The notes beneath the pieces are model-generated. The model did no database searches and was not told the origin of the DNA. It was given only the letters and a program-made list of their open reading frames with translations. Position numbers and translations under genes: made by a program. Positions 1 through 64,000 of a stretch of DNA of 64,000 nucleotides are shown here, piece by piece (positions within the stretch are counted from its first letter, which is position 1; every line of letters begins with the position of its first letter). This stretch comes from Rothia nasimurium (GTDB lineage Bacteria > Actinomycetota > Actinomycetes > Actinomycetales > Micrococcaceae). The DNA lies in assembly GCF_928381705.1 (NCBI RefSeq), contig NZ_CAKMSR010000004.1, positions 124,001-188,000 of the forward strand, in the 5' to 3' direction.

Positions 1-169
1 TGCTCTTCTTGCTCCCGGTGGCTACCTGATTATGGAGCACGCCGAAACCCAGCGGGAACTGATGCGTCAGGCCCTTGCCGCCGCCGGCTTTGAAGGTATC
101 GAATCTATTGACGATTTCGCGGGTAAACCCCGTCACACCTCGGGCTATAAACCGCTACCAGGCACCTAA
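1..169 (+). CDS. prmC: Release factor glutamine methyltransferase PrmC, C-terminal end (5' part outside window)
   Basis: Only the last 56 codons are present, read from base 2 to the TAA at 167-169. The peptide LLAPGGYLIMEHAETQ followed by an 'AAAGFEGIESIDDFAGKPR' stretch matches the end of the Rossmann methyltransferase fold of PrmC/HemK. PrmC methylates the Gln of the GGQ motif in release factors RF1 and RF2. The assignment is supported by the next gene being tsaC, the usual prmC-tsaC order in actinobacteria. The catalytic NPPY motif lies upstream of the window and cannot be checked. Confidence 0.8.
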   Translation, partial: ALLAPGGYLIMEHAETQRELMRQALAAAGFEGIESIDDFAGKPRHTSGYKPLPGT

Positions 170-184
170 GAATGTGAAAGAATA

Positions 185-1255
185 ATGAGCGTGAAAGCAA
201 CCATTGTTAGTGCAACCGACCCTGAGACCCTGGGCGACGCCATCGCGACCGCCAACTCAGCAATCGGCGCAGCCAAGACCATCGTGATTCCTACCGACAC
301 CGTGTACGGTATCGCCACCGACGCCTTCTCCGTTGAGGGCGTTGGGAACCTGCTTGCCGCTAAGGGCCGTACCCGGCAGATGCCCCCGCCGGTACTCATT
401 TACGACCAGTCTGTGCTGCCGGGTTTGGCCGACGAAATTTCCGAGGACGCCCGCGCCCTGGCTACCGAGTTCTGGCCCGGTGCTCTCACCCTGATTTTCT
501 ATTCTCAGCCCTCCCTGAACTGGGACCTGGGCGAGACCCAGGGCACCGTTGCCCTGCGCGTGCCTAACGACCCTGTAGCTATTGAGCTTCTGAAAAACCT
601 GGGCCCTCTGGCTGTTTCTTCAGCCAATAAGACCGGGCGCCCGGCAGCTACAACCGCCCAGGAAGCCATGGCCCAGCTGGGCGATGACGTAGCCGTTATC
701 TTTGACGGTGGACCCCGCCCCGAGAACCGTCCTGAGGGCTTTGAAGCCAAGGACGCCCTACCTTCGACCATCGTTGACTGTACCTCTGACCGCCTGGTTG
801 TGGTGCGTGAGGGTGCAATTTCAGTAGAGCGCCTGCGCGAGGTCGTACCCGGTGTGCTAACCCGCGCTGAGTTTGAGGCCCAGGAGAAGGCCCGCCGCGA
901 AGCTGAGTCAGCTCTGGTAGCAAGCTCAGAGGCAATGGAAGATACCGAGTTTTCTCCCCGCCAGGTGGATGAGCCTGAGACAAAAGAGGTTGAGGCTGCC
1001 TCCCGCCAGGCCGCCGCTCCTGTAGCTGGTTCGCTCGCTGCGGGTCTGGTAGGCGGTGCTAGTGGCACTGTAGCCGTTGACCAGCGCCGTACGGCAAGCG
1101 CTCATGCTCCCGAAACCCGCGTGGTACAAGACAACACCAAGCCCTACTCGGTGGCCGATGCCCGTTCGCTGGTGTTCGGCACCCAGAAAGAAGCCCCCAC
1201 CGAACCGCTGACCGAAGCGGATGGCGAGGGCAAAGAAGGCACTCCTACCGTCTAG
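185..1255 (+). CDS. tsaC: L-threonylcarbamoyladenylate synthase (TsaC/Sua5/YrdC family) with long C-terminal extension
   Basis: 356 aa. The YrdC-type domain (about residues 20-215) makes threonylcarbamoyl-AMP from Thr, bicarbonate and ATP for the t6A modification at position 37 of ANN-decoding tRNAs. Visible signatures are IPTDTVYGIATDAF, AAKGR and SSANKTGRPA, the lysine, arginine and SxN elements of the family. Residues about 216-356 are a hydrophilic Ala/Glu-rich tail. They lack the HYAP-type motif of a true Sua5 domain, so this is a YrdC enzyme with a disordered tail, not a canonical two-domain Sua5. The gene starts 15 nt after prmC and is probably co-transcribed with it. Its stop overlaps the stop of the convergent gene by 4 nt. 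Confidence 0.9.
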   Translation: MSVKATIVSATDPETLGDAIATANSAIGAAKTIVIPTDTVYGIATDAFSVEGVGNLLAAKGRTRQMPPPVLIYDQSVLPGLADEISEDARALATEFWPGALTLIFYSQPSLNWDLGETQGTVALRVPNDPVAIELLKNLGPLAVSSANKTGRPAATTAQEAMAQLGDDVAVIFDGGPRPENRPEGFEAKDALPSTIVDCTSDRLVVVREGAISVERLREVVPGVLTRAEFEAQEKARREAESALVASSEAMEDTEFSPRQVDEPETKEVEAASRQAAAPVAGSLAAGLVGGASGTVAVDQRRTASAHAPETRVVQDNTKPYSVADARSLVFGTQKEAPTEPLTEADGEGKEGTPTV

Positions 1256-2325
1256 TTTTCAAACTTGCGGTCCTGCCTGGTGCCCAGTGCGCTGTGGGCG
1301 GTGCGAAGCACCTCGCTCACCCGTGCTTGGGGCACCAGGCCATTTTTTTGAGCCCACGAATCGTCAATATCCTGACCGAACCACATCACCTCAACCCGGC
1401 GGACGGGCCCGGTCAGGCGGTCCCCCAGGAGCTCAGAGACCCTGTAGCCGGTGGCTACCAGAGCCCGGCAGAGGGGGGCCGGTAGGTGTAGGGGGCGGCG
1501 GCGTCCTGCGTCAATAAGGACGGACTCGGTGGTTGCCCCTTCCCAGGGCTGCATTACGATGGCGGGCAGAGGGCCGGTGAAACTGGCTACCCGGTAGACG
1601 AATTCTGCCAGGGCGTAGTTGGAGGAGACCGGGGTGCGCCGCGGGGTGCGCCCTGCGACGGACGCCAGTGGGGAGGAAGCAATTTTTGCGAAAGCCTCGG
1701 TGGTGCGGCGGCCACGGCCCTGCACACTCGTGGCCCGGATAATGCAGATATCAACCGCGTGATCCCCGGCTACAGCGACGGGGGAGTGAGAAGGAGCCGC
1801 CGGGAATTCCGACGCTTCAGAGCCGGGAGCCTGCCCCTGAGCAGCTGTTTCTTCGATAAAGGCCCGCAGGGTCAGAAGCACCTCTTCGCCCAGGGCCTTC
1901 GAGAAAGAGTAGGCAGAGAAAGGCTGTGGTTCTGCCTCTGCACTGAGCACAGGGACCGGCCCTAAGACAGCAGCAGAGCTCAGGTGGATTACCCTGCTGA
2001 CGCCGGTGCGCTGGGCAGCAATTGCAATGACCGCAGGCAGCAGAGCATTAGCGCCTAGCAGGGGAGCTAGGTCTTCCTGGTCAGGGGCAGCCAGGCCCGA
2101 AGCGTTGATGACAACCTCGCACCCTGCGAAAGACTCGGCGAGAGTGTCGATAATGCCGTCTAGCTGCCGGGCTTCGCGAATGAGCTGGTTGGCTTCGGCT
2201 GTGCGCGTGAGCAGGCGGGGAGCCTCAACCGCATCGACCTGGACGCCTTCGGCAGCTAGCCGGGCTACAATCGATGAACCCACAAACCCGCTTGCCCCAA
2301 TTACTTTCCATGTGGCCTGAGCCAT
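1252..2325 (-). CDS. NAD(P)-dependent epimerase/dehydratase family protein
   Basis: 357 aa, extended SDR fold. The N-terminus VIGASGFVGSSIVARL carries the Rossmann GxxGxxG motif. VINASGLA and HLSSAAVLG correspond to the active-site strand, and YSFSKALGE is the YxxxK catalytic pair. The C-terminal half binds the substrate in this family, but the substrate cannot be read from sequence (a nucleotide sugar or steroid-like substrate are both possible). The start has a ggag about 8 nt upstream. The gene is convergent with tsaC and divergent from the glycosyltransferase at 2578. Its position next to a glycan module suggests, without proving, a sugar substrate. Confidence 0.75.
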   Translation of the reverse strand: MAQATWKVIGASGFVGSSIVARLAAEGVQVDAVEAPRLLTRTAEANQLIREARQLDGIIDTLAESFAGCEVVINASGLAAPDQEDLAPLLGANALLPAVIAIAAQRTGVSRVIHLSSAAVLGPVPVLSAEAEPQPFSAYSFSKALGEEVLLTLRAFIEETAAQGQAPGSEASEFPAAPSHSPVAVAGDHAVDICIIRATSVQGRGRRTTEAFAKIASSPLASVAGRTPRRTPVSSNYALAEFVYRVASFTGPLPAIVMQPWEGATTESVLIDAGRRRPLHLPAPLCRALVATGYRVSELLGDRLTGPVRRVEVMWFGQDIDDSWAQKNGLVPQARVSEVLRTAHSALGTRQDRKFEN

Positions 2326-2577
2326 GCCTTTACTCCGTCCGTACGGTGGTTACCGGTGGGCCGTCTGTGCCCCTACCCCCTAGGGTGACATAGGCCGGAG
2401 CAAAAAACACGTAGGGCAGGCTACAAAGGGCAAAGGTTTGGGCTTCTGGCCGCCTGCGCTGGGATAATCCACAGGTGAGTTCGCTAAACTTAGATAGAGT
2501 TGTGTGCTTTGTGCCCTGAAATCGGGGTAAGCACGCCTTTGCAGGTGGCCTCACCCCACGAAAGGACCTGTTTGCCC

Positions 2578-4428
2578 ATGGTATCTGCCCCGACACCCCA
2601 GGTGCGCCCCCAGGAGCGCATTGTTGCTGTAGTGGTGACCTATAACCGCCGTGAGCTGCTTGAACAGACCCTAGCCGGGATAGAGGCGGGGGAGCTGACT
2701 CCCGATACGGTCATCATCGTCAATAATGCTTCTACCGACAGTACCGAAGAGTACCTGGGCAGCTATCGGAGTTCACTGGCTACCGACATTGTGCACCTAC
2801 CGCAGAACGTGGGCGGCGCAGGCGGCTTCACTGTGGGCATCGACCGGGCCCTAAACCGCCATGCAGCAGACCTGGTCTGGGCCATGGACGACGACACTGA
2901 ACCTACCGAGAACACCCTCTCTGAGGCCTACCGGGCCTGGGCTGACTATTCCCCGGTGCGGGCAGAGCGCCCGGCCGTCGTGGCCTCTAAAGTGGTGTGG
3001 ACCAACGGCCAGGACCACCCCATGAACACCATGCGTACCATGTTCGCCGCGGGCCCTGACCGTACCGCGCGGGCAGCCGCTGTGGGTGCCCGGCCCATCC
3101 GCTCGGCGTCCTTTGTGTCAATCCTGATGGACGCTGCCGCCATGCGGGCCACCGACCTGCCCCTGGCAGACTTCTTTATCTGGAACGACGACTTCGAATA
3201 CACCACCCGCCTGATTCACCACAGCAACGGTATTGCTACTGAGAAGTCGGTAGCCCGTCACCACACCAAGACCTTTGGCACCACAGACGCCAAACCCGGC
3301 CCCCGCTTCTACAACGATGTACGCAATAAGCTCTGGGTTTTTTGTGCCCGTCGCACCCTAACCCCGCTGGAAAAGCTGCTCTACGGCGGCTCAACAGCCC
3401 GCCTGTGGGTTAGCACCCTGCTGCGCACCGATGAGAAGAAGACCTACACCGGCTACTTCCTCAAGGGGCTTCAGGACGCCGCCGCCGGCTACCGCTCCAA
3501 CAGTGAGGTGCTGGACGGCGTCTACCAGCTTGAAACCCCCCAGCTGGCCCAGCGTATCAAAGCAAACTACGGGAGTGACCCCAAGTTCTCTGTCTTGATG
3601 AGCGTTTATGCCGGGGATCAGCCCGAGCACCTGCGCCTGGCCCTAGCCTCGAATACCGAACACCAAACCCTGCGCCCCAACCAGCTGGTGCTGGTGCAGG
3701 ACGGCCCCGTGAGCGCTGAGCTTTCTCAGGTCATCGCTGATTTTGAAGAGCAGAGCTCCCTGCCGGTGACCGTGGTGCGCCTTGCCGAGAACCACGGGCT
3801 AGCTGCCGCCCTGCACGAGGGGCTCACCTACTGTGACTACGATATCGTGGCCCGGGCAGACTCAGACGATGTTTCTGCTCCTGACCGTTTTGCCCAGCAG
3901 GTTCCCCTGCTTGCCGCGGGCCAGTACGACGTGCTGGGTAGCGCCATGTACGAATTTACGGACGACCCCGCCCGCCCCGAGGCCGAACGGAAGGCCGTGA
4001 CCGGGGCGAGAGCTATCCGAGAGATGCTACCGAAGCGCAACCCCATGCTGCACCCCACCGTGGTCTTCCGCAAGAGCGCTGTAGAGGCTGTTGGCAGCTA
4101 CGTTGAGGTTCCGGGAGCCGAAGATTACTGGCTCTGGGCCCGCATGAGTCGAGCCGGGTTCGTCCTGGGCAACCTGAGCCAGCCCCTGGTAAGCTACCGG
4201 GTGGCCACCGCCTACACACGACGCGGGGGGATGGATGCCCTGCGCAAGGACCTCCAGGTCCAGCGCAGGCTCTATACCGGGGGAGTGCTGAGCCCTGTCC
4301 GCTTCGCCCAGAACCTAGCCATACGCGGTGTTTACCGCCTAGCACCAGAAGAACTGCGCACCCGGGCCTTTAGGGCCATGACCGGCCGAACCCCGCAGGG
4401 GAAGAAAGAGAAGGGCAGCAATGTCTAA
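2578..4428 (+). CDS. Two-domain family 2 glycosyltransferase
   Basis: 616 aa from the ATG at 2578, chosen because aaagga lies 11 nt upstream; an in-frame start at 2500 has no such signal. Two GT-A domains are joined. The first (from about residue 14, IVAVVVTYNRREL, with MDDDTEP as metal site) resembles GlfT/rhamnosyl-type GT2 enzymes. The second (from about residue 335, FSVLMSVYAGD, with ADSDDVSAPDR as metal site) is a second GT2 with its own DxD-like motif. The protein probably adds two sugars, or a repeating disaccharide, to a lipid-linked or wall glycan on the cytoplasmic face. It overlaps the next gene by 8 nt, so translation is probably coupled. Donor and acceptor are unknown. Confidence 0.85.
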   Translation: MVSAPTPQVRPQERIVAVVVTYNRRELLEQTLAGIEAGELTPDTVIIVNNASTDSTEEYLGSYRSSLATDIVHLPQNVGGAGGFTVGIDRALNRHAADLVWAMDDDTEPTENTLSEAYRAWADYSPVRAERPAVVASKVVWTNGQDHPMNTMRTMFAAGPDRTARAAAVGARPIRSASFVSILMDAAAMRATDLPLADFFIWNDDFEYTTRLIHHSNGIATEKSVARHHTKTFGTTDAKPGPRFYNDVRNKLWVFCARRTLTPLEKLLYGGSTARLWVSTLLRTDEKKTYTGYFLKGLQDAAAGYRSNSEVLDGVYQLETPQLAQRIKANYGSDPKFSVLMSVYAGDQPEHLRLALASNTEHQTLRPNQLVLVQDGPVSAELSQVIADFEEQSSLPVTVVRLAENHGLAAALHEGLTYCDYDIVARADSDDVSAPDRFAQQVPLLAAGQYDVLGSAMYEFTDDPARPEAERKAVTGARAIREMLPKRNPMLHPTVVFRKSAVEAVGSYVEVPGAEDYWLWARMSRAGFVLGNLSQPLVSYRVATAYTRRGGMDALRKDLQVQRRLYTGGVLSPVRFAQNLAIRGVYRLAPEELRTRAFRAMTGRTPQGKKEKGSNV

Positions 4429-6283
4429 AGAACCGTCCCCGCAGACCACCTCTATTCCCATTCTGACCTCGAGCACCGAGCGGAAAACCTGGTGGAAGTA
4501 CGTGCAGATGGGGCTAGACTCCCTAGCCTGGCTGATAGCTCTACCCGCTGCCTTTGTTTTGCGCTACGGCATGGATCTGAGCCAGATCGATGCAGGCGGG
4601 CTCACCGCGGTTGCCCTGGTGATGGTTGCCCTGCAAATTGGTGGAGGCCTGATGATGGGTCTCTACCGTGGCGTCCATAGCTACGGCACCCTGCAAGAGG
4701 GCAGCAAGCTCTACCCCCTGATATTAGCTAACACCATCATTATGCAGATACTGCTGATGGTATCGTCCCGTGCCTTTGGAGTACCCCGCTCGGTGGTGCT
4801 GATTGCCTTCCCCATCGCTGTATTGCTGATGATGGGCTTCCGCTACAGCAAGCGGATCTATGAGGAAAAGACTAACCGCCCCAGCGGTAAAGATGTGCAG
4901 CGGGTGATTGTTTACGGTGCAGGTTTTCTGGGCCGCAACCTGGTGTCAACCTTGATGACCGACCCTAAGGCCAAGTACCTGCCGGTCGCGATTGTTGACG
5001 ATGACCGTTCGGTGCGTAACGCCCGTATTCATTCGGTTAAGGTTGAGGGAACCAGCGCTGATCTGGCGGCTCTGGTAAAACACCACCAGGCTGAGAAAGT
5101 GCTCATTGCTATTGGTGAAGAAATTCCTGAACGACGCCTGGTTCGCATCGCTCAGAGTATGAAAGAACTGGGCGTAGAGACCATACGTATCAACTCTGCC
5201 GTTCCCGATATTGGTCACGGTCGCCGACGCAGTGAAGAGAATAATGAGCGGGAGCTTCTTGAGAAGATTCGCGGCACAATTGACTACAAGATTGACCATG
5301 ACCTCATTCGTAGCTATGTGCAGGGTCGACGGGTACTTGTGACCGGCGCTGGTGGGTCGATTGGCTCTGAGCTCTGCCGCCAGATTAGTGCCTACCAGCC
5401 GGCTGAGCTTATGATGCTCGACCGCGACGAGTCCCTGCTCATGGATACCCGGTATTCTCTGACCGGCCTATCAAGCCTGGACGACCCCAGCGTGATTCTG
5501 GCGGACGTACGGGATGCTGAGGCATTAGAGGCGGTCTTTGCTGAACGTCAGCCTGAGGTTGTATTTCACGCTGCCGCTCTTAAGCACGTCTCGGCCCTTG
5601 AGGCTTACCCCAAGGAAGCCTACAAAACCAATACTCTGGGTACCGCTAACGTACTAAAGGCTTCAGCTCAGGTTGATGTTCAAGTTTTCGTCAATATCTC
5701 GACCGACAAGGCTGCCGACCCCACCACTGCCCTGGGGCAGTCCAAGCGCAGCGCGGAAATGCTGACGAGCTGGTACGGCGAGCAGACCGGGCGTACCTAT
5801 GTCTCGGTGCGCTTCGGCAATGTTTTTGGCTCTCGCGGTTCTATTAAGCCCCTCTTTACCAAGCAGATCCTGGACGGCGGCCCCCTGACCGTGACCGACC
5901 GGAACGCCACCCGCTACTTCATGCTGATTCCGGACGCCTGCCTACTGGTCATGCTGGCCGGGGCAATCGGACGCAGCGGCGAGGTAATGGTGCTCGATAT
6001 GGGCGAGCCGGTCAAGATTCTCAAGGTGGCGGAGCATATGCGCAGCCTCTATGAGCGCTTCGACGTGGCTATCGAGGTTATTGGCCTGCGTGCGGGCGAA
6101 AAGCGCGACGAGGTGCTTTTTGGCCAGGACGAAGTACACCAGCGCAGCGAAGAGAACGAAAATATCATGAGGGCTCAAGCTCCCAGGCTTAATCCCGCTG
6201 ACCTTGACTACGCCCGCTGGCTTGAAAACTACCGCAGCCACCGCGGGTACGAGCGCACCGAGCACCGGGGGCAGGAGGCCTAA
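4421..6283 (+). CDS. Membrane-bound nucleotide-sugar 4,6-dehydratase (CapD/PglF/WbpM-like)
   Basis: 620 aa. About four N-terminal membrane segments (residues ~25-150) precede a first Rossmann-like region (VIVYGAGFLGRNL, near 160). The catalytic extended SDR domain begins near residue 303 with VLVTGAGGSIGSELC. NISTDKAADPTTALGQSKR supplies the TDK and Lys residues used by UDP-GlcNAc 4,6-dehydratases in place of the usual YxxxK. This is the full length of the PglF/WbpM group. The product would be a UDP-4-keto-6-deoxy-hexosamine used to build diamino- or deoxy-sugars. Overlap with the preceding GT2 and with the following WecA-like gene indicates one operon for a surface glycan or glycoprotein. 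Confidence 0.88.
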   Translation: MSKEPSPQTTSIPILTSSTERKTWWKYVQMGLDSLAWLIALPAAFVLRYGMDLSQIDAGGLTAVALVMVALQIGGGLMMGLYRGVHSYGTLQEGSKLYPLILANTIIMQILLMVSSRAFGVPRSVVLIAFPIAVLLMMGFRYSKRIYEEKTNRPSGKDVQRVIVYGAGFLGRNLVSTLMTDPKAKYLPVAIVDDDRSVRNARIHSVKVEGTSADLAALVKHHQAEKVLIAIGEEIPERRLVRIAQSMKELGVETIRINSAVPDIGHGRRRSEENNERELLEKIRGTIDYKIDHDLIRSYVQGRRVLVTGAGGSIGSELCRQISAYQPAELMMLDRDESLLMDTRYSLTGLSSLDDPSVILADVRDAEALEAVFAERQPEVVFHAAALKHVSALEAYPKEAYKTNTLGTANVLKASAQVDVQVFVNISTDKAADPTTALGQSKRSAEMLTSWYGEQTGRTYVSVRFGNVFGSRGSIKPLFTKQILDGGPLTVTDRNATRYFMLIPDACLLVMLAGAIGRSGEVMVLDMGEPVKILKVAEHMRSLYERFDVAIEVIGLRAGEKRDEVLFGQDEVHQRSEENENIMRAQAPRLNPADLDYARWLENYRSHRGYERTEHRGQEA

Positions 6284-7311
6284 TGACTACCTCAGAACTT
6301 CTGGCCCTGCTTCTGGTGCCCACCGTTGTCGGCCTGGTCGCCGGTCTGCTCTTACCCTTCGCCGTGCGTCCGCTCCTGCATCGCTGGAACCTGGTCGACA
6401 TCCCCACCGCACGGTCTTCCCACAGCTCCCCGGTCTTCCGAGGCATGGGGCTGGCAACCGCACTTGCAGCGGTGCTGGCCTACCTGGTTGCCCTCATCGA
6501 CGGACAGATTTTTACCGATCGGTCTATCGCCCTCTTCGTGCTCTTTGGCATGGTGGCATCGGGCGCCCTGGGCTGGATGGAGGACTACCGCGGGGTCTCT
6601 ATCAAGGTTCGCTTTGCGGCCCAGCTGCTCATCGGCGCTATCGTCACTCTGGGAATGACCCTGATGCTGGGGACCTCCATCTTCTGGGTTCCCCTAGGCG
6701 TCTTTGCGATCGCCGCCTACATCAACGTGGTGAACTTTATGGACGGCATTAACGGTATCTCGGGCCTGCACGGCTTTGCCGTGGGTGGGGCTTATGCCTA
6801 CGCGGGCTGGGTCAACCAAATGCCCTGGCTACTTGCCGGGGGAGCGGCTGTGGCTGCGGCCTACCTTGCCTTCCTGCCCTGGAATGTACGTACCGGTAAG
6901 AACGTTTTTCTAGGGGACGCCGGTTCCTACTTCCTGGGGGGAGCTATCGCTTCTATGGCGGTAGGGGCTTTCCTTTCGGGGGTTTACGTGGAATATATTC
7001 TTGCCCCCCTGCTGGTCTACCTGGCAGATACCGGGACCACGCTACTGCGCCGAATCGTGCGGGGTGAACAGTGGTACAAACCCCATCGCACCCACGCCTA
7101 TCAGCGGTTGACGGACGTCGGTTTCAGCCACCTGGGCAGCGCGACACTTGTGACGCTTACTACTTTTGTGGTGACCGCTGTGACAGTGATGGCCCTGCCC
7201 TTTGAAACCCAGAACGCTGTTTGGTCTGCCCTGTTAGTTGTGCTTATCTTGGCCCTTTACATCTTTTTGCCGACCTTGCTCGGGAAGGTGCGTCAGAAAA
7301 ATGGGGCCTAA
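6283..7311 (+). CDS. Polyprenyl-phosphate N-acetylhexosamine-1-phosphate transferase (WecA/TagO/MraY family)
   Basis: 342 aa polytopic membrane enzyme with about ten helices. Family motifs are VVNFMDGINGISG (the catalytic Asp pair region), FLGDAGSYFLGG and the cytoplasmic loop KPHRTHAYQRL. It transfers a HexNAc-1-phosphate, or a modified form, from the UDP-sugar to undecaprenyl or decaprenyl phosphate, starting a lipid-linked glycan. The ATG overlaps the preceding TAA by one base, with ggagg at 6274-6278. A wecA/rfe gene between tsaC and the atp operon is standard in actinobacteria, so this copy is the conserved neighbour and the two genes before it look inserted. Its substrate may be the product of the upstream dehydratase. 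Confidence 0.88.
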   Translation: MTTSELLALLLVPTVVGLVAGLLLPFAVRPLLHRWNLVDIPTARSSHSSPVFRGMGLATALAAVLAYLVALIDGQIFTDRSIALFVLFGMVASGALGWMEDYRGVSIKVRFAAQLLIGAIVTLGMTLMLGTSIFWVPLGVFAIAAYINVVNFMDGINGISGLHGFAVGGAYAYAGWVNQMPWLLAGGAAVAAAYLAFLPWNVRTGKNVFLGDAGSYFLGGAIASMAVGAFLSGVYVEYILAPLLVYLADTGTTLLRRIVRGEQWYKPHRTHAYQRLTDVGFSHLGSATLVTLTTFVVTAVTVMALPFETQNAVWSALLVVLILALYIFLPTLLGKVRQKNGA

Positions 7312-7723
7312 GCCGCTGGGCATCAACGAGATGCCCTGGTTAAAAATCTTCCGGTCTGTCTCGCTGGCTTTGGCTATCTTGGCCCTAGTCGGTACGATAG
7401 TTGGTGTACTTATCGCAGGTAAACCGGCTGCGGGTGGGTTCCTTACGGGGCTTACCCTGGTTTATCTCAGTTTCGCGGTCGGAATCATGGTTGTGATACC
7501 GGCTGAGAAGAAGTCGATGAAAGCGGCGGCAGCGGCTCTAGCGGCCATGTATCCGTTCAAGATTATGGTTTTCACCGGCCTCTTAGTGTTCGCCCCTATA
7601 CCGCAGGATTTTCGTAACGGCTGGCTTCTCACCGGAGCCGTCCTGGCACTGGTGGCCCAGCTTGTCATTGAAACGAAAATTATCTCGAAACAGAGAATCC
7701 TCTATTTCGATTCGGTAGGATGA
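7301..7723 (+). CDS. AtpI-like membrane protein of the ATP synthase locus
   Basis: 140 aa from the ATG at 7301, which overlaps the end of the WecA-like gene and has gaagg 12 nt upstream; the next ATG is at 7331. Four hydrophobic segments are visible (for example LALAILALVGTIVGVLIAG). Size, topology and position just before atpB fit the ATP synthase I (UncI) family, proposed to help assemble the c-ring or take up Mg2+. No catalytic motif is expected. Identity rests mostly on position and topology. Confidence 0.65.
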   Translation: MGPKPLGINEMPWLKIFRSVSLALAILALVGTIVGVLIAGKPAAGGFLTGLTLVYLSFAVGIMVVIPAEKKSMKAAAAALAAMYPFKIMVFTGLLVFAPIPQDFRNGWLLTGAVLALVAQLVIETKIISKQRILYFDSVG

Positions 7724-7747
7724 AACTAGGCAAAGGAGCATACACCC

Positions 7748-8002
7748 GTGGGCAACACCGACGATAAGTGGTACAAGCAAGATAAGCAGTTACGCTCTGC
7801 TGGCGACCTGGTTGCCGGTGGCGGAACAGCCGGGGCCTTTATGACACTTCTGTACGTCATGATAGGCATTGGTATCTGGAGTTTGGTAGGCTATGGTCTG
7901 GACCACTTACTAGGTACAACCTGGATTGCTTGGGTAGGCGGATTCGTTGGCGCCTTTGGTGGTATCTACCTGGTATTTATCCACATGCAGCAGCGTAAAT
8001 AA
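7748..8002 (+). CDS. AtpZ/AtpI-type small membrane protein
   Basis: 84 aa with a GTG start at 7748, set by aaaggag at 7732-7738, 9 nt upstream. A charged N-terminus (TDDKWYKQDKQ) is followed by two membrane helices, with Gly-rich segments around MIGIGIWSLVGYGLD and AWVGGFVGAFGG. This is the pattern of the AtpZ family, short two-helix proteins encoded in front of F-type ATP synthase operons and thought to act in c-ring assembly or ion handling. Together with the gene at 7301 the locus has two distinct assembly-type proteins. Confidence 0.7.
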   Translation: MGNTDDKWYKQDKQLRSAGDLVAGGGTAGAFMTLLYVMIGIGIWSLVGYGLDHLLGTTWIAWVGGFVGAFGGIYLVFIHMQQRK

Positions 8003-8086
8003 GACCAACTGAAACCGGTTGGCACACACATACTTTTGATTCTTTAAACCTCTGAGGTTGCTGGAGCCAGCGGCCAACACGAAGCA

Positions 8087-8905
8087 ATGAAAGGACTTGC
8101 CTTGATTTCAAACGGGCTAGTTGTCGCAGCGGGAGAGCAGCAGGGCTACGTTCCGCCCACTATCGATGATATGCACCTGCCTGCCATCTTCACGATCGGT
8201 GATTTTGAGTTCAGCAAGCAGATGCTTCTGGTCATCCTGTCGGTGGTCATCGTTGCTGGCTTCTTCCTCTTCGCTGCCCGCAAGCGTGCCATGGTTCCCT
8301 CACGCACCCAGTTCGTGGGCGAAATGGGGTACGGCCTGGTCCGTAACAGCCTGGGCAAGGAACTGATTGGCGCCCACCACTACAAGCCTTTCGTTCCCCT
8401 GCTCTTTACCGCATTCTTCTTCATCCTGGTCAACAACCTCTACGGTTCAATTCCCTTCGTCCAGCTGCCCACCATGTCTCACGTAGGTTCTGCCTACGCC
8501 CTGGCAGGTATCGCTTACCTGACCTGGGTTGGTGTTGGTATCAAGCGCAAGGGTCTGGGGAAGTTCTTCAAGGACATGACCATGCCCTCCGGCGTTCCCC
8601 CGCTGGTCTACGTCATCCTGATTCCCATCGAGTTCATGTCTAACATGCTCATCCGCCCCGCAACCCACGCCCTGCGTCTCTTCGCTACCATGTTCGGTGG
8701 CCACCTGGCGATTATGGTTGCAGCATCCCTTACCCAGTACCTGATTGTTGAAGCAGGCGGCATCGCCGCTATCGCCTCGGTCGGTTCAGGCGCCCTGGGT
8801 CTCTTCCTCTACTTCCTGGAACTCATGATTCAGGTTATCCAGGCCTACGTCTTCACCCTGCTCCTTGCCGTCTACCTGCAGGGCTCGGTCTCAGAAGGCC
8901 ACTAA
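8087..8905 (+). CDS. atpB: ATP synthase F0 subunit a
   Basis: 272 aa as drawn. Subunit a forms the two proton half-channels next to the c-ring. The motif ALRLFATMFGGHLAIM contains the essential Arg (the E. coli R210 equivalent) and is followed by the last two helices. The ATG at 8087 has no good ribosome-binding site. A GAAAGGA sequence overlapping that ATG (8089-8094) sits 7 nt before an in-frame TTG at 8102, so the true start may be TTG 8102, giving a protein 5 residues shorter. First gene of atpBEFHAGDC. Confidence 0.95.
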   Translation: MKGLALISNGLVVAAGEQQGYVPPTIDDMHLPAIFTIGDFEFSKQMLLVILSVVIVAGFFLFAARKRAMVPSRTQFVGEMGYGLVRNSLGKELIGAHHYKPFVPLLFTAFFFILVNNLYGSIPFVQLPTMSHVGSAYALAGIAYLTWVGVGIKRKGLGKFFKDMTMPSGVPPLVYVILIPIEFMSNMLIRPATHALRLFATMFGGHLAIMVAASLTQYLIVEAGGIAAIASVGSGALGLFLYFLELMIQVIQAYVFTLLLAVYLQGSVSEGH

Positions 8906-8912
8906 AAATATA

Positions 8913-9019
8913 GGTTTTCTCCGTCGGGCACACCGGCGGACGAGAAAAGCAACCCGCTTTAGCGGGGAGTGTCCACATCAAAACTCTGCCCCTTACACAA
9001 CACACAAACCGCAAGGGGC
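8913..9019 (+). promoter_or_regulatory. Three successive hairpins between atpB and atpE
   Basis: The 136-nt spacer contains three inverted repeats: ttttctccgtc with gacgagaaaa (8913-8947, one bulge), cccgct-tt-agcggg (8953-8966) and gcccctt with aaggggc (8988-8994/9013-9019). They end just before the gtgaaagga ribosome-binding site of atpE. They may protect the downstream mRNA or set the high translation needed for the multicopy c subunit. Function is inferred. Confidence 0.55.
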
Positions 9020-9041
9020 ACTGTGAAAGGAAACAAACATC

Positions 9042-9251
9042 ATGGAACTCACCGGTTCACTTACCGCAGTTGGTTACGGTCTGTCAGCTATCGGCGGTGG
9101 CATCGGCGTAGGTCTGATCTTCGCAGCCTACATGACCTCTGTTGCCCGTCAGCCCGAGTCACAGCGCACCCTGCAGCCCATGCTCTTCCTGGGCTTCGCA
9201 CTGGTTGAAGCACTGGCAGTTCTCGGCCTGGTTCTTGCGTTTATCAAGTAA
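9042..9251 (+). CDS. atpE: ATP synthase F0 subunit c
   Basis: 69 aa, two helices joined by the polar loop ARQPE (residues 35-39). Glu56, in [10 protein letters not shown], is the proton-carrying carboxylate. The Gly-rich first helix ([15 protein letters not shown]) packs the rotor ring. A gtgaaagga ribosome-binding site lies upstream. The sequence is of the proton-using actinobacterial type and lacks the extra polar residues of sodium-binding c subunits. A multicopy rotor component of the membrane sector. Confidence 0.97.
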
Positions 9252-9302
9252 TTTTTGGCCCCGCCGAAAGATTGACCAAACTATAGAACAGGAAAACCCC
9301 CT

Positions 9303-9848
9303 ATGTCTCACTTAATGGCAGCAGCAGAGGGCGCGAACCCTCTGATCCCCAATGTCTGGGAAATCGCCATTACCGCCATCGGGTTCCTGCTCCTCCTCTT
9401 CATCGTCACCAAGTACGTTGTCCCGGCATTCGAAAAGATTTACCAGGACCGTAAAGAAGCAATTGAGGGTGGTCTAGCCAAGGCTGAAAAGGCTCAGGCA
9501 GAGGCCGCGGCAGCACGCGAAGAGTACGGCCAGCAGCTCGAAAGCGCTCGTCTGGAAGCTCAGAAGATTCGCGAAGAAGCACGCGCCGAAGGCGACGCCA
9601 TCGTGGCAGAAGCTAAGGAGCGCGCAAACGCTGAGGCCGCTCGCATCACCGAAAACGCCCAGAAGACCATCGAGGCAGAACGTGCAGCTGCCGCAGCATC
9701 ACTTCGTACCGAAGTTGGCGCTCTGGCAACCTCACTGGCTGGCAAGATTGTGGGCGAATCCCTCAACGATGATGAGCGATCCGCACGTGTAGTCGATCGT
9801 TTTCTTGCTGACCTTGACGCGCAGCAGCAGGCAGGTGCAGCCCGCTAA
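9303..9848 (+). CDS. atpF: ATP synthase F0 subunit b
   Basis: 181 aa. One N-terminal membrane helix (ITAIGFLLLLFIVTKYVV) is followed by a long charged Ala/Glu/Lys-rich coiled coil that forms the peripheral stalk and ends in the delta-binding region. The length is slightly above the E. coli protein because of a short N-terminal extension, which is common in actinobacteria. It overlaps atpH by one base (TAATG), indicating coupled translation. Confidence 0.95.
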   Translation: MSHLMAAAEGANPLIPNVWEIAITAIGFLLLLFIVTKYVVPAFEKIYQDRKEAIEGGLAKAEKAQAEAAAAREEYGQQLESARLEAQKIREEARAEGDAIVAEAKERANAEAARITENAQKTIEAERAAAAASLRTEVGALATSLAGKIVGESLNDDERSARVVDRFLADLDAQQQAGAAR

Positions 9849-10660
9849 TGTCAGCAGTATCGACTGAATCACTGAACAAGGTGGAACAGGTTCTGGTGGC
9901 CCAGCCTACCGATAACCCGACCCACCTCGCAGAAGAGCTCTTCGCTGTTGTCGACGCTATCGACAGCAATGGCGGGTTCCGGCGAGGTCTAACCGATCCT
10001 TCCCGCGAAGCAGCGCAGCGAGCAGGCATCGCCCGCTCCGTTCTGGGCGGCAAGATTTCCGACGCCGCTCTGGCTATCGTTTCTGCAGCAGCAGAAGCCC
10101 GCTGGAGTGAAGAACGCGATCTGGCTGATGCCCTCGAAACAACCGCTGTTACCTCAGTAGCGCTTTCTGCTGAACAGCGCGGAGGTATCGATGCACTGGA
10201 GCAGACCGTCAACGAACTGCTGACCTTCATCAACACCGTTGATGCCTCAGCAGAAGCACAGGCTGCTCTTGCCGATACCAGGGCAAGCAAGGAAGCACTC
10301 AAGAAGCTGGCTGTCAGCCTCGGTGGCCGTGTAGCCACCGCTGAAGGCAAGCTTCTGCTAGAACGAGTTGCCACTGCGGCCCGCGGAACCACCGCAGCCC
10401 GTCTGGCTAACGAGTTCGTAGAAATCATCGTCAAGCGTCAAAACCGTTGGATCGCACGAGTTACCTCAGCAACCGCGCTGACTGCAGAGCAGATTGCAAA
10501 GCTGCAGGGGTCACTCAACAAGACCTACGGCAAGGAGCTGAAGCTCGACATCACCGTAGACCCCGTACTTCTGGGCGGTCTGCGCGTGCAGGTAGGGGAC
10601 GAAGTCATCGATGGCTCACTGTCCACCCGACTGTCAGAACTCAGCCGCGCTTTCGCATAG
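9848..10660 (+). CDS. atpH: ATP synthase F1 subunit delta
   Basis: 270 aa. The C-terminal part carries the conserved delta signature (KTYGKELKLDITVDPVLLGGLRV, given in part), ending with GDEVIDGSLSTRLSELS. Delta links the b-dimer stalk to the top of the alpha3beta3 hexamer. The E. coli protein is about 177 aa. The longer N-terminal helical region is typical of Micrococcaceae and is not a b-delta fusion, because a separate atpF is present. Confidence 0.93.
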   Translation: MSAVSTESLNKVEQVLVAQPTDNPTHLAEELFAVVDAIDSNGGFRRGLTDPSREAAQRAGIARSVLGGKISDAALAIVSAAAEARWSEERDLADALETTAVTSVALSAEQRGGIDALEQTVNELLTFINTVDASAEAQAALADTRASKEALKKLAVSLGGRVATAEGKLLLERVATAARGTTAARLANEFVEIIVKRQNRWIARVTSATALTAEQIAKLQGSLNKTYGKELKLDITVDPVLLGGLRVQVGDEVIDGSLSTRLSELSRAFA

Positions 10661-10758
10661 GCGATTTACACAGTCGAGACCTCGACGGTGATTTAGAAGA
10701 TACACAGACGACACCGGGCAAGCCTAAAGGCCCAGCCCGAGCACGTCACACAAGTTTC

Positions 10759-10789
10759 GGTGGGCCTGCCGCCAGTCGGCAGGCACACC
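10759..10789 (+). promoter_or_regulatory. Hairpin in the atpH-atpA spacer
   Basis: gcctgccg-ccagt-cggcaggc (10764-10784) is a perfect 8-bp stem with a 5-nt loop, extended by flanking ggtg/cacc. It lies in the 156-nt gap just before the atpA ribosome-binding site (aggag near 10798). No T-run follows, so mRNA processing or stability is a better guess than termination. Confidence 0.5.
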
Positions 10790-10816
10790 AACAAATTAGG
10801 AGAGCAGGGACATAAG

Positions 10817-12442
<1,626 letters not shown>

Positions 12443-12456
12443 CGATTTTCCTAGCA

Positions 12457-12500
12457 GGTGAGACGCCCCTCCAACAGAACCTGGGGGAGGGGCCCTCACC
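12457..12500 (+). promoter_or_regulatory. Hairpin in the atpA-atpG spacer
   Basis: ggtgag pairs with ctcacc, and gcccctcc (12465-12472) with ggaggggc (12486-12493), around a 13-nt loop. It occupies most of the 79-nt spacer and ends before the atpG ribosome-binding site (aaagga at 12510). No T-run follows, so it probably does not terminate the operon. Confidence 0.5.
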
Positions 12501-12521
12501 CTAGGAGTGAAAGGAATCTCT

Positions 12522-13442
12522 ATGGGAGCCCAGATTAGGGTTTACCGCCAAAAGATTACTTCAACATCGTCTATGAAGAAGATCTTCAAGGCGATGGAGA
12601 TGATCGCAACCTCACGCATTAACAAGGCACGTAAGAGCGCAGAGGCCGCTAGCCCCTACGCAAATGCGCTGACCAAGGCCGTCACTGCCATCGCGACCCA
12701 GCACCACATTGAGCACCCCCTGCTTAACGCACGCTCAAAGGCAAAGACCGGTCGCTCTGCAGTTCTCGTCCTCACCAGCGACCGCGGCCTTGCGGGTTCA
12801 TACTCCTCATCCGTCCTCAAAAAAACCGAGGGTCTTATTGAGAAGCTCCGCGGTGAGGGACGTGAAGTCAAGCTCTATCTCATCGGTCGCAAGGCAAAGT
12901 CCTACTTTGACTTCCGCGAACGCGAATACGAGCAGGCTTGGGAAGGCAACACTGACAACCCCAACATCGAGATGGCCGTTGCAGCACGCGACGCCATCCT
13001 GGCAGCCTACGAAAACGGCGAAGTCGATGACCTTCATATCATCTACACCGAATTCGTCTCCATGGTCAGCCAGGAAACCCGCGTCCTGCGCCTGCTCCCC
13101 ATCGAGGTAGCAGACGCACGCGAACTCGGTGAAGAAATCCTGCCCGGCGAACGTCTCGAAGATGACCAGTTCCAGCAGAACTCAGTCTTTGAATTCGAGC
13201 CCAGCCCCCAGGAAGTTCTCGACGAGTTGCTGCCCCGCTACATCGCCTCCCGCATCTATGCGTGCCTGCTAGAAGCAGCGGCCTCCGAACTGGCATCTCG
13301 CCAGCGCGCGATGAAGTCCGCAGGTGATAACGCTGACGAGCTCATCAAGAAGTACACCCGCTTGATGAACAACGCTCGCCAGGCAGAAATTACTCAGGAG
13401 CTCAGCGAAATTGTTGGCGGCGCCGACGCACTCGCCTCCTAA
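12522..13442 (+). CDS. atpG: ATP synthase F1 subunit gamma
   Basis: 306 aa from the ATG at 12522, with aaagga 6 nt upstream. The N-terminal helix [20 protein letters not shown] and the C-terminal helix ([22 protein letters not shown] region, with [16 protein letters not shown]) form the coiled-coil rotor shaft. The gamma core motif [14 protein letters not shown] is intact. Gamma couples c-ring rotation to catalysis in beta. Confidence 0.96.
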
Positions 13443-13477
13443 TCCACCAGACAACTTTCCACTCTCTACATAGGTAA

Positions 13478-14950
<1,473 letters not shown>

Positions 14951-14952
14951 TT

Positions 14953-15210
14953 ATGGCACTGAAAGTTGAAGTCGTTTCCCGTGAACGAATCGTGTGGGTT
15001 GGCGAAGCCAAGTACGTGCGTGCGCGCACCGTCGATGGCGACCTGGGTATCATGCCCGGTCACATCCCCACCATGGCCCTTCTCGCTGAAGACGGTGAGC
15101 TTCTGATTGAGGCAACCAGCGGTGAGAAGAAGACCACCCGCCTGCACGAAGGTTTCTTGACCGTCTCTAACGATCGAGTCACCATCGCAGCTAAGCACGC
15201 ACAGATCTAA
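14953..15210 (+). CDS. atpC: ATP synthase F1 subunit epsilon (short form)
   Basis: 85 aa, two bases after atpD. It contains the N-terminal beta-sandwich domain (VEVVSRERIVWVGEAKYV, GDLGIMPGHIPTMALL), which contacts gamma and the c-ring. The C-terminal helical hairpin of E. coli epsilon (139 aa), which inhibits ATP hydrolysis, is absent. Short epsilons occur in several actinobacteria and imply that hydrolysis is controlled otherwise. Last gene of the operon, followed at once by a strong terminator. Confidence 0.93.
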   Translation: MALKVEVVSRERIVWVGEAKYVRARTVDGDLGIMPGHIPTMALLAEDGELLIEATSGEKKTTRLHEGFLTVSNDRVTIAAKHAQI

Positions 15211-15229
15211 CCAGATTACTGTGACGAAA

Positions 15230-15278
15230 GGACGCCGCCCTTCCCCAGAGATGGGGGAGGGCGGCGTCCTTATTTTTT
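15230..15278 (+). terminator. Rho-independent terminator of the atp operon
   Basis: ggacgccgccc (15230-15240) pairs with gggcggcgtcc (15259-15269); the stem extends inward with ttcccc/gggggag and is followed by ttattttttag. The outer arms carry the GGACGCC/GGCGTCC heptamer that recurs in the window. Confidence 0.9.
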
Positions 15279-15292
15279 AGCTTTCTTCTTGT

Positions 15293-16009
15293 TTAGAAGA
15301 GGCGGGATTCCACGTCATCGACTCCGCGCATTGCATCGTAGTCGAGAGCAACGCAGCGGATGCCGCGGTCTTCTGCCAGAGTGCGGGCCTGGGGCTTGAT
15401 GCGCTGGGCAGCAAAGACACCCTGAACCGGTGCTAGCAGGGGGTCACGGTTGAGGAGCTCTAGGTAGCGGGTGAGCTGTTCTACGCCGTCGATATCACCC
15501 ACACGCTTGAGCTCGACTGCCACAGAGACGCCCCCGGCGTCCTTGGCCAAAATATCCACCGGGCCGATTGCCGTGGGGTACTCGCGGCGCACCAGGCGGT
15601 AGCCCGCACCAAGAAGCTCAATCTGTTCAGCCAACAGGCGCTGTAAGTCGGCCTCAACGCCGTCCTTAATAAGGCCCGGGTCAATACCCAGGTCGTGGCT
15701 AAGTTCCCCGTGGGTGCCGAAGACTCGAATGACTAGCTTGTCGTCGCTCTTGGCGGCTTGCACGGTCCACAGCTCGCTCACATCGGGGTCAAGATCCTCG
15801 GCTACCGAGGTGCCCTCGAACTCTTCGCGAGGGGAAATATGCAGGCGGCAGGGTGGGCTCATCCAGTTTAGGGGCTTGTAGGAGCCGCCGTCGGAGTGAA
15901 TCAGTACCGAGCCGTCATTTTTGATCATGAGCAGGCGGGTAGCACGGGGTAGATGGGCATTGAGACGGCCCATGTAGTCTACGGAACAATCAGCTATAAC
16001 TAAACGCAC
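15293..16009 (-). CDS. nucS: Mismatch-specific endonuclease NucS (EndoMS)
   Basis: 238 aa. The N-terminal DNA-binding/dimer domain starts [15 protein letters not shown]. The C-terminal RecB-like nuclease domain has catalytic Asp152 (GPVDILAKD), Glu166 and Lys168 (AVELKRVG), then [12 protein letters not shown]. NucS replaces MutS/MutL in many actinobacteria by cutting both strands at mismatches. The last residues, ESRLF, resemble a sliding-clamp-binding tail. The start is GTG 16009, with TAGAGT 6 nt before it, so the mRNA may be leaderless. It converges on the atp terminator and is divergent from the gene at 16067. Confidence 0.93.
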
Positions 16010-16015
16010 CGTACC

Positions 16016-16021
16016 ACTCTA
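16016..16021 (-). promoter_or_regulatory. Probable -10 box of a leaderless nucS transcript
   Basis: TAGAGT on the minus strand fits TANNNT and ends exactly 6 nt before the GTG of nucS. No ribosome-binding site is visible between them. Transcription would start at or next to the start codon. Confidence 0.55.
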
Positions 16022-16054
16022 ACAGGTGGCTTGGGCGGGCACACCGGTGCATGA

Positions 16055-16060
16055 AAGAAT
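16055..16060 (+). promoter_or_regulatory. Possible -10 box for the gene at 16067
   Basis: AAGAAT ends 6 nt before ATG 16067. It deviates from TANNNT at the first base. The intervening ggggga could instead act as a weak ribosome-binding site, although too close to the start. Confidence 0.35.
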
Positions 16061-16066
16061 GGGGGA

Positions 16067-16408
16067 ATGCCTCGTCGTTCTTCATCTAAGCCCCGCCGCC
16101 CCAACTCTAACTCCGGGGCAGCTCCCAGCAAGTGGCAGAAAGCCCGCCCCGCTGGGCGCGATATTTCCCGTATCCTTGACCCTGCCCCGCGAGTGGAGCG
16201 GGCCCAAGACGGGGACTGGTATGTGCAATACATTCCCTCGATTAACGCTCTGAAAACCTATAAGTGCCCCGAATGTGGGCGGCCTATCCACCCAGGTATC
16301 GCGCACCTGGTGGTCTGGCAGCAGGACCACATGTTTGGTGCTCAGCGGGCTATCGAGGAGCGTCGCCACTGGCACGAGCGGTGCTGGGCAACTCGTAGAT
16401 TCTGGTAG
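16067..16408 (+). CDS. Conserved actinobacterial protein with zinc-ribbon-like Cys/His motif
   Basis: 113 aa, Arg-rich N-terminus (PRRSSSKPRRPNS). The C-terminal part has YKCPECGRPIHPGIAH, then a WHERCW segment near the end, giving a CxxC...H...H/C set that could hold one zinc. Similar small proteins beside nucS are often annotated 'ATP/GTP-binding protein', but no nucleotide-binding motif is visible here. It is divergent from nucS with a 57-nt gap, so the two could share a control region. Function unknown; a DNA- or RNA-binding role is a guess from the basic tail and zinc motif. Confidence 0.75.
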   Translation: MPRRSSSKPRRPNSNSGAAPSKWQKARPAGRDISRILDPAPRVERAQDGDWYVQYIPSINALKTYKCPECGRPIHPGIAHLVVWQQDHMFGAQRAIEERRHWHERCWATRRFW

Positions 16409-16449
16409 AACCCGGCGGGTTGCACCAGAACTAGGGCGTTAGAAGCGTA

Positions 16450-16495
16450 GAAAAACCCGGTAGCGATCCTACGCAAAGGCAGGGCGCTACCGGGT
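16450..16495 (-). terminator. Terminator of the AI-2E family gene
   Basis: acccggtagcg (16455-16465) and cgctaccgggt (16485-16495) form an 11-bp stem. Read on the minus strand it is followed by TTTTT (aaaaa at 16450-16454 on plus). It lies between convergent genes and may also stop the plus-strand gene. Confidence 0.8.
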
Positions 16496-16515
16496 CAAGG
16501 AAAGCGGATGGGTCG

Positions 16516-17838
16516 TTAGAGCTGGTCCTGGCGGGGCACGAGTACCTCGTTGACTAGAATCAGCAGGGAAGCTGCGACGGGAATGGCGATGAGGGCACCG
16601 AGCACACCCCAGAGGGAGCCACCGGCAACCACCGCGATGATGGCTACAGCACCGGGCACGGCCACTGCCCTGCTCATGATGCGGGGGGAGATGAAGTAGG
16701 CCTCAATCTGCAGGTAAATCAGGTAGGGGATAAGGAAGAAGAAGGCGGTTTGCCAGCTATCGATGAGCGAGACAACCGAGACCAGGACGGCGGCACTGAC
16801 GCCACCGACTAGGGGAATGAAGGCCAGGAGCAGGACGAAGAGCATAAGCAGCTGGGCGAAGGGCACACCCACAATCAGCATGATGATGGCTGCGCAGGTG
16901 GCGTTACAGATCGCCACGAGAGCCTGGCCCATGACGTACTGGCCAACAGAGCTGGTGATTTTTTCGGTGAGGTAGCCGACGCGTTCACGCTTGGAGGCAG
17001 GGGCCAGGCGGATGAACCAGGCCTTGATGGTGGGTAGGGAGGCGAGCACGTAGATGGAGAGGAAGAGCACGATAATCGTGCCGGTGGTGATTTCCGCCAG
17101 GGTGGAGCCCGCGTTCATGAGGGAGTTCATAAAGCCGCTCACCACAGAGGTGTCTGAGGTGACCTGTTCAAAGAACTTCTCTACCTCGGCATCTACCGCT
17201 GATCGGATGTGGTAACGCTCATCGAGACCTGAGAAAAGATCTGAGTTGAGGAAGTTCTCAAACTGCTGGGGGAAGCCGGTGATGAAGGAAACTGCCTGGC
17301 GGGCGATGATGGGTACTATCCAGAAGATGAGGGCGGCAGCTACCGCAACGAAGAAGAGGAAGACGACGGTGACGCCTGCCCCGCGCGGAAGGCCCCACTG
17401 TTCGAGTTTGCGTACAGCCGGGTCTAGCCCCAGACCGATGAAAACTGCGCCGGTCAGCCAACCGGCTAAGGCACCAATGTTGAGCACGAAGTACATGCCC
17501 ATCCAGGCCAGGCCCACACCGACGGCCAGCATGAAACCAAAGTAGATTGGGTTGCTGATGTAGCGTCCCTTGCCGGGGGCGAGGGCGTGGGTTTCTGGGG
17601 GAGCGGGGGCGGCGCCGTCCTTATTCTCTTTGAGGTGGGCCGGTTCTTCGGGCACCTGGAGGCGGTGGCGGGGCCGGGCACCGGGGATAGTCGGTAGGGC
17701 GAACTTGTTGTTCTGTGACTGCCTGGTGCCGCTTTCTTCGGTGTTGGCCGGGGAATCTGGTTGCGCGGACGCCTGCGTGCGGTTAGTGCGGGCGGTCAGA
17801 GACCGCAGGAGTCGGGAGAGAGAAAAAGATGAGGGCAT
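16516..17838 (-). CDS. AI-2E family transporter (PerM-like permease)
   Basis: 440 aa from the ATG at 17838. The reading frame is open to a GTG at 17928 (470 aa), and neither start has a clear ribosome-binding site. A basic, Ser/Gln-rich cytoplasmic tail of about 110 residues precedes roughly eight membrane helices, with the family's central soluble segment (around FLNSDLFSGLDERYH) and the conserved LLLAFIPLVGGVSAAVL and GGSLWGVLGALIAIPVAAS loops. The family covers autoinducer-2 exporters and Na+/H+ antiporters, so the substrate cannot be stated. Its N-terminal tail contains a GCGTCCGC motif read as Ala-Ser-Ala. Confidence 0.85.
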   Translation of the reverse strand: MPSSFSLSRLLRSLTARTNRTQASAQPDSPANTEESGTRQSQNNKFALPTIPGARPRHRLQVPEEPAHLKENKDGAAPAPPETHALAPGKGRYISNPIYFGFMLAVGVGLAWMGMYFVLNIGALAGWLTGAVFIGLGLDPAVRKLEQWGLPRGAGVTVVFLFFVAVAAALIFWIVPIIARQAVSFITGFPQQFENFLNSDLFSGLDERYHIRSAVDAEVEKFFEQVTSDTSVVSGFMNSLMNAGSTLAEITTGTIIVLFLSIYVLASLPTIKAWFIRLAPASKRERVGYLTEKITSSVGQYVMGQALVAICNATCAAIIMLIVGVPFAQLLMLFVLLLAFIPLVGGVSAAVLVSVVSLIDSWQTAFFFLIPYLIYLQIEAYFISPRIMSRAVAVPGAVAIIAVVAGGSLWGVLGALIAIPVAASLLILVNEVLVPRQDQL

Positions 17839-17986
17839 GCTGGCTACTCGGGTAGTGGTGTAGTTACTGTGTTCAACCTTATCGTGATTCTGCCCTGGGC
17901 TAGAACTAGGGCAGGGGTGCCCGCTCACCGGCTGAGCTTTGGCACCATAGAGTGTAGAGATATTTGTCGTTGTGAAAGGAAGGCCA

Positions 17987-18904
17987 ATGGCCGGGATTGA
18001 CGATCAGAACCTACCCGCTTCGGTACGAAACGCCCTGGACCTGGGGGCTACGGGTTCGGCAGGTTCCAGCGCTGAGCCTGCTGAGGAGAGCGCCGCAGCC
18101 AGCTGGCGACTGGACGTAACCGATGTGGCCCAGTTCCAGCAGCTGGTGCAGGAGTCCAACCGGGGTGCTGTGATTTTTGCCCTGTGGGCGCCTCACTCAC
18201 CGGCGTCAGTCCAGATGCTGGAGCAGGTTGAGGCCCTGGTGAACTCTGCCGGTGGCAATCTGCTGCTGGCTGCCGTCGATATCACCAAGACCCCTGAGAT
18301 CGGGCAGGCCTTCCAGATTCAGGGCGTACCTGCGGCCGTGGCTGTGCTCGCTGGCCGCCCGGCCCCGCTCTTCAACGGTCCCGTTGAGCCCCAGGCTTTG
18401 ACTGAGGTACTGGGCCAGGTGCTGCAGCTCGCCGCCCAGCAGGGCCTACCCGGTGGGTTCGAACCTGTACTGTCAGAGGCTGAGAAGCCCCTGCCGCCCC
18501 TGCACCGGGAAGCTATCGAGGCGCTGGACCGGGGCGATTACCAGGGAGCGGAAGCCGCCTACACCCGCGCGCTCAACGAGAACCCGGGCGATACGGACGC
18601 TAAAATCGGCCTGGCTCAGGTGCACCTGCTCCACCGCGTCTCAACTCTGAACCTGGCAGAAGAACGCCAAAAAGCTGCCGCCGACGCTACCGACGTACAG
18701 GCCCAGCTCAACGTTGCCGACCTAGATGTAGCTGGCGGGCATGTGGAAGACGCCTTCAACCGTCTTATCGCCCTCTTCAAGGCTGTGGACGCGGAGACTA
18801 AAACCACGGTGCGCGAACGCCTGCTGGAACTTTTCGAGGTTGTAGGCTCAGCCGACCCCCGCGTCACAAAGGCCCGCTCAGCCCTGATGATGGCTCTTTT
18901 TTAA
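17987..18904 (+). CDS. Thioredoxin-like/TPR co-chaperone of the CnoX (YbbN) type, no CxxC
   Basis: 305 aa from the ATG at 17987 (aaagga 6 nt upstream; the frame opens at 17972). Residues ~55-155 form a thioredoxin fold in which the active site reads WAPHSPASV, so both redox cysteines are missing. VAAVLAG/PAAVAVLAGRP supplies the cis-Pro region. Residues ~175-305 are helical TPR-like repeats (ALDRGDYQGAEAAYTRAL, then AQLNVADLDVAGGHVEDAF). E. coli CnoX is a holdase that hands clients to chaperonins. This protein is probably a redox-inactive holdase or co-chaperone. Confidence 0.8.
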   Translation: MAGIDDQNLPASVRNALDLGATGSAGSSAEPAEESAAASWRLDVTDVAQFQQLVQESNRGAVIFALWAPHSPASVQMLEQVEALVNSAGGNLLLAAVDITKTPEIGQAFQIQGVPAAVAVLAGRPAPLFNGPVEPQALTEVLGQVLQLAAQQGLPGGFEPVLSEAEKPLPPLHREAIEALDRGDYQGAEAAYTRALNENPGDTDAKIGLAQVHLLHRVSTLNLAEERQKAAADATDVQAQLNVADLDVAGGHVEDAFNRLIALFKAVDAETKTTVRERLLELFEVVGSADPRVTKARSALMMALF

Positions 18905-18946
18905 GGAATCACCCTAGCGGGGGAGGGAAAAGCCCGTGATGCTGGC

Positions 18947-18952
18947 TACAGT
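18947..18952 (+). promoter_or_regulatory. Probable -10 box of a leaderless ABC transporter transcript
   Basis: TACAGT (TANNNT) ends 6 nt before ATG 18959. The gggag further upstream is more than 25 nt away from the start and cannot serve as ribosome-binding site. Confidence 0.5.
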
Positions 18953-18958
18953 GGAGAT

Positions 18959-19849
18959 ATGGCACACGAGAACCTTCCCCCGCAGAATAAACCTTACGAC
19001 CAAACCCGCAACCGGCCTGAAGAGGCACCCAGCAGCGGCTTGACTGAGCCGGTTTCAGCGCCGGTAGAAGCTGAAGTGGCAGAGGCCAGCAGGGGCAGCG
19101 CAGCCCTGGAGATCACCAACCTGGTGAAGGTCTTTGGCCAGCAGGCCGCGGTAGACGGAGTCAACCTCACCGTGCCCCGAGGCTCCTTCTACGGGCTGGT
19201 AGGGCGCAACGGCGCAGGTAAGACCACCACCCTCTCCATGGCAACGGGCCTGCTCAAGCCCACCGCCGGGCAGGTACTGGTGGGCGGTCTGGACGTCTGG
19301 GCCAACCCCCTAGATGCTAAACGCCGGGTGGGCGTGCTGCCGGATGGCGTCCGCCTCTTTGACAAGCTCACCGGCGAGCAGCTCCTTACCTACGCTGGCC
19401 GCCTGCACGGGCTCGATAAGGCAACCGTGGCCGAGCGAACCCGTGACCTTCTCATTGCCATGGACTTGACCGGGGCAGCTGGCCGCCAGGTCTCCGACTA
19501 CTCAGCCGGTATGACCAAGAAAATTGCCCTGGCCTGCGCCATGATTCACGCCCCCTCCCTGCTGGTGCTCGATGAGCCCTTCGAGGCAGTCGACCCGGTC
19601 TCTGCCTCCAACATTCAGGATATTCTCAAGGCCTATGTGGCCGGTGGTGGAACCGTCATCATCTCCTCCCACGTGATGGACCTGGTCCAGCGCCTCTGCG
19701 ACCACGTGGCCATCATGAACGCTGGCCGCATTCTGGCCTCTGGCACCGTGGAGCAGGTGCGCGGCGGCGTAACCCTAGAAGAGCGGTTTGTTGAGCTGGT
19801 GGGCGGACGCGTTGTATCGGAGGGAATCTCATGGTTGCAGTCCTCCTAA
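18959..19849 (+). CDS. ABC transporter ATP-binding protein
   Basis: 296 aa. A disordered Glu/Pro-rich N-terminal stretch (~45 residues) precedes the ATPase domain: Walker A VGRNGAGKTTTLSM, signature SDYSAGMTKKIALAC (a variant of LSGGQ), Walker B LLVLDEPFEAVDP and the H-loop SSHVMD. The type is that of DrrA/Nat-like exporters with a separate permease, which is the next gene (19-nt overlap). Substrate unknown. Confidence 0.88.
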   Translation: MAHENLPPQNKPYDQTRNRPEEAPSSGLTEPVSAPVEAEVAEASRGSAALEITNLVKVFGQQAAVDGVNLTVPRGSFYGLVGRNGAGKTTTLSMATGLLKPTAGQVLVGGLDVWANPLDAKRRVGVLPDGVRLFDKLTGEQLLTYAGRLHGLDKATVAERTRDLLIAMDLTGAAGRQVSDYSAGMTKKIALACAMIHAPSLLVLDEPFEAVDPVSASNIQDILKAYVAGGGTVIISSHVMDLVQRLCDHVAIMNAGRILASGTVEQVRGGVTLEERFVELVGGRVVSEGISWLQSS

Positions 19850-21450
19850 AACTCAAGCTTGACCATTTCTTGGCGATTTTCCGTAAGGGCAATGTCTGGT
19901 CCATTGTGGGCCTGGTCTTTGGCTTGCTCTACGGGCTCGGTGCCCTGACAGCTGTAGCCGGTCTAGGGTTCACCCTGCAGAACCCGGCAGACTCCCTGCT
20001 GATTCTGGGGGTGGGCGGTGCCCTGCTGACCCTGGCCTGGTGGCTCATTCCCCTGGTCGCGGCAGGAGCTGACCCCACCCTTGACCCGGAGCGCCTGGCA
20101 CCTTACCCCATCACCGTCCGCCAGCTGATGGCCGGTCAGGCTATCGGTGCGCTCATAGGCCTGCCCGGTGTGCTGACGGTACTTGCCACGCTGGCTCTCA
20201 TTACTTCCAACTTTTACTCGCTGGCGGCTACCCTGGCTTTCATCCCGGCAGGTTTATTGGGGCTTGCTCTTGCCATTCTGGGCGGACGCCTGACCGCAGT
20301 GGCCTCAATCCCCGTCCGCTCGCGACGCTCGGTGAGCAACGTCCTGACCATCGTGGCTTTTACCGCCCTAGTGTTTGCCGGGCCCCTGATGCTGGCGACT
20401 ATCACGGGCATTACCAGCAACACCGACCAGCTCCGGCAGATTCTCAGCTACCTGCAATGGACTCCTGTAGCCTCAGCCTGGGCTATCGCCCCGCAGGTTG
20501 GGGCAGGCCGCTTTGGCCTGGCAACAGTTCTTGCCGCGCTCACCCTGGTCTACTGTGCCCTCACCTGGGTCATCTGGCAGTTCTTTGCGGCTAAGACCAT
20601 GGCCAGCGTGGGGGATTCCATCGGAGTGCAGGAGAAAGGGAAAACCGTGGCTCAGGGTAACCTGGGGCTTCTGGGGCGCTTCCCCGCCACCGTCCGCGGT
20701 GCTATCGCCGCCCGTACCCTGAACATGATGCTGAAAGACTCCCGCGCTAACCTCAACGTGCTCATGATGCCGCTCATGTATATCTTGATGATCATACTTT
20801 CAGGTTCATTCACCTTCGCCCTCAACGGGGAGGCAGAGACTGCGGCCAACCCTATGCCTCTGATCGCGGTGGCCGCCTTCATACCGGCTATGGCAGGCTG
20901 CTCCCAGACCAATCTGGCCTCCTTTGAAGGGTCAGCCTTCTCCCTGCACGCTATCTCACCCCTGCGCGGTATAGATGACAGACTGGGGCGGGCCTACGGC
21001 ATGATGCTGCTCTACCTGCCCATGATTGTGGTGGGCACCCTGGCTTTCGCCTTCCTGACCGGTCACGCCACCTGGGCCCTGCCCCTGCTGGTGAGCGCTC
21101 TGGGAACCTACTACATCGCTAACGGCATGGCCAACTACCTGGACACCACCTTCAATGCACCGGTAGTACCGCCGGGAACCAGCCCCTGGAAGACCCCGGA
21201 ACAGCCCGATGGTATGGCCAAGACCATGGCACGTGGCTTCCTGCTCTTCATCCCCATGGCTCTCTCACTGCCGACCCTCATCGGTATGGCTGCTACCGAC
21301 ATTGTCGGTAGTATGGTCTGGTTCTGGCTGGGGGCTATCGTCACCGCCCTGATCGGGGTAGCGGCCTTCTTCCTGGGGGTCCGTGCCGGAGCCAAAAACT
21401 ACGAACGGCACACGGCAGATATCTACCAGCGCGTAGCCCGCTACAGCTAA
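19831..21450 (+). CDS. ABC transporter permease (ABC-2-like exporter, about 12 helices)
   Basis: 539 aa. The ATG at 19831 lies inside the 3' end of the ATPase gene, with ggaggg 6 nt upstream, so translation is coupled. The protein is very hydrophobic throughout, with about twelve membrane segments arranged as two halves and a cytoplasmic linker near residues 255-290 (DSIGVQEKGKTVAQG). It forms one exporter with the preceding ATPase. The cargo cannot be deduced: no lantibiotic, toxin or immunity genes are adjacent. Confidence 0.8.
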   Translation: MVAVLLKLKLDHFLAIFRKGNVWSIVGLVFGLLYGLGALTAVAGLGFTLQNPADSLLILGVGGALLTLAWWLIPLVAAGADPTLDPERLAPYPITVRQLMAGQAIGALIGLPGVLTVLATLALITSNFYSLAATLAFIPAGLLGLALAILGGRLTAVASIPVRSRRSVSNVLTIVAFTALVFAGPLMLATITGITSNTDQLRQILSYLQWTPVASAWAIAPQVGAGRFGLATVLAALTLVYCALTWVIWQFFAAKTMASVGDSIGVQEKGKTVAQGNLGLLGRFPATVRGAIAARTLNMMLKDSRANLNVLMMPLMYILMIILSGSFTFALNGEAETAANPMPLIAVAAFIPAMAGCSQTNLASFEGSAFSLHAISPLRGIDDRLGRAYGMMLLYLPMIVVGTLAFAFLTGHATWALPLLVSALGTYYIANGMANYLDTTFNAPVVPPGTSPWKTPEQPDGMAKTMARGFLLFIPMALSLPTLIGMAATDIVGSMVWFWLGAIVTALIGVAAFFLGVRAGAKNYERHTADIYQRVARYS

Positions 21451-21461
21451 ACCATCTCTCG

Positions 21462-21530
21462 GCCTGCTAGAAGCAGGCAACCCATCACCGGCGTCCGCCC
21501 CCTGCTCTATAGCAAGGGGTGGGCGCCGTC
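21462..21530 (+). terminator. Two hairpins after the ABC permease gene
   Basis: gcctgct-aga-agcaggc (21462-21478) is a perfect 7-bp stem with a 3-nt loop. A second stem, gccccctgct-ctat-agcaaggggtgggc (about 21496-21524), has a bulge. Its 5' side includes the 10-mer GGCGTCCGCC. No T-run follows either. Termination is likely but not certain. Confidence 0.45.
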
Positions 21531-21590
21531 TTGACGGGGGCACTACACTGGTAGTCAAGACCACGTGCCTTGAGATAAGGAGAAAACGGT

Positions 21591-21881
21591 ATGTCATCGA
21601 TTCCCGGCATTGAAGACCCCTTCCCCGAAACCGCCCACTCCGGCGGCACCGCCCTACTGGAACGCGAAGAAGTCCAGAACGTTGAACCCGGCGACCACGA
21701 ACGCTTTGCCCACTACGTGCGCAAAGAAAAAATCATGGAGTCAGCCCTCACCGGCAAGCCCGTGCGCGCCCTCTGCGGGAAAAAGTGGACGCCCGGCCGC
21801 GACCCCGAAAAGTTCCCCGTCTGCCCCGAATGCAAGGAAATCTATGAAGGCCTTGCCCCCGGGGATAACGACCAAAACTAA
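21591..21881 (+). CDS. DUF3039 domain protein
   Basis: 96 aa. DHERFAHYVRKEKI, then PVRALCGKKWTP, then FPVCPECKEIYEGL match the DUF3039 family of actinobacteria. Three cysteines (ALCGK and CPEC) suggest a metal site. The start has aaggag about 9 nt upstream. The gene is usually next to the SF2 helicase found here at 22935, so the two may act together, but no function is established. Here they are separated by an exported protein gene. Confidence 0.85.
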   Translation: MSSIPGIEDPFPETAHSGGTALLEREEVQNVEPGDHERFAHYVRKEKIMESALTGKPVRALCGKKWTPGRDPEKFPVCPECKEIYEGLAPGDNDQN

Positions 21882-21935
21882 CACACAACACAATCACTGA
21901 TACAGAAGCACCTCTCATAAGGAAACACACAACAC

Positions 21936-22820
21936 ATGACCCCACCCCAAACTTCCCGCCGTACCCTGGCGACTGCCGGGCTCTGGGCAGCACCCGTCGT
22001 CGCTGCCTCAGCCGTGGTACCCGCCTATGCTGCTAGCTCCAGCGTCACCGCCCCCACCCTGACCGTACGCTGGGGGCTTTTCTCCCAGGTCGTCATCGAG
22101 GACGCCAGCGCCGGCTACAACACCAACGTCGGCGTAGCCTCAACCTTCGGCGGTACCAGCAACACCAGCGGTGACGTGCAGTTTGACGACTCCACCGGCC
22201 TCATTACGGACGGCGCAACCGGCCTGGTTGCCAACGGTGAGGGTACCTTCACCCCCGGCGGTAGCCTGGGCGGCTTCAACTCCGGCACCTACGGCGGCAC
22301 CGGCCTCTGGTTCTCCAGCCCCGAAGACACCACCGGAGCACCCGTAGCGGGCACCGCCATCCTCGCCGCGGGAGCCTCCTTCCGCCTGGACTACGTGGTC
22401 ACCTTCCCCGACGGCTGGGACCCCTTCCCCATCGACAGCGCGCGTGACGGCGAAACCCGCCACCTGGTCAAGCAGAGCGGCGGCAGCGCCGTAACCGCCA
22501 CCGGCGTCAACAGTGCCGAAATGACCGCAACCTACGGAGCGCAGACAACCAACGGCCAGCAGCAGACCGTGAGCGTCACCTACACCACTAATGAGACCAT
22601 CACCCTCACCTCCGACGGCTCAAGCACCTCAACCCTGGCCCAGCTACTTCTCAGCCAGGCCCCGGTCTACTACGGGGACAACCCCGAAGCCGACTTCGAG
22701 GTCGTTCTGACCGTAGTCTCGGGCGCCATCGTTATCAACGCCACCGACGGCCGATCTGAGACCATCAACCTCGCCGGTCAGACCCTGACCAACCTGCTGC
22801 CTGCCCTGCCGGTAGCCTAG
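21936..22820 (+). CDS. Tat-exported protein of unknown function
   Basis: 294 aa. The N-terminus TSRRTLATAGLWAAPVVAAS ends in AYA-AS, a twin-arginine signal with a probable cleavage site near residue 33. The mature part is Thr/Gly/Ser/Asn-rich, has no Cys, and reads as beta-rich (VTAPTLTVRWGLF, TVSVTYTTNETITLTSDG). There is no LPXTG sorting motif and no C-terminal anchor, so it is probably released or loosely surface-bound. Not recognised as any family. It interrupts the DUF3039-helicase pair, suggesting a later insertion. Confidence 0.7.
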   Translation: MTPPQTSRRTLATAGLWAAPVVAASAVVPAYAASSSVTAPTLTVRWGLFSQVVIEDASAGYNTNVGVASTFGGTSNTSGDVQFDDSTGLITDGATGLVANGEGTFTPGGSLGGFNSGTYGGTGLWFSSPEDTTGAPVAGTAILAAGASFRLDYVVTFPDGWDPFPIDSARDGETRHLVKQSGGSAVTATGVNSAEMTATYGAQTTNGQQQTVSVTYTTNETITLTSDGSSTSTLAQLLLSQAPVYYGDNPEADFEVVLTVVSGAIVINATDGRSETINLAGQTLTNLLPALPVA

Positions 22821-22934
22821 TCAACCAGACTCATCGAGAGATGACTCATAGCCCCATTCCCTCCCGAATGGGGCTAAACTTTTGTGGTGCCCAAAAACCT
22901 TGAGGGCAGCCACAGAGGGAAGGGAAGATACGAG

Positions 22935-24722
22935 ATGAACGACAGCCAGCTACCACTCTTCGGCGAAGGTTCCAACCCGCCCCTGCCACCGGCCTACCCC
23001 GACCGCGCCGCCTGGGGAACCGCGCCTAAGCTCCGCGCCTGGCAGGCCGAGGCCATGACCAAGTATTTCACCGAGAACCCCCGCGACTTCATGGCCGTGG
23101 CAACCCCCGGTGCAGGTAAAACCACCTTCGCGCTCACCGTCGCCAAGGAACTCTTCAACCGCGGCACCATCAACCGCATGACCGTGGTTGCCCCCACCGA
23201 CCACCTCAAACGCCAGTGGGCCGATGCTGCCGCCCGGGTTGGCATCTCCATCGACCCCAACTTCAAAAACTCCGACGGCACCATGGGACGCGGCTACCAG
23301 GGCGTCGCCCTCACCTACGCCCAGGTCGCCAACAAGCCCATGCTGCACCGGGCCCGCACCGAAAACGGCCGCACCCTGGTCATCATGGACGAAATCCACC
23401 ACGCCGGCGACTCCCTCTCCTGGGGCGACGGCCTGCGCGAAGCCTTCGAACCGGCCACCCGCCGCCTAGCCCTGACAGGTACCCCCTTCCGCTCCGACAC
23501 CGCTGCTATCCCCTTCGTCCAGTACGAGGAGGACGCCGACGGCATCCGCCGCTCAAAGTCCGACTACTCCTACGGCTACGGCCCTGCCCTCAAAGACCAC
23601 GTCGTGCGCCCTGTCATCTTCATGGCATACTCGGGTCAGATGCGCTGGCGCACCTCCGCTGGCGAAGAAATGGCAGCCAACCTGGGGGAGGGCTTTACCA
23701 AGGACGTCACCGCCCAAGCCTGGCGCACCGCACTCAACCCCGACGGCGAATGGATCCCCACCGTACTCGCCGCCGCCGACAAACGCCTGACCGAAGTACG
23801 CCGCACCGTCCCCGACGCCGGCGGCCTCGTCATCGCCACCGACCACGCTGACGCCCGCGCCTACGCCAAACAGCTCCAAAAAATTACCGGCGAAAAACCC
23901 GCCCTCATTCTCTCCGACGACAAAGAAGCCTCCAACAACATCGAAGAGTTCTCCGCAGGTCTTTCCCGCTGGATGGTCGCCGTGCGCATGGTATCCGAAG
24001 GCGTGGACGTCCCCCGCCTAGCCGTCGGCGTCTACGCCACCTCAACCTCCACCCCCCTCTTCTTCGCCCAGGCCATCGGCCGCTTCGTGCGCTCGCGCAA
24101 ACGCGGCGAAACTGCCTCGGTCTTCCTGCCCTCCGTACCCCAGCTCATGATGCTGGCCAACGAAATGGAAACCGAACGCGACCACGCCCTCGACCGCAAG
24201 GGGGCAAATGATGAAGTAGTAGACCCCCTCAACGAAGGTCTAGACGACCACCTCATCGAAGAAGCCAACAAAGAAGAAGTCGCTAGCGACCAGCTCACCC
24301 GCGGCAAATTCGAAGCCATCGGCTCCCAGGCCTCCTTCCACGGCGTCCTCTTCGACGGCGCCGAATTCTCCACCGGCGGCCTGGAAGTCGGCTCCGACGA
24401 AGAACAAGACTTCCTCGGCATCCCCGGCCTGCTCGACGCCGACCAGGTAGGCACCCTGCTCCGCGCCCGCCAAAAAGACCACGCCTCCCGCCGACCGGCG
24501 TCCGCCGCCCCCCAGGTTGTCGACCACCGCCAGCTCAAAGACCTGCGCAACAAGCTGGCTAAAAATGTTGCCGCCTGGGCAGCCCGCACCGGCAAACCCC
24601 ACGGCTCAATCCACAACGAACTGCGCCGCATCTGCGGTGGACCCGCCGTTGCCCAGGCCTCAGCCGAACAGCTCCAGGCCCGCCTGGACAAGCTACAGGA
24701 CTGGTTCGTGGGGCGTAAGTAG
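22935..24722 (+). CDS. SF2 DEAD/DEAH-box helicase
   Basis: 595 aa from the ATG at 22935, chosen for the purine-rich agggaagg just upstream; the frame is open to 22884. Motifs in order: Walker A TPGAGKTTFALTVAKEL, motif II IMDEIHHAGD, motif III LTGTPFRSD, motif V MVSEGVDVPRLAVGVYAT and motif VI QAIGRFVRSRKRGE. This is the RecG/XPB-like DNA translocase arrangement. A charged C-terminal region follows with no recognised nuclease motif. It is conserved in actinobacteria beside DUF3039 and NAD-salvage genes, so it is more likely housekeeping than a defence gene. Confidence 0.88.
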   Translation: MNDSQLPLFGEGSNPPLPPAYPDRAAWGTAPKLRAWQAEAMTKYFTENPRDFMAVATPGAGKTTFALTVAKELFNRGTINRMTVVAPTDHLKRQWADAAARVGISIDPNFKNSDGTMGRGYQGVALTYAQVANKPMLHRARTENGRTLVIMDEIHHAGDSLSWGDGLREAFEPATRRLALTGTPFRSDTAAIPFVQYEEDADGIRRSKSDYSYGYGPALKDHVVRPVIFMAYSGQMRWRTSAGEEMAANLGEGFTKDVTAQAWRTALNPDGEWIPTVLAAADKRLTEVRRTVPDAGGLVIATDHADARAYAKQLQKITGEKPALILSDDKEASNNIEEFSAGLSRWMVAVRMVSEGVDVPRLAVGVYATSTSTPLFFAQAIGRFVRSRKRGETASVFLPSVPQLMMLANEMETERDHALDRKGANDEVVDPLNEGLDDHLIEEANKEEVASDQLTRGKFEAIGSQASFHGVLFDGAEFSTGGLEVGSDEEQDFLGIPGLLDADQVGTLLRARQKDHASRRPASAAPQVVDHRQLKDLRNKLAKNVAAWAARTGKPHGSIHNELRRICGGPAVAQASAEQLQARLDKLQDWFVGRK

Positions 24723-24740
24723 GTACTCTTGCCTGGGGCC

Positions 24741-24809
24741 AGTGGTTGTGGTGCCAGCAGGCACCCTTAAACGCCAGCCCCGAGCCAGCCTACTGGCACC
24801 ACAACCACC
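24741..24809. repeat. Imperfect inverted repeat between convergent genes
   Basis: agtggttgtggtgccagcag with its next two bases (24741-24762) is the reverse complement of 24788-24809, with a couple of mismatches. It forms a 22-bp stem with a 25-nt loop after the helicase stop. It overlaps the tandem repeat at 24776-24903. No T-run follows, so it could be a terminator for both converging genes or part of a mobile repeat. Confidence 0.6.
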
Positions 24810-24903
24810 GGCCCCCGTAGAGCAAGCCCCGAGCCAGCCTGCTAGCATCACAACCATCAGTCGCCGTAGACCCCAGCCCCGAGCCAGCCTGCTAGTACCA
24901 CAA
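24776..24903. repeat. Three-copy direct repeat with a 49-50 bp period
   Basis: The 16-mer agccccgagccagcct begins at 24776, 24825 and 24875, each time followed by ctrgyaycacaa-like sequence and a less conserved tail ending near cgtaga. The first copy also forms one arm of the inverted repeat at 24741-24809. The long open frame across it is Pro/Ser/Arg-rich with no start context, so I treat the region as non-coding. Confidence 0.75.
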
Positions 24904-24934
24904 GCACAGCCACTAGAACATCAAATTTCCTGGG

Positions 24935-25561
24935 CTACAGCACCTCGGCGACCGTCACCCCGGCGTCCTCAAGCTCATCGCTCACCTCATCGAGGGCGTC
25001 CTCATCAACCGGAGCCGTCAAATCAAATAGCACGCGGGTCTCGTAGCCGGCATCCACCGCATCCAGGGCCGTAGCCTTGACGCAGTAATCGGTGGCAATA
25101 CCCACCACATCAACATCGGTGATGTCACGCTCAGCTAGCCAGTCATCGAGAGAGACCTTGGGGGTATCATCCTTGACCGGGGCACCGGCCTCGCGCTCAC
25201 CGGTCATCACCGTATCCTCGGGAGCCAGTAGACCCTCAAAGCCCGAGTAGGCAGCCTCAAACTCGCCCTTGCGGAAGTAGGCCTCGATGTAGTCGGTATC
25301 CAAGTCCTCGTGTAGCTCAGCCCCGCGGCTCTCCGCCTTACAGTGCACCGGCCAAGAGTCCTTGAAATCGGGGTTCTCGGAGAAGTGGGTGCCGGGGTCA
25401 ACGTGCCAGTCCTGGGTGGCAACAATCGCCTCGTAGTCCCCGTGATGGTTCTCTACAAACTCGCTAATGAGGGCAGCAACCTCGGCGCCGCGCTCGGTAG
25501 CGAGTGAGCCACCGGCGCAAAAATCGTTCTGAACATCAACAATAATGAGTGCTTTTGACAT
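24935..25561 (-). CDS. pncA: Nicotinamidase (isochorismatase family)
   Basis: 208 aa. Catalytic Asp9 (IIVDVQNDFCAGG), the metal ligands in ATQDWHVDPGTHFSE, a Lys in the AYFRKGEF segment and the nucleophile Cys in GIATDYCVKATALDA are all visible. It hydrolyses nicotinamide to nicotinate and ammonia. It lies 19 nt downstream of pncB in the same direction, so together they form the NAD salvage (Preiss-Handler entry) operon. Confidence 0.93.
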   Translation of the reverse strand: MSKALIIVDVQNDFCAGGSLATERGAEVAALISEFVENHHGDYEAIVATQDWHVDPGTHFSENPDFKDSWPVHCKAESRGAELHEDLDTDYIEAYFRKGEFEAAYSGFEGLLAPEDTVMTGEREAGAPVKDDTPKVSLDDWLAERDITDVDVVGIATDYCVKATALDAVDAGYETRVLFDLTAPVDEDALDEVSDELEDAGVTVAEVL

Positions 25562-25580
25562 CGTTTAAGTCCTTACCTAT

Positions 25581-26885
25581 CTAGGAGATAAATTCTGTGG
25601 GAATGACCGGGTCGCCGGGGGAGAGGCGGGTGGCGGCTACCGGCAGCTCCGTGAGGGAGCGGGCATGACGCTCGGCAGCTCGGCGTACGCCCTCAGCCCC
25701 GGTAAAGCCGGGCTGGATCTGCCCGTTCACCACCAGGTCTACCATGAGGGGCCGGTCGTTGGAGTCAGCGGGGGCCTCAATATCGAGCCCCACCACTTCG
25801 GCTGTGGCGGTGCCGGTGGCATCAAGACGGCGGACGGCGGTTTTCTTGCCGCCCACAGATGCCTTACCCGAGGACGCCTTAGCGACAGGCTCCATCACTC
25901 CCTGGGAGTTCTCGCGCAGAACCACCTTATACACCATGGAGGAGGTAGGAACCCCGGAGCCGGTGACCAGCTTGGTGCCCACCCCGTAGGCGTTGACGGG
26001 GGCGGCAGCTAAGGACGCGATGGCGTACTCGTCCAGGTCACTGGTCACGGTAATCTTGGTGCCGGTGTTGCCCAGAGCATCGAGCTGCTCGCGCACCTTC
26101 TGGGCCTGGGCAACCAGGTCACCAGAATCCAGGCGGACGGCACCCAGCTCCTTTCCTGCCAGCTCAACGGCCAGGTTCACTGCCTTTTCAACATCGTAGG
26201 TGTCGACCAGCAGGGTAGTGCCCACCCCCAGAGAGGCTAGCTGAGCTTCAAAAGCCTGGCGCTCGGAGTCATGCAGCAGGGTGAAGGCGTGGGCGCTGGT
26301 GCCGACGGTGTGGAGCCCGTAGCGGCGTCCTGCCTCAAGGTTCGAGGTGGCGGTAAAGCCGGCAATGACGGCGGCGCGGGCGGCAGATACAGCAGCCTGC
26401 TCATGGGCCCGGCGGGAGCCCATCTCAAGGCAGGGGCGCTTGCCCGCTGCAACCGTCATGCGGGAGGCAGCGGTAGCGACGGCAGAGTCAAAGTTAAGGA
26501 TGGAGAGAATAAAGGTCTCTAACAGGCAGGCCTCTGCAAAGGACGCCTCAACCTGCAAGACGGGGGAGTGGGGGAAGAAAACCTCACCCTCGGCATAGCC
26601 CCGGATAGAACCGGAAAAACGGAAGTTAGCAAGGTAATCCAAGGTCTGTTCGTTGATCACCTTACGGGAGGCTAAAAACTCCAGCTCTTCGGTGTCAAAG
26701 CGGAAGTTCTCTAGCCCCTCAAGCAACCTGCCGGTGCCTGCCAAGACGCCGTAGCGGCGTCCGCCCGAAAGCCTGCGGGTGAAAACCTCGAAGACGGTGC
26801 GCCGGTGGGCAGCACCTGAGGCTAGGGCAGCCTGCACCATGGTCAGCTCGTAGTGGTCGGTGAGGAGGGAAGTTTTTTGAGTCAC
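25581..26885 (-). CDS. pncB: Nicotinate phosphoribosyltransferase
   Basis: 434 aa with a GTG start. LLTDHYELTMVQAAL at the N-terminus, RLSGGRRYGVLAGTGRLL, and later VGTSAHAFTLLHD (the His region that is phosphorylated in the family) and GAVRLDSGDL mark the NAPRTase fold. It converts nicotinate and PRPP, with ATP, to nicotinate mononucleotide. TAAAGT sits 7 nt before the GTG, suggesting a leaderless pncB-pncA transcript. Divergent from clpS. Confidence 0.95.
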   Translation of the reverse strand: MTQKTSLLTDHYELTMVQAALASGAAHRRTVFEVFTRRLSGGRRYGVLAGTGRLLEGLENFRFDTEELEFLASRKVINEQTLDYLANFRFSGSIRGYAEGEVFFPHSPVLQVEASFAEACLLETFILSILNFDSAVATAASRMTVAAGKRPCLEMGSRRAHEQAAVSAARAAVIAGFTATSNLEAGRRYGLHTVGTSAHAFTLLHDSERQAFEAQLASLGVGTTLLVDTYDVEKAVNLAVELAGKELGAVRLDSGDLVAQAQKVREQLDALGNTGTKITVTSDLDEYAIASLAAAPVNAYGVGTKLVTGSGVPTSSMVYKVVLRENSQGVMEPVAKASSGKASVGGKKTAVRRLDATGTATAEVVGLDIEAPADSNDRPLMVDLVVNGQIQPGFTGAEGVRRAAERHARSLTELPVAATRLSPGDPVIPTEFIS

Positions 26886-26892
26886 GGGTATA

Positions 26893-26898
26893 ACTTTA
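26893..26898 (-). promoter_or_regulatory. Probable -10 box of pncB-pncA
   Basis: TAAAGT on the minus strand (TANNNT) is followed by tataccc and the pncB GTG. No ribosome-binding site is present in between, as expected for a leaderless mRNA. Confidence 0.5.
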
Positions 26899-27028
26899 TC
26901 CTTTTGACCGCGCCTAAGCCCAGCCCCACCGCCGCGGTCCTGCTTGCCCCGAAAGTGAACGAGCTAGGGTGCAGCGAAAGAAGAGCCCTATGATAGATAA
27001 GGTACAAATGACCTAAGGAGTACGCCCT

Positions 27029-27343
27029 ATGCCTTCGGCTGCCTCAGCCACCGACACCCTGGCAGATCTTGAGCTCGATCTGGCCCTAGACGAGAGCACC
27101 CAGCTCAACCTGCCCTGGGCGGTCATTGTCTGGGACGACCCGGTTAACCTGATGAGCTTCGTGACCTATGTGCTGCGCACCCAGTTTGGCTACAGCACCG
27201 AAAAAGCCCACCAGCTCATGATGCAGGTGCACACCGAAGGTAAGGCCACCGTCTTTAGCGGCTCCAAAGAAGAAGCCGAACGGCATACCACCGCCCTGCA
27301 TACCTGGGGACTGTGGGCAACCATCGAGCAAGCAGGTGCATAG
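27029..27343 (+). CDS. clpS: Clp protease adaptor ClpS
   Basis: 104 aa. After a flexible N-terminus the ClpS core reads PWAVIVWDDPVNLMSFVTYVL, then STEKAHQLMMQVHTEGKATV and AERHTTALHTWGLWATIE. DDP-N is the start of the N-degron binding pocket. It delivers N-end-rule substrates to ClpAP/ClpCP. aaggag lies 7-8 nt before the ATG. It forms an operon with the DUF2017 gene 4 nt downstream, the usual actinobacterial pair. Confidence 0.95.
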   Translation: MPSAASATDTLADLELDLALDESTQLNLPWAVIVWDDPVNLMSFVTYVLRTQFGYSTEKAHQLMMQVHTEGKATVFSGSKEEAERHTTALHTWGLWATIEQAGA

Positions 27344-27347
27344 TCTT

Positions 27348-27929
27348 ATGGCTGAACCCTTTACCCCAACCTCCCGTGGCATTACCGCCCGCTTCACCCC
27401 TGAAGAGGTACAGGTGCTTACCCGCCTGTTTGAGGACGTCGCCCTGGCCCTGGAGCCGGAAGAAGACCCCAATGCTGACCCCCTGGCGGCCCTGGTGGGG
27501 ATCTCTGAGACCGCCAGTGTGCCCAGTGACCCTGCTGTTGCCCGTATGCTGCCGGTAGCCAGCGACGATCCGGAAGTCGCTGATGAATACCGCCGCTTCA
27601 CCGACCTTTCCCTACGCCGGGCCAAAATAGAACACCTCACCCAGGCCTCCATGGACCTGCAGGCCGGGGTTGTGCGGCTAGATACCGAGCGGGCCAATAG
27701 CTGGGCCGCTGCCCTCAACGACGTGCGCCTAACCCTAGGCACCCGTTTAGGGATTAACAGCGCTGAGGACGCCGACCGCATCGGCGAACACACCGACTGG
27801 GGCAGCGTAGAGAGCACCGAAGACTACATGGCCCTGCTCTACAACTTCGTTACCTGGCTGCAAGAAAGCCTCATGCAGAGCCTCCTACTGGGCTTGGACG
27901 ACGCTGGGGCGGGGCCGTCCGCACCGTAA
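27348..27929 (+). CDS. DUF2017 family protein
   Basis: 193 aa from the ATG at 27348; a GTG at 27336 inside clpS is an alternative. FTPEEVQVLTRLFEDVALAL, EYRRFTDLSLRRAKIEHL and a C-terminal NDVRLTLGTRLGI / YNFVTWLQESL segment match the DUF2017 family. The protein is mostly helical, soluble and acidic. It is consistently encoded with clpS in actinobacteria, which suggests a role in Clp-dependent proteolysis, but this is inferred from neighbourhood only. Confidence 0.85.
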   Translation: MAEPFTPTSRGITARFTPEEVQVLTRLFEDVALALEPEEDPNADPLAALVGISETASVPSDPAVARMLPVASDDPEVADEYRRFTDLSLRRAKIEHLTQASMDLQAGVVRLDTERANSWAAALNDVRLTLGTRLGINSAEDADRIGEHTDWGSVESTEDYMALLYNFVTWLQESLMQSLLLGLDDAGAGPSAP

Positions 27930-27952
27930 ATAATCTTTCGTGACCGATTATG

Positions 27953-27977
27953 ACGCCCCGCGCGGGCGCCGGGGCGT
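27953..27977 (+). terminator. Hairpin after clpS-DUF2017
   Basis: acgccccg (27953-27960) and cggggcgt (27970-27977) form a perfect 8-bp GC-rich stem with a 9-nt loop. No T-run follows, so it is a weak or non-canonical terminator. Confidence 0.45.
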
Positions 27978-28055
27978 GATAGTCCACTCAAAAGCTGGTC
28001 GCTGCGATGGGCGCCCTACAGTTTTCTTCAACCTTTAGCTAATGTCAGGTGTGTA

Positions 28056-29024
28056 ATGAGCGAAACCAACCCGAAACTCGTAACCCCCTGGGGTAGTCAG
28101 GTGCTTGCCGAACCCACCGCAAGCGCCCCCATTGGCGTGTTCGATTCGGGAGTGGGCGGCCTAACCGTTGCCCGCGCCATCATGGACCAGCTCCCGCACG
28201 AGTCGGTGATTTACGTGGGCGACACCGCCCACGGCCCCTACGGCCCTCTGACCATCGCCCAGGTGCGAGCCCACGCCCTGCGCATCATGGACGAGCTGGT
28301 GGACTCCGGGGTCAAGCTCCTGGTGATTGCCTGCAACACGGCGTCGGCCGCTGTGCTGAGGGACGCCCGCGAGCGCTACACCCGCAAGTACGGTATTCAG
28401 GTGGTTGAGGTTATCCAGCCCGCCGCCCGCCGAGCGGTGGCGGCAACCCGCAACCGTAAAATCGGTGTCATCGCCACCGAAGCTACCGTGACCTCCCGGG
28501 CCTATGAAGACACCTTCTCGGTCATGAGCGACCTTGAAATCTACTCTGTGGCCTGCCCCCGCTTCGTAGAGTTCGTTGAAAAGGGCATTACCAGCGGCCC
28601 TGAGCTCCTTGAGACTGCCGAAGAATACCTGGCTCCTCTCAAGGAGGCCGGGGTCGATACCCTGGTGCTGGGCTGTACCCACTACCCCCTGCTTACCGGC
28701 GTCATCTCCTACATCATGGGCGATGACGTTACCCTGGTATCGTCTTCGGAAGAGTCGGCTAAGGACGTCTACAAGGCTCTGCTAAGAGCTGGCCTAGAGC
28801 GCCCTGCCGCCCTGCCGCCCTCCCACGAATTCCTGGCCACCGGTGAAACCGAAACCTTCGAGCACTTAGCCCGCCGCTTCCTAGGGCCCGAGGTCGCCAA
28901 GGTACGCCATACCAACTCGGTGGCAGAACGATTCCCCACCGGCTCCCTGGCAGTCGTTCCTCCCGAACTCATCACCCAGACTGTTACCACCCCGCGCATT
29001 ACCATCACCACAGACACTCCCTAA
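28056..29024 (+). CDS. murI: Glutamate racemase
   Basis: 322 aa. [17 protein letters not shown] carries the catalytic-site Asp and Ser. The two Cys acid/base residues are in [11 protein letters not shown] and [11 protein letters not shown]. It makes D-glutamate for peptidoglycan. A short Pro/Thr-rich N-terminal extension (~28 residues) and a C-terminal tail make it longer than the usual 265-290 aa. It is followed 34 nt later by the MBL hydrolase, a conserved pair with a shared terminator at 29961. Confidence 0.95.
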
Positions 29025-29058
29025 CCCACAGACACACACAGAAGAAGGAAGGCCACTG

Positions 29059-29925
29059 ATGCGATTGACCGTCATAGGCTGTACCGGTTCTTTCCCCGGG
29101 CCCAATGCAGCGGCCAGCTGCTACATGGTCTCGACTATTGATGACCTGGGAAAGACCTGGCGCATTATCGTCGATATGGGCAATGGCGCCCTGGGCACCC
29201 TTCAGACCCACATCAACCTCGAAGATATCGACGCCATCCTGATTTCTCACCTGCACCCCGACCACTGCATCGACCTCTCAGGGCTGCACGTAGCGGTCAA
29301 ATGGAACCCCAACGGCTGGTCTAAGGGACCCATTCCCCTCTACGGGCCCAGCGATATTCACCAGTACCTGGTCAACACCCACGGCCTGCCCATCGAACCG
29401 GGCATGCACACCGAGTTTGAGTTCCATGAGTGGACCAACCACGCCGAGGTCAAAATCGGCCCCTTCACAGTGACCCCGCACGTGGTCGTACACCCCACCA
29501 AGGAGCCCTACGCCCTGCGCATCGAGTGTGAAACCGGTGAAGGCAAGACCGTGCTCACCTACTCCGGCGACACCGACTCCTGCATCGGCCTGATTGAAGC
29601 AGCCCGCGAGGCAGACCTTTTCCTCTGCGAAGCGGCCTACCAGGAGGGCCGCGACGACGCCCTGCGCGGCATCCACCTGACCGGCAAACGTGCCGGTGAA
29701 GCGGCAGCCGAGGCAGGCGTCCGCAATCTACTGCTCACCCACCTGCCCATCTGGAACGACCCCGCTATTGCCCTGGCCGAAGCCAAGAGCGTTTTTGACG
29801 GGCCGATATCGGTGGCTGAGGCCTCGGCAACCTACCGGGTCAACCCCCGCCGTAGCCCCGAGGAATATGCCAGCAACCCGCAGACCACCACCCTGAACGT
29901 CATTAGCCGCCACCAGGGGAGCTAG
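29059..29925 (+). CDS. MBL-fold metallo-hydrolase (RNase Z/phosphodiesterase-like)
   Basis: 288 aa. LISHLHPDHCIDLSGL is the HxHxDH di-zinc motif. VVVHPTKEPYALRIE and TYSGDTDSCIGL provide further ligands, and LLLTHLPIW the last His. This type resembles cyclic-nucleotide phosphodiesterases and RNase Z without the exosite arm. The gene order murI-MBL-rph-rdgB is conserved in actinobacteria. The substrate is unknown; RNA or a cyclic nucleotide is plausible. gaaggaagg lies just upstream of the ATG. Confidence 0.85.
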   Translation: MRLTVIGCTGSFPGPNAAASCYMVSTIDDLGKTWRIIVDMGNGALGTLQTHINLEDIDAILISHLHPDHCIDLSGLHVAVKWNPNGWSKGPIPLYGPSDIHQYLVNTHGLPIEPGMHTEFEFHEWTNHAEVKIGPFTVTPHVVVHPTKEPYALRIECETGEGKTVLTYSGDTDSCIGLIEAAREADLFLCEAAYQEGRDDALRGIHLTGKRAGEAAAEAGVRNLLLTHLPIWNDPAIALAEAKSVFDGPISVAEASATYRVNPRRSPEEYASNPQTTTLNVISRHQGS

Positions 29926-29960
29926 TTACCGCCCCTGCCCACAAGTAGCCAACGCAGACA

Positions 29961-29990
29961 ACACGGGTGCAGAAAAGCGCCCGTGTTTTT
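29961..29990 (+). terminator. Rho-independent terminator after murI-MBL
   Basis: acacgggtgc (29961-29970), agaaaa loop, gcgcccgtgt (29977-29986) with one G-T pair, then a T-run. It separates murI-MBL from the rph promoter. Confidence 0.88.
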
Positions 29991-30012
29991 GTGCGCCCCG
30001 GGCAACAGACGC

Positions 30013-30018
30013 TAGGCT
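30013..30018 (+). promoter_or_regulatory. Probable -10 box of leaderless rph-rdgB
   Basis: TAGGCT (TANNNT) ends 6 nt before ATG 30025. The gaaacc between them is not a ribosome-binding site. Confidence 0.55.
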
Positions 30019-30024
30019 GAAACC

Positions 30025-30774
30025 ATGACAGAAAACATGGCAGCACCCACCCTACGCGGCGACGGCCGCACTCCCGACCAGCTCCGCCCCATCACCGTCA
30101 CCCGCGGCTGGTCAAAGAACGCCGAAGGCTCGGCCCTGATTGAATTCGGCAACACCCGGGTGCTCTGCACCGCCTCACTGACCGAGGGCGTGCCCCGCTG
30201 GCTCAAGGGCCAGGGCACCGGCTGGGTCACCGCAGAATACGCCATGCTACCGCGCGCCACCAACACCCGTAACTCCCGTGAGTCGGTCAAGGGCAAGATT
30301 GGCGGCCGCACCCACGAAATTTCTCGACTGATTGGCCGCTCCCTGCGCGCCGTCATCGACACCGCTGAGCTGGGCGAGAACACCATCGTGCTCGACTGCG
30401 ATGTGCTCCAGGCGGACGGCGGCACCCGCACCGCCGCTATCACCGGCGCCTACATTGCCCTGGCCGACGCCATCAAGTGGGCCCAGACCCAGGGCATTAT
30501 CCCGGCCAAGGCTAAGCCCCTCACCGGCTCTGTTGCCGCAATTTCTGTGGGCATCATCGACGGCGTTCCCATGCTTGATCTGCCCTACGAAGAAGATGTG
30601 CGCGCCGAGACCGATATGAACGTGGTCGTCACCGGCGAAGGCAAGTTCGTTGAGGTTCAGGGAACCGCAGAGGGCGCCCCCTTCGACCGCGACGAACTGA
30701 ACTCCCTGCTCGACTTGGCCCTGCACGGCACCGCGCAGCTAGCCCAGGTCCAGCGCGAAGCCCTGGAGGACTAA
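30025..30774 (+). CDS. rph: Ribonuclease PH
   Basis: 249 aa. [28 protein letters not shown], given in part, [38 protein letters not shown] and [20 protein letters not shown] are the hallmark segments of this phosphorolytic 3'-5' exoribonuclease, which trims tRNA 3' ends as a hexameric ring. Full length. It overlaps rdgB by one base (TAATG), so translation is coupled. Confidence 0.97.
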
Positions 30775-31406
30775 TGCCCGCCAAAATCGTTCTTGCCACC
30801 CATAACCAGGGGAAACTGCGCGAGTTCCGCGAGATACTGCGCGGCGCTATCGAGGGGCTGGACGTTGACACCGAGGTGATCGACGCCGGTGCAGCAGGTG
30901 CCCCCGACGTCGTTGAAGACGGCGTCACTTTTGCCCAGAACTCCCTCTTGAAAGCCCGCGCGGTAGCTGCGGCTACCGGCCTGATTGCCATTGCCGACGA
31001 CTCAGGCCTGTCGGTCGACGTGCTGGGCGGTGCCCCCGGCATTTTCAGCGCCCGCTGGGCCGGCCAGCACGGAGACGATGAAGCTAACCTCAACCTGCTC
31101 CTAGCGCAGCTTTCAGACATCGCCGATGAACACCGCCGCGCCCGCTTTGTCTGCGCCGCCTCGATGGTTACCCCCGAAGGTGTAGAGGCCGTGGAAGAGG
31201 GGGAGCTTGCCGGAACCCTGCTGCGCGAGCCCCGCGGTGAGGGCGGGTTCGGCTATGACCCGATCCTGGCAGCCGACGGTTTCACCGGCGAATATGCTGG
31301 CCTCTCCTGCGCCCAGGTGCCCGCCGATGTCAAGAATGCCATCAGCCACCGGAGCCAGGCTCTAGCCAAGCTTCTTCCCCACCTACAGGCCGCCCTGGCC
31401 CAGTAA
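30774..31406 (+). CDS. rdgB: XTP/dITP diphosphatase (non-canonical purine NTP pyrophosphatase)
   Basis: 210 aa. IVLATHNQGKLREFREIL at the N-terminus, IAIADDSGLSVDVLGGAPG (catalytic Asp) and GEGGFGYDPILAADGFTGEY define the Ham1/RdgB family. It removes deaminated purine triphosphates (XTP, ITP, dITP) from the pool. Translationally coupled to rph, as in most actinobacteria. Confidence 0.96.
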   Translation: MPAKIVLATHNQGKLREFREILRGAIEGLDVDTEVIDAGAAGAPDVVEDGVTFAQNSLLKARAVAAATGLIAIADDSGLSVDVLGGAPGIFSARWAGQHGDDEANLNLLLAQLSDIADEHRRARFVCAASMVTPEGVEAVEEGELAGTLLREPRGEGGFGYDPILAADGFTGEYAGLSCAQVPADVKNAISHRSQALAKLLPHLQAALAQ

Positions 31407-31427
31407 CAATCCTGTACGAGGTACCCT

Positions 31428-32309
31428 ATGGCAGCGCACCTTACACTCATTGAACAGATGAAGGCTCTTCCCGTGGTCACGGCGGTGATGGAGCAAGCCG
31501 GTTTGAACATTCCCCGCGACCGCTGGGACATCCGGACCACCGGCTCTGCCCACATCATCGTCAACATGGGGGCGGAGCTGAGTGTGCGTATCGCCAAAAC
31601 CCAGCAGACCGGGCACCTGGTAGCCCGCCGCACCGAGATCCTGCGGCGGCTACCCCAGGACCTTCCCTTTGCGGTACCCCGGCCTATCACCCGGGTTATC
31701 ACCCGGAACGGCTTCACCGCTGTAGGGCTAACCTGGATTAAGGGGGAGCCTCGCCTGCAGGGTTCGGCCCCGCCCAAGCAGCTTGCCACCCTGGTCAAAG
31801 CTATCCACTCGGTAGATTTCAGCGGCTACGGGCCCTACCTTGACATGGTGCACGAGCACTGGGGCGGACGCGATAACTGGGAGGTGCTCCTGCGCGAGCA
31901 GGTCGTACCTCAGTTGCTCACCGGCGCCCAGAAGGTAGCTCACGCAGCCATAGATCGGGTACTGGCTCTGGAACCGGCCTCGCCGGTTCTCGTCCACGGC
32001 GACCTCGCCGGCCACAATATTCTCTGGAACGGCGACAAACTGGTCGGCGTTATCGACTGGGACCACGCCTCGGTAGGGGACGCAGCCGTTGACCACGCCG
32101 CCCTGGGTAACTTCTACGGCTGGGATTCCCTGGCCAAGGCACTGGATGATACCCAGCTGGAACGCGCCAAAATAGTGGCCCGCCTGCTACCGCTGCAGTC
32201 CCTGGCCTACACCATGCGCAACGGCATGGGCGGAGCTATCCAACGCCTGGCCGTGGAACGCGCCGACGAATGGTACCTGGACCACCGCACCGAGGTGCTT
32301 GCAGCTTAG
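31428..32309 (+). CDS. Phosphotransferase of the APH (aminoglycoside/macrolide kinase-like) family
   Basis: 293 aa with a protein-kinase-like fold. The Brenner motif VLVHGDLAGHNILWN provides the catalytic Asp and Asn, followed by GVIDWDHASVGDAAVDHA as the DFG-equivalent metal site. TAVGLTWIKGEPRL forms the hinge. It resembles macrolide 2'-phosphotransferases in layout, but family members also phosphorylate sugars, choline or homoserine, so drug resistance cannot be inferred. It lies 21 nt after rdgB, so it is probably read from the same transcript. Confidence 0.8.
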   Translation: MAAHLTLIEQMKALPVVTAVMEQAGLNIPRDRWDIRTTGSAHIIVNMGAELSVRIAKTQQTGHLVARRTEILRRLPQDLPFAVPRPITRVITRNGFTAVGLTWIKGEPRLQGSAPPKQLATLVKAIHSVDFSGYGPYLDMVHEHWGGRDNWEVLLREQVVPQLLTGAQKVAHAAIDRVLALEPASPVLVHGDLAGHNILWNGDKLVGVIDWDHASVGDAAVDHAALGNFYGWDSLAKALDDTQLERAKIVARLLPLQSLAYTMRNGMGGAIQRLAVERADEWYLDHRTEVLAA

Positions 32310-32324
32310 GAACCCTAGCGAAAG

Positions 32325-32437
32325 AAGGGCAGGCAGGCTCACGCTCACTGCCGACCCTCTCGCTGGTTCGCTAGCGCTCACAAGCGATTCACGCCAGCCC
32401 CGCAGCCAGCAGTTTCGCTGCGAGCCTGCCTGCCCTT
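32325..32437. repeat. Long-armed inverted repeat between convergent genes
   Basis: aagggcaggcaggctc (32325-32340) is exactly repeated in inverse orientation at 32422-32437, enclosing 81 nt that contain smaller stems (cgctggttcgctagcg; gcagccagcagtttcgctgc). It fills the gap between the phosphotransferase and ADP-ribosylglycohydrolase stops. There is no T-run. It is either a bidirectional terminator or a structured intergenic element; the interior cagccccgcagccagc resembles the repeat unit at 24776. Confidence 0.75.
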
Positions 32438-32439
32438 AC

Positions 32440-33585
32440 CTACACCCCAAGCTGCTTGAACCAGGCTACCTCAACCAGGTTCAGGGCTTCTGCGGCATCG
32501 GTAGCAGGGGCGAGGTCTGCTGGGAAAGTATCGTCGCCCCAGAGTGCTCCGAGCAGGGAGCCGACCAGAGCCCCGATTGAATCTGAATCGCCGGTGACAG
32601 CAATTGCCGCGCCCAGGGCCTCCCTCACTGCCTGCTGCTGGTTCAGCTTCTCCGCAGCGACGTCCGCCTCTGCCCGCAGAGCTAAGAAGAGGGCGTAGCC
32701 GAGCACATCGGGGGCCACCAGGAGTTCGCCGAAGTGGGGGCAGGCGTCCGCCACCTGCGCTTCTTGCTGAGCCAGGCGGACGGCGGTGCCCAGCGCCGTG
32801 CGGGTGAGCGCGGCATCGCCGGGTAGGGCCTGGCTTTGCTCCACCGTGCCCAGCCAGTTCAGCACCTGCTGGGTGCATGCTTCAAGCACACCGGGGCGGG
32901 GAGCCTGCCCGGCGCCCTGGCTGGCGCTACCCAGCAGATAGCGAATGAGCAGGGCGTAGGCGCTCGCCGAGATGATGGCCTCGGGGTGGCCGTGGGTGAG
33001 GGCCGCGGCGTGGGCGGATAGCTTGATGACGGTAGCGTCATCGGCCACCGGCAGGTAACCGAAGGGGGCAGAGCGCATGAGCGCCCCGGTGCCCAGGGCC
33101 TGCGGGTTGATGTTCTTAGAGATAAACTGCATTTCCCCTGTGGCAAGGGCTGCCAGGGTGGCCTTGCCCGGGCCCCGCTGCTGGCGCATCACCTGAAGCG
33201 CATCGAGGGGGCGGGGGAGAGAATAGGGGGCGGTCTCGGGTACCGGGTGGCCGGTGCCGGTGTACCAGCGCAGGTAGGCTAGCCAGATGCAGGCCAGCTC
33301 GTCGGCTGCCTGGCCCTCGTTGTTCCACTCCAGTACCTCGGTGAGCCCGTCGAGGGTTGCCAGGGTGAGCTGGGTGTCGTCTGAAACCAGCAGGGGTTCC
33401 CGGGCGATAGCCGCGATAAGGTCGGCTCCTGTACGCCCACCCCAGCGCTCAGTAATCTGGTCTGCGGTGCTGGTCTCTAGGGGGTAGCCCAGGGCATCCC
33501 CCAGGGCGGTACCCAGCAGGGAGCCACGCAGGGCCGACCGGTAGGCGGGGGAGAGGGCATCGGGGGCAGGAAAAACAGAAGTCAT
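32440..33585 (-). CDS. ADP-ribosylglycohydrolase family protein
   Basis: 381 aa from the ATG at 33585; the frame is open further, to 33648, but that would overlap sbcD. Family motifs: LRGSLLGTALGDALGYPLE, LLVSDDTQLTLATLDGL (metal-binding DDT) and VTGDSDSIGALVGSLLGALWG (GDSD). The family removes ADP-ribose from proteins (for example DraG) or other groups, using two Mg2+. A TAGAAT box 7 nt before the ATG suggests a leaderless transcript. It is divergent from sbcD with 48 nt between starts, so the promoters must overlap. Natural substrate unknown. Confidence 0.87.
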   Translation of the reverse strand: MTSVFPAPDALSPAYRSALRGSLLGTALGDALGYPLETSTADQITERWGGRTGADLIAAIAREPLLVSDDTQLTLATLDGLTEVLEWNNEGQAADELACIWLAYLRWYTGTGHPVPETAPYSLPRPLDALQVMRQQRGPGKATLAALATGEMQFISKNINPQALGTGALMRSAPFGYLPVADDATVIKLSAHAAALTHGHPEAIISASAYALLIRYLLGSASQGAGQAPRPGVLEACTQQVLNWLGTVEQSQALPGDAALTRTALGTAVRLAQQEAQVADACPHFGELLVAPDVLGYALFLALRAEADVAAEKLNQQQAVREALGAAIAVTGDSDSIGALVGSLLGALWGDDTFPADLAPATDAAEALNLVEVAWFKQLGV

Positions 33586-33592
33586 GCTCCCT

Positions 33593-33598
33593 ATTCTA
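33593..33598 (-). promoter_or_regulatory. Probable -10 box of the ADP-ribosylglycohydrolase gene
   Basis: TAGAAT on the minus strand lies 7 nt before ATG 33585. Its -35 region would overlap the sbcD promoter at 33622. Confidence 0.5.
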
Positions 33599-33621
33599 AA
33601 GCGGGGTAAGAGCGGGACCAC

Positions 33622-33627
33622 TAAACT
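33622..33627 (+). promoter_or_regulatory. Probable -10 box of leaderless sbcD-sbcC
   Basis: TAAACT (TANNNT) ends 6 nt before ATG 33634; only ggtggt separates them. Confidence 0.55.
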
Positions 33628-33633
33628 GGTGGT

Positions 33634-34779
33634 ATGCGTATCTTGCACACCTCAGACTGGCACCTGGGCCGCACCTTTCACGGTACCTCCCTGCACTCCT
33701 ATGCCGAGCAGCTGCTCGATGAGCTGGTGAACCTGGTTCAGGAACAGGGTATTGACGTGGTGCTGATCAGCGGGGACGTCTATGATCAGGCCCAGCCCCG
33801 CACCGAGACCGTGCAACTTTTTGACCGTACCCTGACCCGCCTGGTGCAGGCCGGGGCGCAGGTGGTAGCAACTAGTGGTAATCATGACTCGGCTATTCGC
33901 CTGGGCTTTGGCTCTTCTTTGCTGAGTGTTGCGGGTGTGCACCTGGTGACCTCGCAAACCCAGGTGGGCCAGCCCGTCCTGCTGTCCGCCGGGGGCGTTG
34001 AGGTGGCCTTTTACGGCATACCCTACCTAGAGCCGCGCCCGATTGCTGCCCGCTGGGGCACCGAGGCCAGCCACGCGAGCGTGCTGGCTGAAGCCATGAG
34101 GAGGGTAGAAGAGGACGCCGCCACCCGCCAGGTTGCCGCTACGGTGGTTCTTGCCCACTGCTTTGCCACGGGTTCAGAGCCCTCAGAGTCAGAACGTGAT
34201 ATCTCGGTAGGCGGGGTACAGCAGGTGCCGGCGAGCACCTTTGCCGCTGCCAGCTACACAGCCCTGGGGCACCTGCACGGGCGGCAGAAAGTCACCGATA
34301 CCGTCAGGTACTCCGGCTCTCTTTTGGCCTATTCTTTCAGCGAGCAAAACCACCGTAAGGGGGCCTGGATCATCGATGTAGCCCCTGACGGCGCTATTGA
34401 GGTGAACGAACATACCTGGCAGACCCACCTTGTGCTCAAAACCCTCAAAGGCACTCTCGACGAGGTGCTTGCCGAAAGCACCGTGGCGGCCTACGGCCGG
34501 GCTTTTGTCAGTATTACCCTGACCGACGCTGAGCGCCCAGCCGCTGCCCTCGATAGGCTCAAAGCCCACTACGAGCATGTCCAGGAACTTTTCTTCGCCC
34601 CCGAAGGCGCTGAGAGAAGCCAAGAGCACAGCTACCGCCGCACCCGCGAGAGTCAGAGCGTTCAGGCTATCTGCGAGTCCTTCTACGAGCATGTGCGCGG
34701 TCGTGCCCTCAACGAGGCTGAAGCCACCTATCTCACCGACGTCCTAGACCAGGCCCGTACCAGGGGAGCGAGCGACTAG
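33634..34779 (+). CDS. sbcD: Nuclease subunit SbcD (Mre11-like)
   Basis: 381 aa. Phosphoesterase motifs run in order: ILHTSDWHLGRTFHG, ISGDVYDQAQPR, ATSGNHDSAIRL, VLAHCFATG and YTALGHLHGRQ, giving the full set of Asp/His ligands for two Mn2+. With SbcC it cleaves hairpins and processes double-strand breaks or stalled forks. The stop is directly followed by the sbcC start, with no gap. Confidence 0.95.
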   Translation: MRILHTSDWHLGRTFHGTSLHSYAEQLLDELVNLVQEQGIDVVLISGDVYDQAQPRTETVQLFDRTLTRLVQAGAQVVATSGNHDSAIRLGFGSSLLSVAGVHLVTSQTQVGQPVLLSAGGVEVAFYGIPYLEPRPIAARWGTEASHASVLAEAMRRVEEDAATRQVAATVVLAHCFATGSEPSESERDISVGGVQQVPASTFAAASYTALGHLHGRQKVTDTVRYSGSLLAYSFSEQNHRKGAWIIDVAPDGAIEVNEHTWQTHLVLKTLKGTLDEVLAESTVAAYGRAFVSITLTDAERPAAALDRLKAHYEHVQELFFAPEGAERSQEHSYRRTRESQSVQAICESFYEHVRGRALNEAEATYLTDVLDQARTRGASD

Positions 34780-37700
34780 ATGCGAATTCACCGACTAGAA
34801 CTGACCGCCTACGGCCCTTTCCCGGGCACCGTCACCATCGACTTTGACGACCTCAACCGAGAGGGCATCTTCCTGCTCAACGGCCCTACCGGTTCGGGCA
34901 AGTCATCTATTCTCGATGCCATCTGCTACGCCCTTTACGGCTCCACCTCATCGGGGCGCACCGACCTGAAATCCCGTTTCGCTGACCCCCATGTGCAGCC
35001 CCGGGTGCTGCTGGACTGCACCATCGGCACCGACCGCTACCGGATCGACCGCAGCCCGGCCTATGAGCGCCCCAAGAAACGCGGTGAGGGCACTACCACC
35101 GAGCAGGCCAAAACCCTGATTGAGAAGTTTGATACCGCCACCGGCAGCTGGGAACCAGACCCGGCCATCACCCGCCACAAAGACGCCGGTGATTTCATGC
35201 TCTCTGTACTGGGCCTCAACGCCCAACAGTTTAACCAGGTCATGCTGCTGCCCCAGGGGCAGTTCCAGCGTTTCCTGGTCGCTACCTCCGGGGAACGGGA
35301 GCAGCTGCTCAAGCAGCTCTTTGGCACCGAGGACTTCGAGAAGGTACAGGATCTGCTCCACAGATACGCCAAGGACGCCGCCGCGGCAGCCGAGGCAGCC
35401 CAGCAGGATTTGCGGGTGCTAGAGCAGCGGGCAGAACGTGCCGAGCAGGCCGCTCGGGCCGACCAGGCACAACGGGCCCTGGGGCAAGAGGCGAACGAAG
35501 GCACCGAAAGCTCTTCCACCCCCGAAGACTCCGCGCCCGCCGCTGTAGCGGATCTTCCCGACCACCTGCGCCAGGTCCTCAGCCAGCTAGCAGATCTCAT
35601 TCAGAGTCTAGAAGAGCGGCGGGACAAAACTGCCCACGACCTCGAAACACTGGCAAACGAGCACACCGAAACCGCCCAGCTGCAAAAAGACTGGGCCACC
35701 TATCTCAAGCTCACCCAGGAACAGGAAATCCTGGCAAACGAGGAGAGCCAGATAGCTGCCAGCCGCACCCGCCTTGAGGAACACCGGGTAGCTGCCGAGA
35801 TTCTGCCTCGGGTAACAGCGGCTGAACAGGCAGCAACCGCCTATCAGCAGGCAGCAGACCGGGCAGAAACCCACCTGGACAGCACCCGCAGGCTCCTGGC
35901 GTCCGCCCGGGAAAACCTCACCGAAACCGCCCTCGAATACGACCTACTCACGCAAGCCCAGGACGCCCTTGAGACCCCCCTCACCGACGCGACCAACCAG
36001 CAGCTGAGCGAACTCACCAGCGCCCACATCGACCAGCTCACCCGCTACCAGCAGGCAGAAAAAGACATCGCCAACCTGGCCGCTCAGGCACAGGCCAGTA
36101 CCAGCAACCTCCAGGGCCTGACCACCCGCCGCACCCAGCTCACCCAGGCCCTGGCAGAAGCCCAGCAGAGCCTCACCCAGCAGCGCCAGGACTACGAGAA
36201 AACCGAGCAGGCTACCGCCCGCGAAGAAGCCGCCCGCGCCCTGCTGGCCCAGGCCCGCGACCGGGTCACCGCCGCCGACCGCCTGACCCAGGCCCGCACC
36301 AGTCTAGAAGCTGCCCAGCGGGCCTCCCACGGGGCCGAAGAAAGCCGACGGAAGGCGTCCGCCCAGGCCGAAACCCTGCAGCGCCAGCGCTTTGACGCCG
36401 CCGCCCAGATCCTGGCCGAAACCCTCACCGACGGCCAACCCTGTAGCGTCTGCGGCTCCACAGACCACCCCGCCCCCGCCAGCTACGACCAAAACACCCC
36501 ACCCGTCACCGAAGAAGCCCTCACCCGCGCCAAGCACCAGCGCGACGCGGCAGAAGCAAAAGCCCAGCAGGCGCTCGCCGCCCTGAGCGCAGCCCAGAGC
36601 ACCCTCGACCAGCTGGTAGAGCAGGGCACACCCGAACCCGAAGAAGCCCGGGCAGCCCTGACCTCTGCCCAAGAGAGCCTCAGCCAGGCCCAGGCTGAGG
36701 TCGCCCACCGCAAAGCCCTTGCCCAGCGCATCGCCACCGCCGAAGAAACTCTTGAGACCAGCCGGGCAGACCTGGCCGAGGCCGAACGCCAGCACACGAG
36801 CGAAGAAGCCAAACTGCACCAGCTCACCGGCCAGCGAGAAAGCCTTGAAGCCGAGCTGGCCCCCCACCGACAGGGCCCCGGCTTCGCCGACCGCATCGCC
36901 ACCCTCAACCAGCTGGCTCGGCAGCTGCCCACCCTACTTGCCGCCTACGCCGATCGGGAGCGGCAGGCCCAAGCCCAGGCGTCCGCCCAGGAAGAACTGA
37001 GAATCGCCCTACAAGAAGCCCAGCTCAAGGACGCCCAGCAGGTAAAAGCCCAGCTACTCACCAAGGCCCAGGCCAGCCAGCTAGAGCAGCAGATCACCAC
37101 CCACCGCGACCGCACCCTGGCAGTCACAGCCCAGCTCACTAGCCCCGCCCTGGCAGCTATCGCCCGGCTCCAGGCGGACGGCGGCCAACCACCTGCCCCC
37201 GAACAGCTAGCCCAGCTCAAGGCAGCTATCGCCCAGCTCAGCGCCCAGCGCGATAGCTTCATTAGCCATGCCACCCGCCTGACCGGTGCCCGCGAGGAGC
37301 TGCACGAGGTGCTGAGCCTACTCGAAGCAACCCTAGAAAAGAGCCGCCTGCTACTCGAAGACGCCCACCTCAAACATGAACTCGCAGCGACCGCCACGGC
37401 GGCACCCGGCAGCGATAACCGCCTGCACATGACGCTGACGTCCTACGTGCTGGCCTACCAGCTCGCTGAGGTTGCCGAGGCAGCCAGCGAGCACCTCGAA
37501 AAAATGACCCACGGCCGCTACCGCCTGGAACACACCGACCGGGCAGAGGGACGCAACAAGAAATCCGGCCTGGCTATCGATATCTTCGATGCCTGGCATA
37601 ACGCCAGCCGCCGCCCCGAAAGCCTCTCGGGCGGAGAAACCTTCATGGCCTCTCTGGCCCTGGCACTGGGTCTTGCCGACGTCGTGCAGCAGGCCAACGG

Positions 37701-37923
37701 CGGTATCGACATCGACACCCTCTTCGTTGACGAAGGCTTTGGCTCTCTCGATGATGAAACCCTCGAAGAGGTCATGACCACCATCGACTCCCTGCGCGAG
37801 CGCGGGCGGGTCATCGGCCTCATCTCGCATGTGGCCGAGATGAAGAACCGCATTAACAAGCACATCGTCCTTACAAGCTCGCCCCAGGGGTCCTCCCTGG
37901 TCGCAGATGCAGGAGCAGCGTGA
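34780..37923 (+). CDS. sbcC: Nuclease subunit SbcC (Rad50-like ATPase)
   Basis: 1047 aa. The N-terminal half-site has Walker A LLNGPTGSGKSSILDAICYAL. Long Gln/Ala/Glu-rich coiled coils flank a zinc hook CSVCGSTDHP (near residue 565). The C-terminal half-site has LSGGETFMASLALALGLAD and Walker B IDTLFVDEGFGSLD. The coiled coil is unusually rich in Ala and Gln. Three copies of the 10-mer GGCGTCCGCC fall in this gene (35898, 36354, 36978), all read Ala-Ser-Ala. Followed by a GTGA overlap with the MFS gene. Confidence 0.95.
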   Translation: MRIHRLELTAYGPFPGTVTIDFDDLNREGIFLLNGPTGSGKSSILDAICYALYGSTSSGRTDLKSRFADPHVQPRVLLDCTIGTDRYRIDRSPAYERPKKRGEGTTTEQAKTLIEKFDTATGSWEPDPAITRHKDAGDFMLSVLGLNAQQFNQVMLLPQGQFQRFLVATSGEREQLLKQLFGTEDFEKVQDLLHRYAKDAAAAAEAAQQDLRVLEQRAERAEQAARADQAQRALGQEANEGTESSSTPEDSAPAAVADLPDHLRQVLSQLADLIQSLEERRDKTAHDLETLANEHTETAQLQKDWATYLKLTQEQEILANEESQIAASRTRLEEHRVAAEILPRVTAAEQAATAYQQAADRAETHLDSTRRLLASARENLTETALEYDLLTQAQDALETPLTDATNQQLSELTSAHIDQLTRYQQAEKDIANLAAQAQASTSNLQGLTTRRTQLTQALAEAQQSLTQQRQDYEKTEQATAREEAARALLAQARDRVTAADRLTQARTSLEAAQRASHGAEESRRKASAQAETLQRQRFDAAAQILAETLTDGQPCSVCGSTDHPAPASYDQNTPPVTEEALTRAKHQRDAAEAKAQQALAALSAAQSTLDQLVEQGTPEPEEARAALTSAQESLSQAQAEVAHRKALAQRIATAEETLETSRADLAEAERQHTSEEAKLHQLTGQRESLEAELAPHRQGPGFADRIATLNQLARQLPTLLAAYADRERQAQAQASAQEELRIALQEAQLKDAQQVKAQLLTKAQASQLEQQITTHRDRTLAVTAQLTSPALAAIARLQADGGQPPAPEQLAQLKAAIAQLSAQRDSFISHATRLTGAREELHEVLSLLEATLEKSRLLLEDAHLKHELAATATAAPGSDNRLHMTLTSYVLAYQLAEVAEAASEHLEKMTHGRYRLEHTDRAEGRNKKSGLAIDIFDAWHNASRRPESLSGGETFMASLALALGLADVVQQANGGIDIDTLFVDEGFGSLDDETLEEVMTTIDSLRERGRVIGLISHVAEMKNRINKHIVLTSSPQGSSLVADAGAA

Positions 37924-39308
37924 GCCCTCACCGTAACCCCAAGAATCGCAGCTCTTCTCCCCGTACGGGGTTGGGCTACCGGCGTGACCGCCAGCGGTCC
38001 AGTAGCCCTGACCTGCGGAATAACCTGCGGGAGAGCGTCACTCGCCTGCGTATTTCAACCGAGTACGCCCGCACCCGTATTCGCGACCTACTGCTGGCCC
38101 ATGGCTGGCGCTTCCTCTTCTTCTCCCTGCTCATGCGACTGCCCGCGGCTATGGTGATGCTGGCGGTGATGATGATGCTGGCCGTGCAGAATAATGAGGC
38201 CACCCTCGGCGGGTACGCTGCCGGTACGGTGGGGTTGAGCGCGGCGCTCATGGTGCCGGTCTACCGGTCTATCTCTGAGCGCTGGGGCCAGCGAAGAATC
38301 TTCTTTGCAGTTACCGTGCTCAATATTCTGGCCCTGATGTGGCTTATGTTAGAGTCCCTGCGCTTTGCTGAGACCAGTAGTGGGTCTATCGGCAGGTTCC
38401 TCGCAGCCTGCGCGGTGACGGGCGTGACCACCGTGCCGCTAGGGGCGATGATGCGAAGCTACTGGAGCGCCGAGTACCTCACCACTAAGGACCGCCGTAA
38501 GCTCAACGCGTCCATTTCGCTTGAAACCATGTTCGACGTCATCGCCCTGCCTGCCGGGGCCGTGATTGCCGGTATGACCACGGTCTTTTTGACGGCCCAG
38601 TCGGCCCTGTTTGCGGTGATTGTGCTCGATGTTCTGGGCCTGCTCATGCTGCTGTGGCGCCCGGAAAATCTACCGGTTGAGACCCGGGACGTTAGCGGGG
38701 GCAACCGCCGCAAGCCCCTGCGCGGTGTAAGCCGCTCCCTGCTCTGGATACCCCAGCTAGGCACCATCTGCTTGGGCCTGTCCCTGGGCGCTACCCAGGC
38801 AGCTATCGTGGCCTACGCCATTTCAACCGACCAGATAGGCATCACCGGCTTCCTCATAGCCCTACTCGGTCTGTGCGCGGTTATCTCTGCCCTGTTTGTG
38901 CTCTTTGAGCGCCTGCCCATGTTTGGCTGGGGGGCCTGGCTGGTGAGCGGGGTCGGGCTGACCCTGACCGCTATGACCCTATCTCTGCCCACCTCAGCTT
39001 TGGGCATGCTACTACCCCTAATCGGCGTGGGCCTGGCCTACGGTATTTGCCTGGTCACCATGGACTCGGTGGCCACCAGCCTCTCGGTGCGTAAGAACCT
39101 GGATCTGGCTCTTTCTACCCTGCAGGCCTGTTCCCTGGGCGGTATTGCGGTGGGGTTCGTGTGGGCAGCCGATTTGAGTGGCTCCTACAGCTACCAGGTG
39201 GCCCTGATTATTCCTCTCATCGCCGCTGCGATCTACTTCTGCCTGGGGCATCTCTACGGGTTCTTGTGGCGTCGCACCTACGAGGAGCGCCTAGCCCTGC
39301 TGCCCTAG
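37920..39308 (+). CDS. Major facilitator superfamily transporter
   Basis: 462 aa with a GTG start that overlaps the sbcC stop (GTGA). A basic Arg/Ser-rich cytoplasmic tail of ~55 residues precedes twelve predicted membrane helices with a loop 2-3 (SERWGQRRIFF) of the MFS type and a central loop after helix 6. No substrate-specific motif is recognised. Translational coupling to sbcC is probably positional only. Confidence 0.8.
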   Translation: MSPHRNPKNRSSSPRTGLGYRRDRQRSSSPDLRNNLRESVTRLRISTEYARTRIRDLLLAHGWRFLFFSLLMRLPAAMVMLAVMMMLAVQNNEATLGGYAAGTVGLSAALMVPVYRSISERWGQRRIFFAVTVLNILALMWLMLESLRFAETSSGSIGRFLAACAVTGVTTVPLGAMMRSYWSAEYLTTKDRRKLNASISLETMFDVIALPAGAVIAGMTTVFLTAQSALFAVIVLDVLGLLMLLWRPENLPVETRDVSGGNRRKPLRGVSRSLLWIPQLGTICLGLSLGATQAAIVAYAISTDQIGITGFLIALLGLCAVISALFVLFERLPMFGWGAWLVSGVGLTLTAMTLSLPTSALGMLLPLIGVGLAYGICLVTMDSVATSLSVRKNLDLALSTLQACSLGGIAVGFVWAADLSGSYSYQVALIIPLIAAAIYFCLGHLYGFLWRRTYEERLALLP

Positions 39309-39332
39309 TGCGTCCTCTCATCGCTCCAAGCA

Positions 39333-39370
39333 CAAGGGGCCCTACCGTCAGCTGACGGTAGGGCCCCTTG
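39333..39370. terminator. Perfect 38-bp palindrome between convergent genes
   Basis: caaggggccctaccgtcag (39333-39351) is followed directly by its exact reverse complement (39352-39370). The arms are 19 bp with no spacer. It sits between the MFS stop and the MBL stop, so it probably ends both transcripts as a hairpin. No T-run flanks it. Confidence 0.75.
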
Positions 39371-39400
39371 GTATAGGTTGAGGGGCGGACGCCCGCGCGG

Positions 39401-40048
39401 CTAGTGGCCGCGCTTAATCCAGTTCTCGAGTTCGGGGGCTTCTAGACCGATGCCGGTGGAGTCCCCGTGGCCGGTGAGCACAGCGGTAGATTCGGGCAGG
39501 GGCAAGAGCTTGGTTGAGATTGACTCGATGATGGTTTCGAAGCTGGAGAAGGAACGTCCGGTAGCCCCGGGACCTCCCTGGAAGAGGGTATCGCCCGAGA
39601 AGACCACACCCTCGCTGTTCTCCCAGGAGAGGGAGGGGGCGTAGAAGCAGACGGAGCCGGGGGAATGGCCGGGTGTCGCCAGGACGTTCAGTTCGGTGGA
39701 GCCAATAGTGATGGTGTCGCCCTCTGCCAGCTTCCCATCAAAGTCCCAGGAGGGGTAGACCATCTCCCAGAGAGGCCGGTCTGCCGGGTTCAGGTAGACC
39801 GGAGCCTCGAAGCGGTCGGCGGCTTCCTTGGCTGAGCGAATGTGGTCGTCATGGGCGTGGGTGAGCAGGATTTTTTCTACCGAGCGTCCAGCTACCTTGG
39901 CAGAAATCTTATCGACGTCGTGGGCAGGGTCGATAATGACTACGGAGCTGTCGTTGCCAATAATCCAGACGTTGTTATCGACCTCCCAGGTGCCCCCGTC
40001 CAGGGAGAAAGTACCGGAGGTGATAACTCGTTCAATGCGTTCTGACAT
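39401..40048 (-). CDS. MBL-fold hydrolase, probable partner of the mycothiol formaldehyde pathway
   Basis: 215 aa from the ATG at 40048 (ggaagg 8 nt upstream). ILLTHAHDDHIRSAKEAAD is the zinc motif, then ATPGHSPGSVCFYAP and FSGDTLFQGGPGATGRS, then VLTGHGDSTGIG, as in glyoxalase II-type enzymes. It lies 14 nt after the S-(hydroxymethyl)mycothiol dehydrogenase gene on the same strand. The same pair occurs in other actinobacteria (Rv2259-Rv2260 in M. tuberculosis). The inferred role is hydrolysis of S-formylmycothiol to formate and mycothiol. Confidence 0.85.
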   Translation of the reverse strand: MSERIERVITSGTFSLDGGTWEVDNNVWIIGNDSSVVIIDPAHDVDKISAKVAGRSVEKILLTHAHDDHIRSAKEAADRFEAPVYLNPADRPLWEMVYPSWDFDGKLAEGDTITIGSTELNVLATPGHSPGSVCFYAPSLSWENSEGVVFSGDTLFQGGPGATGRSFSSFETIIESISTKLLPLPESTAVLTGHGDSTGIGLEAPELENWIKRGH

Positions 40049-40062
40049 AGGAGCCACCTTCC

Positions 40063-41154
40063 CTAGAGCTCAACAACTGAGCGTAGAACCTTACCGGTCT
40101 TCATGGTTTCAAAGGCCTCATTGACCTGCTCCAGGCTGATGCGTTCTGAGACGAAACCGTCCAGGTCGAGGTTGCCCAGCTGATAGTGCTGCACGAACAT
40201 GGGGAAGTCGCGGGAGGGTAAGGTATCGCCGTACCAGGCTGACTTGATGGAGCCACCCCGGCCGAAGACCTCGTCCAGGGGAGCTTCCCAGGTGGTACCG
40301 GGGGCGGGCACGCCCACCAGGACAACGCGTCCGGCCAGGTCGCGGGCTTCGAAGGCCTGCTTGAAAGTGGCTTCAACACCCACCGCGTCAATGACCAGGT
40401 CGGCTCCGAAGCCATCGGTCAGGTCCTTGATAGCGGCAACAGGATCCTGGTTCTTGGAATTGATGACGTGGGTGGCCCCGTGCTCCTTGGCGCGGGCTAG
40501 CTTATCGTCGTCAATGTCTACAGCGATGATGGTGGTGGCCCCGCCCAGCTTGGCTCCGGCAACAGCGGCGGTACCTACACCGCCGCAACCAATCACAGCG
40601 ACGGACTCACCGCGGGCAACCTCACCGGTGTTGAGCACAGCGCCCAGACCGGCGGTAACACCGCAGCCCAGCAGGCCGATGGCGGCGTACTGGTCTTCGG
40701 TTAGCTCAGCGTCAATCTTGGTGCATTGCCCGGCTGCTACCAGAGTTTTCTCGGCAAAGGAGCCGATGCCCAGGGCGGGGGAGAGCTCGGTGCCGTCCTC
40801 AAGAGTCATCTTCTGGGTCGCGTTGTGGGTTGCAAAGCAGTACTGGGGCTTGCCCTTCTTACAGGCGCGGCACTCGCCGCAGACAGCACGCCAGTTGAGA
40901 ATCACCAGGTCACCGGGAGCTACATTGGTCACGCCCTCACCCACGGCTTCGACGATTCCTGCTGATTCGTGGCCCAGCAGGTAGGGGTAGTCATTGCCGA
41001 CTCCGCCCTGGACGTAGTGGTGGTCGGTCTGGCAGACACCGCAGGTGAGCACCTTGACCAGGGCTTCACCCTTGATGGGGTCGGGCACATTGATGGTGAC
41101 AACTTCGACGGGCTGATCCTTGGCCAGCGAAACAACGGCCTTGACCTTGTGCAT
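40063..41154 (-). CDS. S-(hydroxymethyl)mycothiol dehydrogenase
   Basis: 363 aa zinc-dependent medium-chain alcohol dehydrogenase. Catalytic zinc ligands are in [12 protein letters not shown] and [13 protein letters not shown]. The structural zinc lobe is [15 protein letters not shown]. The NAD fold has [19 protein letters not shown]. The sequence type is that of mycothiol-dependent formaldehyde dehydrogenase (MscR/AdhE2), which oxidises the spontaneous formaldehyde-mycothiol adduct. This implies that the organism makes mycothiol. Paired with the MBL hydrolase downstream. Confidence 0.92.
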
Positions 41155-41214
41155 GGGGCTCCTTTTGTAGCGGGAGGGAATATCGGGGCAGATAGAGCTA
41201 CCTGCTGCTACCCT

Positions 41215-42048
41215 CTACGCTACCGTGTGGCTAGGTTCCCTGCCAGCCGGTGAGACCGCGTGACGCGCTATGAAGTCGGCAGCTGCCCGGCGGGCTTGGC
41301 CGCTGGTCAGGGCACTAATATGGTCGCGGCCAGCTAGCTCCAGATGGGCGGACGCCGGGTGCGGCAGGGCCGCGGCAAGGGCAGGGAGCCCGGTGGCTAG
41401 GGTATCGTCGCTGCCGGCAAAGAGGAGGGTGGGGCAGATAGGTAGTTTGTTCGGTGTGAAAGGCTCAACTGGCTGGGCTGTAAAAGCGGCCAGTGCAGCG
41501 CGGGGCAGGGGGCTGGCATCGAGGACGGCCTGGAGTCCCTCTGGTAGGGAGGTGCCGGGGGTGGAGGGAGACTCCGACAGATAAGACTGCACCTCGTCGA
41601 GGTGGGTTGCTAGGGGCAGGCCTCCGAGCGTCAGGCTCTGTACCAGGTGCGGGGAGCTGAGCGCTACCTGCCAGCAGATGCGGGCGCCCAGGGAATAGCC
41701 CAGCAGATGAACCGGTGTATCTATATCTGCCAGAGCCCGGGCAAGGGCTGTGCCCAGGGAGGCCATGAGCCCTTCTTGCTGCCAGGTGACGGCTATCTGC
41801 CCGCCAGACCTTTCTGCCCCTTCGTGCCCTGCTTCTTCGAGCCGGTGGTAGGGCAAGGTGACCAGATGGACATCTGCCCCTGCTCGCTGGAACTGCCGAA
41901 CCCAACCGGTCCGTTCCCAGGTCACCTCGGGGGTGGAGGCAAAACCGTGCACCGCCACCACCTGCTGGCCCTCAAGAAGCCGGGGCGGAGCGTCCGCCCC
42001 GGCAGCAGGGGCGCAGAAAGTCTCGACCGAAAGACAGGGCTCGCACAT
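41215..42048 (-). CDS. Alpha/beta hydrolase
   Basis: 277 aa. VVAVHGFASTPEVTWERTG is the oxyanion loop; HLLGYSLGARICWQ is the nucleophile elbow with Ser; a late Asp is in FAGSDDTLATG and the His in GRDHISALTSG. All three triad members are present. No substrate-specific feature is recognised. It begins 5 nt after the YihY gene and is probably co-transcribed with it. Confidence 0.82.
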   Translation of the reverse strand: MCEPCLSVETFCAPAAGADAPPRLLEGQQVVAVHGFASTPEVTWERTGWVRQFQRAGADVHLVTLPYHRLEEAGHEGAERSGGQIAVTWQQEGLMASLGTALARALADIDTPVHLLGYSLGARICWQVALSSPHLVQSLTLGGLPLATHLDEVQSYLSESPSTPGTSLPEGLQAVLDASPLPRAALAAFTAQPVEPFTPNKLPICPTLLFAGSDDTLATGLPALAAALPHPASAHLELAGRDHISALTSGQARRAAADFIARHAVSPAGREPSHTVA

Positions 42049-42053
42049 AGCGT

Positions 42054-43160
42054 CTACTCGGAGTCCTTCTTCTCCTGCTTCTCGGCCATCTGCTGGAAAT
42101 CAACACCGTTATGGGCCAGGCGAATCTTGCGGCCTTCTTCGACCAGGTTCTCCTTCTTTTCTTGGAGCTTGATCGCCATGGTGTCATCACGCGGGGACAG
42201 CTGGAGCTCGTCCTCAGCCTTGATACCTGCCTGCAGCTCGCGGCCGCGCTGAATTTCAGCGTCAATCTGAGCACCGAGCAGCAGCACATTGTTCATGATC
42301 CAAATGAAAAGCAGCATCACGATAACGCCACCAATCAGGCCGTAGGTGGCATTGTAGGAACCGAAGTTCGAAACGTAGAAGGTGAAACCAAGTGCTGCAA
42401 TTGCCATCACAATGAGAGCGATACCGGCACCGGGAGTGAGGAAGCGGAACTTAGGCTGCTTGATATTGGGGGTCGCGAAGTAGAGCAGGCTAATTAAAAT
42501 AACAGCTAGAACCAGCATGATGGGGTAGCGAAGCCACATCCAGATACCGATGAAACCACCGAGCTCAACAGCGGGAATAGCGTTCTGAACTGTGGTCAGT
42601 ACGTCTTCTGATGAGAGGAGAACCAGCATCATTGCAACTACAATCAGCACCATAGCAGCGGTTACCAGCAGATTGAAGGGGCGAAGCTTCCAGATAGGAC
42701 GCCCTTCGACCACACCGTAAATCTTGTTCATCGCGCGGCCAAAGGCACCGATGTAACCTGATGCTGTCCAGAGGGCACCAACCACACCGGTAACCAGAGC
42801 CAGACCAGCAGCAGTTGAGCTGGTGAGCTGGGTAATGGGTTCCTCTAGGAGAGTCAGCATTTCAGCCGGGGCGTAGTCTTCAAGGAAGTTGAGAATCGCG
42901 TCAGTGGTCTGCTGACCCTGCCCAAAGACACCCAGCAGGGAGACCACGGCCAGTAGGCCGGGGAAGATAGAGAGCACCGTAAAGTAGGTGAGAGCGGCTG
43001 CAAGGTCGGTGCAGCCGTCGTTCGTGAATTCGCTGAGAGCGCGTTTGAAAATATACTTCCAGCTTGACCCGCTCATATCTGAGAGCTTGGCGGGCTTGGG
43101 AGCCTCTTTGTGGGCCTCCTCTGTAACCGCCCGGCTAATGGTTTGTTCTTTGAGAGCCAT
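42054..43160 (-). CDS. YihY/BrkB family membrane protein
   Basis: 368 aa with six membrane helices. FTNDGCTDLAAALTYFTVLS and the later LWTASGYIGAFGRAMNKIYG are the family's conserved segments. A charged C-terminal tail (KLQEKKENLVEEGRKI) follows. The family was once called ribonuclease BN, wrongly. Its role is unknown, probably transport or envelope-related. aaagga lies 7 nt before the ATG. Confidence 0.9.
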   Translation of the reverse strand: MALKEQTISRAVTEEAHKEAPKPAKLSDMSGSSWKYIFKRALSEFTNDGCTDLAAALTYFTVLSIFPGLLAVVSLLGVFGQGQQTTDAILNFLEDYAPAEMLTLLEEPITQLTSSTAAGLALVTGVVGALWTASGYIGAFGRAMNKIYGVVEGRPIWKLRPFNLLVTAAMVLIVVAMMLVLLSSEDVLTTVQNAIPAVELGGFIGIWMWLRYPIMLVLAVILISLLYFATPNIKQPKFRFLTPGAGIALIVMAIAALGFTFYVSNFGSYNATYGLIGGVIVMLLFIWIMNNVLLLGAQIDAEIQRGRELQAGIKAEDELQLSPRDDTMAIKLQEKKENLVEEGRKIRLAHNGVDFQQMAEKQEKKDSE

Positions 43161-43254
43161 AGTGTCGTCCTTTGGGCATGCGGTGATTTAATCAGTAAAC
43201 ATCTTATCAGTAGCATGATAAACCTTTGAGCTGGCTGAGCGTCTGCTTCGTGAT

Positions 43255-43294
43255 AAAACAGTAGCTGCCCCGGCGCATGATGCCGGGGCAGCTA
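43255..43294 (-). terminator. Terminator of mqo
   Basis: tagctgccccggc (43262-43274) and gccggggcagcta (43282-43294) form a perfect 13-bp stem with a 7-nt loop. On the minus strand it is followed by ctgttttatca. Confidence 0.85.
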
Positions 43295-43337
43295 TGAGAC
43301 AGGGTAGCCCACACGGTAGTGGGCGGACGCCGGTGGG

Positions 43338-44816
43338 CTAGTTATCGATACCCAGCACCTTGGCGGTGTGGGCAAAGAGCTCGTCAGCCAGGTCGTGGTT
43401 GTCGTTGAGCTTGACGCCGTAGCCGGGTACCAGTTCCTTGATGCGGGGCTCCCACTGGTTCATCTTGGAGGGGAAGCAACGGGCCAGCAGGGTCAGCATG
43501 ATGGGGGCGGCGGTTGAGGCGCCGGGGGAGGCACCGAGCAGGGCCGCGATGGAGCCGTCGCCCGATGCAATGAGTTCGGTGCCGAACTGCAGCACGCCGC
43601 CCTTCTTGGCGTCCTTCTTAATAACCTGTACGCGCTGACCGGCGGTGATGAGCTCCCACTCATCTGCTACCGCGGTGGGGTAGTACTCGCGCAGAGAAGC
43701 TACACGCTCGTCACGGTTCTTGAGCAGTTCACCGATGAGGTACTTGGTGAGATCTACGTTGTCCAGACCCGCGCGAATCATGGGGACCAGGTTGTCCGGA
43801 CGCAGGGAGAGGGGCAGATCGAGCAGGGAGCCCTGCTTGAGGAAGTTGGTCTTAAAGCCAGCGTAGGGGCCAAAGAGCAGGGAGCGCTTGCCGTTCACGT
43901 AGCGGGTGTCGAGGTGGGGCACAGACATGGGCGGGGCACCCACCGAAGCCTGGCCGTAGACCTTGGCATTGTGCTTGAGAGCGGTTTCTTCATTGGTATT
44001 GCGGAAGAAGAGGCCCGAGACGGGGAAGCCGCCGAAGCCCTTGCCTTCCTTAATACCTGACTTCTGCAGCAGGTTGAGGGCACCGCCACCGGCACCCAGG
44101 AAGACAAACTTGGCACGAATGGTCTGGCTGTGCTCGGAGTTCAGGCGGTTCTTAACCTTGACCAGCCAGCTGCCGTCACTCTGCTGCTCGAGGTTGGTGA
44201 CCTGCTGGCCGTACTGAACAGTGACGCCCTGCTCGACCAGGTAATCCACCATCTGCTGGGTGAGGTTGCCAAAATCCACGTCGGTACCCTCGGGGGACCA
44301 GGTAGCGGCGATTTTCTGGTTGGGGTCGCGGCCCTCCACAGCAAGGGGAGCCCACTGGCGGATCTGGTCGAAATCGGTGGAGAACTTCATACGCTCAAAG
44401 AGCTTCTGGTTCTCAAAGGCCTCAAAGCGCTTGCCCAGGTAGCGCACATGGTCTTCACCGAAGACCAGGGACATATGGGGCACGGGGTTGATGAAACTGG
44501 CGTCCTTAATCTTTCCCTCTTCAACCAGGGAAGCCCAGAGCTGGCGGGAGACCTGGAACTGTTCGTTAATACCCAGAGCCTTAGCCGGGTCGACAGTTCC
44601 GTCAGGGCCTGCCGGGGCGTAGTTGAGTTCGCAGAGCGCTGAGTGGCCGGTTCCCGCGTTGTTCCAGGGGTTAGATGACTCTTGCCCTACCTGATCGAGG
44701 CGCTCCAGCAGGGTGATATTCCAGGTGGGCTCTACTTCCTTGAGTAGGACGCCCAGGGTTGCGCTCATAATACCGCCGCCCACTAGGACGACATCGGTCT
44801 GTACTTCGTTTGCCAC
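43338..44816 (-). CDS. mqo: Malate:quinone oxidoreductase
   Basis: 492 aa with a GTG start (cggag 11 nt upstream). [21 protein letters not shown] is the FAD-binding motif; [35 protein letters not shown] and [17 protein letters not shown] match Mqo throughout. A membrane-associated TCA-cycle enzyme, it oxidises malate to oxaloacetate and passes electrons to menaquinone. Monocistronic: a terminator lies downstream and an unrelated gene upstream. Confidence 0.95.
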
Positions 44817-44977
44817 GTGATTGACACTCCGTCACTCTAAGACTGTGGTGCCCGACGCTGGACACCGGCTGGGGTGGAGCCGCTCGGCCCCGTTCTCTTC
44901 TTTAGAGTAGTACAGATAGAGCGACCTACCTAACACGCGCAGTTCTTTGACGCTCTTTTGCGGACGCCCGGGGTGGG

Positions 44978-46699
44978 CTAGTCGTCGATGCGCACGGTGG
45001 AGAAATCGTCGATGCAAGTAGCACTCACCGTGTAGGTACGCACCCTCTGGCCCTGGGTGACGCCCGAGACAGGGTAGACCAGAGGAATTGCAGACAGCAG
45101 GTTGGCTACCTGGTTATTGATCTCTTTGTAAGCATTTCGCCAGTCTGTGATATCGGTGTAGGTGTCAGCTTCGTTGATAGCTTGGAGGATGCTGGCGTAG
45201 CTGGCGCTTGCTTTGGCAGGCTCAGCAGCTGCTGCCGTAGAGGTGGGGGAAGGTGTGGGAGTTGGGCTGGGGCTGGCCTCGCTAATGGTTGTAGGTGCGG
45301 ACGCCGCCGGGGTCAGCACGTGCCCCAGAAAGGCGGTGGGGTCGCGGAAAGCTCCGATGAAGCCGGTAAGCTCCAGCCCGTAGTCGGGGTGGGCGGTAGG
45401 CACGTCCTCGGTGTCGGCGTCCGACCAGCGGTAGGGTTTGGGCACGATATTGAAGCCTGCCTCAACCAGGTTTGCCGAGATCAGCGAGTAGATACCTTCG
45501 GGGGAGGGTAGGGAGGGTAGAGAGAGGTTAACTGGGTAGTAGAAATCAATGGCCTGGTTGGCGTAGGTGCTGGCGCGCAGGAGTTCCTGGGCGCGGGTGA
45601 GGTTATAGGTATAGACCTGCTCCATGTCCTCGTTCTTCATCTGGAAGAGGGCGGGGATGAAGTCGGGCGCGGTGTTGGTGCCCTGGGGGTAGTAGGCCTC
45701 GACGATAGCGGCCCTGTCGATGGCGCGGGCCAGGGCCTGGCGCACCCGGGCGTCGTCGAAGGCCGGGTGGGAGAGGTTGATACCGATATAGGCAATTGCG
45801 TAGGGGTCGCGGGACTGCACCGCATACCCGTCCAGGGCCAATGGGACGTAGTCCTTGAGGGCCACCTGGTCGTAGGCATCGATGCTGCCTTCGAGCAGGT
45901 TGTAGTAGCGCTTTTCGGCATCGGGGATGGTAAGGAACTCGATGGCACCGAGATCGGCGGGCTCGCCCCGGTAGGAACTGTTACGGGTGAGGACGGCGGT
46001 ACCGCCATCCCAGGAACTCAGCGTAAAGGCTCCGGTTCCTACGGGGGAGCCGGTGAGGTAGCCGTCCGCCCCGATACTGCTGGGTTGAACAACCCCGTAG
46101 GCTGGCTGGCTCAGGGCCTTGAGAAAACTGCGAGAAGGTCGGCTGAGAACGATGTCAAGGCTAGTATCTGTAGGTGCCGACCAGGCGGTCACCAGGGGCT
46201 TAATCTCGTTGCCGTCTGCGGCTTTAGCGCTGCCAAAGAGCTGATGAAAAGGCTGAGTCATACGGGTGAGAGCAGTTTTTCCCAGAGTAGACCAACGCTC
46301 GATATTGGCCAGTATGCTACTGGCTGTCAACGGGGTGCCATCGCTAAAGGTGGCATTCTCAACCAGATTAAAGGTGTAGGTGAGACCGTCCTCGCTAGTC
46401 TCCCAGCTGGTTGCAAGAGAAGGGGCGGGCTCACCGGTGTTGACATCAGATCGAACTAGAGGTTCTAGAATTTGGGCGCTGATGCGGTGGCTTTCTACCC
46501 GGTAGGTCGCTGCTGGGTCAAGGGTGAGTACTTGCGCGCCCTGGGCAAAACGGAAGGTGGGACCTGCACTCTCGGTGGGGGACGCGGACGCTGCGGGGTT
46601 GGCTTCAGTCGGGCTCGAACAGGCTGAAAGGGCTAGGCCAGCGGTCAGTATGGAACCATAGTGAAGCAGAGTGCGGCGAGACAGGGCTGATGCTGCCAT
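44978..46699 (-). CDS. Peptide/oligopeptide-binding lipoprotein (family 5 solute-binding protein)
   Basis: 573 aa from the ATG at 46699 (aagggga 9 nt upstream). An SRRTLL twin-Arg-like n-region and lipobox LSAC (Cys27) mark a lipoprotein. The family 5 body shows QVLTLDPAATYRVESHRISAQI, NATFSDGTPLTASSILANIERW and VRQALARAIDRAAIVEAYY. A Pro/Ser/Thr/Ala-rich stretch (SPSPTPTPSPTSTAAAAEPA) interrupts the C-terminal part of the domain, which is unusual. No permease or ATPase genes adjoin it, so it is an orphan binding protein for a peptide or nickel-type importer encoded elsewhere. Confidence 0.87.
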   Translation of the reverse strand: MAASALSRRTLLHYGSILTAGLALSACSSPTEANPAASASPTESAGPTFRFAQGAQVLTLDPAATYRVESHRISAQILEPLVRSDVNTGEPAPSLATSWETSEDGLTYTFNLVENATFSDGTPLTASSILANIERWSTLGKTALTRMTQPFHQLFGSAKAADGNEIKPLVTAWSAPTDTSLDIVLSRPSRSFLKALSQPAYGVVQPSSIGADGYLTGSPVGTGAFTLSSWDGGTAVLTRNSSYRGEPADLGAIEFLTIPDAEKRYYNLLEGSIDAYDQVALKDYVPLALDGYAVQSRDPYAIAYIGINLSHPAFDDARVRQALARAIDRAAIVEAYYPQGTNTAPDFIPALFQMKNEDMEQVYTYNLTRAQELLRASTYANQAIDFYYPVNLSLPSLPSPEGIYSLISANLVEAGFNIVPKPYRWSDADTEDVPTAHPDYGLELTGFIGAFRDPTAFLGHVLTPAASAPTTISEASPSPTPTPSPTSTAAAAEPAKASASYASILQAINEADTYTDITDWRNAYKEINNQVANLLSAIPLVYPVSGVTQGQRVRTYTVSATCIDDFSTVRIDD

Positions 46700-46814
46700 A
46701 AGAGAATCCCCTTCGTTCTGAGGCACGTTGACCTAGACCTTACCGTCAGGTTTTAGCTATCAAAAAACCCGTCCAACCGTGGATAAACCGGGCTGAACGG
46801 GTGTTTCGTCTATG

Positions 46815-46896
46815 TGCGCGAGGAGGGACTTGAACCCTCACGCCGTAAGGCACAGGAACCTAAATCCTGCGTGTCTGCCAATTTCACCACTCGCGC
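46815..46896 (-). tRNA. tRNA-Leu (anticodon UAG)
   Basis: 82 nt, class II with a long variable arm. Acceptor GCGCGAG pairs with CTCGCGC and is followed by discriminator A. Anticodon stem CAGGA/TCCTG encloses loop TTTAGGT, giving anticodon TAG. The T arm has GGGTTCAAGTCCC. The 3' CCA is not encoded. Confidence 0.95.
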
Positions 46897-46969
46897 ATGC
46901 GGTGCTGTCAGCACAACAGTGTCTATGCTACAACACCTTGAGAGGTTTTGCTAAATACGGCCGTCGCGG

Positions 46970-47440
46970 TTAGGCATCGATGCCTAGATCTCGGCGCAGC
47001 TTTGCAACATGCCCCTTGGCCCGGACGTTGTATTGGGCGACCTCTATGATGCCCTTTTCATCGATGACGAGGGTGGAGCGAATCAGGCCTACATAGGTCT
47101 TGCCATAGTTTTTCTTTTCGCCCCAGGCTCCGTAGGCTTCCGCAACCGCGTGGTCTTCGTCAGAAAGCAGGGGGAAAGTGAGTTCCTGGTTCTCGGTGAA
47201 GGTATCGAGGGCATTGACGCTATCGGGTGAGATGCCCAGGACGGCGTACCCGTGAGAGGTGAGCGAGGCTAGATTATCTCTAAAGTCGCAGGCCTGGGTG
47301 GTGCACCCGGGGGTAGATGCCTTGGGGTAAAAGTAGACGATTATCTTCTGCCCTGCGTAGTCGGCCAGGGAGATAGTTCCACCTCCTGCAGCCGGCAGGG
47401 TGAACTGTGGTGCGGGGGTTCCCGGAGTGAGTCGTTCCAC
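46970..47440 (-). CDS. bcp: Thiol peroxidase, Bcp/PrxQ-type peroxiredoxin
   Basis: 156 aa with a GTG start; aaagga lies 5 nt upstream. FTLPAAGGGTISLADYAG and YFYPKASTPGCTTQACDFRD carry the peroxidatic Cys and, five residues on, the resolving Cys, the PrxQ arrangement. VLGISPDSVNALDTF and FPLLSDEDHAVAEAYGAWG follow. It reduces peroxides using thioredoxin or a similar donor. Divergent from the MarR-type regulator. Confidence 0.93.
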   Translation of the reverse strand: MERLTPGTPAPQFTLPAAGGGTISLADYAGQKIIVYFYPKASTPGCTTQACDFRDNLASLTSHGYAVLGISPDSVNALDTFTENQELTFPLLSDEDHAVAEAYGAWGEKKNYGKTYVGLIRSTLVIDEKGIIEVAQYNVRAKGHVAKLRRDLGIDA

Positions 47441-47550
47441 GGGCGTCCTTTCACAAAAGGTGATCAGAGTAGGGGTGCAGCTAGCAGGGGCATGCCACTG
47501 TTCACAGCTTATCAGGGGTACGTAACCCAGGATTGAGCTGAGATACAGGG

Positions 47551-47561
47551 TTGTTCAACAA
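47551..47561. promoter_or_regulatory. Palindrome TTGTTCAACAA upstream of the MarR-type gene
   Basis: A perfect 5+1+5 palindrome about 80 bp before the regulator start, in the divergent region with bcp. Its TTG-CAA ends are like MarR operators. A second imperfect inverted repeat, tataag (47610-47615) with cttata (47627-47632), overlaps the -10 box. Confidence 0.4.
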
Positions 47562-47628
47562 TTACTCAGTGTACGGTGGATTATGTCAAGCACCTGTCAT
47601 GTCTAGGCATATAAGTGGTGAGTATGCT

Positions 47629-47634
47629 TATAAT
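47629..47634 (+). promoter_or_regulatory. -10 box of the leaderless MarR-type gene
   Basis: TATAAT, a perfect consensus, ends 6 nt before ATG 47641. An upstream in-frame ATG (47551) would place this promoter inside the gene, which argues for the 47641 start. Confidence 0.65.
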
Positions 47635-47640
47635 GGTGCT

Positions 47641-48255
47641 ATGCCAGAAATTCGTAATTGGTCGATTAATCGACTCCTCTCAACTGCAGCGCGCATGCTG
47701 GAATACAGCTGGGACGATCAGCTGAAGTCACTTGGGCTCACTCATGCTGGCGTAACCGCTCTCGGCGTCATCGCCCGCGAAGGCATGATTTCACAGGTGA
47801 AAGTTGCCTCCCTTGTGGGTGTGCAGGCGCAGACCATGGGCAAAACCCTTGCCCGTCTTGAAGCACACGGCCATGTATTCCGTACCAGGAACACCATAGA
47901 TCGCCGTAGCTACCTTCTGGGTATCACCGAAGAGGGGCGGCGTGTGTTGGCTGAAGCGGAGAATATTGACCGCAAGCTGGGATCTGCCGGCGAGCTTTCA
48001 AACCCTGAATTTCGCGAAATGCTCATTCATATTATTGAAAGTCTCAACGAGCACCATGCTGGTAGTGAGGTGCTCGATGATGTCGCCGGTGAGCGCACTG
48101 CCCAGATTGGGGCTATCACTAAATCTTTAGCAGAGGCTCCGTCGGCACAAGCCGACGTACCCGAGGCTAATGTCGCGGAGCCTATCATTGAGCGCGTCAA
48201 TACCGCTGTTATGGACGTTATTACGCCAGAGATGATTGCAGAGTACCGTAAATAG
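47641..48255 (+). CDS. MarR-family-like transcriptional regulator
   Basis: 204 aa. The N-terminal part (WSINRLLSTAARMLEYSWDDQL, LTHAGVTALGVIAREG) and the wing region (VGVQAQTMGKTLARLEAHGHVFR, DRRSYLLGITEEGRRVL) form a winged helix of the MarR type. The C-terminal ~70 residues are an extra helical/acidic segment not found in standard 140-150 aa MarR proteins. Divergence from bcp suggests, but does not show, a redox or xenobiotic response. Probable self-regulation through the inverted repeat at its promoter. Confidence 0.8.
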   Translation: MPEIRNWSINRLLSTAARMLEYSWDDQLKSLGLTHAGVTALGVIAREGMISQVKVASLVGVQAQTMGKTLARLEAHGHVFRTRNTIDRRSYLLGITEEGRRVLAEAENIDRKLGSAGELSNPEFREMLIHIIESLNEHHAGSEVLDDVAGERTAQIGAITKSLAEAPSAQADVPEANVAEPIIERVNTAVMDVITPEMIAEYRK

Positions 48256-48265
48256 TGCTTCTGGG

Positions 48266-48294
48266 CCTCCTTCCGATACGGCGGGAGGTCTTCT
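48266..48294 (+). terminator. Weak terminator after the MarR-type gene
   Basis: cctcc (48266-48270) pairs with ggagg (48284-48288), with an inner ccg/cgg stem, followed by tcttctg. Short stem and poor T-run. Confidence 0.45.
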
Positions 48295-48423
48295 GTATGG
48301 GCTGTACACATACGCTTTTTATGAAGGTGCTCACAAACACCCTTTTCAGCTTGCGCGCCTCAAAAAAGCTGCGTATAGTAGAACCCGTTGCTGAGACAGA
48401 TTCTCGGTCTGACAAGTAAATAT

Positions 48424-48496
48424 GCGCCTCTAGCTCAATTGGCAGAGCAATTGACTCTTAATCAATGGGTTCTGGGTTCGAGTCCCAGGGGGCGCA
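48424..48496 (+). tRNA. tRNA-Lys (anticodon CUU)
   Basis: 73 nt. Acceptor GCGCCTC pairs with GGGGCGC (one G-U), discriminator A. Anticodon stem TTGA/TCAA with loop CTCTTAA gives anticodon CTT. The T arm is CTGGGTTCGAGTCCCAG. CCA is not encoded. A terminator follows 10 nt later. Confidence 0.95.
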
Positions 48497-48505
48497 CAGC
48501 GTAAG

Positions 48506-48540
48506 AAGCCCGACCGGTTATCCGGTCGGGCTTCTTTTCA
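48506..48540 (+). terminator. Terminator of tRNA-Lys
   Basis: aagcccgaccgg-ttat-ccggtcgggctt is a perfect 12-bp stem with a 4-nt loop, followed by cttttcattt. Confidence 0.92.
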
Positions 48541-48618
48541 TTTATCCTGGTTTGTCTGTGTCTATTTTTCAGGTGATGCCCAGTCTTTTGTATGCGGGCT
48601 TCACCATGGGGAGAAGGG

Positions 48619-49071
48619 TTAGAGCTCCCAAGCCTCAATAATGACACGCTTGAAATCTTCGATATCAAGTGCCTGGTCGAGCACGCCGCTACCTTCTGAG
48701 GTCTGTACAGTCATCTGAGGCTCGAAGGTGAGGGAAAATGAGGTGCCGTTCGTGGACTCTAGGCCAAACGAAAACTCTGAAAGAGTGAAGGTACGTGCGG
48801 CGTTGGTGTTATCGATCGAGGTGGGCGTGCCGGTACCGCGAACTTCGGGTAGAGAGAGCGGGGCAATGACGGCCTCTCGTGGGGTATCCCTGTAGCCAAT
48901 GAGGAAATGGCTTTGACCCTCTTCCTGGCGGGATGCTACATCGGGGTTTCGGTAGATAGATGAACCTGTAGCAAAAACCAGGTTGTAGGCCCCATAGTTA
49001 ATAATCTGACTATCGAAGACAGTATGCAGGGCCTTGGCGATTTCACTACTGGTGAGCTGGGGTTCAGTCAT
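48619..49071 (-). CDS. Hypothetical protein
   Basis: 150 aa, soluble, with no signal peptide, membrane segment or Cys. Recognisable only as a globular alpha/beta protein: SSEIAKALHTVFDSQIINYG, a central SHFLIGYRDTPREAVIAPL, and a beta-rich end, FSFGLESTNGTSFSLTFEP. No family recognised. A TAGACT box 6 nt before the ATG supports it being a real, leaderless gene. It stands alone between tRNA-Lys and the ilv leader. Confidence 0.65.
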   Translation of the reverse strand: MTEPQLTSSEIAKALHTVFDSQIINYGAYNLVFATGSSIYRNPDVASRQEEGQSHFLIGYRDTPREAVIAPLSLPEVRGTGTPTSIDNTNAARTFTLSEFSFGLESTNGTSFSLTFEPQMTVQTSEGSGVLDQALDIEDFKRVIIEAWEL

Positions 49072-49077
49072 GTCATC

Positions 49078-49083
49078 AGTCTA
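49078..49083 (-). promoter_or_regulatory. Probable -10 box of the hypothetical gene at 48619-49071
   Basis: TAGACT on the minus strand followed by gatgac and the ATG. Fits the leaderless pattern seen elsewhere in the window. The rest of the 431-bp gap, up to about 49244, shows nothing recognisable. Confidence 0.5.
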
Positions 49084-49244
49084 CGTGCTATAAGTGTTAT
49101 CTTGCCCAGAAAAGTACTGCTGATTGCCTAAAAGTCTTTAAATGACAATGTGCAAGTTTGTGTCGACTCGCCGAGATTGAGGCGCAGAGGCTTCCTTGTA
49201 GTGTCTTGATGTGTGAAAATGTTGTGTCACATTCTAAGACCGGT

Positions 49245-49274
49245 TTGACCGGTGTGCCCTTGAGCACCAAGAAT
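49245..49274 (+). promoter_or_regulatory. Probable ilv operon promoter
   Basis: TTGACC (49245-49250), an 18-nt spacer and AAGAAT (49269-49274), ending 7 nt before the ATG of the leader peptide at 49282. The transcript would begin at or next to that ATG. The -10 box matches TANNNT except at its first base. Confidence 0.5.
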
Positions 49275-49281
49275 AAAGGGT

Positions 49282-49347
49282 ATGACAACACGCCAGCAGT
49301 CACAGATTATTCTTGTGGTGCGACTCGTGAACGAGTGCGCAGCATAA
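49282..49347 (+). CDS. ilvB leader peptide (branched-chain amino-acid attenuator)
   Basis: 21 codons: MTTRQQSQ, then IILVVRLV, then NECAA and TAA. Seven of eight residues in the middle are Ile, Leu or Val, the regulatory amino acids of ilvBNC. Ribosome stalling there when Ile, Val or Leu charging is low would free the downstream antiterminator. The only Shine-Dalgarno-like sequence (aaaggg) is one base from the ATG, too close, so the leader itself is probably translated from a leaderless mRNA. Too short for standard gene calling. Confidence 0.85.
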   Translation: MTTRQQSQIILVVRLVNECAA

Positions 49348-49406
49348 GTCTTTGATGTGTCTTACGGCGTGCGCACCCTTCGCTCAACCAAGCGGAGGGT
49401 TTTTTT
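49335..49406 (+). terminator. ilvB attenuator: antiterminator and terminator hairpins
   Basis: Terminator: cccttcgct (49376-49384) with agcggaggg (49391-49399), one G-T pair, 6-nt loop, then seven T (49400-49406). Alternative: gtgcgcagcataag (49335-49348) can pair with cttacggcgtgcgcac (about 49361-49376), overlapping the leader stop and touching the terminator's left arm. This mutually exclusive pair is the layout of ribosome-mediated attenuation. Confidence 0.85.
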
Positions 49407-49502
49407 CTAGGTTTATACCGCAACCCGGCACTACCTACACCCAACGGGCGTACCCATCCGCTCACACACAAGATCATCTTCAGACCATCGCGAGGATCAC
49501 CA

Positions 49503-51341
49503 ATGACAGCGGGAAATCCCATCAACCCTGCAGATCTAGCTAAAAACCTGGGCAACCGTAGCAGCTCAGAAACCTCACCGGTAGAGCGCATGACCGGCTC
49601 TCAAGCCATCGTCCGCTCCCTCGAAGAACTGGGTGTAACCGATATCTTCGGCCTGCCCGGCGGCGCGATTCTGCCCACCTATGACCCCCTCTTTGATTCT
49701 GAAAAGCTCAACCACATCCTGGTGCGCCACGAACAGGGGGCAGGGCACGCAGCAGAAGGCTACGCGATTGCCAGCGGTAAGGTCGGCGTAGCTATCGCCA
49801 CCTCGGGCCCCGGCGCCACCAACCTGCTCACCGCCATCGCAGACGCCAATATGGATTCTGTGCCCCTGGTGTGCATCACCGGCCAGGTCTCTTCAAAGGT
49901 GATTGGCACCGACGCCTTCCAGGAAGCCGACATCGTGGGCATGACCATGCCCATCACCAAGCACTCCTTCATGGTGCGCGATGCCCAAGAGATTCCCCGC
50001 TGCATCGCCACCGCCTTCAAAATCGCTGCAACCGGCCGACCGGGCCCCGTCCTCGTTGACATTACCAAGGACGCCCAGCAGGGCATGATGGACTTCTCCT
50101 GGCCGCCCGCTAACACCGACCCCCGCGGCTACAATCCCGTCACCCGCGGCCACTCCAAGCAGATTCGCGAAGCGGCCAAGCTTATTACCGAGTCCCAGCG
50201 CCCCGTCCTCTATGTAGGCGGCGGTGTCGTCCGCGCTGAAGCGTCCGACGAGCTGCTCAAGCTTGCTAAAACCATCGGTGCCCCCGTCGTCACCACCCTG
50301 ACCGCCCGCGGTGCTTACCCCGACTCAGACCCCCAGAACCTGGGTATGCCGGGCATGCACGGTACGGTACCTGCTGTAACCGCCATGCAGAAGTCTGACC
50401 TGCTTATTGCCCTGGGTGCCCGTTTTGACGACCGCGTCACCGGCGTCGTCTCGGAATTTGCTCCGCACGCTAAGGTCATCCACGTCGATGTAGACCCCGC
50501 AGAAATCTCAAAGATTCGTATTGCCGACGTACCCATCGTGGGGGATCTGCGCTACGTGCTTCCCGAGCTTAACGAGATTCTCGAGGGCGAGTTTGCTTCT
50601 GAACTTCCCGACCTTTCGGACTGGTGGAAGCTGGTTAATCGGTTCAAGGAAACCTTCCTGCTGGGCTACACCAAGACTGACGACGGCCTGGGCTCTCCCC
50701 AGTACGTCATCGAAAAGCTGAGTGAGCTCACCGGCCCCGATGCCTACTACGTCACCGGTGTGGGCCAGCACCAGATGTGGGCAGCCCAGTTTATCCAGAG
50801 CGAAAACCCCCGCCACTTCATCAACTCAGCGGGTCTGGGCACCATGGGCTTCTCTGTTCCCGCTGCAATGGGTGTCAAGGTTGCCTTCCCCGACTCCGTC
50901 GTATGGGCTATTGACGGTGACGGTTGCTTCCAGATGACCAACCAGGAACTAGCTACCTGCGTGCAGAACAACATTCCCATCAAGGTTGCCATCATCAACA
51001 ACTCTTCCCTGGGCATGGTGCGCCAGTGGCAGAACCTCTTCTACGATGGGCGCTACTCCAACACCCATCTCAAGACCGGCATGGGTACCGAGCGAGTACC
51101 TGACTTCGTCAAACTGGCTGAAGCCTATGGTTGCGCCGCCCTACGCTGTGAGAGCGATGAGGATGTTGAGGAAACCATCAAGCAGGCCCTGGCCATTAAC
51201 GACCGTCCTGTCGTCGTGGACTTCAACGTCAGCCCCGATGCCCTGGTCTGGCCTATGGTGCCCGCGGGTGTGTCCAACGACCAGATTCAGATTGCTAAAG
51301 ATATCTCACCCTCCTGGGGCGAAGATGAGGAGATGCTATGA
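49503..51341 (+). CDS. ilvB: Acetolactate synthase large subunit
   Basis: 612 aa, gagga 7 nt before the ATG. The ThDP enzyme shows [33 protein letters not shown] with the catalytic Glu, [12 protein letters not shown], and the ThDP-binding [19 protein letters not shown] (GDG...NN). It condenses pyruvate with pyruvate or 2-ketobutyrate as the first step of Val/Leu/Ile synthesis. An N-terminal extension of ~28 residues precedes the domain. Controlled by the attenuator at 49282-49406. Overlaps ilvN by ATGA. Confidence 0.97.
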
Positions 51342-51847
51342 GCCGCCACACCCTCTCGGTTCTTGTAGAAGATAAGCCCGGCGTGCTGGCCAGAGTCTCA
51401 GGCCTCTTTGCCCGCCGCATGTTTAATATTGACTCCCTGGCCGTGGGCCCCACCGAAGTTCCGGGTATCTCCCGCATTACCGTAGTGGTGGACGCAGAAG
51501 GGGTGCTTCTAGAGCAGGTGACCAAGCAGCTCAATAAGCTGATTCATGTGCTGAAGATTGTGGAACTGCCCGATGAACAGTCGGCCCAGCGCGACCACAT
51601 TCTCATTAAGGTCAAGGCGGACGCGGCAGCCCGCATCCAGGTCACCCAGGCCGCCGACCTCTTCCGCGCCAAGATTGTGGACGTCTCTACCGAGTCCGTC
51701 ATTATCGAGGCCACCGGCTCTGCCAATAAGATTGACGCCCTGCTTGAGGTGCTTGAGCCCTTCGGCGTCCGTGAGATTGTGCGCGCTGGCACCATCGGGC
51801 TTTCTCGCGGCCCCCGCTCCATGAGCGAAAAGGCCCTGCGCGGCTAG
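51338..51847 (+). CDS. ilvN: Acetolactate synthase regulatory subunit
   Basis: 169 aa. The N-terminal ACT domain reads [37 protein letters not shown], and a second small domain contains [16 protein letters not shown] and [19 protein letters not shown]. It activates IlvB and gives valine feedback inhibition. Start ATG inside the ilvB stop (ATGA), so it is translationally coupled. Confidence 0.96.
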
Positions 51848-51953
51848 GCGAAGAGCCGCCCAAAAATATCGTTCCAAAATATGAAACCTGCGTCTCAAAA
51901 TCAGCCGAACCTACTAGGCTAGAGACTAACGGTTCATCACAACCAAGGTTTAG

Positions 51954-53024
<1,071 letters not shown>

Positions 53025-53061
53025 GCCAAGCTACTCTCACCTGCACCAGCAGTGAACTCTC

Positions 53062-53106
53062 AAGAGCCGGCTACCTCACCCACCCAGGGCAAGGTAGCCG
53101 GCTCTT
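53062..53106 (+). terminator. Hairpin after ilvC
   Basis: aagagccggctacct (53062-53076) and aggtagccggctctt (53092-53106) form a perfect 15-bp stem with a 15-nt loop. There is no clear T-run. Confidence 0.75.
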
Positions 53107-53111
53107 GCCAA

Positions 53112-53129
53112 CCCCCAGTAAACTGGGGG
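53112..53129. promoter_or_regulatory. Palindrome in the serA upstream region
   Basis: cccccagt-aa-actggggg is a perfect 8-bp inverted repeat with a 2-nt centre. TAAACT (53119-53124) inside it fits a -10 box, so the palindrome may be an operator over the serA promoter. A second stem, gctacag/ctgtagc (53139-53145/53158-53164), would lie in the resulting ~150-nt 5' leader. Confidence 0.4.
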
Positions 53130-53280
53130 AGCGGTCTCGCTACAGCCGTACGGTGAACTGTAGCCTAACCACCGCACTCCTGCTCTCACCAGAGCACCCC
53201 TACCAGCGGCGTCCTTAGGGTCCGAAGCGCCAGCTGCCCCACTTTCTCTAACCGTCACCCGCTATCTAAGGAAACCACCT

Positions 53281-54876
53281 GTGACTGCAAAACCCGTCGT
53301 TCTGCTCGCTGAAGAACTCTCACCCGCCACCGTTGAAGCCCTGGGCCCCGATTTTGAAATCCGCTCCTGCGACGGCGCCAACCGCGAAGAACTCATCCCC
53401 GCCATTGCAGATGTAGATGCCATTCTGGTTCGCTCAGCAACTCAAGTGGACGCCGAAGCCATCGCTGCAGCCAAGAAACTCAAGGTCATTGCCCGTGCGG
53501 GTGTAGGCCTCGATAACGTAGACATCAAGGCCGCCACCAAGGCCGGCGTCATGGTAGTCAATGCTCCCACCTCTAACGTCATTTCCGCAGCAGAGCTCAC
53601 CGTCGGGCACATCCTGGGCCTGGCCCGTAACATCGCTGCTGCCGACGCTTCCATGAAGGCAGGCCAGTGGAAGCGCTCCGCCTTCTCAGGCGTTGAGCTC
53701 TTTGAAAAGACCATCGGCATTATCGGCCTGGGCCGAATCGGTGGTCTGGTTGCAGAGCGCCTCAAGGCCTTCGGCACCGAGATTATCGCCTACGACCCTT
53801 TCGTAACCTCAGCCCGCGCAGCAGCCCTGGGCGCAGAACTGGTTGAGCTGGATGAGCTGGTAGAGCGCTCTGACTTCATCACCATCCACATGCCCCGCAC
53901 CCCCGAAACCCTGGGCATGATCAACGCCGAGAGCTTCAAGAAGATGAAGAAGACCGCTTACGTGGTCAACGTAGCCCGCGGTGGCCTGATCGACGAAGCA
54001 GACCTCGACGCAGCCCTGCGCTCGGGCGAAATTGCTGGTGCCGCCATTGACGTCTACGTCAAGGAACCCGCCAAGAACGTACCCTTTGTTGAGCTGCCCA
54101 ACGTCGTTGCCACCCCCCACCTGGGTGCCTCCACCTTCGAAGCCCAGGAAAAGGCCGGTATCTCGGTTGCAAAATCTGTACGTCTGGCCCTTGAAGGCGA
54201 CCTGGTGCCCGACGCCGTCAACGTCGCAGGCGGCGCCATCGACAAGGACGTCCGCCCCGGCGTCCCCCTGGCAGAGAAGGTCGGCCGCATCCTCACCGCC
54301 ATCGGCGGCGACGAAGCCCTCACCCGCGTCGAGGTCAAGATCGCCGGTGAAATCGCCACCAAGGACGTCACCTCCCTCAAGCTCTCAGCCCTCAAGGGTG
54401 TCTTCACCGACGTCGTCTCAGACAAGGTTTCCTACGTCAACGCCCCCGTGCTAGCCGAACAGCGCGGCGTTGAGGTCGAGCTGGCCACCACCACCGATAC
54501 CGAGTACTTCCGCAACGAAACCGTACTCACCGGTGCTCTCGCTAACGGTGAAGTGGTCTCCGTCGCCGGTACCGTCACCGGCCCCAAGCTCATCGAAAAA
54601 CTGACCAACGTCAACGGTTACGATATCGAAATCCCCATCACCGACCACATGCTGGTACTCGAATACGAAGACCGCCCGGGCGTCATTGCCGCTATCGGTA
54701 CCCTGCTGGGCACCGCCTCCATCAACATCGCCGGTATGCAGGTCTCCCGCAACGACAAGAAGGCTGAAGCCCTCTGCGTCCTTGCCCTGGACTCAGCCCT
54801 CTCAGCCGAGGTGCTCGAATCCATCAAGCGCGTGGTCAACGCCTCCCGCGCGGCGGTTATTAACCTGGCTGACTAA
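53281..54876 (+). CDS. serA: D-3-phosphoglycerate dehydrogenase
   Basis: 531 aa with a GTG start, aagga about 8 nt upstream. The catalytic and NAD domains show IGLGRIGGLVAERLKAFG, NVARGGLIDEADLDAAL (catalytic Arg region) and ATPHLGASTFEAQEKAG (catalytic His). The ~530-aa length includes the intervening ASB domain and a C-terminal ACT domain (MLVLEYEDRPGVIAAIGTLL), the serine-feedback site. This is the long, mycobacterial-type enzyme. First step of serine synthesis, preceded by its own leader. Confidence 0.97.
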   Translation: MTAKPVVLLAEELSPATVEALGPDFEIRSCDGANREELIPAIADVDAILVRSATQVDAEAIAAAKKLKVIARAGVGLDNVDIKAATKAGVMVVNAPTSNVISAAELTVGHILGLARNIAAADASMKAGQWKRSAFSGVELFEKTIGIIGLGRIGGLVAERLKAFGTEIIAYDPFVTSARAAALGAELVELDELVERSDFITIHMPRTPETLGMINAESFKKMKKTAYVVNVARGGLIDEADLDAALRSGEIAGAAIDVYVKEPAKNVPFVELPNVVATPHLGASTFEAQEKAGISVAKSVRLALEGDLVPDAVNVAGGAIDKDVRPGVPLAEKVGRILTAIGGDEALTRVEVKIAGEIATKDVTSLKLSALKGVFTDVVSDKVSYVNAPVLAEQRGVEVELATTTDTEYFRNETVLTGALANGEVVSVAGTVTGPKLIEKLTNVNGYDIEIPITDHMLVLEYEDRPGVIAAIGTLLGTASINIAGMQVSRNDKKAEALCVLALDSALSAEVLESIKRVVNASRAAVINLAD

Positions 54877-54883
54877 ACGAAGT

Positions 54884-55052
54884 CGCGGGTAGGCTTTCCC
54901 TTGCCGACTAACCTTCTTGGTCTCGCGCTGGGGCGCTCTACAATCATGCAACCTCGCAAGCTCGGTTGATTCGCTCAGGATTTCTTTTTCGCTTTGCGGA
55001 AACCTTTGCTCATCCCAGCCAGTCGGCTCCGGGAAAGCCTACCCGCGCCTTT
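54884..55052. repeat. Long-armed inverted repeat between serA and metG
   Basis: cgcgggtaggctttccc (54884-54900) and its exact reverse complement (55031-55047) are 17-bp arms around 130 nt. Just inside, gccgact (54903-54909) pairs with agtcggc (55021-55027). The right arm is followed by cctttttccc, so the folded RNA could end transcription of serA. The interior is not open in any convincing frame. Similar in design to the element at 32325-32437. Confidence 0.75.
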
Positions 55053-55094
55053 TTCCCGTGTGAAATAGCGTTCGCAGTGGTTGGTGTAAACGGG

Positions 55095-55100
55095 TAAAGT
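55095..55100 (+). promoter_or_regulatory. -10 box of leaderless metG
   Basis: TAAAGT ends 7 nt before ATG 55108, with TTCGCA 18 nt upstream as a fair -35. No ribosome-binding site precedes the start. Confidence 0.55.
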
Positions 55101-55107
55101 GGTAGCT

Positions 55108-56649
55108 ATGACTTCTATCCCGTACTACATCACCACTGCGATTTCTTACCCCAACGGTGCCCCTCATATCGGGCACGCCTACGAGGTTATTGCCGCCGAC
55201 ACCATGGCCCGCTTCAAGAAGCTTGACGGCTTTGACGTGCGCTTCATGACCGGTACCGATGAGCACGGGCAGAAGATGCAGACCACCGCTGCTAAACAGG
55301 GCAAGACCCCCAAGGAACTGGCCGACGAGAACTCAGCCCGCTTCCGCGCTATGGCTGATCTGGTAGGTGCCGACTACGACCGCTTCATCCGCACCACCGA
55401 TGCCGACCACTACGCTGCCTCTCAGGCCATCTGGAAGAAGATGGAGGAGAACGGCGACATCTACCTCGATAAGTACGCCGGCTGGTACTCCGTGCGCGAC
55501 GAGGCCTACTACACCGAAGACGAAACCGAGGTGCGCGACGGCGTCCGCTACGCCATTTCAACCGGCACCGAGGTTGAATGGACCGAAGAGGAATCTTACT
55601 TCTTCCGTCTCTCCAAGTACGGCGACCGCCTGCTGGAGCTCTACTCCACCGAGGGCTTCGTCTACCCCGAATCCCGCCGCAATGAGCTGGCCGCCTTCAT
55701 CAAGAACGGCCTGACCGACCTCTCCATCTCCCGCACCACCTTTGACTGGGGCGTACCTGTACCCGGCAACGACAAGCACGTCATGTACGTCTGGGTGGAC
55801 GCCCTGACCAACTACATCACCGGCCTGGGCTACCCCGATACCGAGGGCGAACTCTTCACCAAGTACTGGCCCGCTGATCTTCACCTGATTGGTAAGGACA
55901 TCACTCGCTTCCACGCCATCTACTGGCCCGCCTTCCTCTGGTCAGCCGGCCTTGAAATCCCCAAGCGGGTCTTCGGCCACGGCTTCCTGCTGGTTGACGG
56001 CGAGAAGATGAGCAAGTCCATCGGCAACGTAGTTGACCCTGCCGATCTGGTCGCCAGCTTCGGCCTGGACCAGCTGCGCTTCTTCCTGCTGCGCGATGTC
56101 TCCTTCGGCCAGGACGGCTCCTACTCAGCCGAAGGTATCAAGAACCGCATTAACTCCGACCTAGCCAACGACCTGGGTAACCTGGCCCAGCGCTCCCTCT
56201 CCATGGTCGCCAAGAACTGCGACGGCAAGGTTCCTGCTCATGGCACCTTCACCGCAGAAGACACCGCCATGCTTGAGATGGCAGCTGCCCTGTACGATCC
56301 CGTCCGTGCTGACTTCGACGAACAGGCCTTCCACCGCGCCCTGGAGCGTATCTGGCAGGTCGTGGGCGAAGCCAACCGCTACTTCACTGCCCAGGAGCCC
56401 TGGAAGCTGCGCAAGACCAACCTGGAGCGCATGAACACCGTGCTTTATGTAACCGCCGAGGTACTCCGCATCGTCGCTACCCTCACCCAGCCGGTTATGC
56501 CCACATCCATGGGCAAGATGCTTGACCTGCTGGCGGTTGCTCCCGAGAACCGCCTCTTCGCAGCGCTTGATCAAGCCCTGGTACCCGGTACCGAGCTGCC
56601 CGCCCCGGCCCCTATCTTCCCCCGCTATGAGGAGCCCAAGAGCGCCTAA
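55108..56649 (+). CDS. metG: Methionyl-tRNA synthetase
   Basis: 513 aa from the ATG at 55108; the frame also has a GTG at 55099 lying inside the -10 box. The HIGH motif is [12 protein letters not shown] and the KMSKS motif [12 protein letters not shown]. The [11 protein letters not shown] segment is conserved. The sequence lacks the CxxC zinc knuckles of the E. coli type and the C-terminal dimer domain, so it is the short monomeric form. It charges tRNA-Met for initiation and elongation. Confidence 0.96.
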
Positions 56650-56678
56650 GTCGCTGATAAGGCTTCACCTAAAACCTC

Positions 56679-56727
56679 AGGACGCGGCCCCCACCTTTCA
56701 GAGCGAAAGGCGGGGGCCGCGTCCTTA
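56679..56727 (+). terminator. Terminator of metG
   Basis: aggacgcggcccccacctttc (56679-56699) pairs with gaaaggcgggggccgcgtcct (56705-56725) with one A-C mismatch and a 5-nt loop; tattcc follows. The outer arms carry AGGACGC/GCGTCCT. Confidence 0.85.
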
Positions 56728-56746
56728 TTCCTAAAAATCTTTAGGG

Positions 56747-57814
56747 CTAAAACCAGCCGAGCTCAGTGACCTTGTAGTAAATCATCTGCGACAGGGCAAC
56801 GTAGCCCCAGCCGTTCAGATGCAGGCCATCAGATGAGTATAGTGACGGGGGAATCTGCCCAGCATCATAGGCTTTACGGTCTTCATCTGAAGACCAAACC
56901 CCCGAGCCAGCTAGGGCACCGTAGCGCAGCCAAGACTCCTGGGTAGTTTCGCGCAGATAGGTTTCGGGGTTCATGAACTTAGCCCCGTAGATGCTTGCGG
57001 CCCACTTATTATAGGCTTTGACCTTCTTGACACGGTTAGAGTCCAGGGCATCACCCTTTGACGCGAAGTGGCCCATTACGATCGTGCGCTCCGGTGCTAC
57101 GTCAAAGCAACGCTGGGTGTCTTGAGTGATGCGGTCGTAGTCGCTGATGTTATTACGGCCGATTTGGAGCACATGGTAGGAAGAGCGACTAATCATCTCC
57201 TGGTAGGAGTAGAACCAGGCAGCCTCAGTATTGGCGGGAGCATAGATTTCTTCACCGGGAACAACGCGGGTGAAGGTGTAGGTCCCCTCTGCTGTCCCTG
57301 CCTCGAGCACACCCGCTACACCGCCAACGTAGCCGGGTGCATAGGCACTTGCACCCCATGCGACATAGGTGGCATCAGAAAGAGTGATATTTACTGTTCC
57401 GCTGGCCGGTATGCGGTCATTGGGGAAAGAGAGCTTATAGATGTTGTTGGGTACGCCTCTGCGGGCAGCGATCATGGTTGAGGTTTCGCCACCACGGCCA
57501 AATTCTAGAACCGGGGCTGAAAGGTAGCTGCTGAGTAGAGCTTCCATACTCGCGTTAAAACCTGCCGGTACGCCCTGTTCCGCCTGAGCACCTTCAAAAG
57601 ATGAACTACCCCACAGGGCCAGGGAGGGGCCGGTAACGGTGGGGTAGGAGAAATCTGAGGGGAAGACGCTGGCGGTTGCGTCCGCTGCGTGGGCGGTAGG
57701 GTTGATGGCTGCGGTTCCTGCTGCGGTGGCAACACCGGCCACACCTGTGAGCGCGGCAAAGCGCATGAGGCCACGGCGGCTGGTCTGAAGTCCTTGCTGG
57801 TCAAGGGAGGTCAT
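56747..57814 (-). CDS. Tat-exported SGNH/GDSL-type hydrolase
   Basis: 355 aa from the ATG at 57814; the frame is open to an ATG at 57889, adding a His/Arg-rich 25-residue stretch. SRRGLMRFAALTGVAG with AHA-AD near residue 43 is a twin-arginine signal. The mature domain shows the SGNH blocks: ALWGSSSFEGA (block I Ser), FGRGGETSTMIAARRG (Gly), QIGRNNISDYDRI (Asn) and SDGLHLNGWGYVALSQ (Asp/His). A GDSL-like esterase or acyltransferase acting outside the membrane, possibly on wall glycans or acylated peptides. It stands alone, divergent from the lipoprotein at 57929. Confidence 0.75.
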   Translation of the reverse strand: MTSLDQQGLQTSRRGLMRFAALTGVAGVATAAGTAAINPTAHAADATASVFPSDFSYPTVTGPSLALWGSSSFEGAQAEQGVPAGFNASMEALLSSYLSAPVLEFGRGGETSTMIAARRGVPNNIYKLSFPNDRIPASGTVNITLSDATYVAWGASAYAPGYVGGVAGVLEAGTAEGTYTFTRVVPGEEIYAPANTEAAWFYSYQEMISRSSYHVLQIGRNNISDYDRITQDTQRCFDVAPERTIVMGHFASKGDALDSNRVKKVKAYNKWAASIYGAKFMNPETYLRETTQESWLRYGALAGSGVWSSDEDRKAYDAGQIPPSLYSSDGLHLNGWGYVALSQMIYYKVTELGWF

Positions 57815-57928
57815 TACGTTATTAGTCTGCTTTCTGTGACGAGGTCGTCGTGGTTTCATGTGGGGGTTGTGGTGATGCTGCTTATTCATAGTAGTTAGAA
57901 TTGAGGTTGATTATCTAGGGAGGACGCC

Positions 57929-58849
57929 GTGTCATTACTTACGAACCGCTGTGTGAAGGGGATGGCCTTGCTTGGCTGCTTCACAGCTTTGGGACTGGCT
58001 GGTTGTACTTCACAGCCCCAGAACTTTGATGAGTTGACCGCCGAGACCGCCAAGACCGAGCACATTGACAGTTTGCAGTCCTGGATTTTCCCGCCAGCTG
58101 AGGCTGAGTCTGCCCGCCGGGCTTTTGTGGAGCGCTGCGTGGCTGAGACCGGTGGTAACTACCAGGAGCCTGAGGCTGGGTTGACCTTGGACTCTGCGGT
58201 CTACACGGGCCGAACCACCGAGGAATTGAAAGCCTCGGGTTACGGTCAGTTACCTGCCACTGAGGGCCGGGCTACCGCTAGCTTTGACCAGGCGGGGCTG
58301 GACGCCTACCTGGGTAAGGGCGGCGAGCCCTTTACCGTGACTTTCATGGAGTATTCCAGCGGTGAGCTCAACTCAGCTGGATGCATGGCTCAGAGCTACG
58401 AGTACATCTACGGATCTGTTGAGAACGGCGTGAAGGCTGCTCTGCTGGCCCCAGAATTCGCCCAGGCTATTGAGACTAGCCTGCGGTCCGATGAAAATTA
58501 TCTGGCTCTGCAGGAGTCCTGGGCGACCTGCATGAAGAACGCGGGGTTTGGTCAGGCTTCGAGCACCGATCAGGCTGCCTATAGCTCTAGTTTGCTGGGT
58601 GCCGATAACGCGGAGAAGATGCTACAGTTCGACATCTCCTGCCGTGAGAGCATCTCTTTTGACTCTTCTATCACCGATCTGAAGAATTCCTATTATGAGG
58701 CTGTTTACCAGCGTCTTGAGCAGTTCTCTGAAGATCTGGAAGCTACTCACGCAACCGCCCTTGAACGGGTTGAGGTCGATAAAGCAGACCCCAAGAATAC
58801 CTCGCCGGTGACGGTCCCCACTCCCACCGCTAGCCCCAGCGCTAGCTAA
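57929..58849 (+). CDS. Lipoprotein of unknown function
   Basis: 306 aa with a GTG start, agggagg 5 nt upstream. LTNRCVKGMALLGCFTALGL leads into the lipobox LAGC (Cys26). The mature part is acidic and helical, with two Cys-containing segments (FVERCVAETGG, WATCMKNAGFG) and a later DISCRESIS. The end is Pro/Ser/Thr-rich (SPVTVPTPTASPSAS). No family recognised. It may be the surface partner of the neighbouring ABC exporter or of the SGNH hydrolase, but only proximity supports this. Confidence 0.7.
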   Translation: MSLLTNRCVKGMALLGCFTALGLAGCTSQPQNFDELTAETAKTEHIDSLQSWIFPPAEAESARRAFVERCVAETGGNYQEPEAGLTLDSAVYTGRTTEELKASGYGQLPATEGRATASFDQAGLDAYLGKGGEPFTVTFMEYSSGELNSAGCMAQSYEYIYGSVENGVKAALLAPEFAQAIETSLRSDENYLALQESWATCMKNAGFGQASSTDQAAYSSSLLGADNAEKMLQFDISCRESISFDSSITDLKNSYYEAVYQRLEQFSEDLEATHATALERVEVDKADPKNTSPVTVPTPTASPSAS

Positions 58850-58854
58850 GGCGG

Positions 58855-58892
58855 GGCGGGCGTCCGGCCCCTGAGAGAAGCGGACGCCCGCC
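58855..58892. terminator. Bidirectional terminator-like hairpin
   Basis: ggcgggcgtcc (58855-58865) and ggacgcccgcc (58882-58892) form a perfect 11-bp stem with a 16-nt loop, between two converging genes. It contains the recurrent GGCGTCC-type core in both arms. Confidence 0.7.
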
Positions 58893-58899
58893 TACCCGG

Positions 58900-61494
58900 C
58901 TAGTTCACCTCCTGTAGGGCGGCAACCGGTGGTATGCGGGAGGCTGACCTGGCCGGGAAAAAGACCGTGGCCCAGGCCAGGGCAAGGCCACCTGCGATAA
59001 CCGCTAGGTAGTGCCAGGGCTGCACGCTGTAAACCAGGGTGAAATTGTTGACAGCAAAAACCTGGAGCAGGAGTAGGGCGGTAGCAAGACCGGCTCCAGC
59101 ACCCCAGATGAGGGCGAAGACAGCCAATAGCAGGGTTTCGTAGCTGACGGCAGCCTGCAATCGACGGCTAGAGAGGCCGTTGACGCGAAGTAGGGCGTAG
59201 GACCTGCGCCGCTGCTGGGTGCTCAGTAACTGGGTGTTGGCAAGTCCCACGAGCGAGACCAGCAGTGAGGCTGATAGGAGCCCCAGAACGACCCAGAGAA
59301 CTGAGCGCATATCATCCTGTAAGCGGGCTTTTTCGGTTTCTACGCCCGAAAGTTCACCCGCATCGAGGCCGGTGATTTCGGCGATGGGGTTGAGTACCGA
59401 GAAGCGGTCACTCCAGCTAATATCTGGATCAAGATTAGCCTGGAGCAGGCCAGCCTCGGTGTTCTCTCCGGTGGGGTCTACTAGGTCCGTGCCGCTGATG
59501 AGGGTGCCGTTCTGCGTGGTGATGAGGAAGCCACGCAGCGTATCGGGGGTGATGCTGACGGTGAGTTCTACAGCGTCACGGGTTCCTTCGATGTAGAGCT
59601 GCTGGCCCTCCTGTACCCCGAAGGAGTCTGCGTAGCCCTGGCTCAGCAGCACCGTCTGCTCGGTCAGCTTTTGGCCGGTTTGTTCACCGTGCAGGCGGGT
59701 GAGTGTTTCGGGGTCTACGGAGTAGACCGTTGTGCTGAATCGGCTATCGGACGAAGTCAGCACACTACCCTGGGGCAGGGCCACAAGGGCAGCATCTACA
59801 CCGTCGAGCTGGGAGACCTGGCGCTGTATCTCATGCAGGCGGGCAATCTCCGGCTCTGCAAGCACCGCTTCAACGTCGTAGGGGTAGTTGCGGTCTAGTT
59901 CTGCCATGAAGCTCTGCTGCATGGTGGAATAACCGGTGAGGGCTGCGCTGACGAAGGCGGCACAGATGAAGACCATGCGGATGGTTACCGAGGCGGACGC
60001 CCGGGACTGGGTGATGTTGCTGTGGGCCAGGGCCGCGGTGGAGTAGGGGCGGGCAAAGACCCGGAGCAGGGCGATGCCCGGCGCTACCAGTAGGGGAGCT
60101 GCCACCACGAAGGTAAGGGCTGCCAGAACCGTAGCCAGCATGATGAGACCCGCATGGCTCTCCTGAAGCCCGGCTAGGACGCAGGCTGCTGTAGCCAGGG
60201 TGAGTACAAGGCAGAGGCCGATATAAGCCCAGGTGTTCCTAGTGCGGGGAGCGTTCGGAAGGTCCTGGTAGCCCCTGAGCGCTGCTACCGGTGGTATGGC
60301 TCGGGTGGCCCAAACCGGTTTGAGCACGGCTAAGAGAGTGATGAGCGTACAGACCAGCATGGCCAGGATACCCGCTAGGGGGTTAAAGGTGATGCGGCCA
60401 CTTTCGTTGAAAACTAGAGCGGCAAGGTAGGCGGTGATGATACCTGCGAGGGAGGAGAGCGCGCCGAGAGCCGCTGCCTCAACCAGGAGCATGCGCACCA
60501 CCGCTAGGCGGGTAGCGCCCAGGGTGCGGAGCAGGGCCAGTTCACGGGAGCGGGCTGCCGCATGCACCTTGTAGGTGCTGGCGATGATGAAGGAGCTCAT
60601 AAGGAGCGAGAGAGCCCCAAAGCCGAAAAGAATAGAGAGCAGGGCAGTGTAGCTGCCCATTCCCTTGCCGACGTCGTTTCTAATCTGTTCCTCAACCGAC
60701 GAGACGGTAAGGCCGGGAGAGTTGGTAAGAGTCTGCTTGAGCTCCATTAAGGACGTGGAGGTGGGGTCTTTGAGCTTCAGAAGAACCTGCTCGTAGATGC
60801 CGTCGGGGGTGTTACCCCAATAGGCGTGGCTGCGTTCAATGTAGTTTGCTACACCGTTACCCGGTGTAAAGACCATATCTGGTCCCGCTCTGTAGCCTGT
60901 GGGGCGTTCGTAGATACCGGTGACGGTGTAGGCCGCCTGGGGGAGGGGCTCTGCCAGGTCGGTTTGCTCGGTTACGGTAGAAAGATCATCGAGGACGACC
61001 GCTCCGCCCACCCCTACAGAGAGAGCTTCTGCTGCCCGGTCGGTAATCACTATCTGATGGGTGGACGCTGGTAGGCTGCCCTCTTTCAGGGGGTAGGGGA
61101 AGAAGGCATCGGTTGGCATATCGGCTTGAACGATGCTGTAGGTGCTCTCTGCCTGCTCTCCTTCAGCCGGTGTATGGATAACGGAGTAGGTAGAGGCCAC
61201 TGCCCAGGCAGATTCAACTGCGGGAAGACTCAGTACCCGGTCGGCCTGCTCCTTGCTGAGAAGGAAGTCGGTGGCGCCCCCTTGAGTGAATTTGTTGGTG
61301 GTTTCAACAACGGCATCGGCGGTGGAGTACTTCTGGCCTGCTGTCTGTCTCACCTCGTCATAGAAGGTGGTATTAATCAGTAGCACAGCGGTGAGAAAGA
61401 AGGCTGAAATCGCGATGCCGATAGAGGTGAGGGCAAAACGCAGGCGGTGCTTGCCCAGGTTAGAGAAAGCGACGGTACTTAGGGTGGTAGCCAT
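58900..61494 (-). CDS. ABC transporter permease, MacB/FtsX type (double FtsX domain)
   Basis: 864 aa from the ATG at 61494, one base after the ATPase stop, with aggtg 8 nt upstream; a GTG at 61503 overlaps that stop. The N-terminal helix (ALTSIGIAISAFFLTAVLLI) precedes a large extracytoplasmic domain (~residues 45-260). Three helices then form a first FtsX domain (SILFGFGALSLLMSSFIIAS). After a middle section a second extracytoplasmic domain and a second FtsX domain follow (LSASLLVSLVGLANTQLLS), ending at LPPVAALQEV-type cytoplasmic sequence. Such exporters use mechanotransmission to release lipoproteins or peptides. Partner of the ATPase at 61496. Confidence 0.88.
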   Translation of the reverse strand: MATTLSTVAFSNLGKHRLRFALTSIGIAISAFFLTAVLLINTTFYDEVRQTAGQKYSTADAVVETTNKFTQGGATDFLLSKEQADRVLSLPAVESAWAVASTYSVIHTPAEGEQAESTYSIVQADMPTDAFFPYPLKEGSLPASTHQIVITDRAAEALSVGVGGAVVLDDLSTVTEQTDLAEPLPQAAYTVTGIYERPTGYRAGPDMVFTPGNGVANYIERSHAYWGNTPDGIYEQVLLKLKDPTSTSLMELKQTLTNSPGLTVSSVEEQIRNDVGKGMGSYTALLSILFGFGALSLLMSSFIIASTYKVHAAARSRELALLRTLGATRLAVVRMLLVEAAALGALSSLAGIITAYLAALVFNESGRITFNPLAGILAMLVCTLITLLAVLKPVWATRAIPPVAALRGYQDLPNAPRTRNTWAYIGLCLVLTLATAACVLAGLQESHAGLIMLATVLAALTFVVAAPLLVAPGIALLRVFARPYSTAALAHSNITQSRASASVTIRMVFICAAFVSAALTGYSTMQQSFMAELDRNYPYDVEAVLAEPEIARLHEIQRQVSQLDGVDAALVALPQGSVLTSSDSRFSTTVYSVDPETLTRLHGEQTGQKLTEQTVLLSQGYADSFGVQEGQQLYIEGTRDAVELTVSITPDTLRGFLITTQNGTLISGTDLVDPTGENTEAGLLQANLDPDISWSDRFSVLNPIAEITGLDAGELSGVETEKARLQDDMRSVLWVVLGLLSASLLVSLVGLANTQLLSTQQRRRSYALLRVNGLSSRRLQAAVSYETLLLAVFALIWGAGAGLATALLLLQVFAVNNFTLVYSVQPWHYLAVIAGGLALAWATVFFPARSASRIPPVAALQEVN

Positions 61495-61495
61495 C

Positions 61496-62246
61496 TTAAT
61501 CACCTAGCCTTGCCAGGGCTGAGAGCACACTGGTCTGGGTGGGGGCTTCGAGACCACCGGCTAGCTGGCCGTCCTTGAGCAAGAGCACCCGATCAGCGTA
61601 AGAGGCCGCGAGCGGGTCATGGGTCACCATCAAAATGGTCTGCCCCTGTTCCCTGCTGGCCTGCTGCAGGAGCCCCAGCACCTCGGTACTGGTCGCCGAG
61701 TCGAGGGCGCCGGTGGGTTCGTCCGCAAAAATGACGGCCGGGCGCGGGAGCAGGGCCCGGGCGATAGCCACCCGCTGCTGCTGCCCACCGGAGAGCTGCG
61801 AAGGCAGGTGCTTGAGGCGGTCCTCAAGGCCCAGGGTACGTACCAGCTCATCGTGCCAGATGGTATCAACCGCCATCTTGGCCAGCCCCAGGGGAAGCTC
61901 CATATTCTGGGCCGCTGTGAGCGTGGGAATCAGATTGAAGGCCTGAAAAATAAAGCCGATATTACGGGCCCGGAACTCAGCTAGGGCGGCATCCTTGAGC
62001 CCCGTCAGCTCCACGCCCTTGACCTGTACGGACGTCTGTTCCCCGGGGTCGGGGGCATCGAGAGTTGCCAGGGTGTGCAGCAGGGTTGACTTGCCGGAGC
62101 CAGAGGGGCCCATGATGGCCGTGAACTTGCCCCGCTCAAAATCAATGGAAATGTTGCGCAGGGCGTGCACGGGGGGACTCGCCCGCGTAGGTTTTAGAAA
62201 GATGCCGGGCAGAAACAGCGATAGGAATAGTGTGTGAGGTGCTCAT
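61496..62246 (-). CDS. ABC transporter ATP-binding protein, apparently frameshifted at a C6 tract
   Basis: A LolD/MacB-type ATPase. From GTG 62170 the frame encodes 224 aa: Walker A MGPSGSGKSTLLHTL, signature LSGGQQQRVAIARAL, Walker B AVIFADEPTGALDS, H-loop MVTHDPLAA. Its first residues (VHALRNISIDFERG) start too late: the A-loop Tyr and first strand are missing. They exist in the next frame from ATG 62246 (MSTSHTIPIAV, then SARHLSKTYAGESP), interrupted by six C (minus strand; gggggg at 62171-62176). With five C the two halves join seamlessly. So the gene is phase-variable, mutated or mis-sequenced here. Confidence 0.75.
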
Positions 62247-62252
62247 ATACCC

Positions 62253-62258
62253 AGTATG
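62253..62258 (-). promoter_or_regulatory. Possible -10 box of the ATPase-permease operon
   Basis: CATACT on the minus strand, 6 nt before ATG 62246. One base off TANNNT. It supports ATG 62246, not GTG 62170, as the natural start. Confidence 0.4.
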
Positions 62259-62343
62259 GCAAGACAGTGGGGTAGGGCACATCGCACCCGGGAGTGATGT
62301 GAAAGGGGTGAGCCTCATACCTAGGTATGAAAACCTCTCCAGG

Positions 62344-63024
62344 TTAAACCAGCCCTGCCTCGTAGGCGATAATCACTGCCTGCACCCGGTCGCGGGCTTC
62401 GAGCTTAGCCAAAATGTGCGAGACGTGGGTTTTGACGGTTGCCTCAGACACGAAGAGCTGCTGGGCCATCTCCCCGTTCGACAGCCCCTGGGCAATGAGC
62501 AGGAACAGCTCGCGTTCGCGGTTGGTGAGGCTGGCAATTTTATCGGCGTGTTTCTGGGGCGTCCGCTGGGGTGAGGCTCCGCCTGCCAGATGGGGGATCA
62601 TCTGTTCTAGAAGCCGCTTGGTGGCGCTGGGGGCAATGACGGCATCCCCGCGCTGCACCGTCCTGATGGCGCCCAGAAGCTCCTCGGGTGGGGCGTCCTT
62701 GAGTAAAAAGCCGCTGGCTCCGCGCTGGACGGCAGCGTACACGTAGTCGTCGATGTCGAAGGTGGTCAGCATGACGACTTTGACCTCGGGGTGGGCTGCG
62801 ATGATAGCGCCGGTAGCTTCAATGCCGTCGAGTACCGGCATACGGACGTCCATGAGCACGACGTCCGGACCCTGTCCCTGGGCCTGGCACGCGGCAACCT
62901 GCTCGATAGCCTGCTGGCCGTCCCCGGCTTGGGCTACCACCAGCATATCGGCCTGGGAGCCAATCAGCATAGCTAGGCCAGACCGCACCAGTTGCTGGTC
63001 ATCTACAAGAAGAACTCTAATCAC
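62344..63024 (-). CDS. NarL/LuxR-family response regulator
   Basis: 226 aa with a GTG start. The receiver domain has Asp8/Asp9 (VLLVDDQQLVRSG), phospho-acceptor Asp59 (VVLMDVRMPVLDG), a Thr in VMLTTFD and Lys in GFLLKDAP. The C-terminal LuxR helix-turn-helix reads LTNRERELFLLIAQGLSNGEM with VSEATVKTHVSHIL. It is paired with the histidine kinase upstream and lies just before the ABC exporter, a common arrangement in which the system controls the exporter. Confidence 0.93.
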   Translation of the reverse strand: MIRVLLVDDQQLVRSGLAMLIGSQADMLVVAQAGDGQQAIEQVAACQAQGQGPDVVLMDVRMPVLDGIEATGAIIAAHPEVKVVMLTTFDIDDYVYAAVQRGASGFLLKDAPPEELLGAIRTVQRGDAVIAPSATKRLLEQMIPHLAGGASPQRTPQKHADKIASLTNRERELFLLIAQGLSNGEMAQQLFVSEATVKTHVSHILAKLEARDRVQAVIIAYEAGLV

Positions 63025-63030
63025 GGTTTT

Positions 63031-63036
63031 ACTCTA
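63031..63036 (-). promoter_or_regulatory. Possible internal -10 box before the response regulator
   Basis: TAGAGT on the minus strand is 6 nt before GTG 63024, like nucS. An aggag also lies 14 nt upstream, so normal translation from the kinase mRNA is possible as well. Confidence 0.35.
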
Positions 63037-63082
63037 TCGCTCCTGGTCATCATTGGTTGGCTGGTCCTTAATTTAAGCGGGT

Positions 63083-64000
63083 CTAGGGCACAAAGGGAAT
63101 CTGGGCAAAAACCCTAAAAGACCCGTCGGCTAGGCGGCCGTAGTGCAGGGTGCCGTGGTACATATCGACACGTTCGCGCATACCCAGCAGTCCGCGGCGG
63201 GCACCGGGCAGGGGCTGGGTGGGCTCGGCCTGGGGCAGGTTGGTGATGTCGATATCCAGGGTCTGCTTACCCTCGCTAATGGTGACGGTCACCAGGGGAG
63301 TGCCTGGGCAGTGCTTGGCCACGTTGGTCAGGGCCTCTTGCACAATACGGTAGATGGTCAGGTCGGCGCCCTGCGGTAGTTTCTCCTCAACCCCCGATAC
63401 CGTGCTAAAGCGCACCGGTATACCCAGTTTCTGGGTTTGCTCAATGAGCTGGGGGACGTTGTGCAGGGCCGGGAGGGGCTCAACGGTGGTACCCTCATCG
63501 GTGCGCAGAACCCCCAGCAGGGTACGCATCTGTTGCAGGGACGACCTCGCCGCCTCAGAAATCGTGCCCAGGGCGGCTAGCTCCACGGGTTCATTCTGCG
63601 CGGACGCCCCCGCCCCGCTCCCAGCCTGCTGGGCAGCGGCAGCGTAGCGGGCGCCGTCCGCCTGGGCAATGATGACAGACAGCGAATGAGCCACGATATC
63701 ATGCATTTCCCGGGCAATGCGGGCCCGCTCATCGAGGGCGGCAAGGGCCCGTTCCTGCTCCCGCTCGTGCTCTAACTGGCGGTTCCGCTCAATTAGGGCC
63801 CGGTGGCGGTTCTCGCGAAGCCGCCGGGAGTCGCCAAAGAACCAGGCAATCGTGACAATCGCCGCGCAGATAAAAGCAGCGGTTAGGGCGGTGGCGTAGA
63901 ACTCGAAGGAACTGGGGTCATAGACCAGAAAGGGGCGGGCGAAAACAAACCCACCGACGACTGAAGCTAAGAGAGCTGCGACAAAAATTCCAATACGCAC
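63083..64000 (-). CDS. Sensor histidine kinase, DesK/NarX type (5' end outside window)
   Basis: At least 305 aa; the frame runs to the window edge, where the first codon shown (GTG) may be internal. Two membrane segments remain (IGIFVAALLASVVGGFVFA, YATALTAAFICAAIVTIAW). An Arg/Glu-rich helix leads to the HisKA_3 phospho-acceptor EMHDIVAHSLSVIIAQADGA. The ATPase domain has the N-box EALTNVAKHCPG and the G-box RGLLGMRERVDMYHG. A larger N-terminal sensor with more helices is likely upstream. Signal unknown. Confidence 0.9.
   Translation of the reverse strand: MRIGIFVAALLASVVGGFVFARPFLVYDPSSFEFYATALTAAFICAAIVTIAWFFGDSRRLRENRHRALIERNRQLEHEREQERALAALDERARIAREMHDIVAHSLSVIIAQADGARYAAAAQQAGSGAGASAQNEPVELAALGTISEAARSSLQQMRTLLGVLRTDEGTTVEPLPALHNVPQLIEQTQKLGIPVRFSTVSGVEEKLPQGADLTIYRIVQEALTNVAKHCPGTPLVTVTISEGKQTLDIDITNLPQAEPTQPLPGARRGLLGMRERVDMYHGTLHYGRLADGSFRVFAQIPFVP

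Follow-up and report, generated by a model that had tools for sequence, protein, structure and literature searches.

A very probable leaderless leader-peptide attenuator of ilvBNC in Rothia nasimurium and the conservation of its promoter geometry among relatives

Attenuation of ilv operons through a leader peptide with Ile, Leu and Val codons is a kind of control already known in actinobacteria (PMC1262725, PMC10272879, PMC13236596; papers are cited here by PMC number for excerpts of their text), and leaderless ilv leader peptides have already been reported in three strains, one each of Corynebacterium glutamicum, Corynebacterium diphtheriae and Streptomyces lividans (PMC11857589, PMC5784534, PMC8079986). 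In C. glutamicum the ilvBNC RNA starts one nucleotide from the leader start codon, and expression dropped by 80% when that codon was changed from ATG to AGG (PMC11857589). The leader codons of Streptomyces coelicolor ilvB, on the other hand, were changed without effect on regulation (PMC1262725, citing earlier work).

Here we analyze an ilv leader in a 64,000 bp stretch of R. nasimurium DNA (the window, from whose first base all coordinates are counted). The operon, its promoter and the leader ORF are as follows:

49503–51341, + strand: ilvB, acetolactate synthase large subunit (NF005860, 1043 bits, cut-off 881)
51338–51847, + strand: ilvN, acetolactate synthase small subunit (NF008864)
51996–53024, + strand: ilvC, ketol-acid reductoisomerase (NF004017)
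49245–49250, + strand: -35 hexamer TTGACC (promoter-pair scan, 9 of 12 together with the -10)
49269–49274, + strand: -10 hexamer AAGAAT (xAxxxT), 18 bases from the -35
49280–49282, + strand: predicted transcription start, on the first base of the ATG or up to 2 bases 5′ of it, placed from the -10 spacing
49282–49347, + strand: leader peptide ORF, ATG 49282 to TAA 49347, 21 codons, MTTRQQSQIILVVRLVNECAA (ORF list and translation)
49306–49320, + strand: control codons 9–13, Ile Ile Leu Val Val (read from the sequence)

The three genes are consecutive (49503–53024) with ilvB first, as judged by NCBIfam equivalogs. The 21-codon ORF that the initial annotation had placed upstream of ilvB is present and contains IILVV, so a short ORF in which codons for the operon's end products cluster lies 5′ of it; its stop codon is 49345–49347, and an intrinsic terminator lies between it and the first gene (below). 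Rfam searches of the whole window at gathering score and of 49200–49520 at E values up to 5 found none of the leader families that Rfam 15 contains, and so no covariance-model match for this leader.

The Corynebacterium precedent to which the initial annotation appealed is a sound one, as the C. glutamicum and C. diphtheriae data show (PMC11857589, PMC5784534). The C. glutamicum IlvL attenuator (Morbach et al. 2000 via PMC11857589) resembles the window locus in having an Ile/Leu/Val peptide (MTIIRLVVVTARRLP there) ahead of an ilvBNC operon, no ribosome-binding site, and anti-antiterminator, antiterminator and terminator hairpins, but it has 15 codons rather than 21 and belongs to another family, and the likeness is one of descriptions in which the window RNA start is a predicted one. 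The ilvB-II motif (PMC10272879) likewise consists of an I/L/V uORF with an ATG or GTG start, a hairpin (P1) and a terminator (P2), although it was described for the genus Corynebacterium and the window leader matches no Rfam family. In the C. diphtheriae ilvB leader, which is called leaderless, transcription starts at the leader start as predicted for the window, but the peptide (MNIIRLVVITTRRLP) and the family differ (PMC5784534). The S. lividans ilvL of ilvBHC was called leaderless from RNA-seq (PMC8079986), and the promoter spacing of 37 bases present in 20 of 20 Streptomyces loci (below) is that of the window; it differs in its 13-codon peptide (MRTRILVLGKRVG) and in a Shine-Dalgarno-like stretch before the ATG, and the named set of loci as a whole is without an antiterminator by our stall measure (below). 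The Mycobacterium tuberculosis ilvB1NC attenuator has an I/L/V uORF, an antiterminator plus terminator, and the same operon as the window (PMC13236596), but its uORF is not called leaderless in the excerpts of that paper, and the f6 leaders of our class set (below), which carry LVVI and are probably those of Mycobacteriaceae, have a spacing of 38.

The literature matches listed, with subscription journals mostly outside their reach, include no paper on an ilv leader peptide of Rothia, Arthrobacter or other Micrococcaceae and no statement of a spacing kept across families. What is new here is a predicted Micrococcaceae member of the leaderless ilv attenuators, together with a class-wide count of its geometry, and a mechanism reported for a few Corynebacterium and Streptomyces strains is thereby extended to the Micrococcaceae. 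The RNA elements on which the proposed mechanism depends are the following:

49323–49336, + strand: 1:2 hairpin ACUCG-UGAA-CGAGU, which masks strand 2 (minimum-energy fold)
49327–49341, + strand: antiterminator strand 2, core 49335–49341 (folding)
49370–49383, + strand: antiterminator strand 3, overlapping the terminator 5′ arm (folding)
49375–49406, + strand: intrinsic terminator, 10-bp stem (49375–49400) plus seven T (49400–49406)

We consider it very probable that together these form a ribosome-mediated transcription attenuator of ilvBNC with a leader peptide translated from a leaderless RNA. The ORF, the promoter spacing, the terminator, their conservation and the possible folds were obtained directly, and from them we infer RNA start, translation, stalling and read-through as follows: RNA polymerase would start at the ATG or no more than two bases from it, and a ribosome, presumably a 70S ribosome, would initiate at the 5′ end without a Shine-Dalgarno sequence. 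With ample charged Ile-, Leu- and Val-tRNA it would reach the stop codon and cover strand 2, and the terminator would form before ilvB. A ribosome waiting at codons 9–11 would instead leave strand 2 free to pair with strand 3 before the terminator 3′ arm exists, so that the polymerase could pass. With no ribosome at all, the 1:2 hairpin and the terminator would both form, and since the ribosome-free leader folds into the terminator, expression should also require translation of the leader. Such an attenuator would link the choice between termination and read-through to initiation without a Shine-Dalgarno sequence.

Two promoter-like pairs are present in 49000–49600, both scoring 9 of 12 (shuffle mean 0.6); one is the TTGACC-18-AAGAAT promoter originally proposed, at 49245–49274, and the other (49282–49310) sits within the leader ORF. 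The distance from TTGAC to the ATG is 37 bases and the gap between the -10 and the ATG is 7 bases, so an RNA start 6–8 bases past the -10 would be 49280–49282. For comparison, the mean -10 to start distance in S. lividans is 6.3 nt, and leaderless is defined there as 0–3 nt (PMC8079986).

Is this arrangement kept in relatives, as the comparison suggested with the initial annotation would require? We scored upstream regions of ilvB by a rule that asks for an ORF of 8–40 codons in which some stretch of seven residues holds four or more I/L/V, and whose ATG or GTG lies 35–37 bases from the initial T of TTGA(C/T); the controls were the reverse strand and dinucleotide shuffles (40 rounds). The 35–37 spacing was chosen after the first three sets had been viewed (30–44 was allowed then), so that the fourth set, drawn from the class Actinomycetes, alone tests it on new data. 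All 35 genomes of the window's own genus have an IlvB match, and 34 upstream regions remained after exclusion of L116, whose IlvB match starts at residue 98. The rule holds in 33 of these 34 (shuffle mean 0.2, largest 2; reverse strand 0), so that at least four I/L/V in seven residues occupy a fixed place there. Among other Micrococcaceae, where 55 of the 112 other-genus members with a match were taken (30 genera, with one or two members each), it holds in 45 (shuffle mean 0.075; reverse strand 0), and among the named loci in 46 of 80 (shuffle mean 0.075; reverse strand 1); the named and unnamed Micrococcaceae sets overlap in species, and these two counts are not independent. In the fresh class set, 40 taken from 85 matches outside the family and covering 29 families, the rule holds in 25 genomes and in 21 of the 29 further families (shuffle mean 0.1, at most 1; reverse strand 0); the non-matches are the two f6 leaders at spacing 38 and 13 with neither. 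Peptide, promoter spacing and terminator (below) are conserved in relatives. In the 33 leaders of the own genus that meet the rule, the -35 context is TTTGAC in 32 (TTTGACC in 21) and CTTGAC in 1, and the best-scoring -10 hexamer, searched for at gaps of 4–10 from the start codon, ends 6, 7 or 8 bases before that codon in 13, 19 and 1 of them, respectively. All 20 Streptomyces loci have the peptide MRTRILVLG(K/Q/R)RVG at spacing 37, and ten of them have exactly the S. lividans peptide. By these counts, a single architecture is likely across much of the class. It is possible, although we advance it only tentatively, that in much of the class the ilv attenuator has held its start codon at the point where transcription begins, ATG and GTG replacing one another there, so that the operon would sense both charged Ile/Leu/Val-tRNA and the capacity for leaderless initiation; without leaderless initiation the operon would then be switched off, since the leader folds into the terminator when no ribosome is on it.

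The exceptions to the rule are of several sorts. The sole failure in the own genus, L114, has an ATG 36 bases from TTGAT and fails just the I/L/V requirement; by eye it keeps the promoter spacing, the ATG and a terminator-like hairpin and has few Ile/Leu/Val codons, so it is possibly a decaying attenuator. L156 has an I/L/V ORF and no TTGA(C/T). Among the 80 named loci there are 34 misses. In 30 of them an ilvD-type gene ends immediately 5′ of ilvB (by a motif check; three of the 30 were matched to dihydroxy-acid dehydratase by profile), so that ilvB is not the first gene and a leader is not expected; the other four (L028, L060, L061 and L079) lack the motif. The leader is missing mostly in Microbacteriaceae, with ilvB right after an ilvD-type gene (for example L004, L025 and L050), and the attenuator seems from this gene order to have been lost or moved where ilvB is not the first gene.

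The purine-rich stretch one base from the ATG in the window, seen already in the initial annotation, is AAAGGG, which is too close to the start codon for a Shine-Dalgarno sequence. An RNA start well upstream with a usable ribosome-binding site would have spoken against leaderlessness; in the own genus no such binding signal is seen, since pairing of bases -19 to -5 with the 16S tail has an energy of -2.58, where random sites give -2.84 and 18 ilvB starts -5.82, and values of -5 or better occur in 5 of 33 leaders compared with 17 of 18 ilvB starts. Such a stretch is present in the DNA of the other genera: the corresponding energy is -5.48 (random -3.34; -5 or better in 29 of 46) in other Micrococcaceae and -9.56 (random -3.19; -5 or better in 42 of 46) in the named loci, which makes leaderlessness less certain outside the own genus. 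This is a purine-rich Shine-Dalgarno-type stretch located roughly where the -10 element lies (L117–L171 and L001–L080; other Micrococcaceae and Streptomyces). It would be absent from the RNA if transcription begins at the start codon, as reported for S. lividans and, putatively, in the Arthrobacter-like genera likewise. The spacing between promoter and start codon is maintained although the peptides vary widely, and seven of the 33 own-genus leaders (L098, L101 and L103–L107) have GTG at the same spacing, some of them with an in-frame ATG downstream. The first 30 bases of the leaders fold slightly less well than shuffles (-1.96 compared with -2.51), which in this model leaves the 5′ end open. 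A leaderless reading of the window leader is therefore well supported by comparison, the RNA 5′ end at the ATG being predicted from the -10 spacing.

The terminator with seven T that was noted ahead of ilvB is present (49375–49406); folding of 49372–49410 has a z of -4.8 and that of the whole leader a z of -6.1, with 0 of 200 shuffles as good. The ribosome-free leader has the 1:2 hairpin and the terminator together in its minimum-energy fold. Strand 2 can pair with strand 3 (49327–49341 with 49370–49383) at -23.8 kcal/mol, which takes the terminator 5′ arm, so a competing pairing does exist, but the two hairpins are not mutually exclusive at equilibrium as had been claimed. The 7-bp core (49335–41:49370–76) shares two bases with the terminator, and in the fold of 49335–49410 a hairpin on nearly the whole core coexists with it. 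When ribosomes were modelled at 22 positions, with 13 bases covered past the centre of the A-site codon, the finished terminator had an equilibrium probability of 0.93–0.98 at all of them, so exclusion can only be a matter of timing and is kinetic at best. In the model, while the terminator 3′ arm is still missing, strand 2 stays free when the ribosome is at Ile9, Ile10 or Leu11, and upstream bases sequester 0.73–0.74 of the 5′ arm (49377–49384); the value falls to 0.30 at Val12 and 0.11 at Val13, where the 7-bp core still forms (0.98), and is 0.16 at the stop codon. Sequestration with the ribosome at codons 4–8 (0.71–0.83) is as high as at Ile9–Leu11, so the modelled fold responds to any early stall in the ORF, and the control codons are what would cause such a stall.

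Counted with a fold-based finder, a terminator follows the ORF in 33 of 33 own-genus leaders, 43 of 46 in other Micrococcaceae and 45 of 46 in the named set. A finder that allowed loops of at most 12 bases chose wrong stems in Arthrobacter-like leaders and none in L104, L105 and L107 of the own genus, and its antiterminator counts were discarded. The stall measure used across leaders places the ribosome on the second of the control codons and counts the whole 5′ arm. By it the 33 own-genus leaders have a mean sequestration of 0.62 when stalled, 0.46 when shuffled and 0.28 at the stop codon (0.79, 0.47 and 0.38 for the window leader); 29 of the 33 have a stalled value higher than the shuffled mean, and 32 of the 33 have one higher than the stop value. 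Twelve of the 33 are clear at 6 of 60 shuffles or fewer, but eight of these are L082–L089, which are nearly identical and hence not independent cases. The same measure gave 0.12 stalled compared with 0.37 shuffled in other Micrococcaceae (43 leaders, stalled above shuffled in 3) and 0.06 compared with 0.40 in the named set (45 leaders, above in 2); the hairpin that forms behind a stalled ribosome in the models for these genera does not engage the terminator arm. The analysis thus gives the antiterminator moderate support from modelling in the own genus and none by the stall measure in other genera, Streptomyces included, in agreement with the reported lack of effect of leader-codon changes in S. 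coelicolor ilvB (PMC1262725).

Among 12 close leaders the terminator has 98% of cells paired and no compensated pair, the antiterminator 87% and one compensated pair (each of its outer five pairs is broken in 1–4 leaders), and the 1:2 hairpin 88% and one compensated pair, with no clear covariation. The pairs appear conserved rather than covarying; covariation is weak, in leaders too alike to decide the matter. In three of the 12 the ORF carries insertions, of 3 or 6 bases, that keep the reading frame.

Three other readings of the locus have to be weighed against a leaderless attenuator. That the ORF lies by chance beside an ordinary terminator and has no regulatory role might be entertained because short ORFs are common, but 33 of 34, 45 of 55 and 25 of 40 loci meeting the rule, against shuffle means of 0.2, 0.075 and 0.1, in effect refute it. 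A classical leadered attenuator, with RNA starting further upstream and the peptide initiated from a Shine-Dalgarno sequence, would explain the Shine-Dalgarno-like energies before the start in other Micrococcaceae (-5.48) and in the named set (-9.56). The own-genus energy nevertheless equals random (-2.58), a leadered RNA has no need of a constant spacing between TTGAC and the start codon, and S. lividans ilvL, whose peptide (MRTRILVLGKRVG) is that of 10 of the 20 Streptomyces loci, was reported leaderless from RNA-seq (PMC8079986); we regard this reading as improbable.

Less improbable, but still unlikely in our estimate, is that the terminator is a fixed or differently controlled attenuator, with the peptide translated and its codons not setting read-through, as suggested for S. 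coelicolor ilvB. The S. coelicolor codon mutants (PMC1262725), the weak exclusivity of the hairpins at equilibrium and the lack of any sign of an antiterminator by the stall measure in other genera all point that way. The I/L/V clusters are nevertheless kept across families while flanking residues vary, the own genus does show the predicted effect of a stall, and in C. glutamicum replacement of three Val codons by Ala removed valine-dependent expression (PMC11857589), all of which speak against this reading.

One further element lies just 5′ of the -35:

49225–49239, + strand: box TGTCACATTCTAAGA (by eye; similar boxes in genus and family)

In the region corresponding to 49225–49250 a box, TGTCACATTCTAAGACC in the window and often ...TGAGAC... 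in other Micrococcaceae, can be seen by eye a short distance 5′ of the -35 in many leaders. The window box matches the published NdgR/LtbR consensus (PMC8222616) at 13 of 15 positions (2 mismatches), although matches to this consensus occur at chance level in the window (150 found, 138 expected), and the best IclR-type gene of the genome falls outside the window. From its sequence and position the box may be an NdgR/LtbR-type (IclR family) operator or an upstream promoter element.

Finally, in four Arthrobacter-like leaders (L126, L127, L146 and L167) the end of the ORF (AGCGCGTG, the codons of KRVA) pairs with ACGCGC directly 5′ of the terminator, so the conserved KRVA C-terminus may have been kept for the RNA rather than for the peptide.
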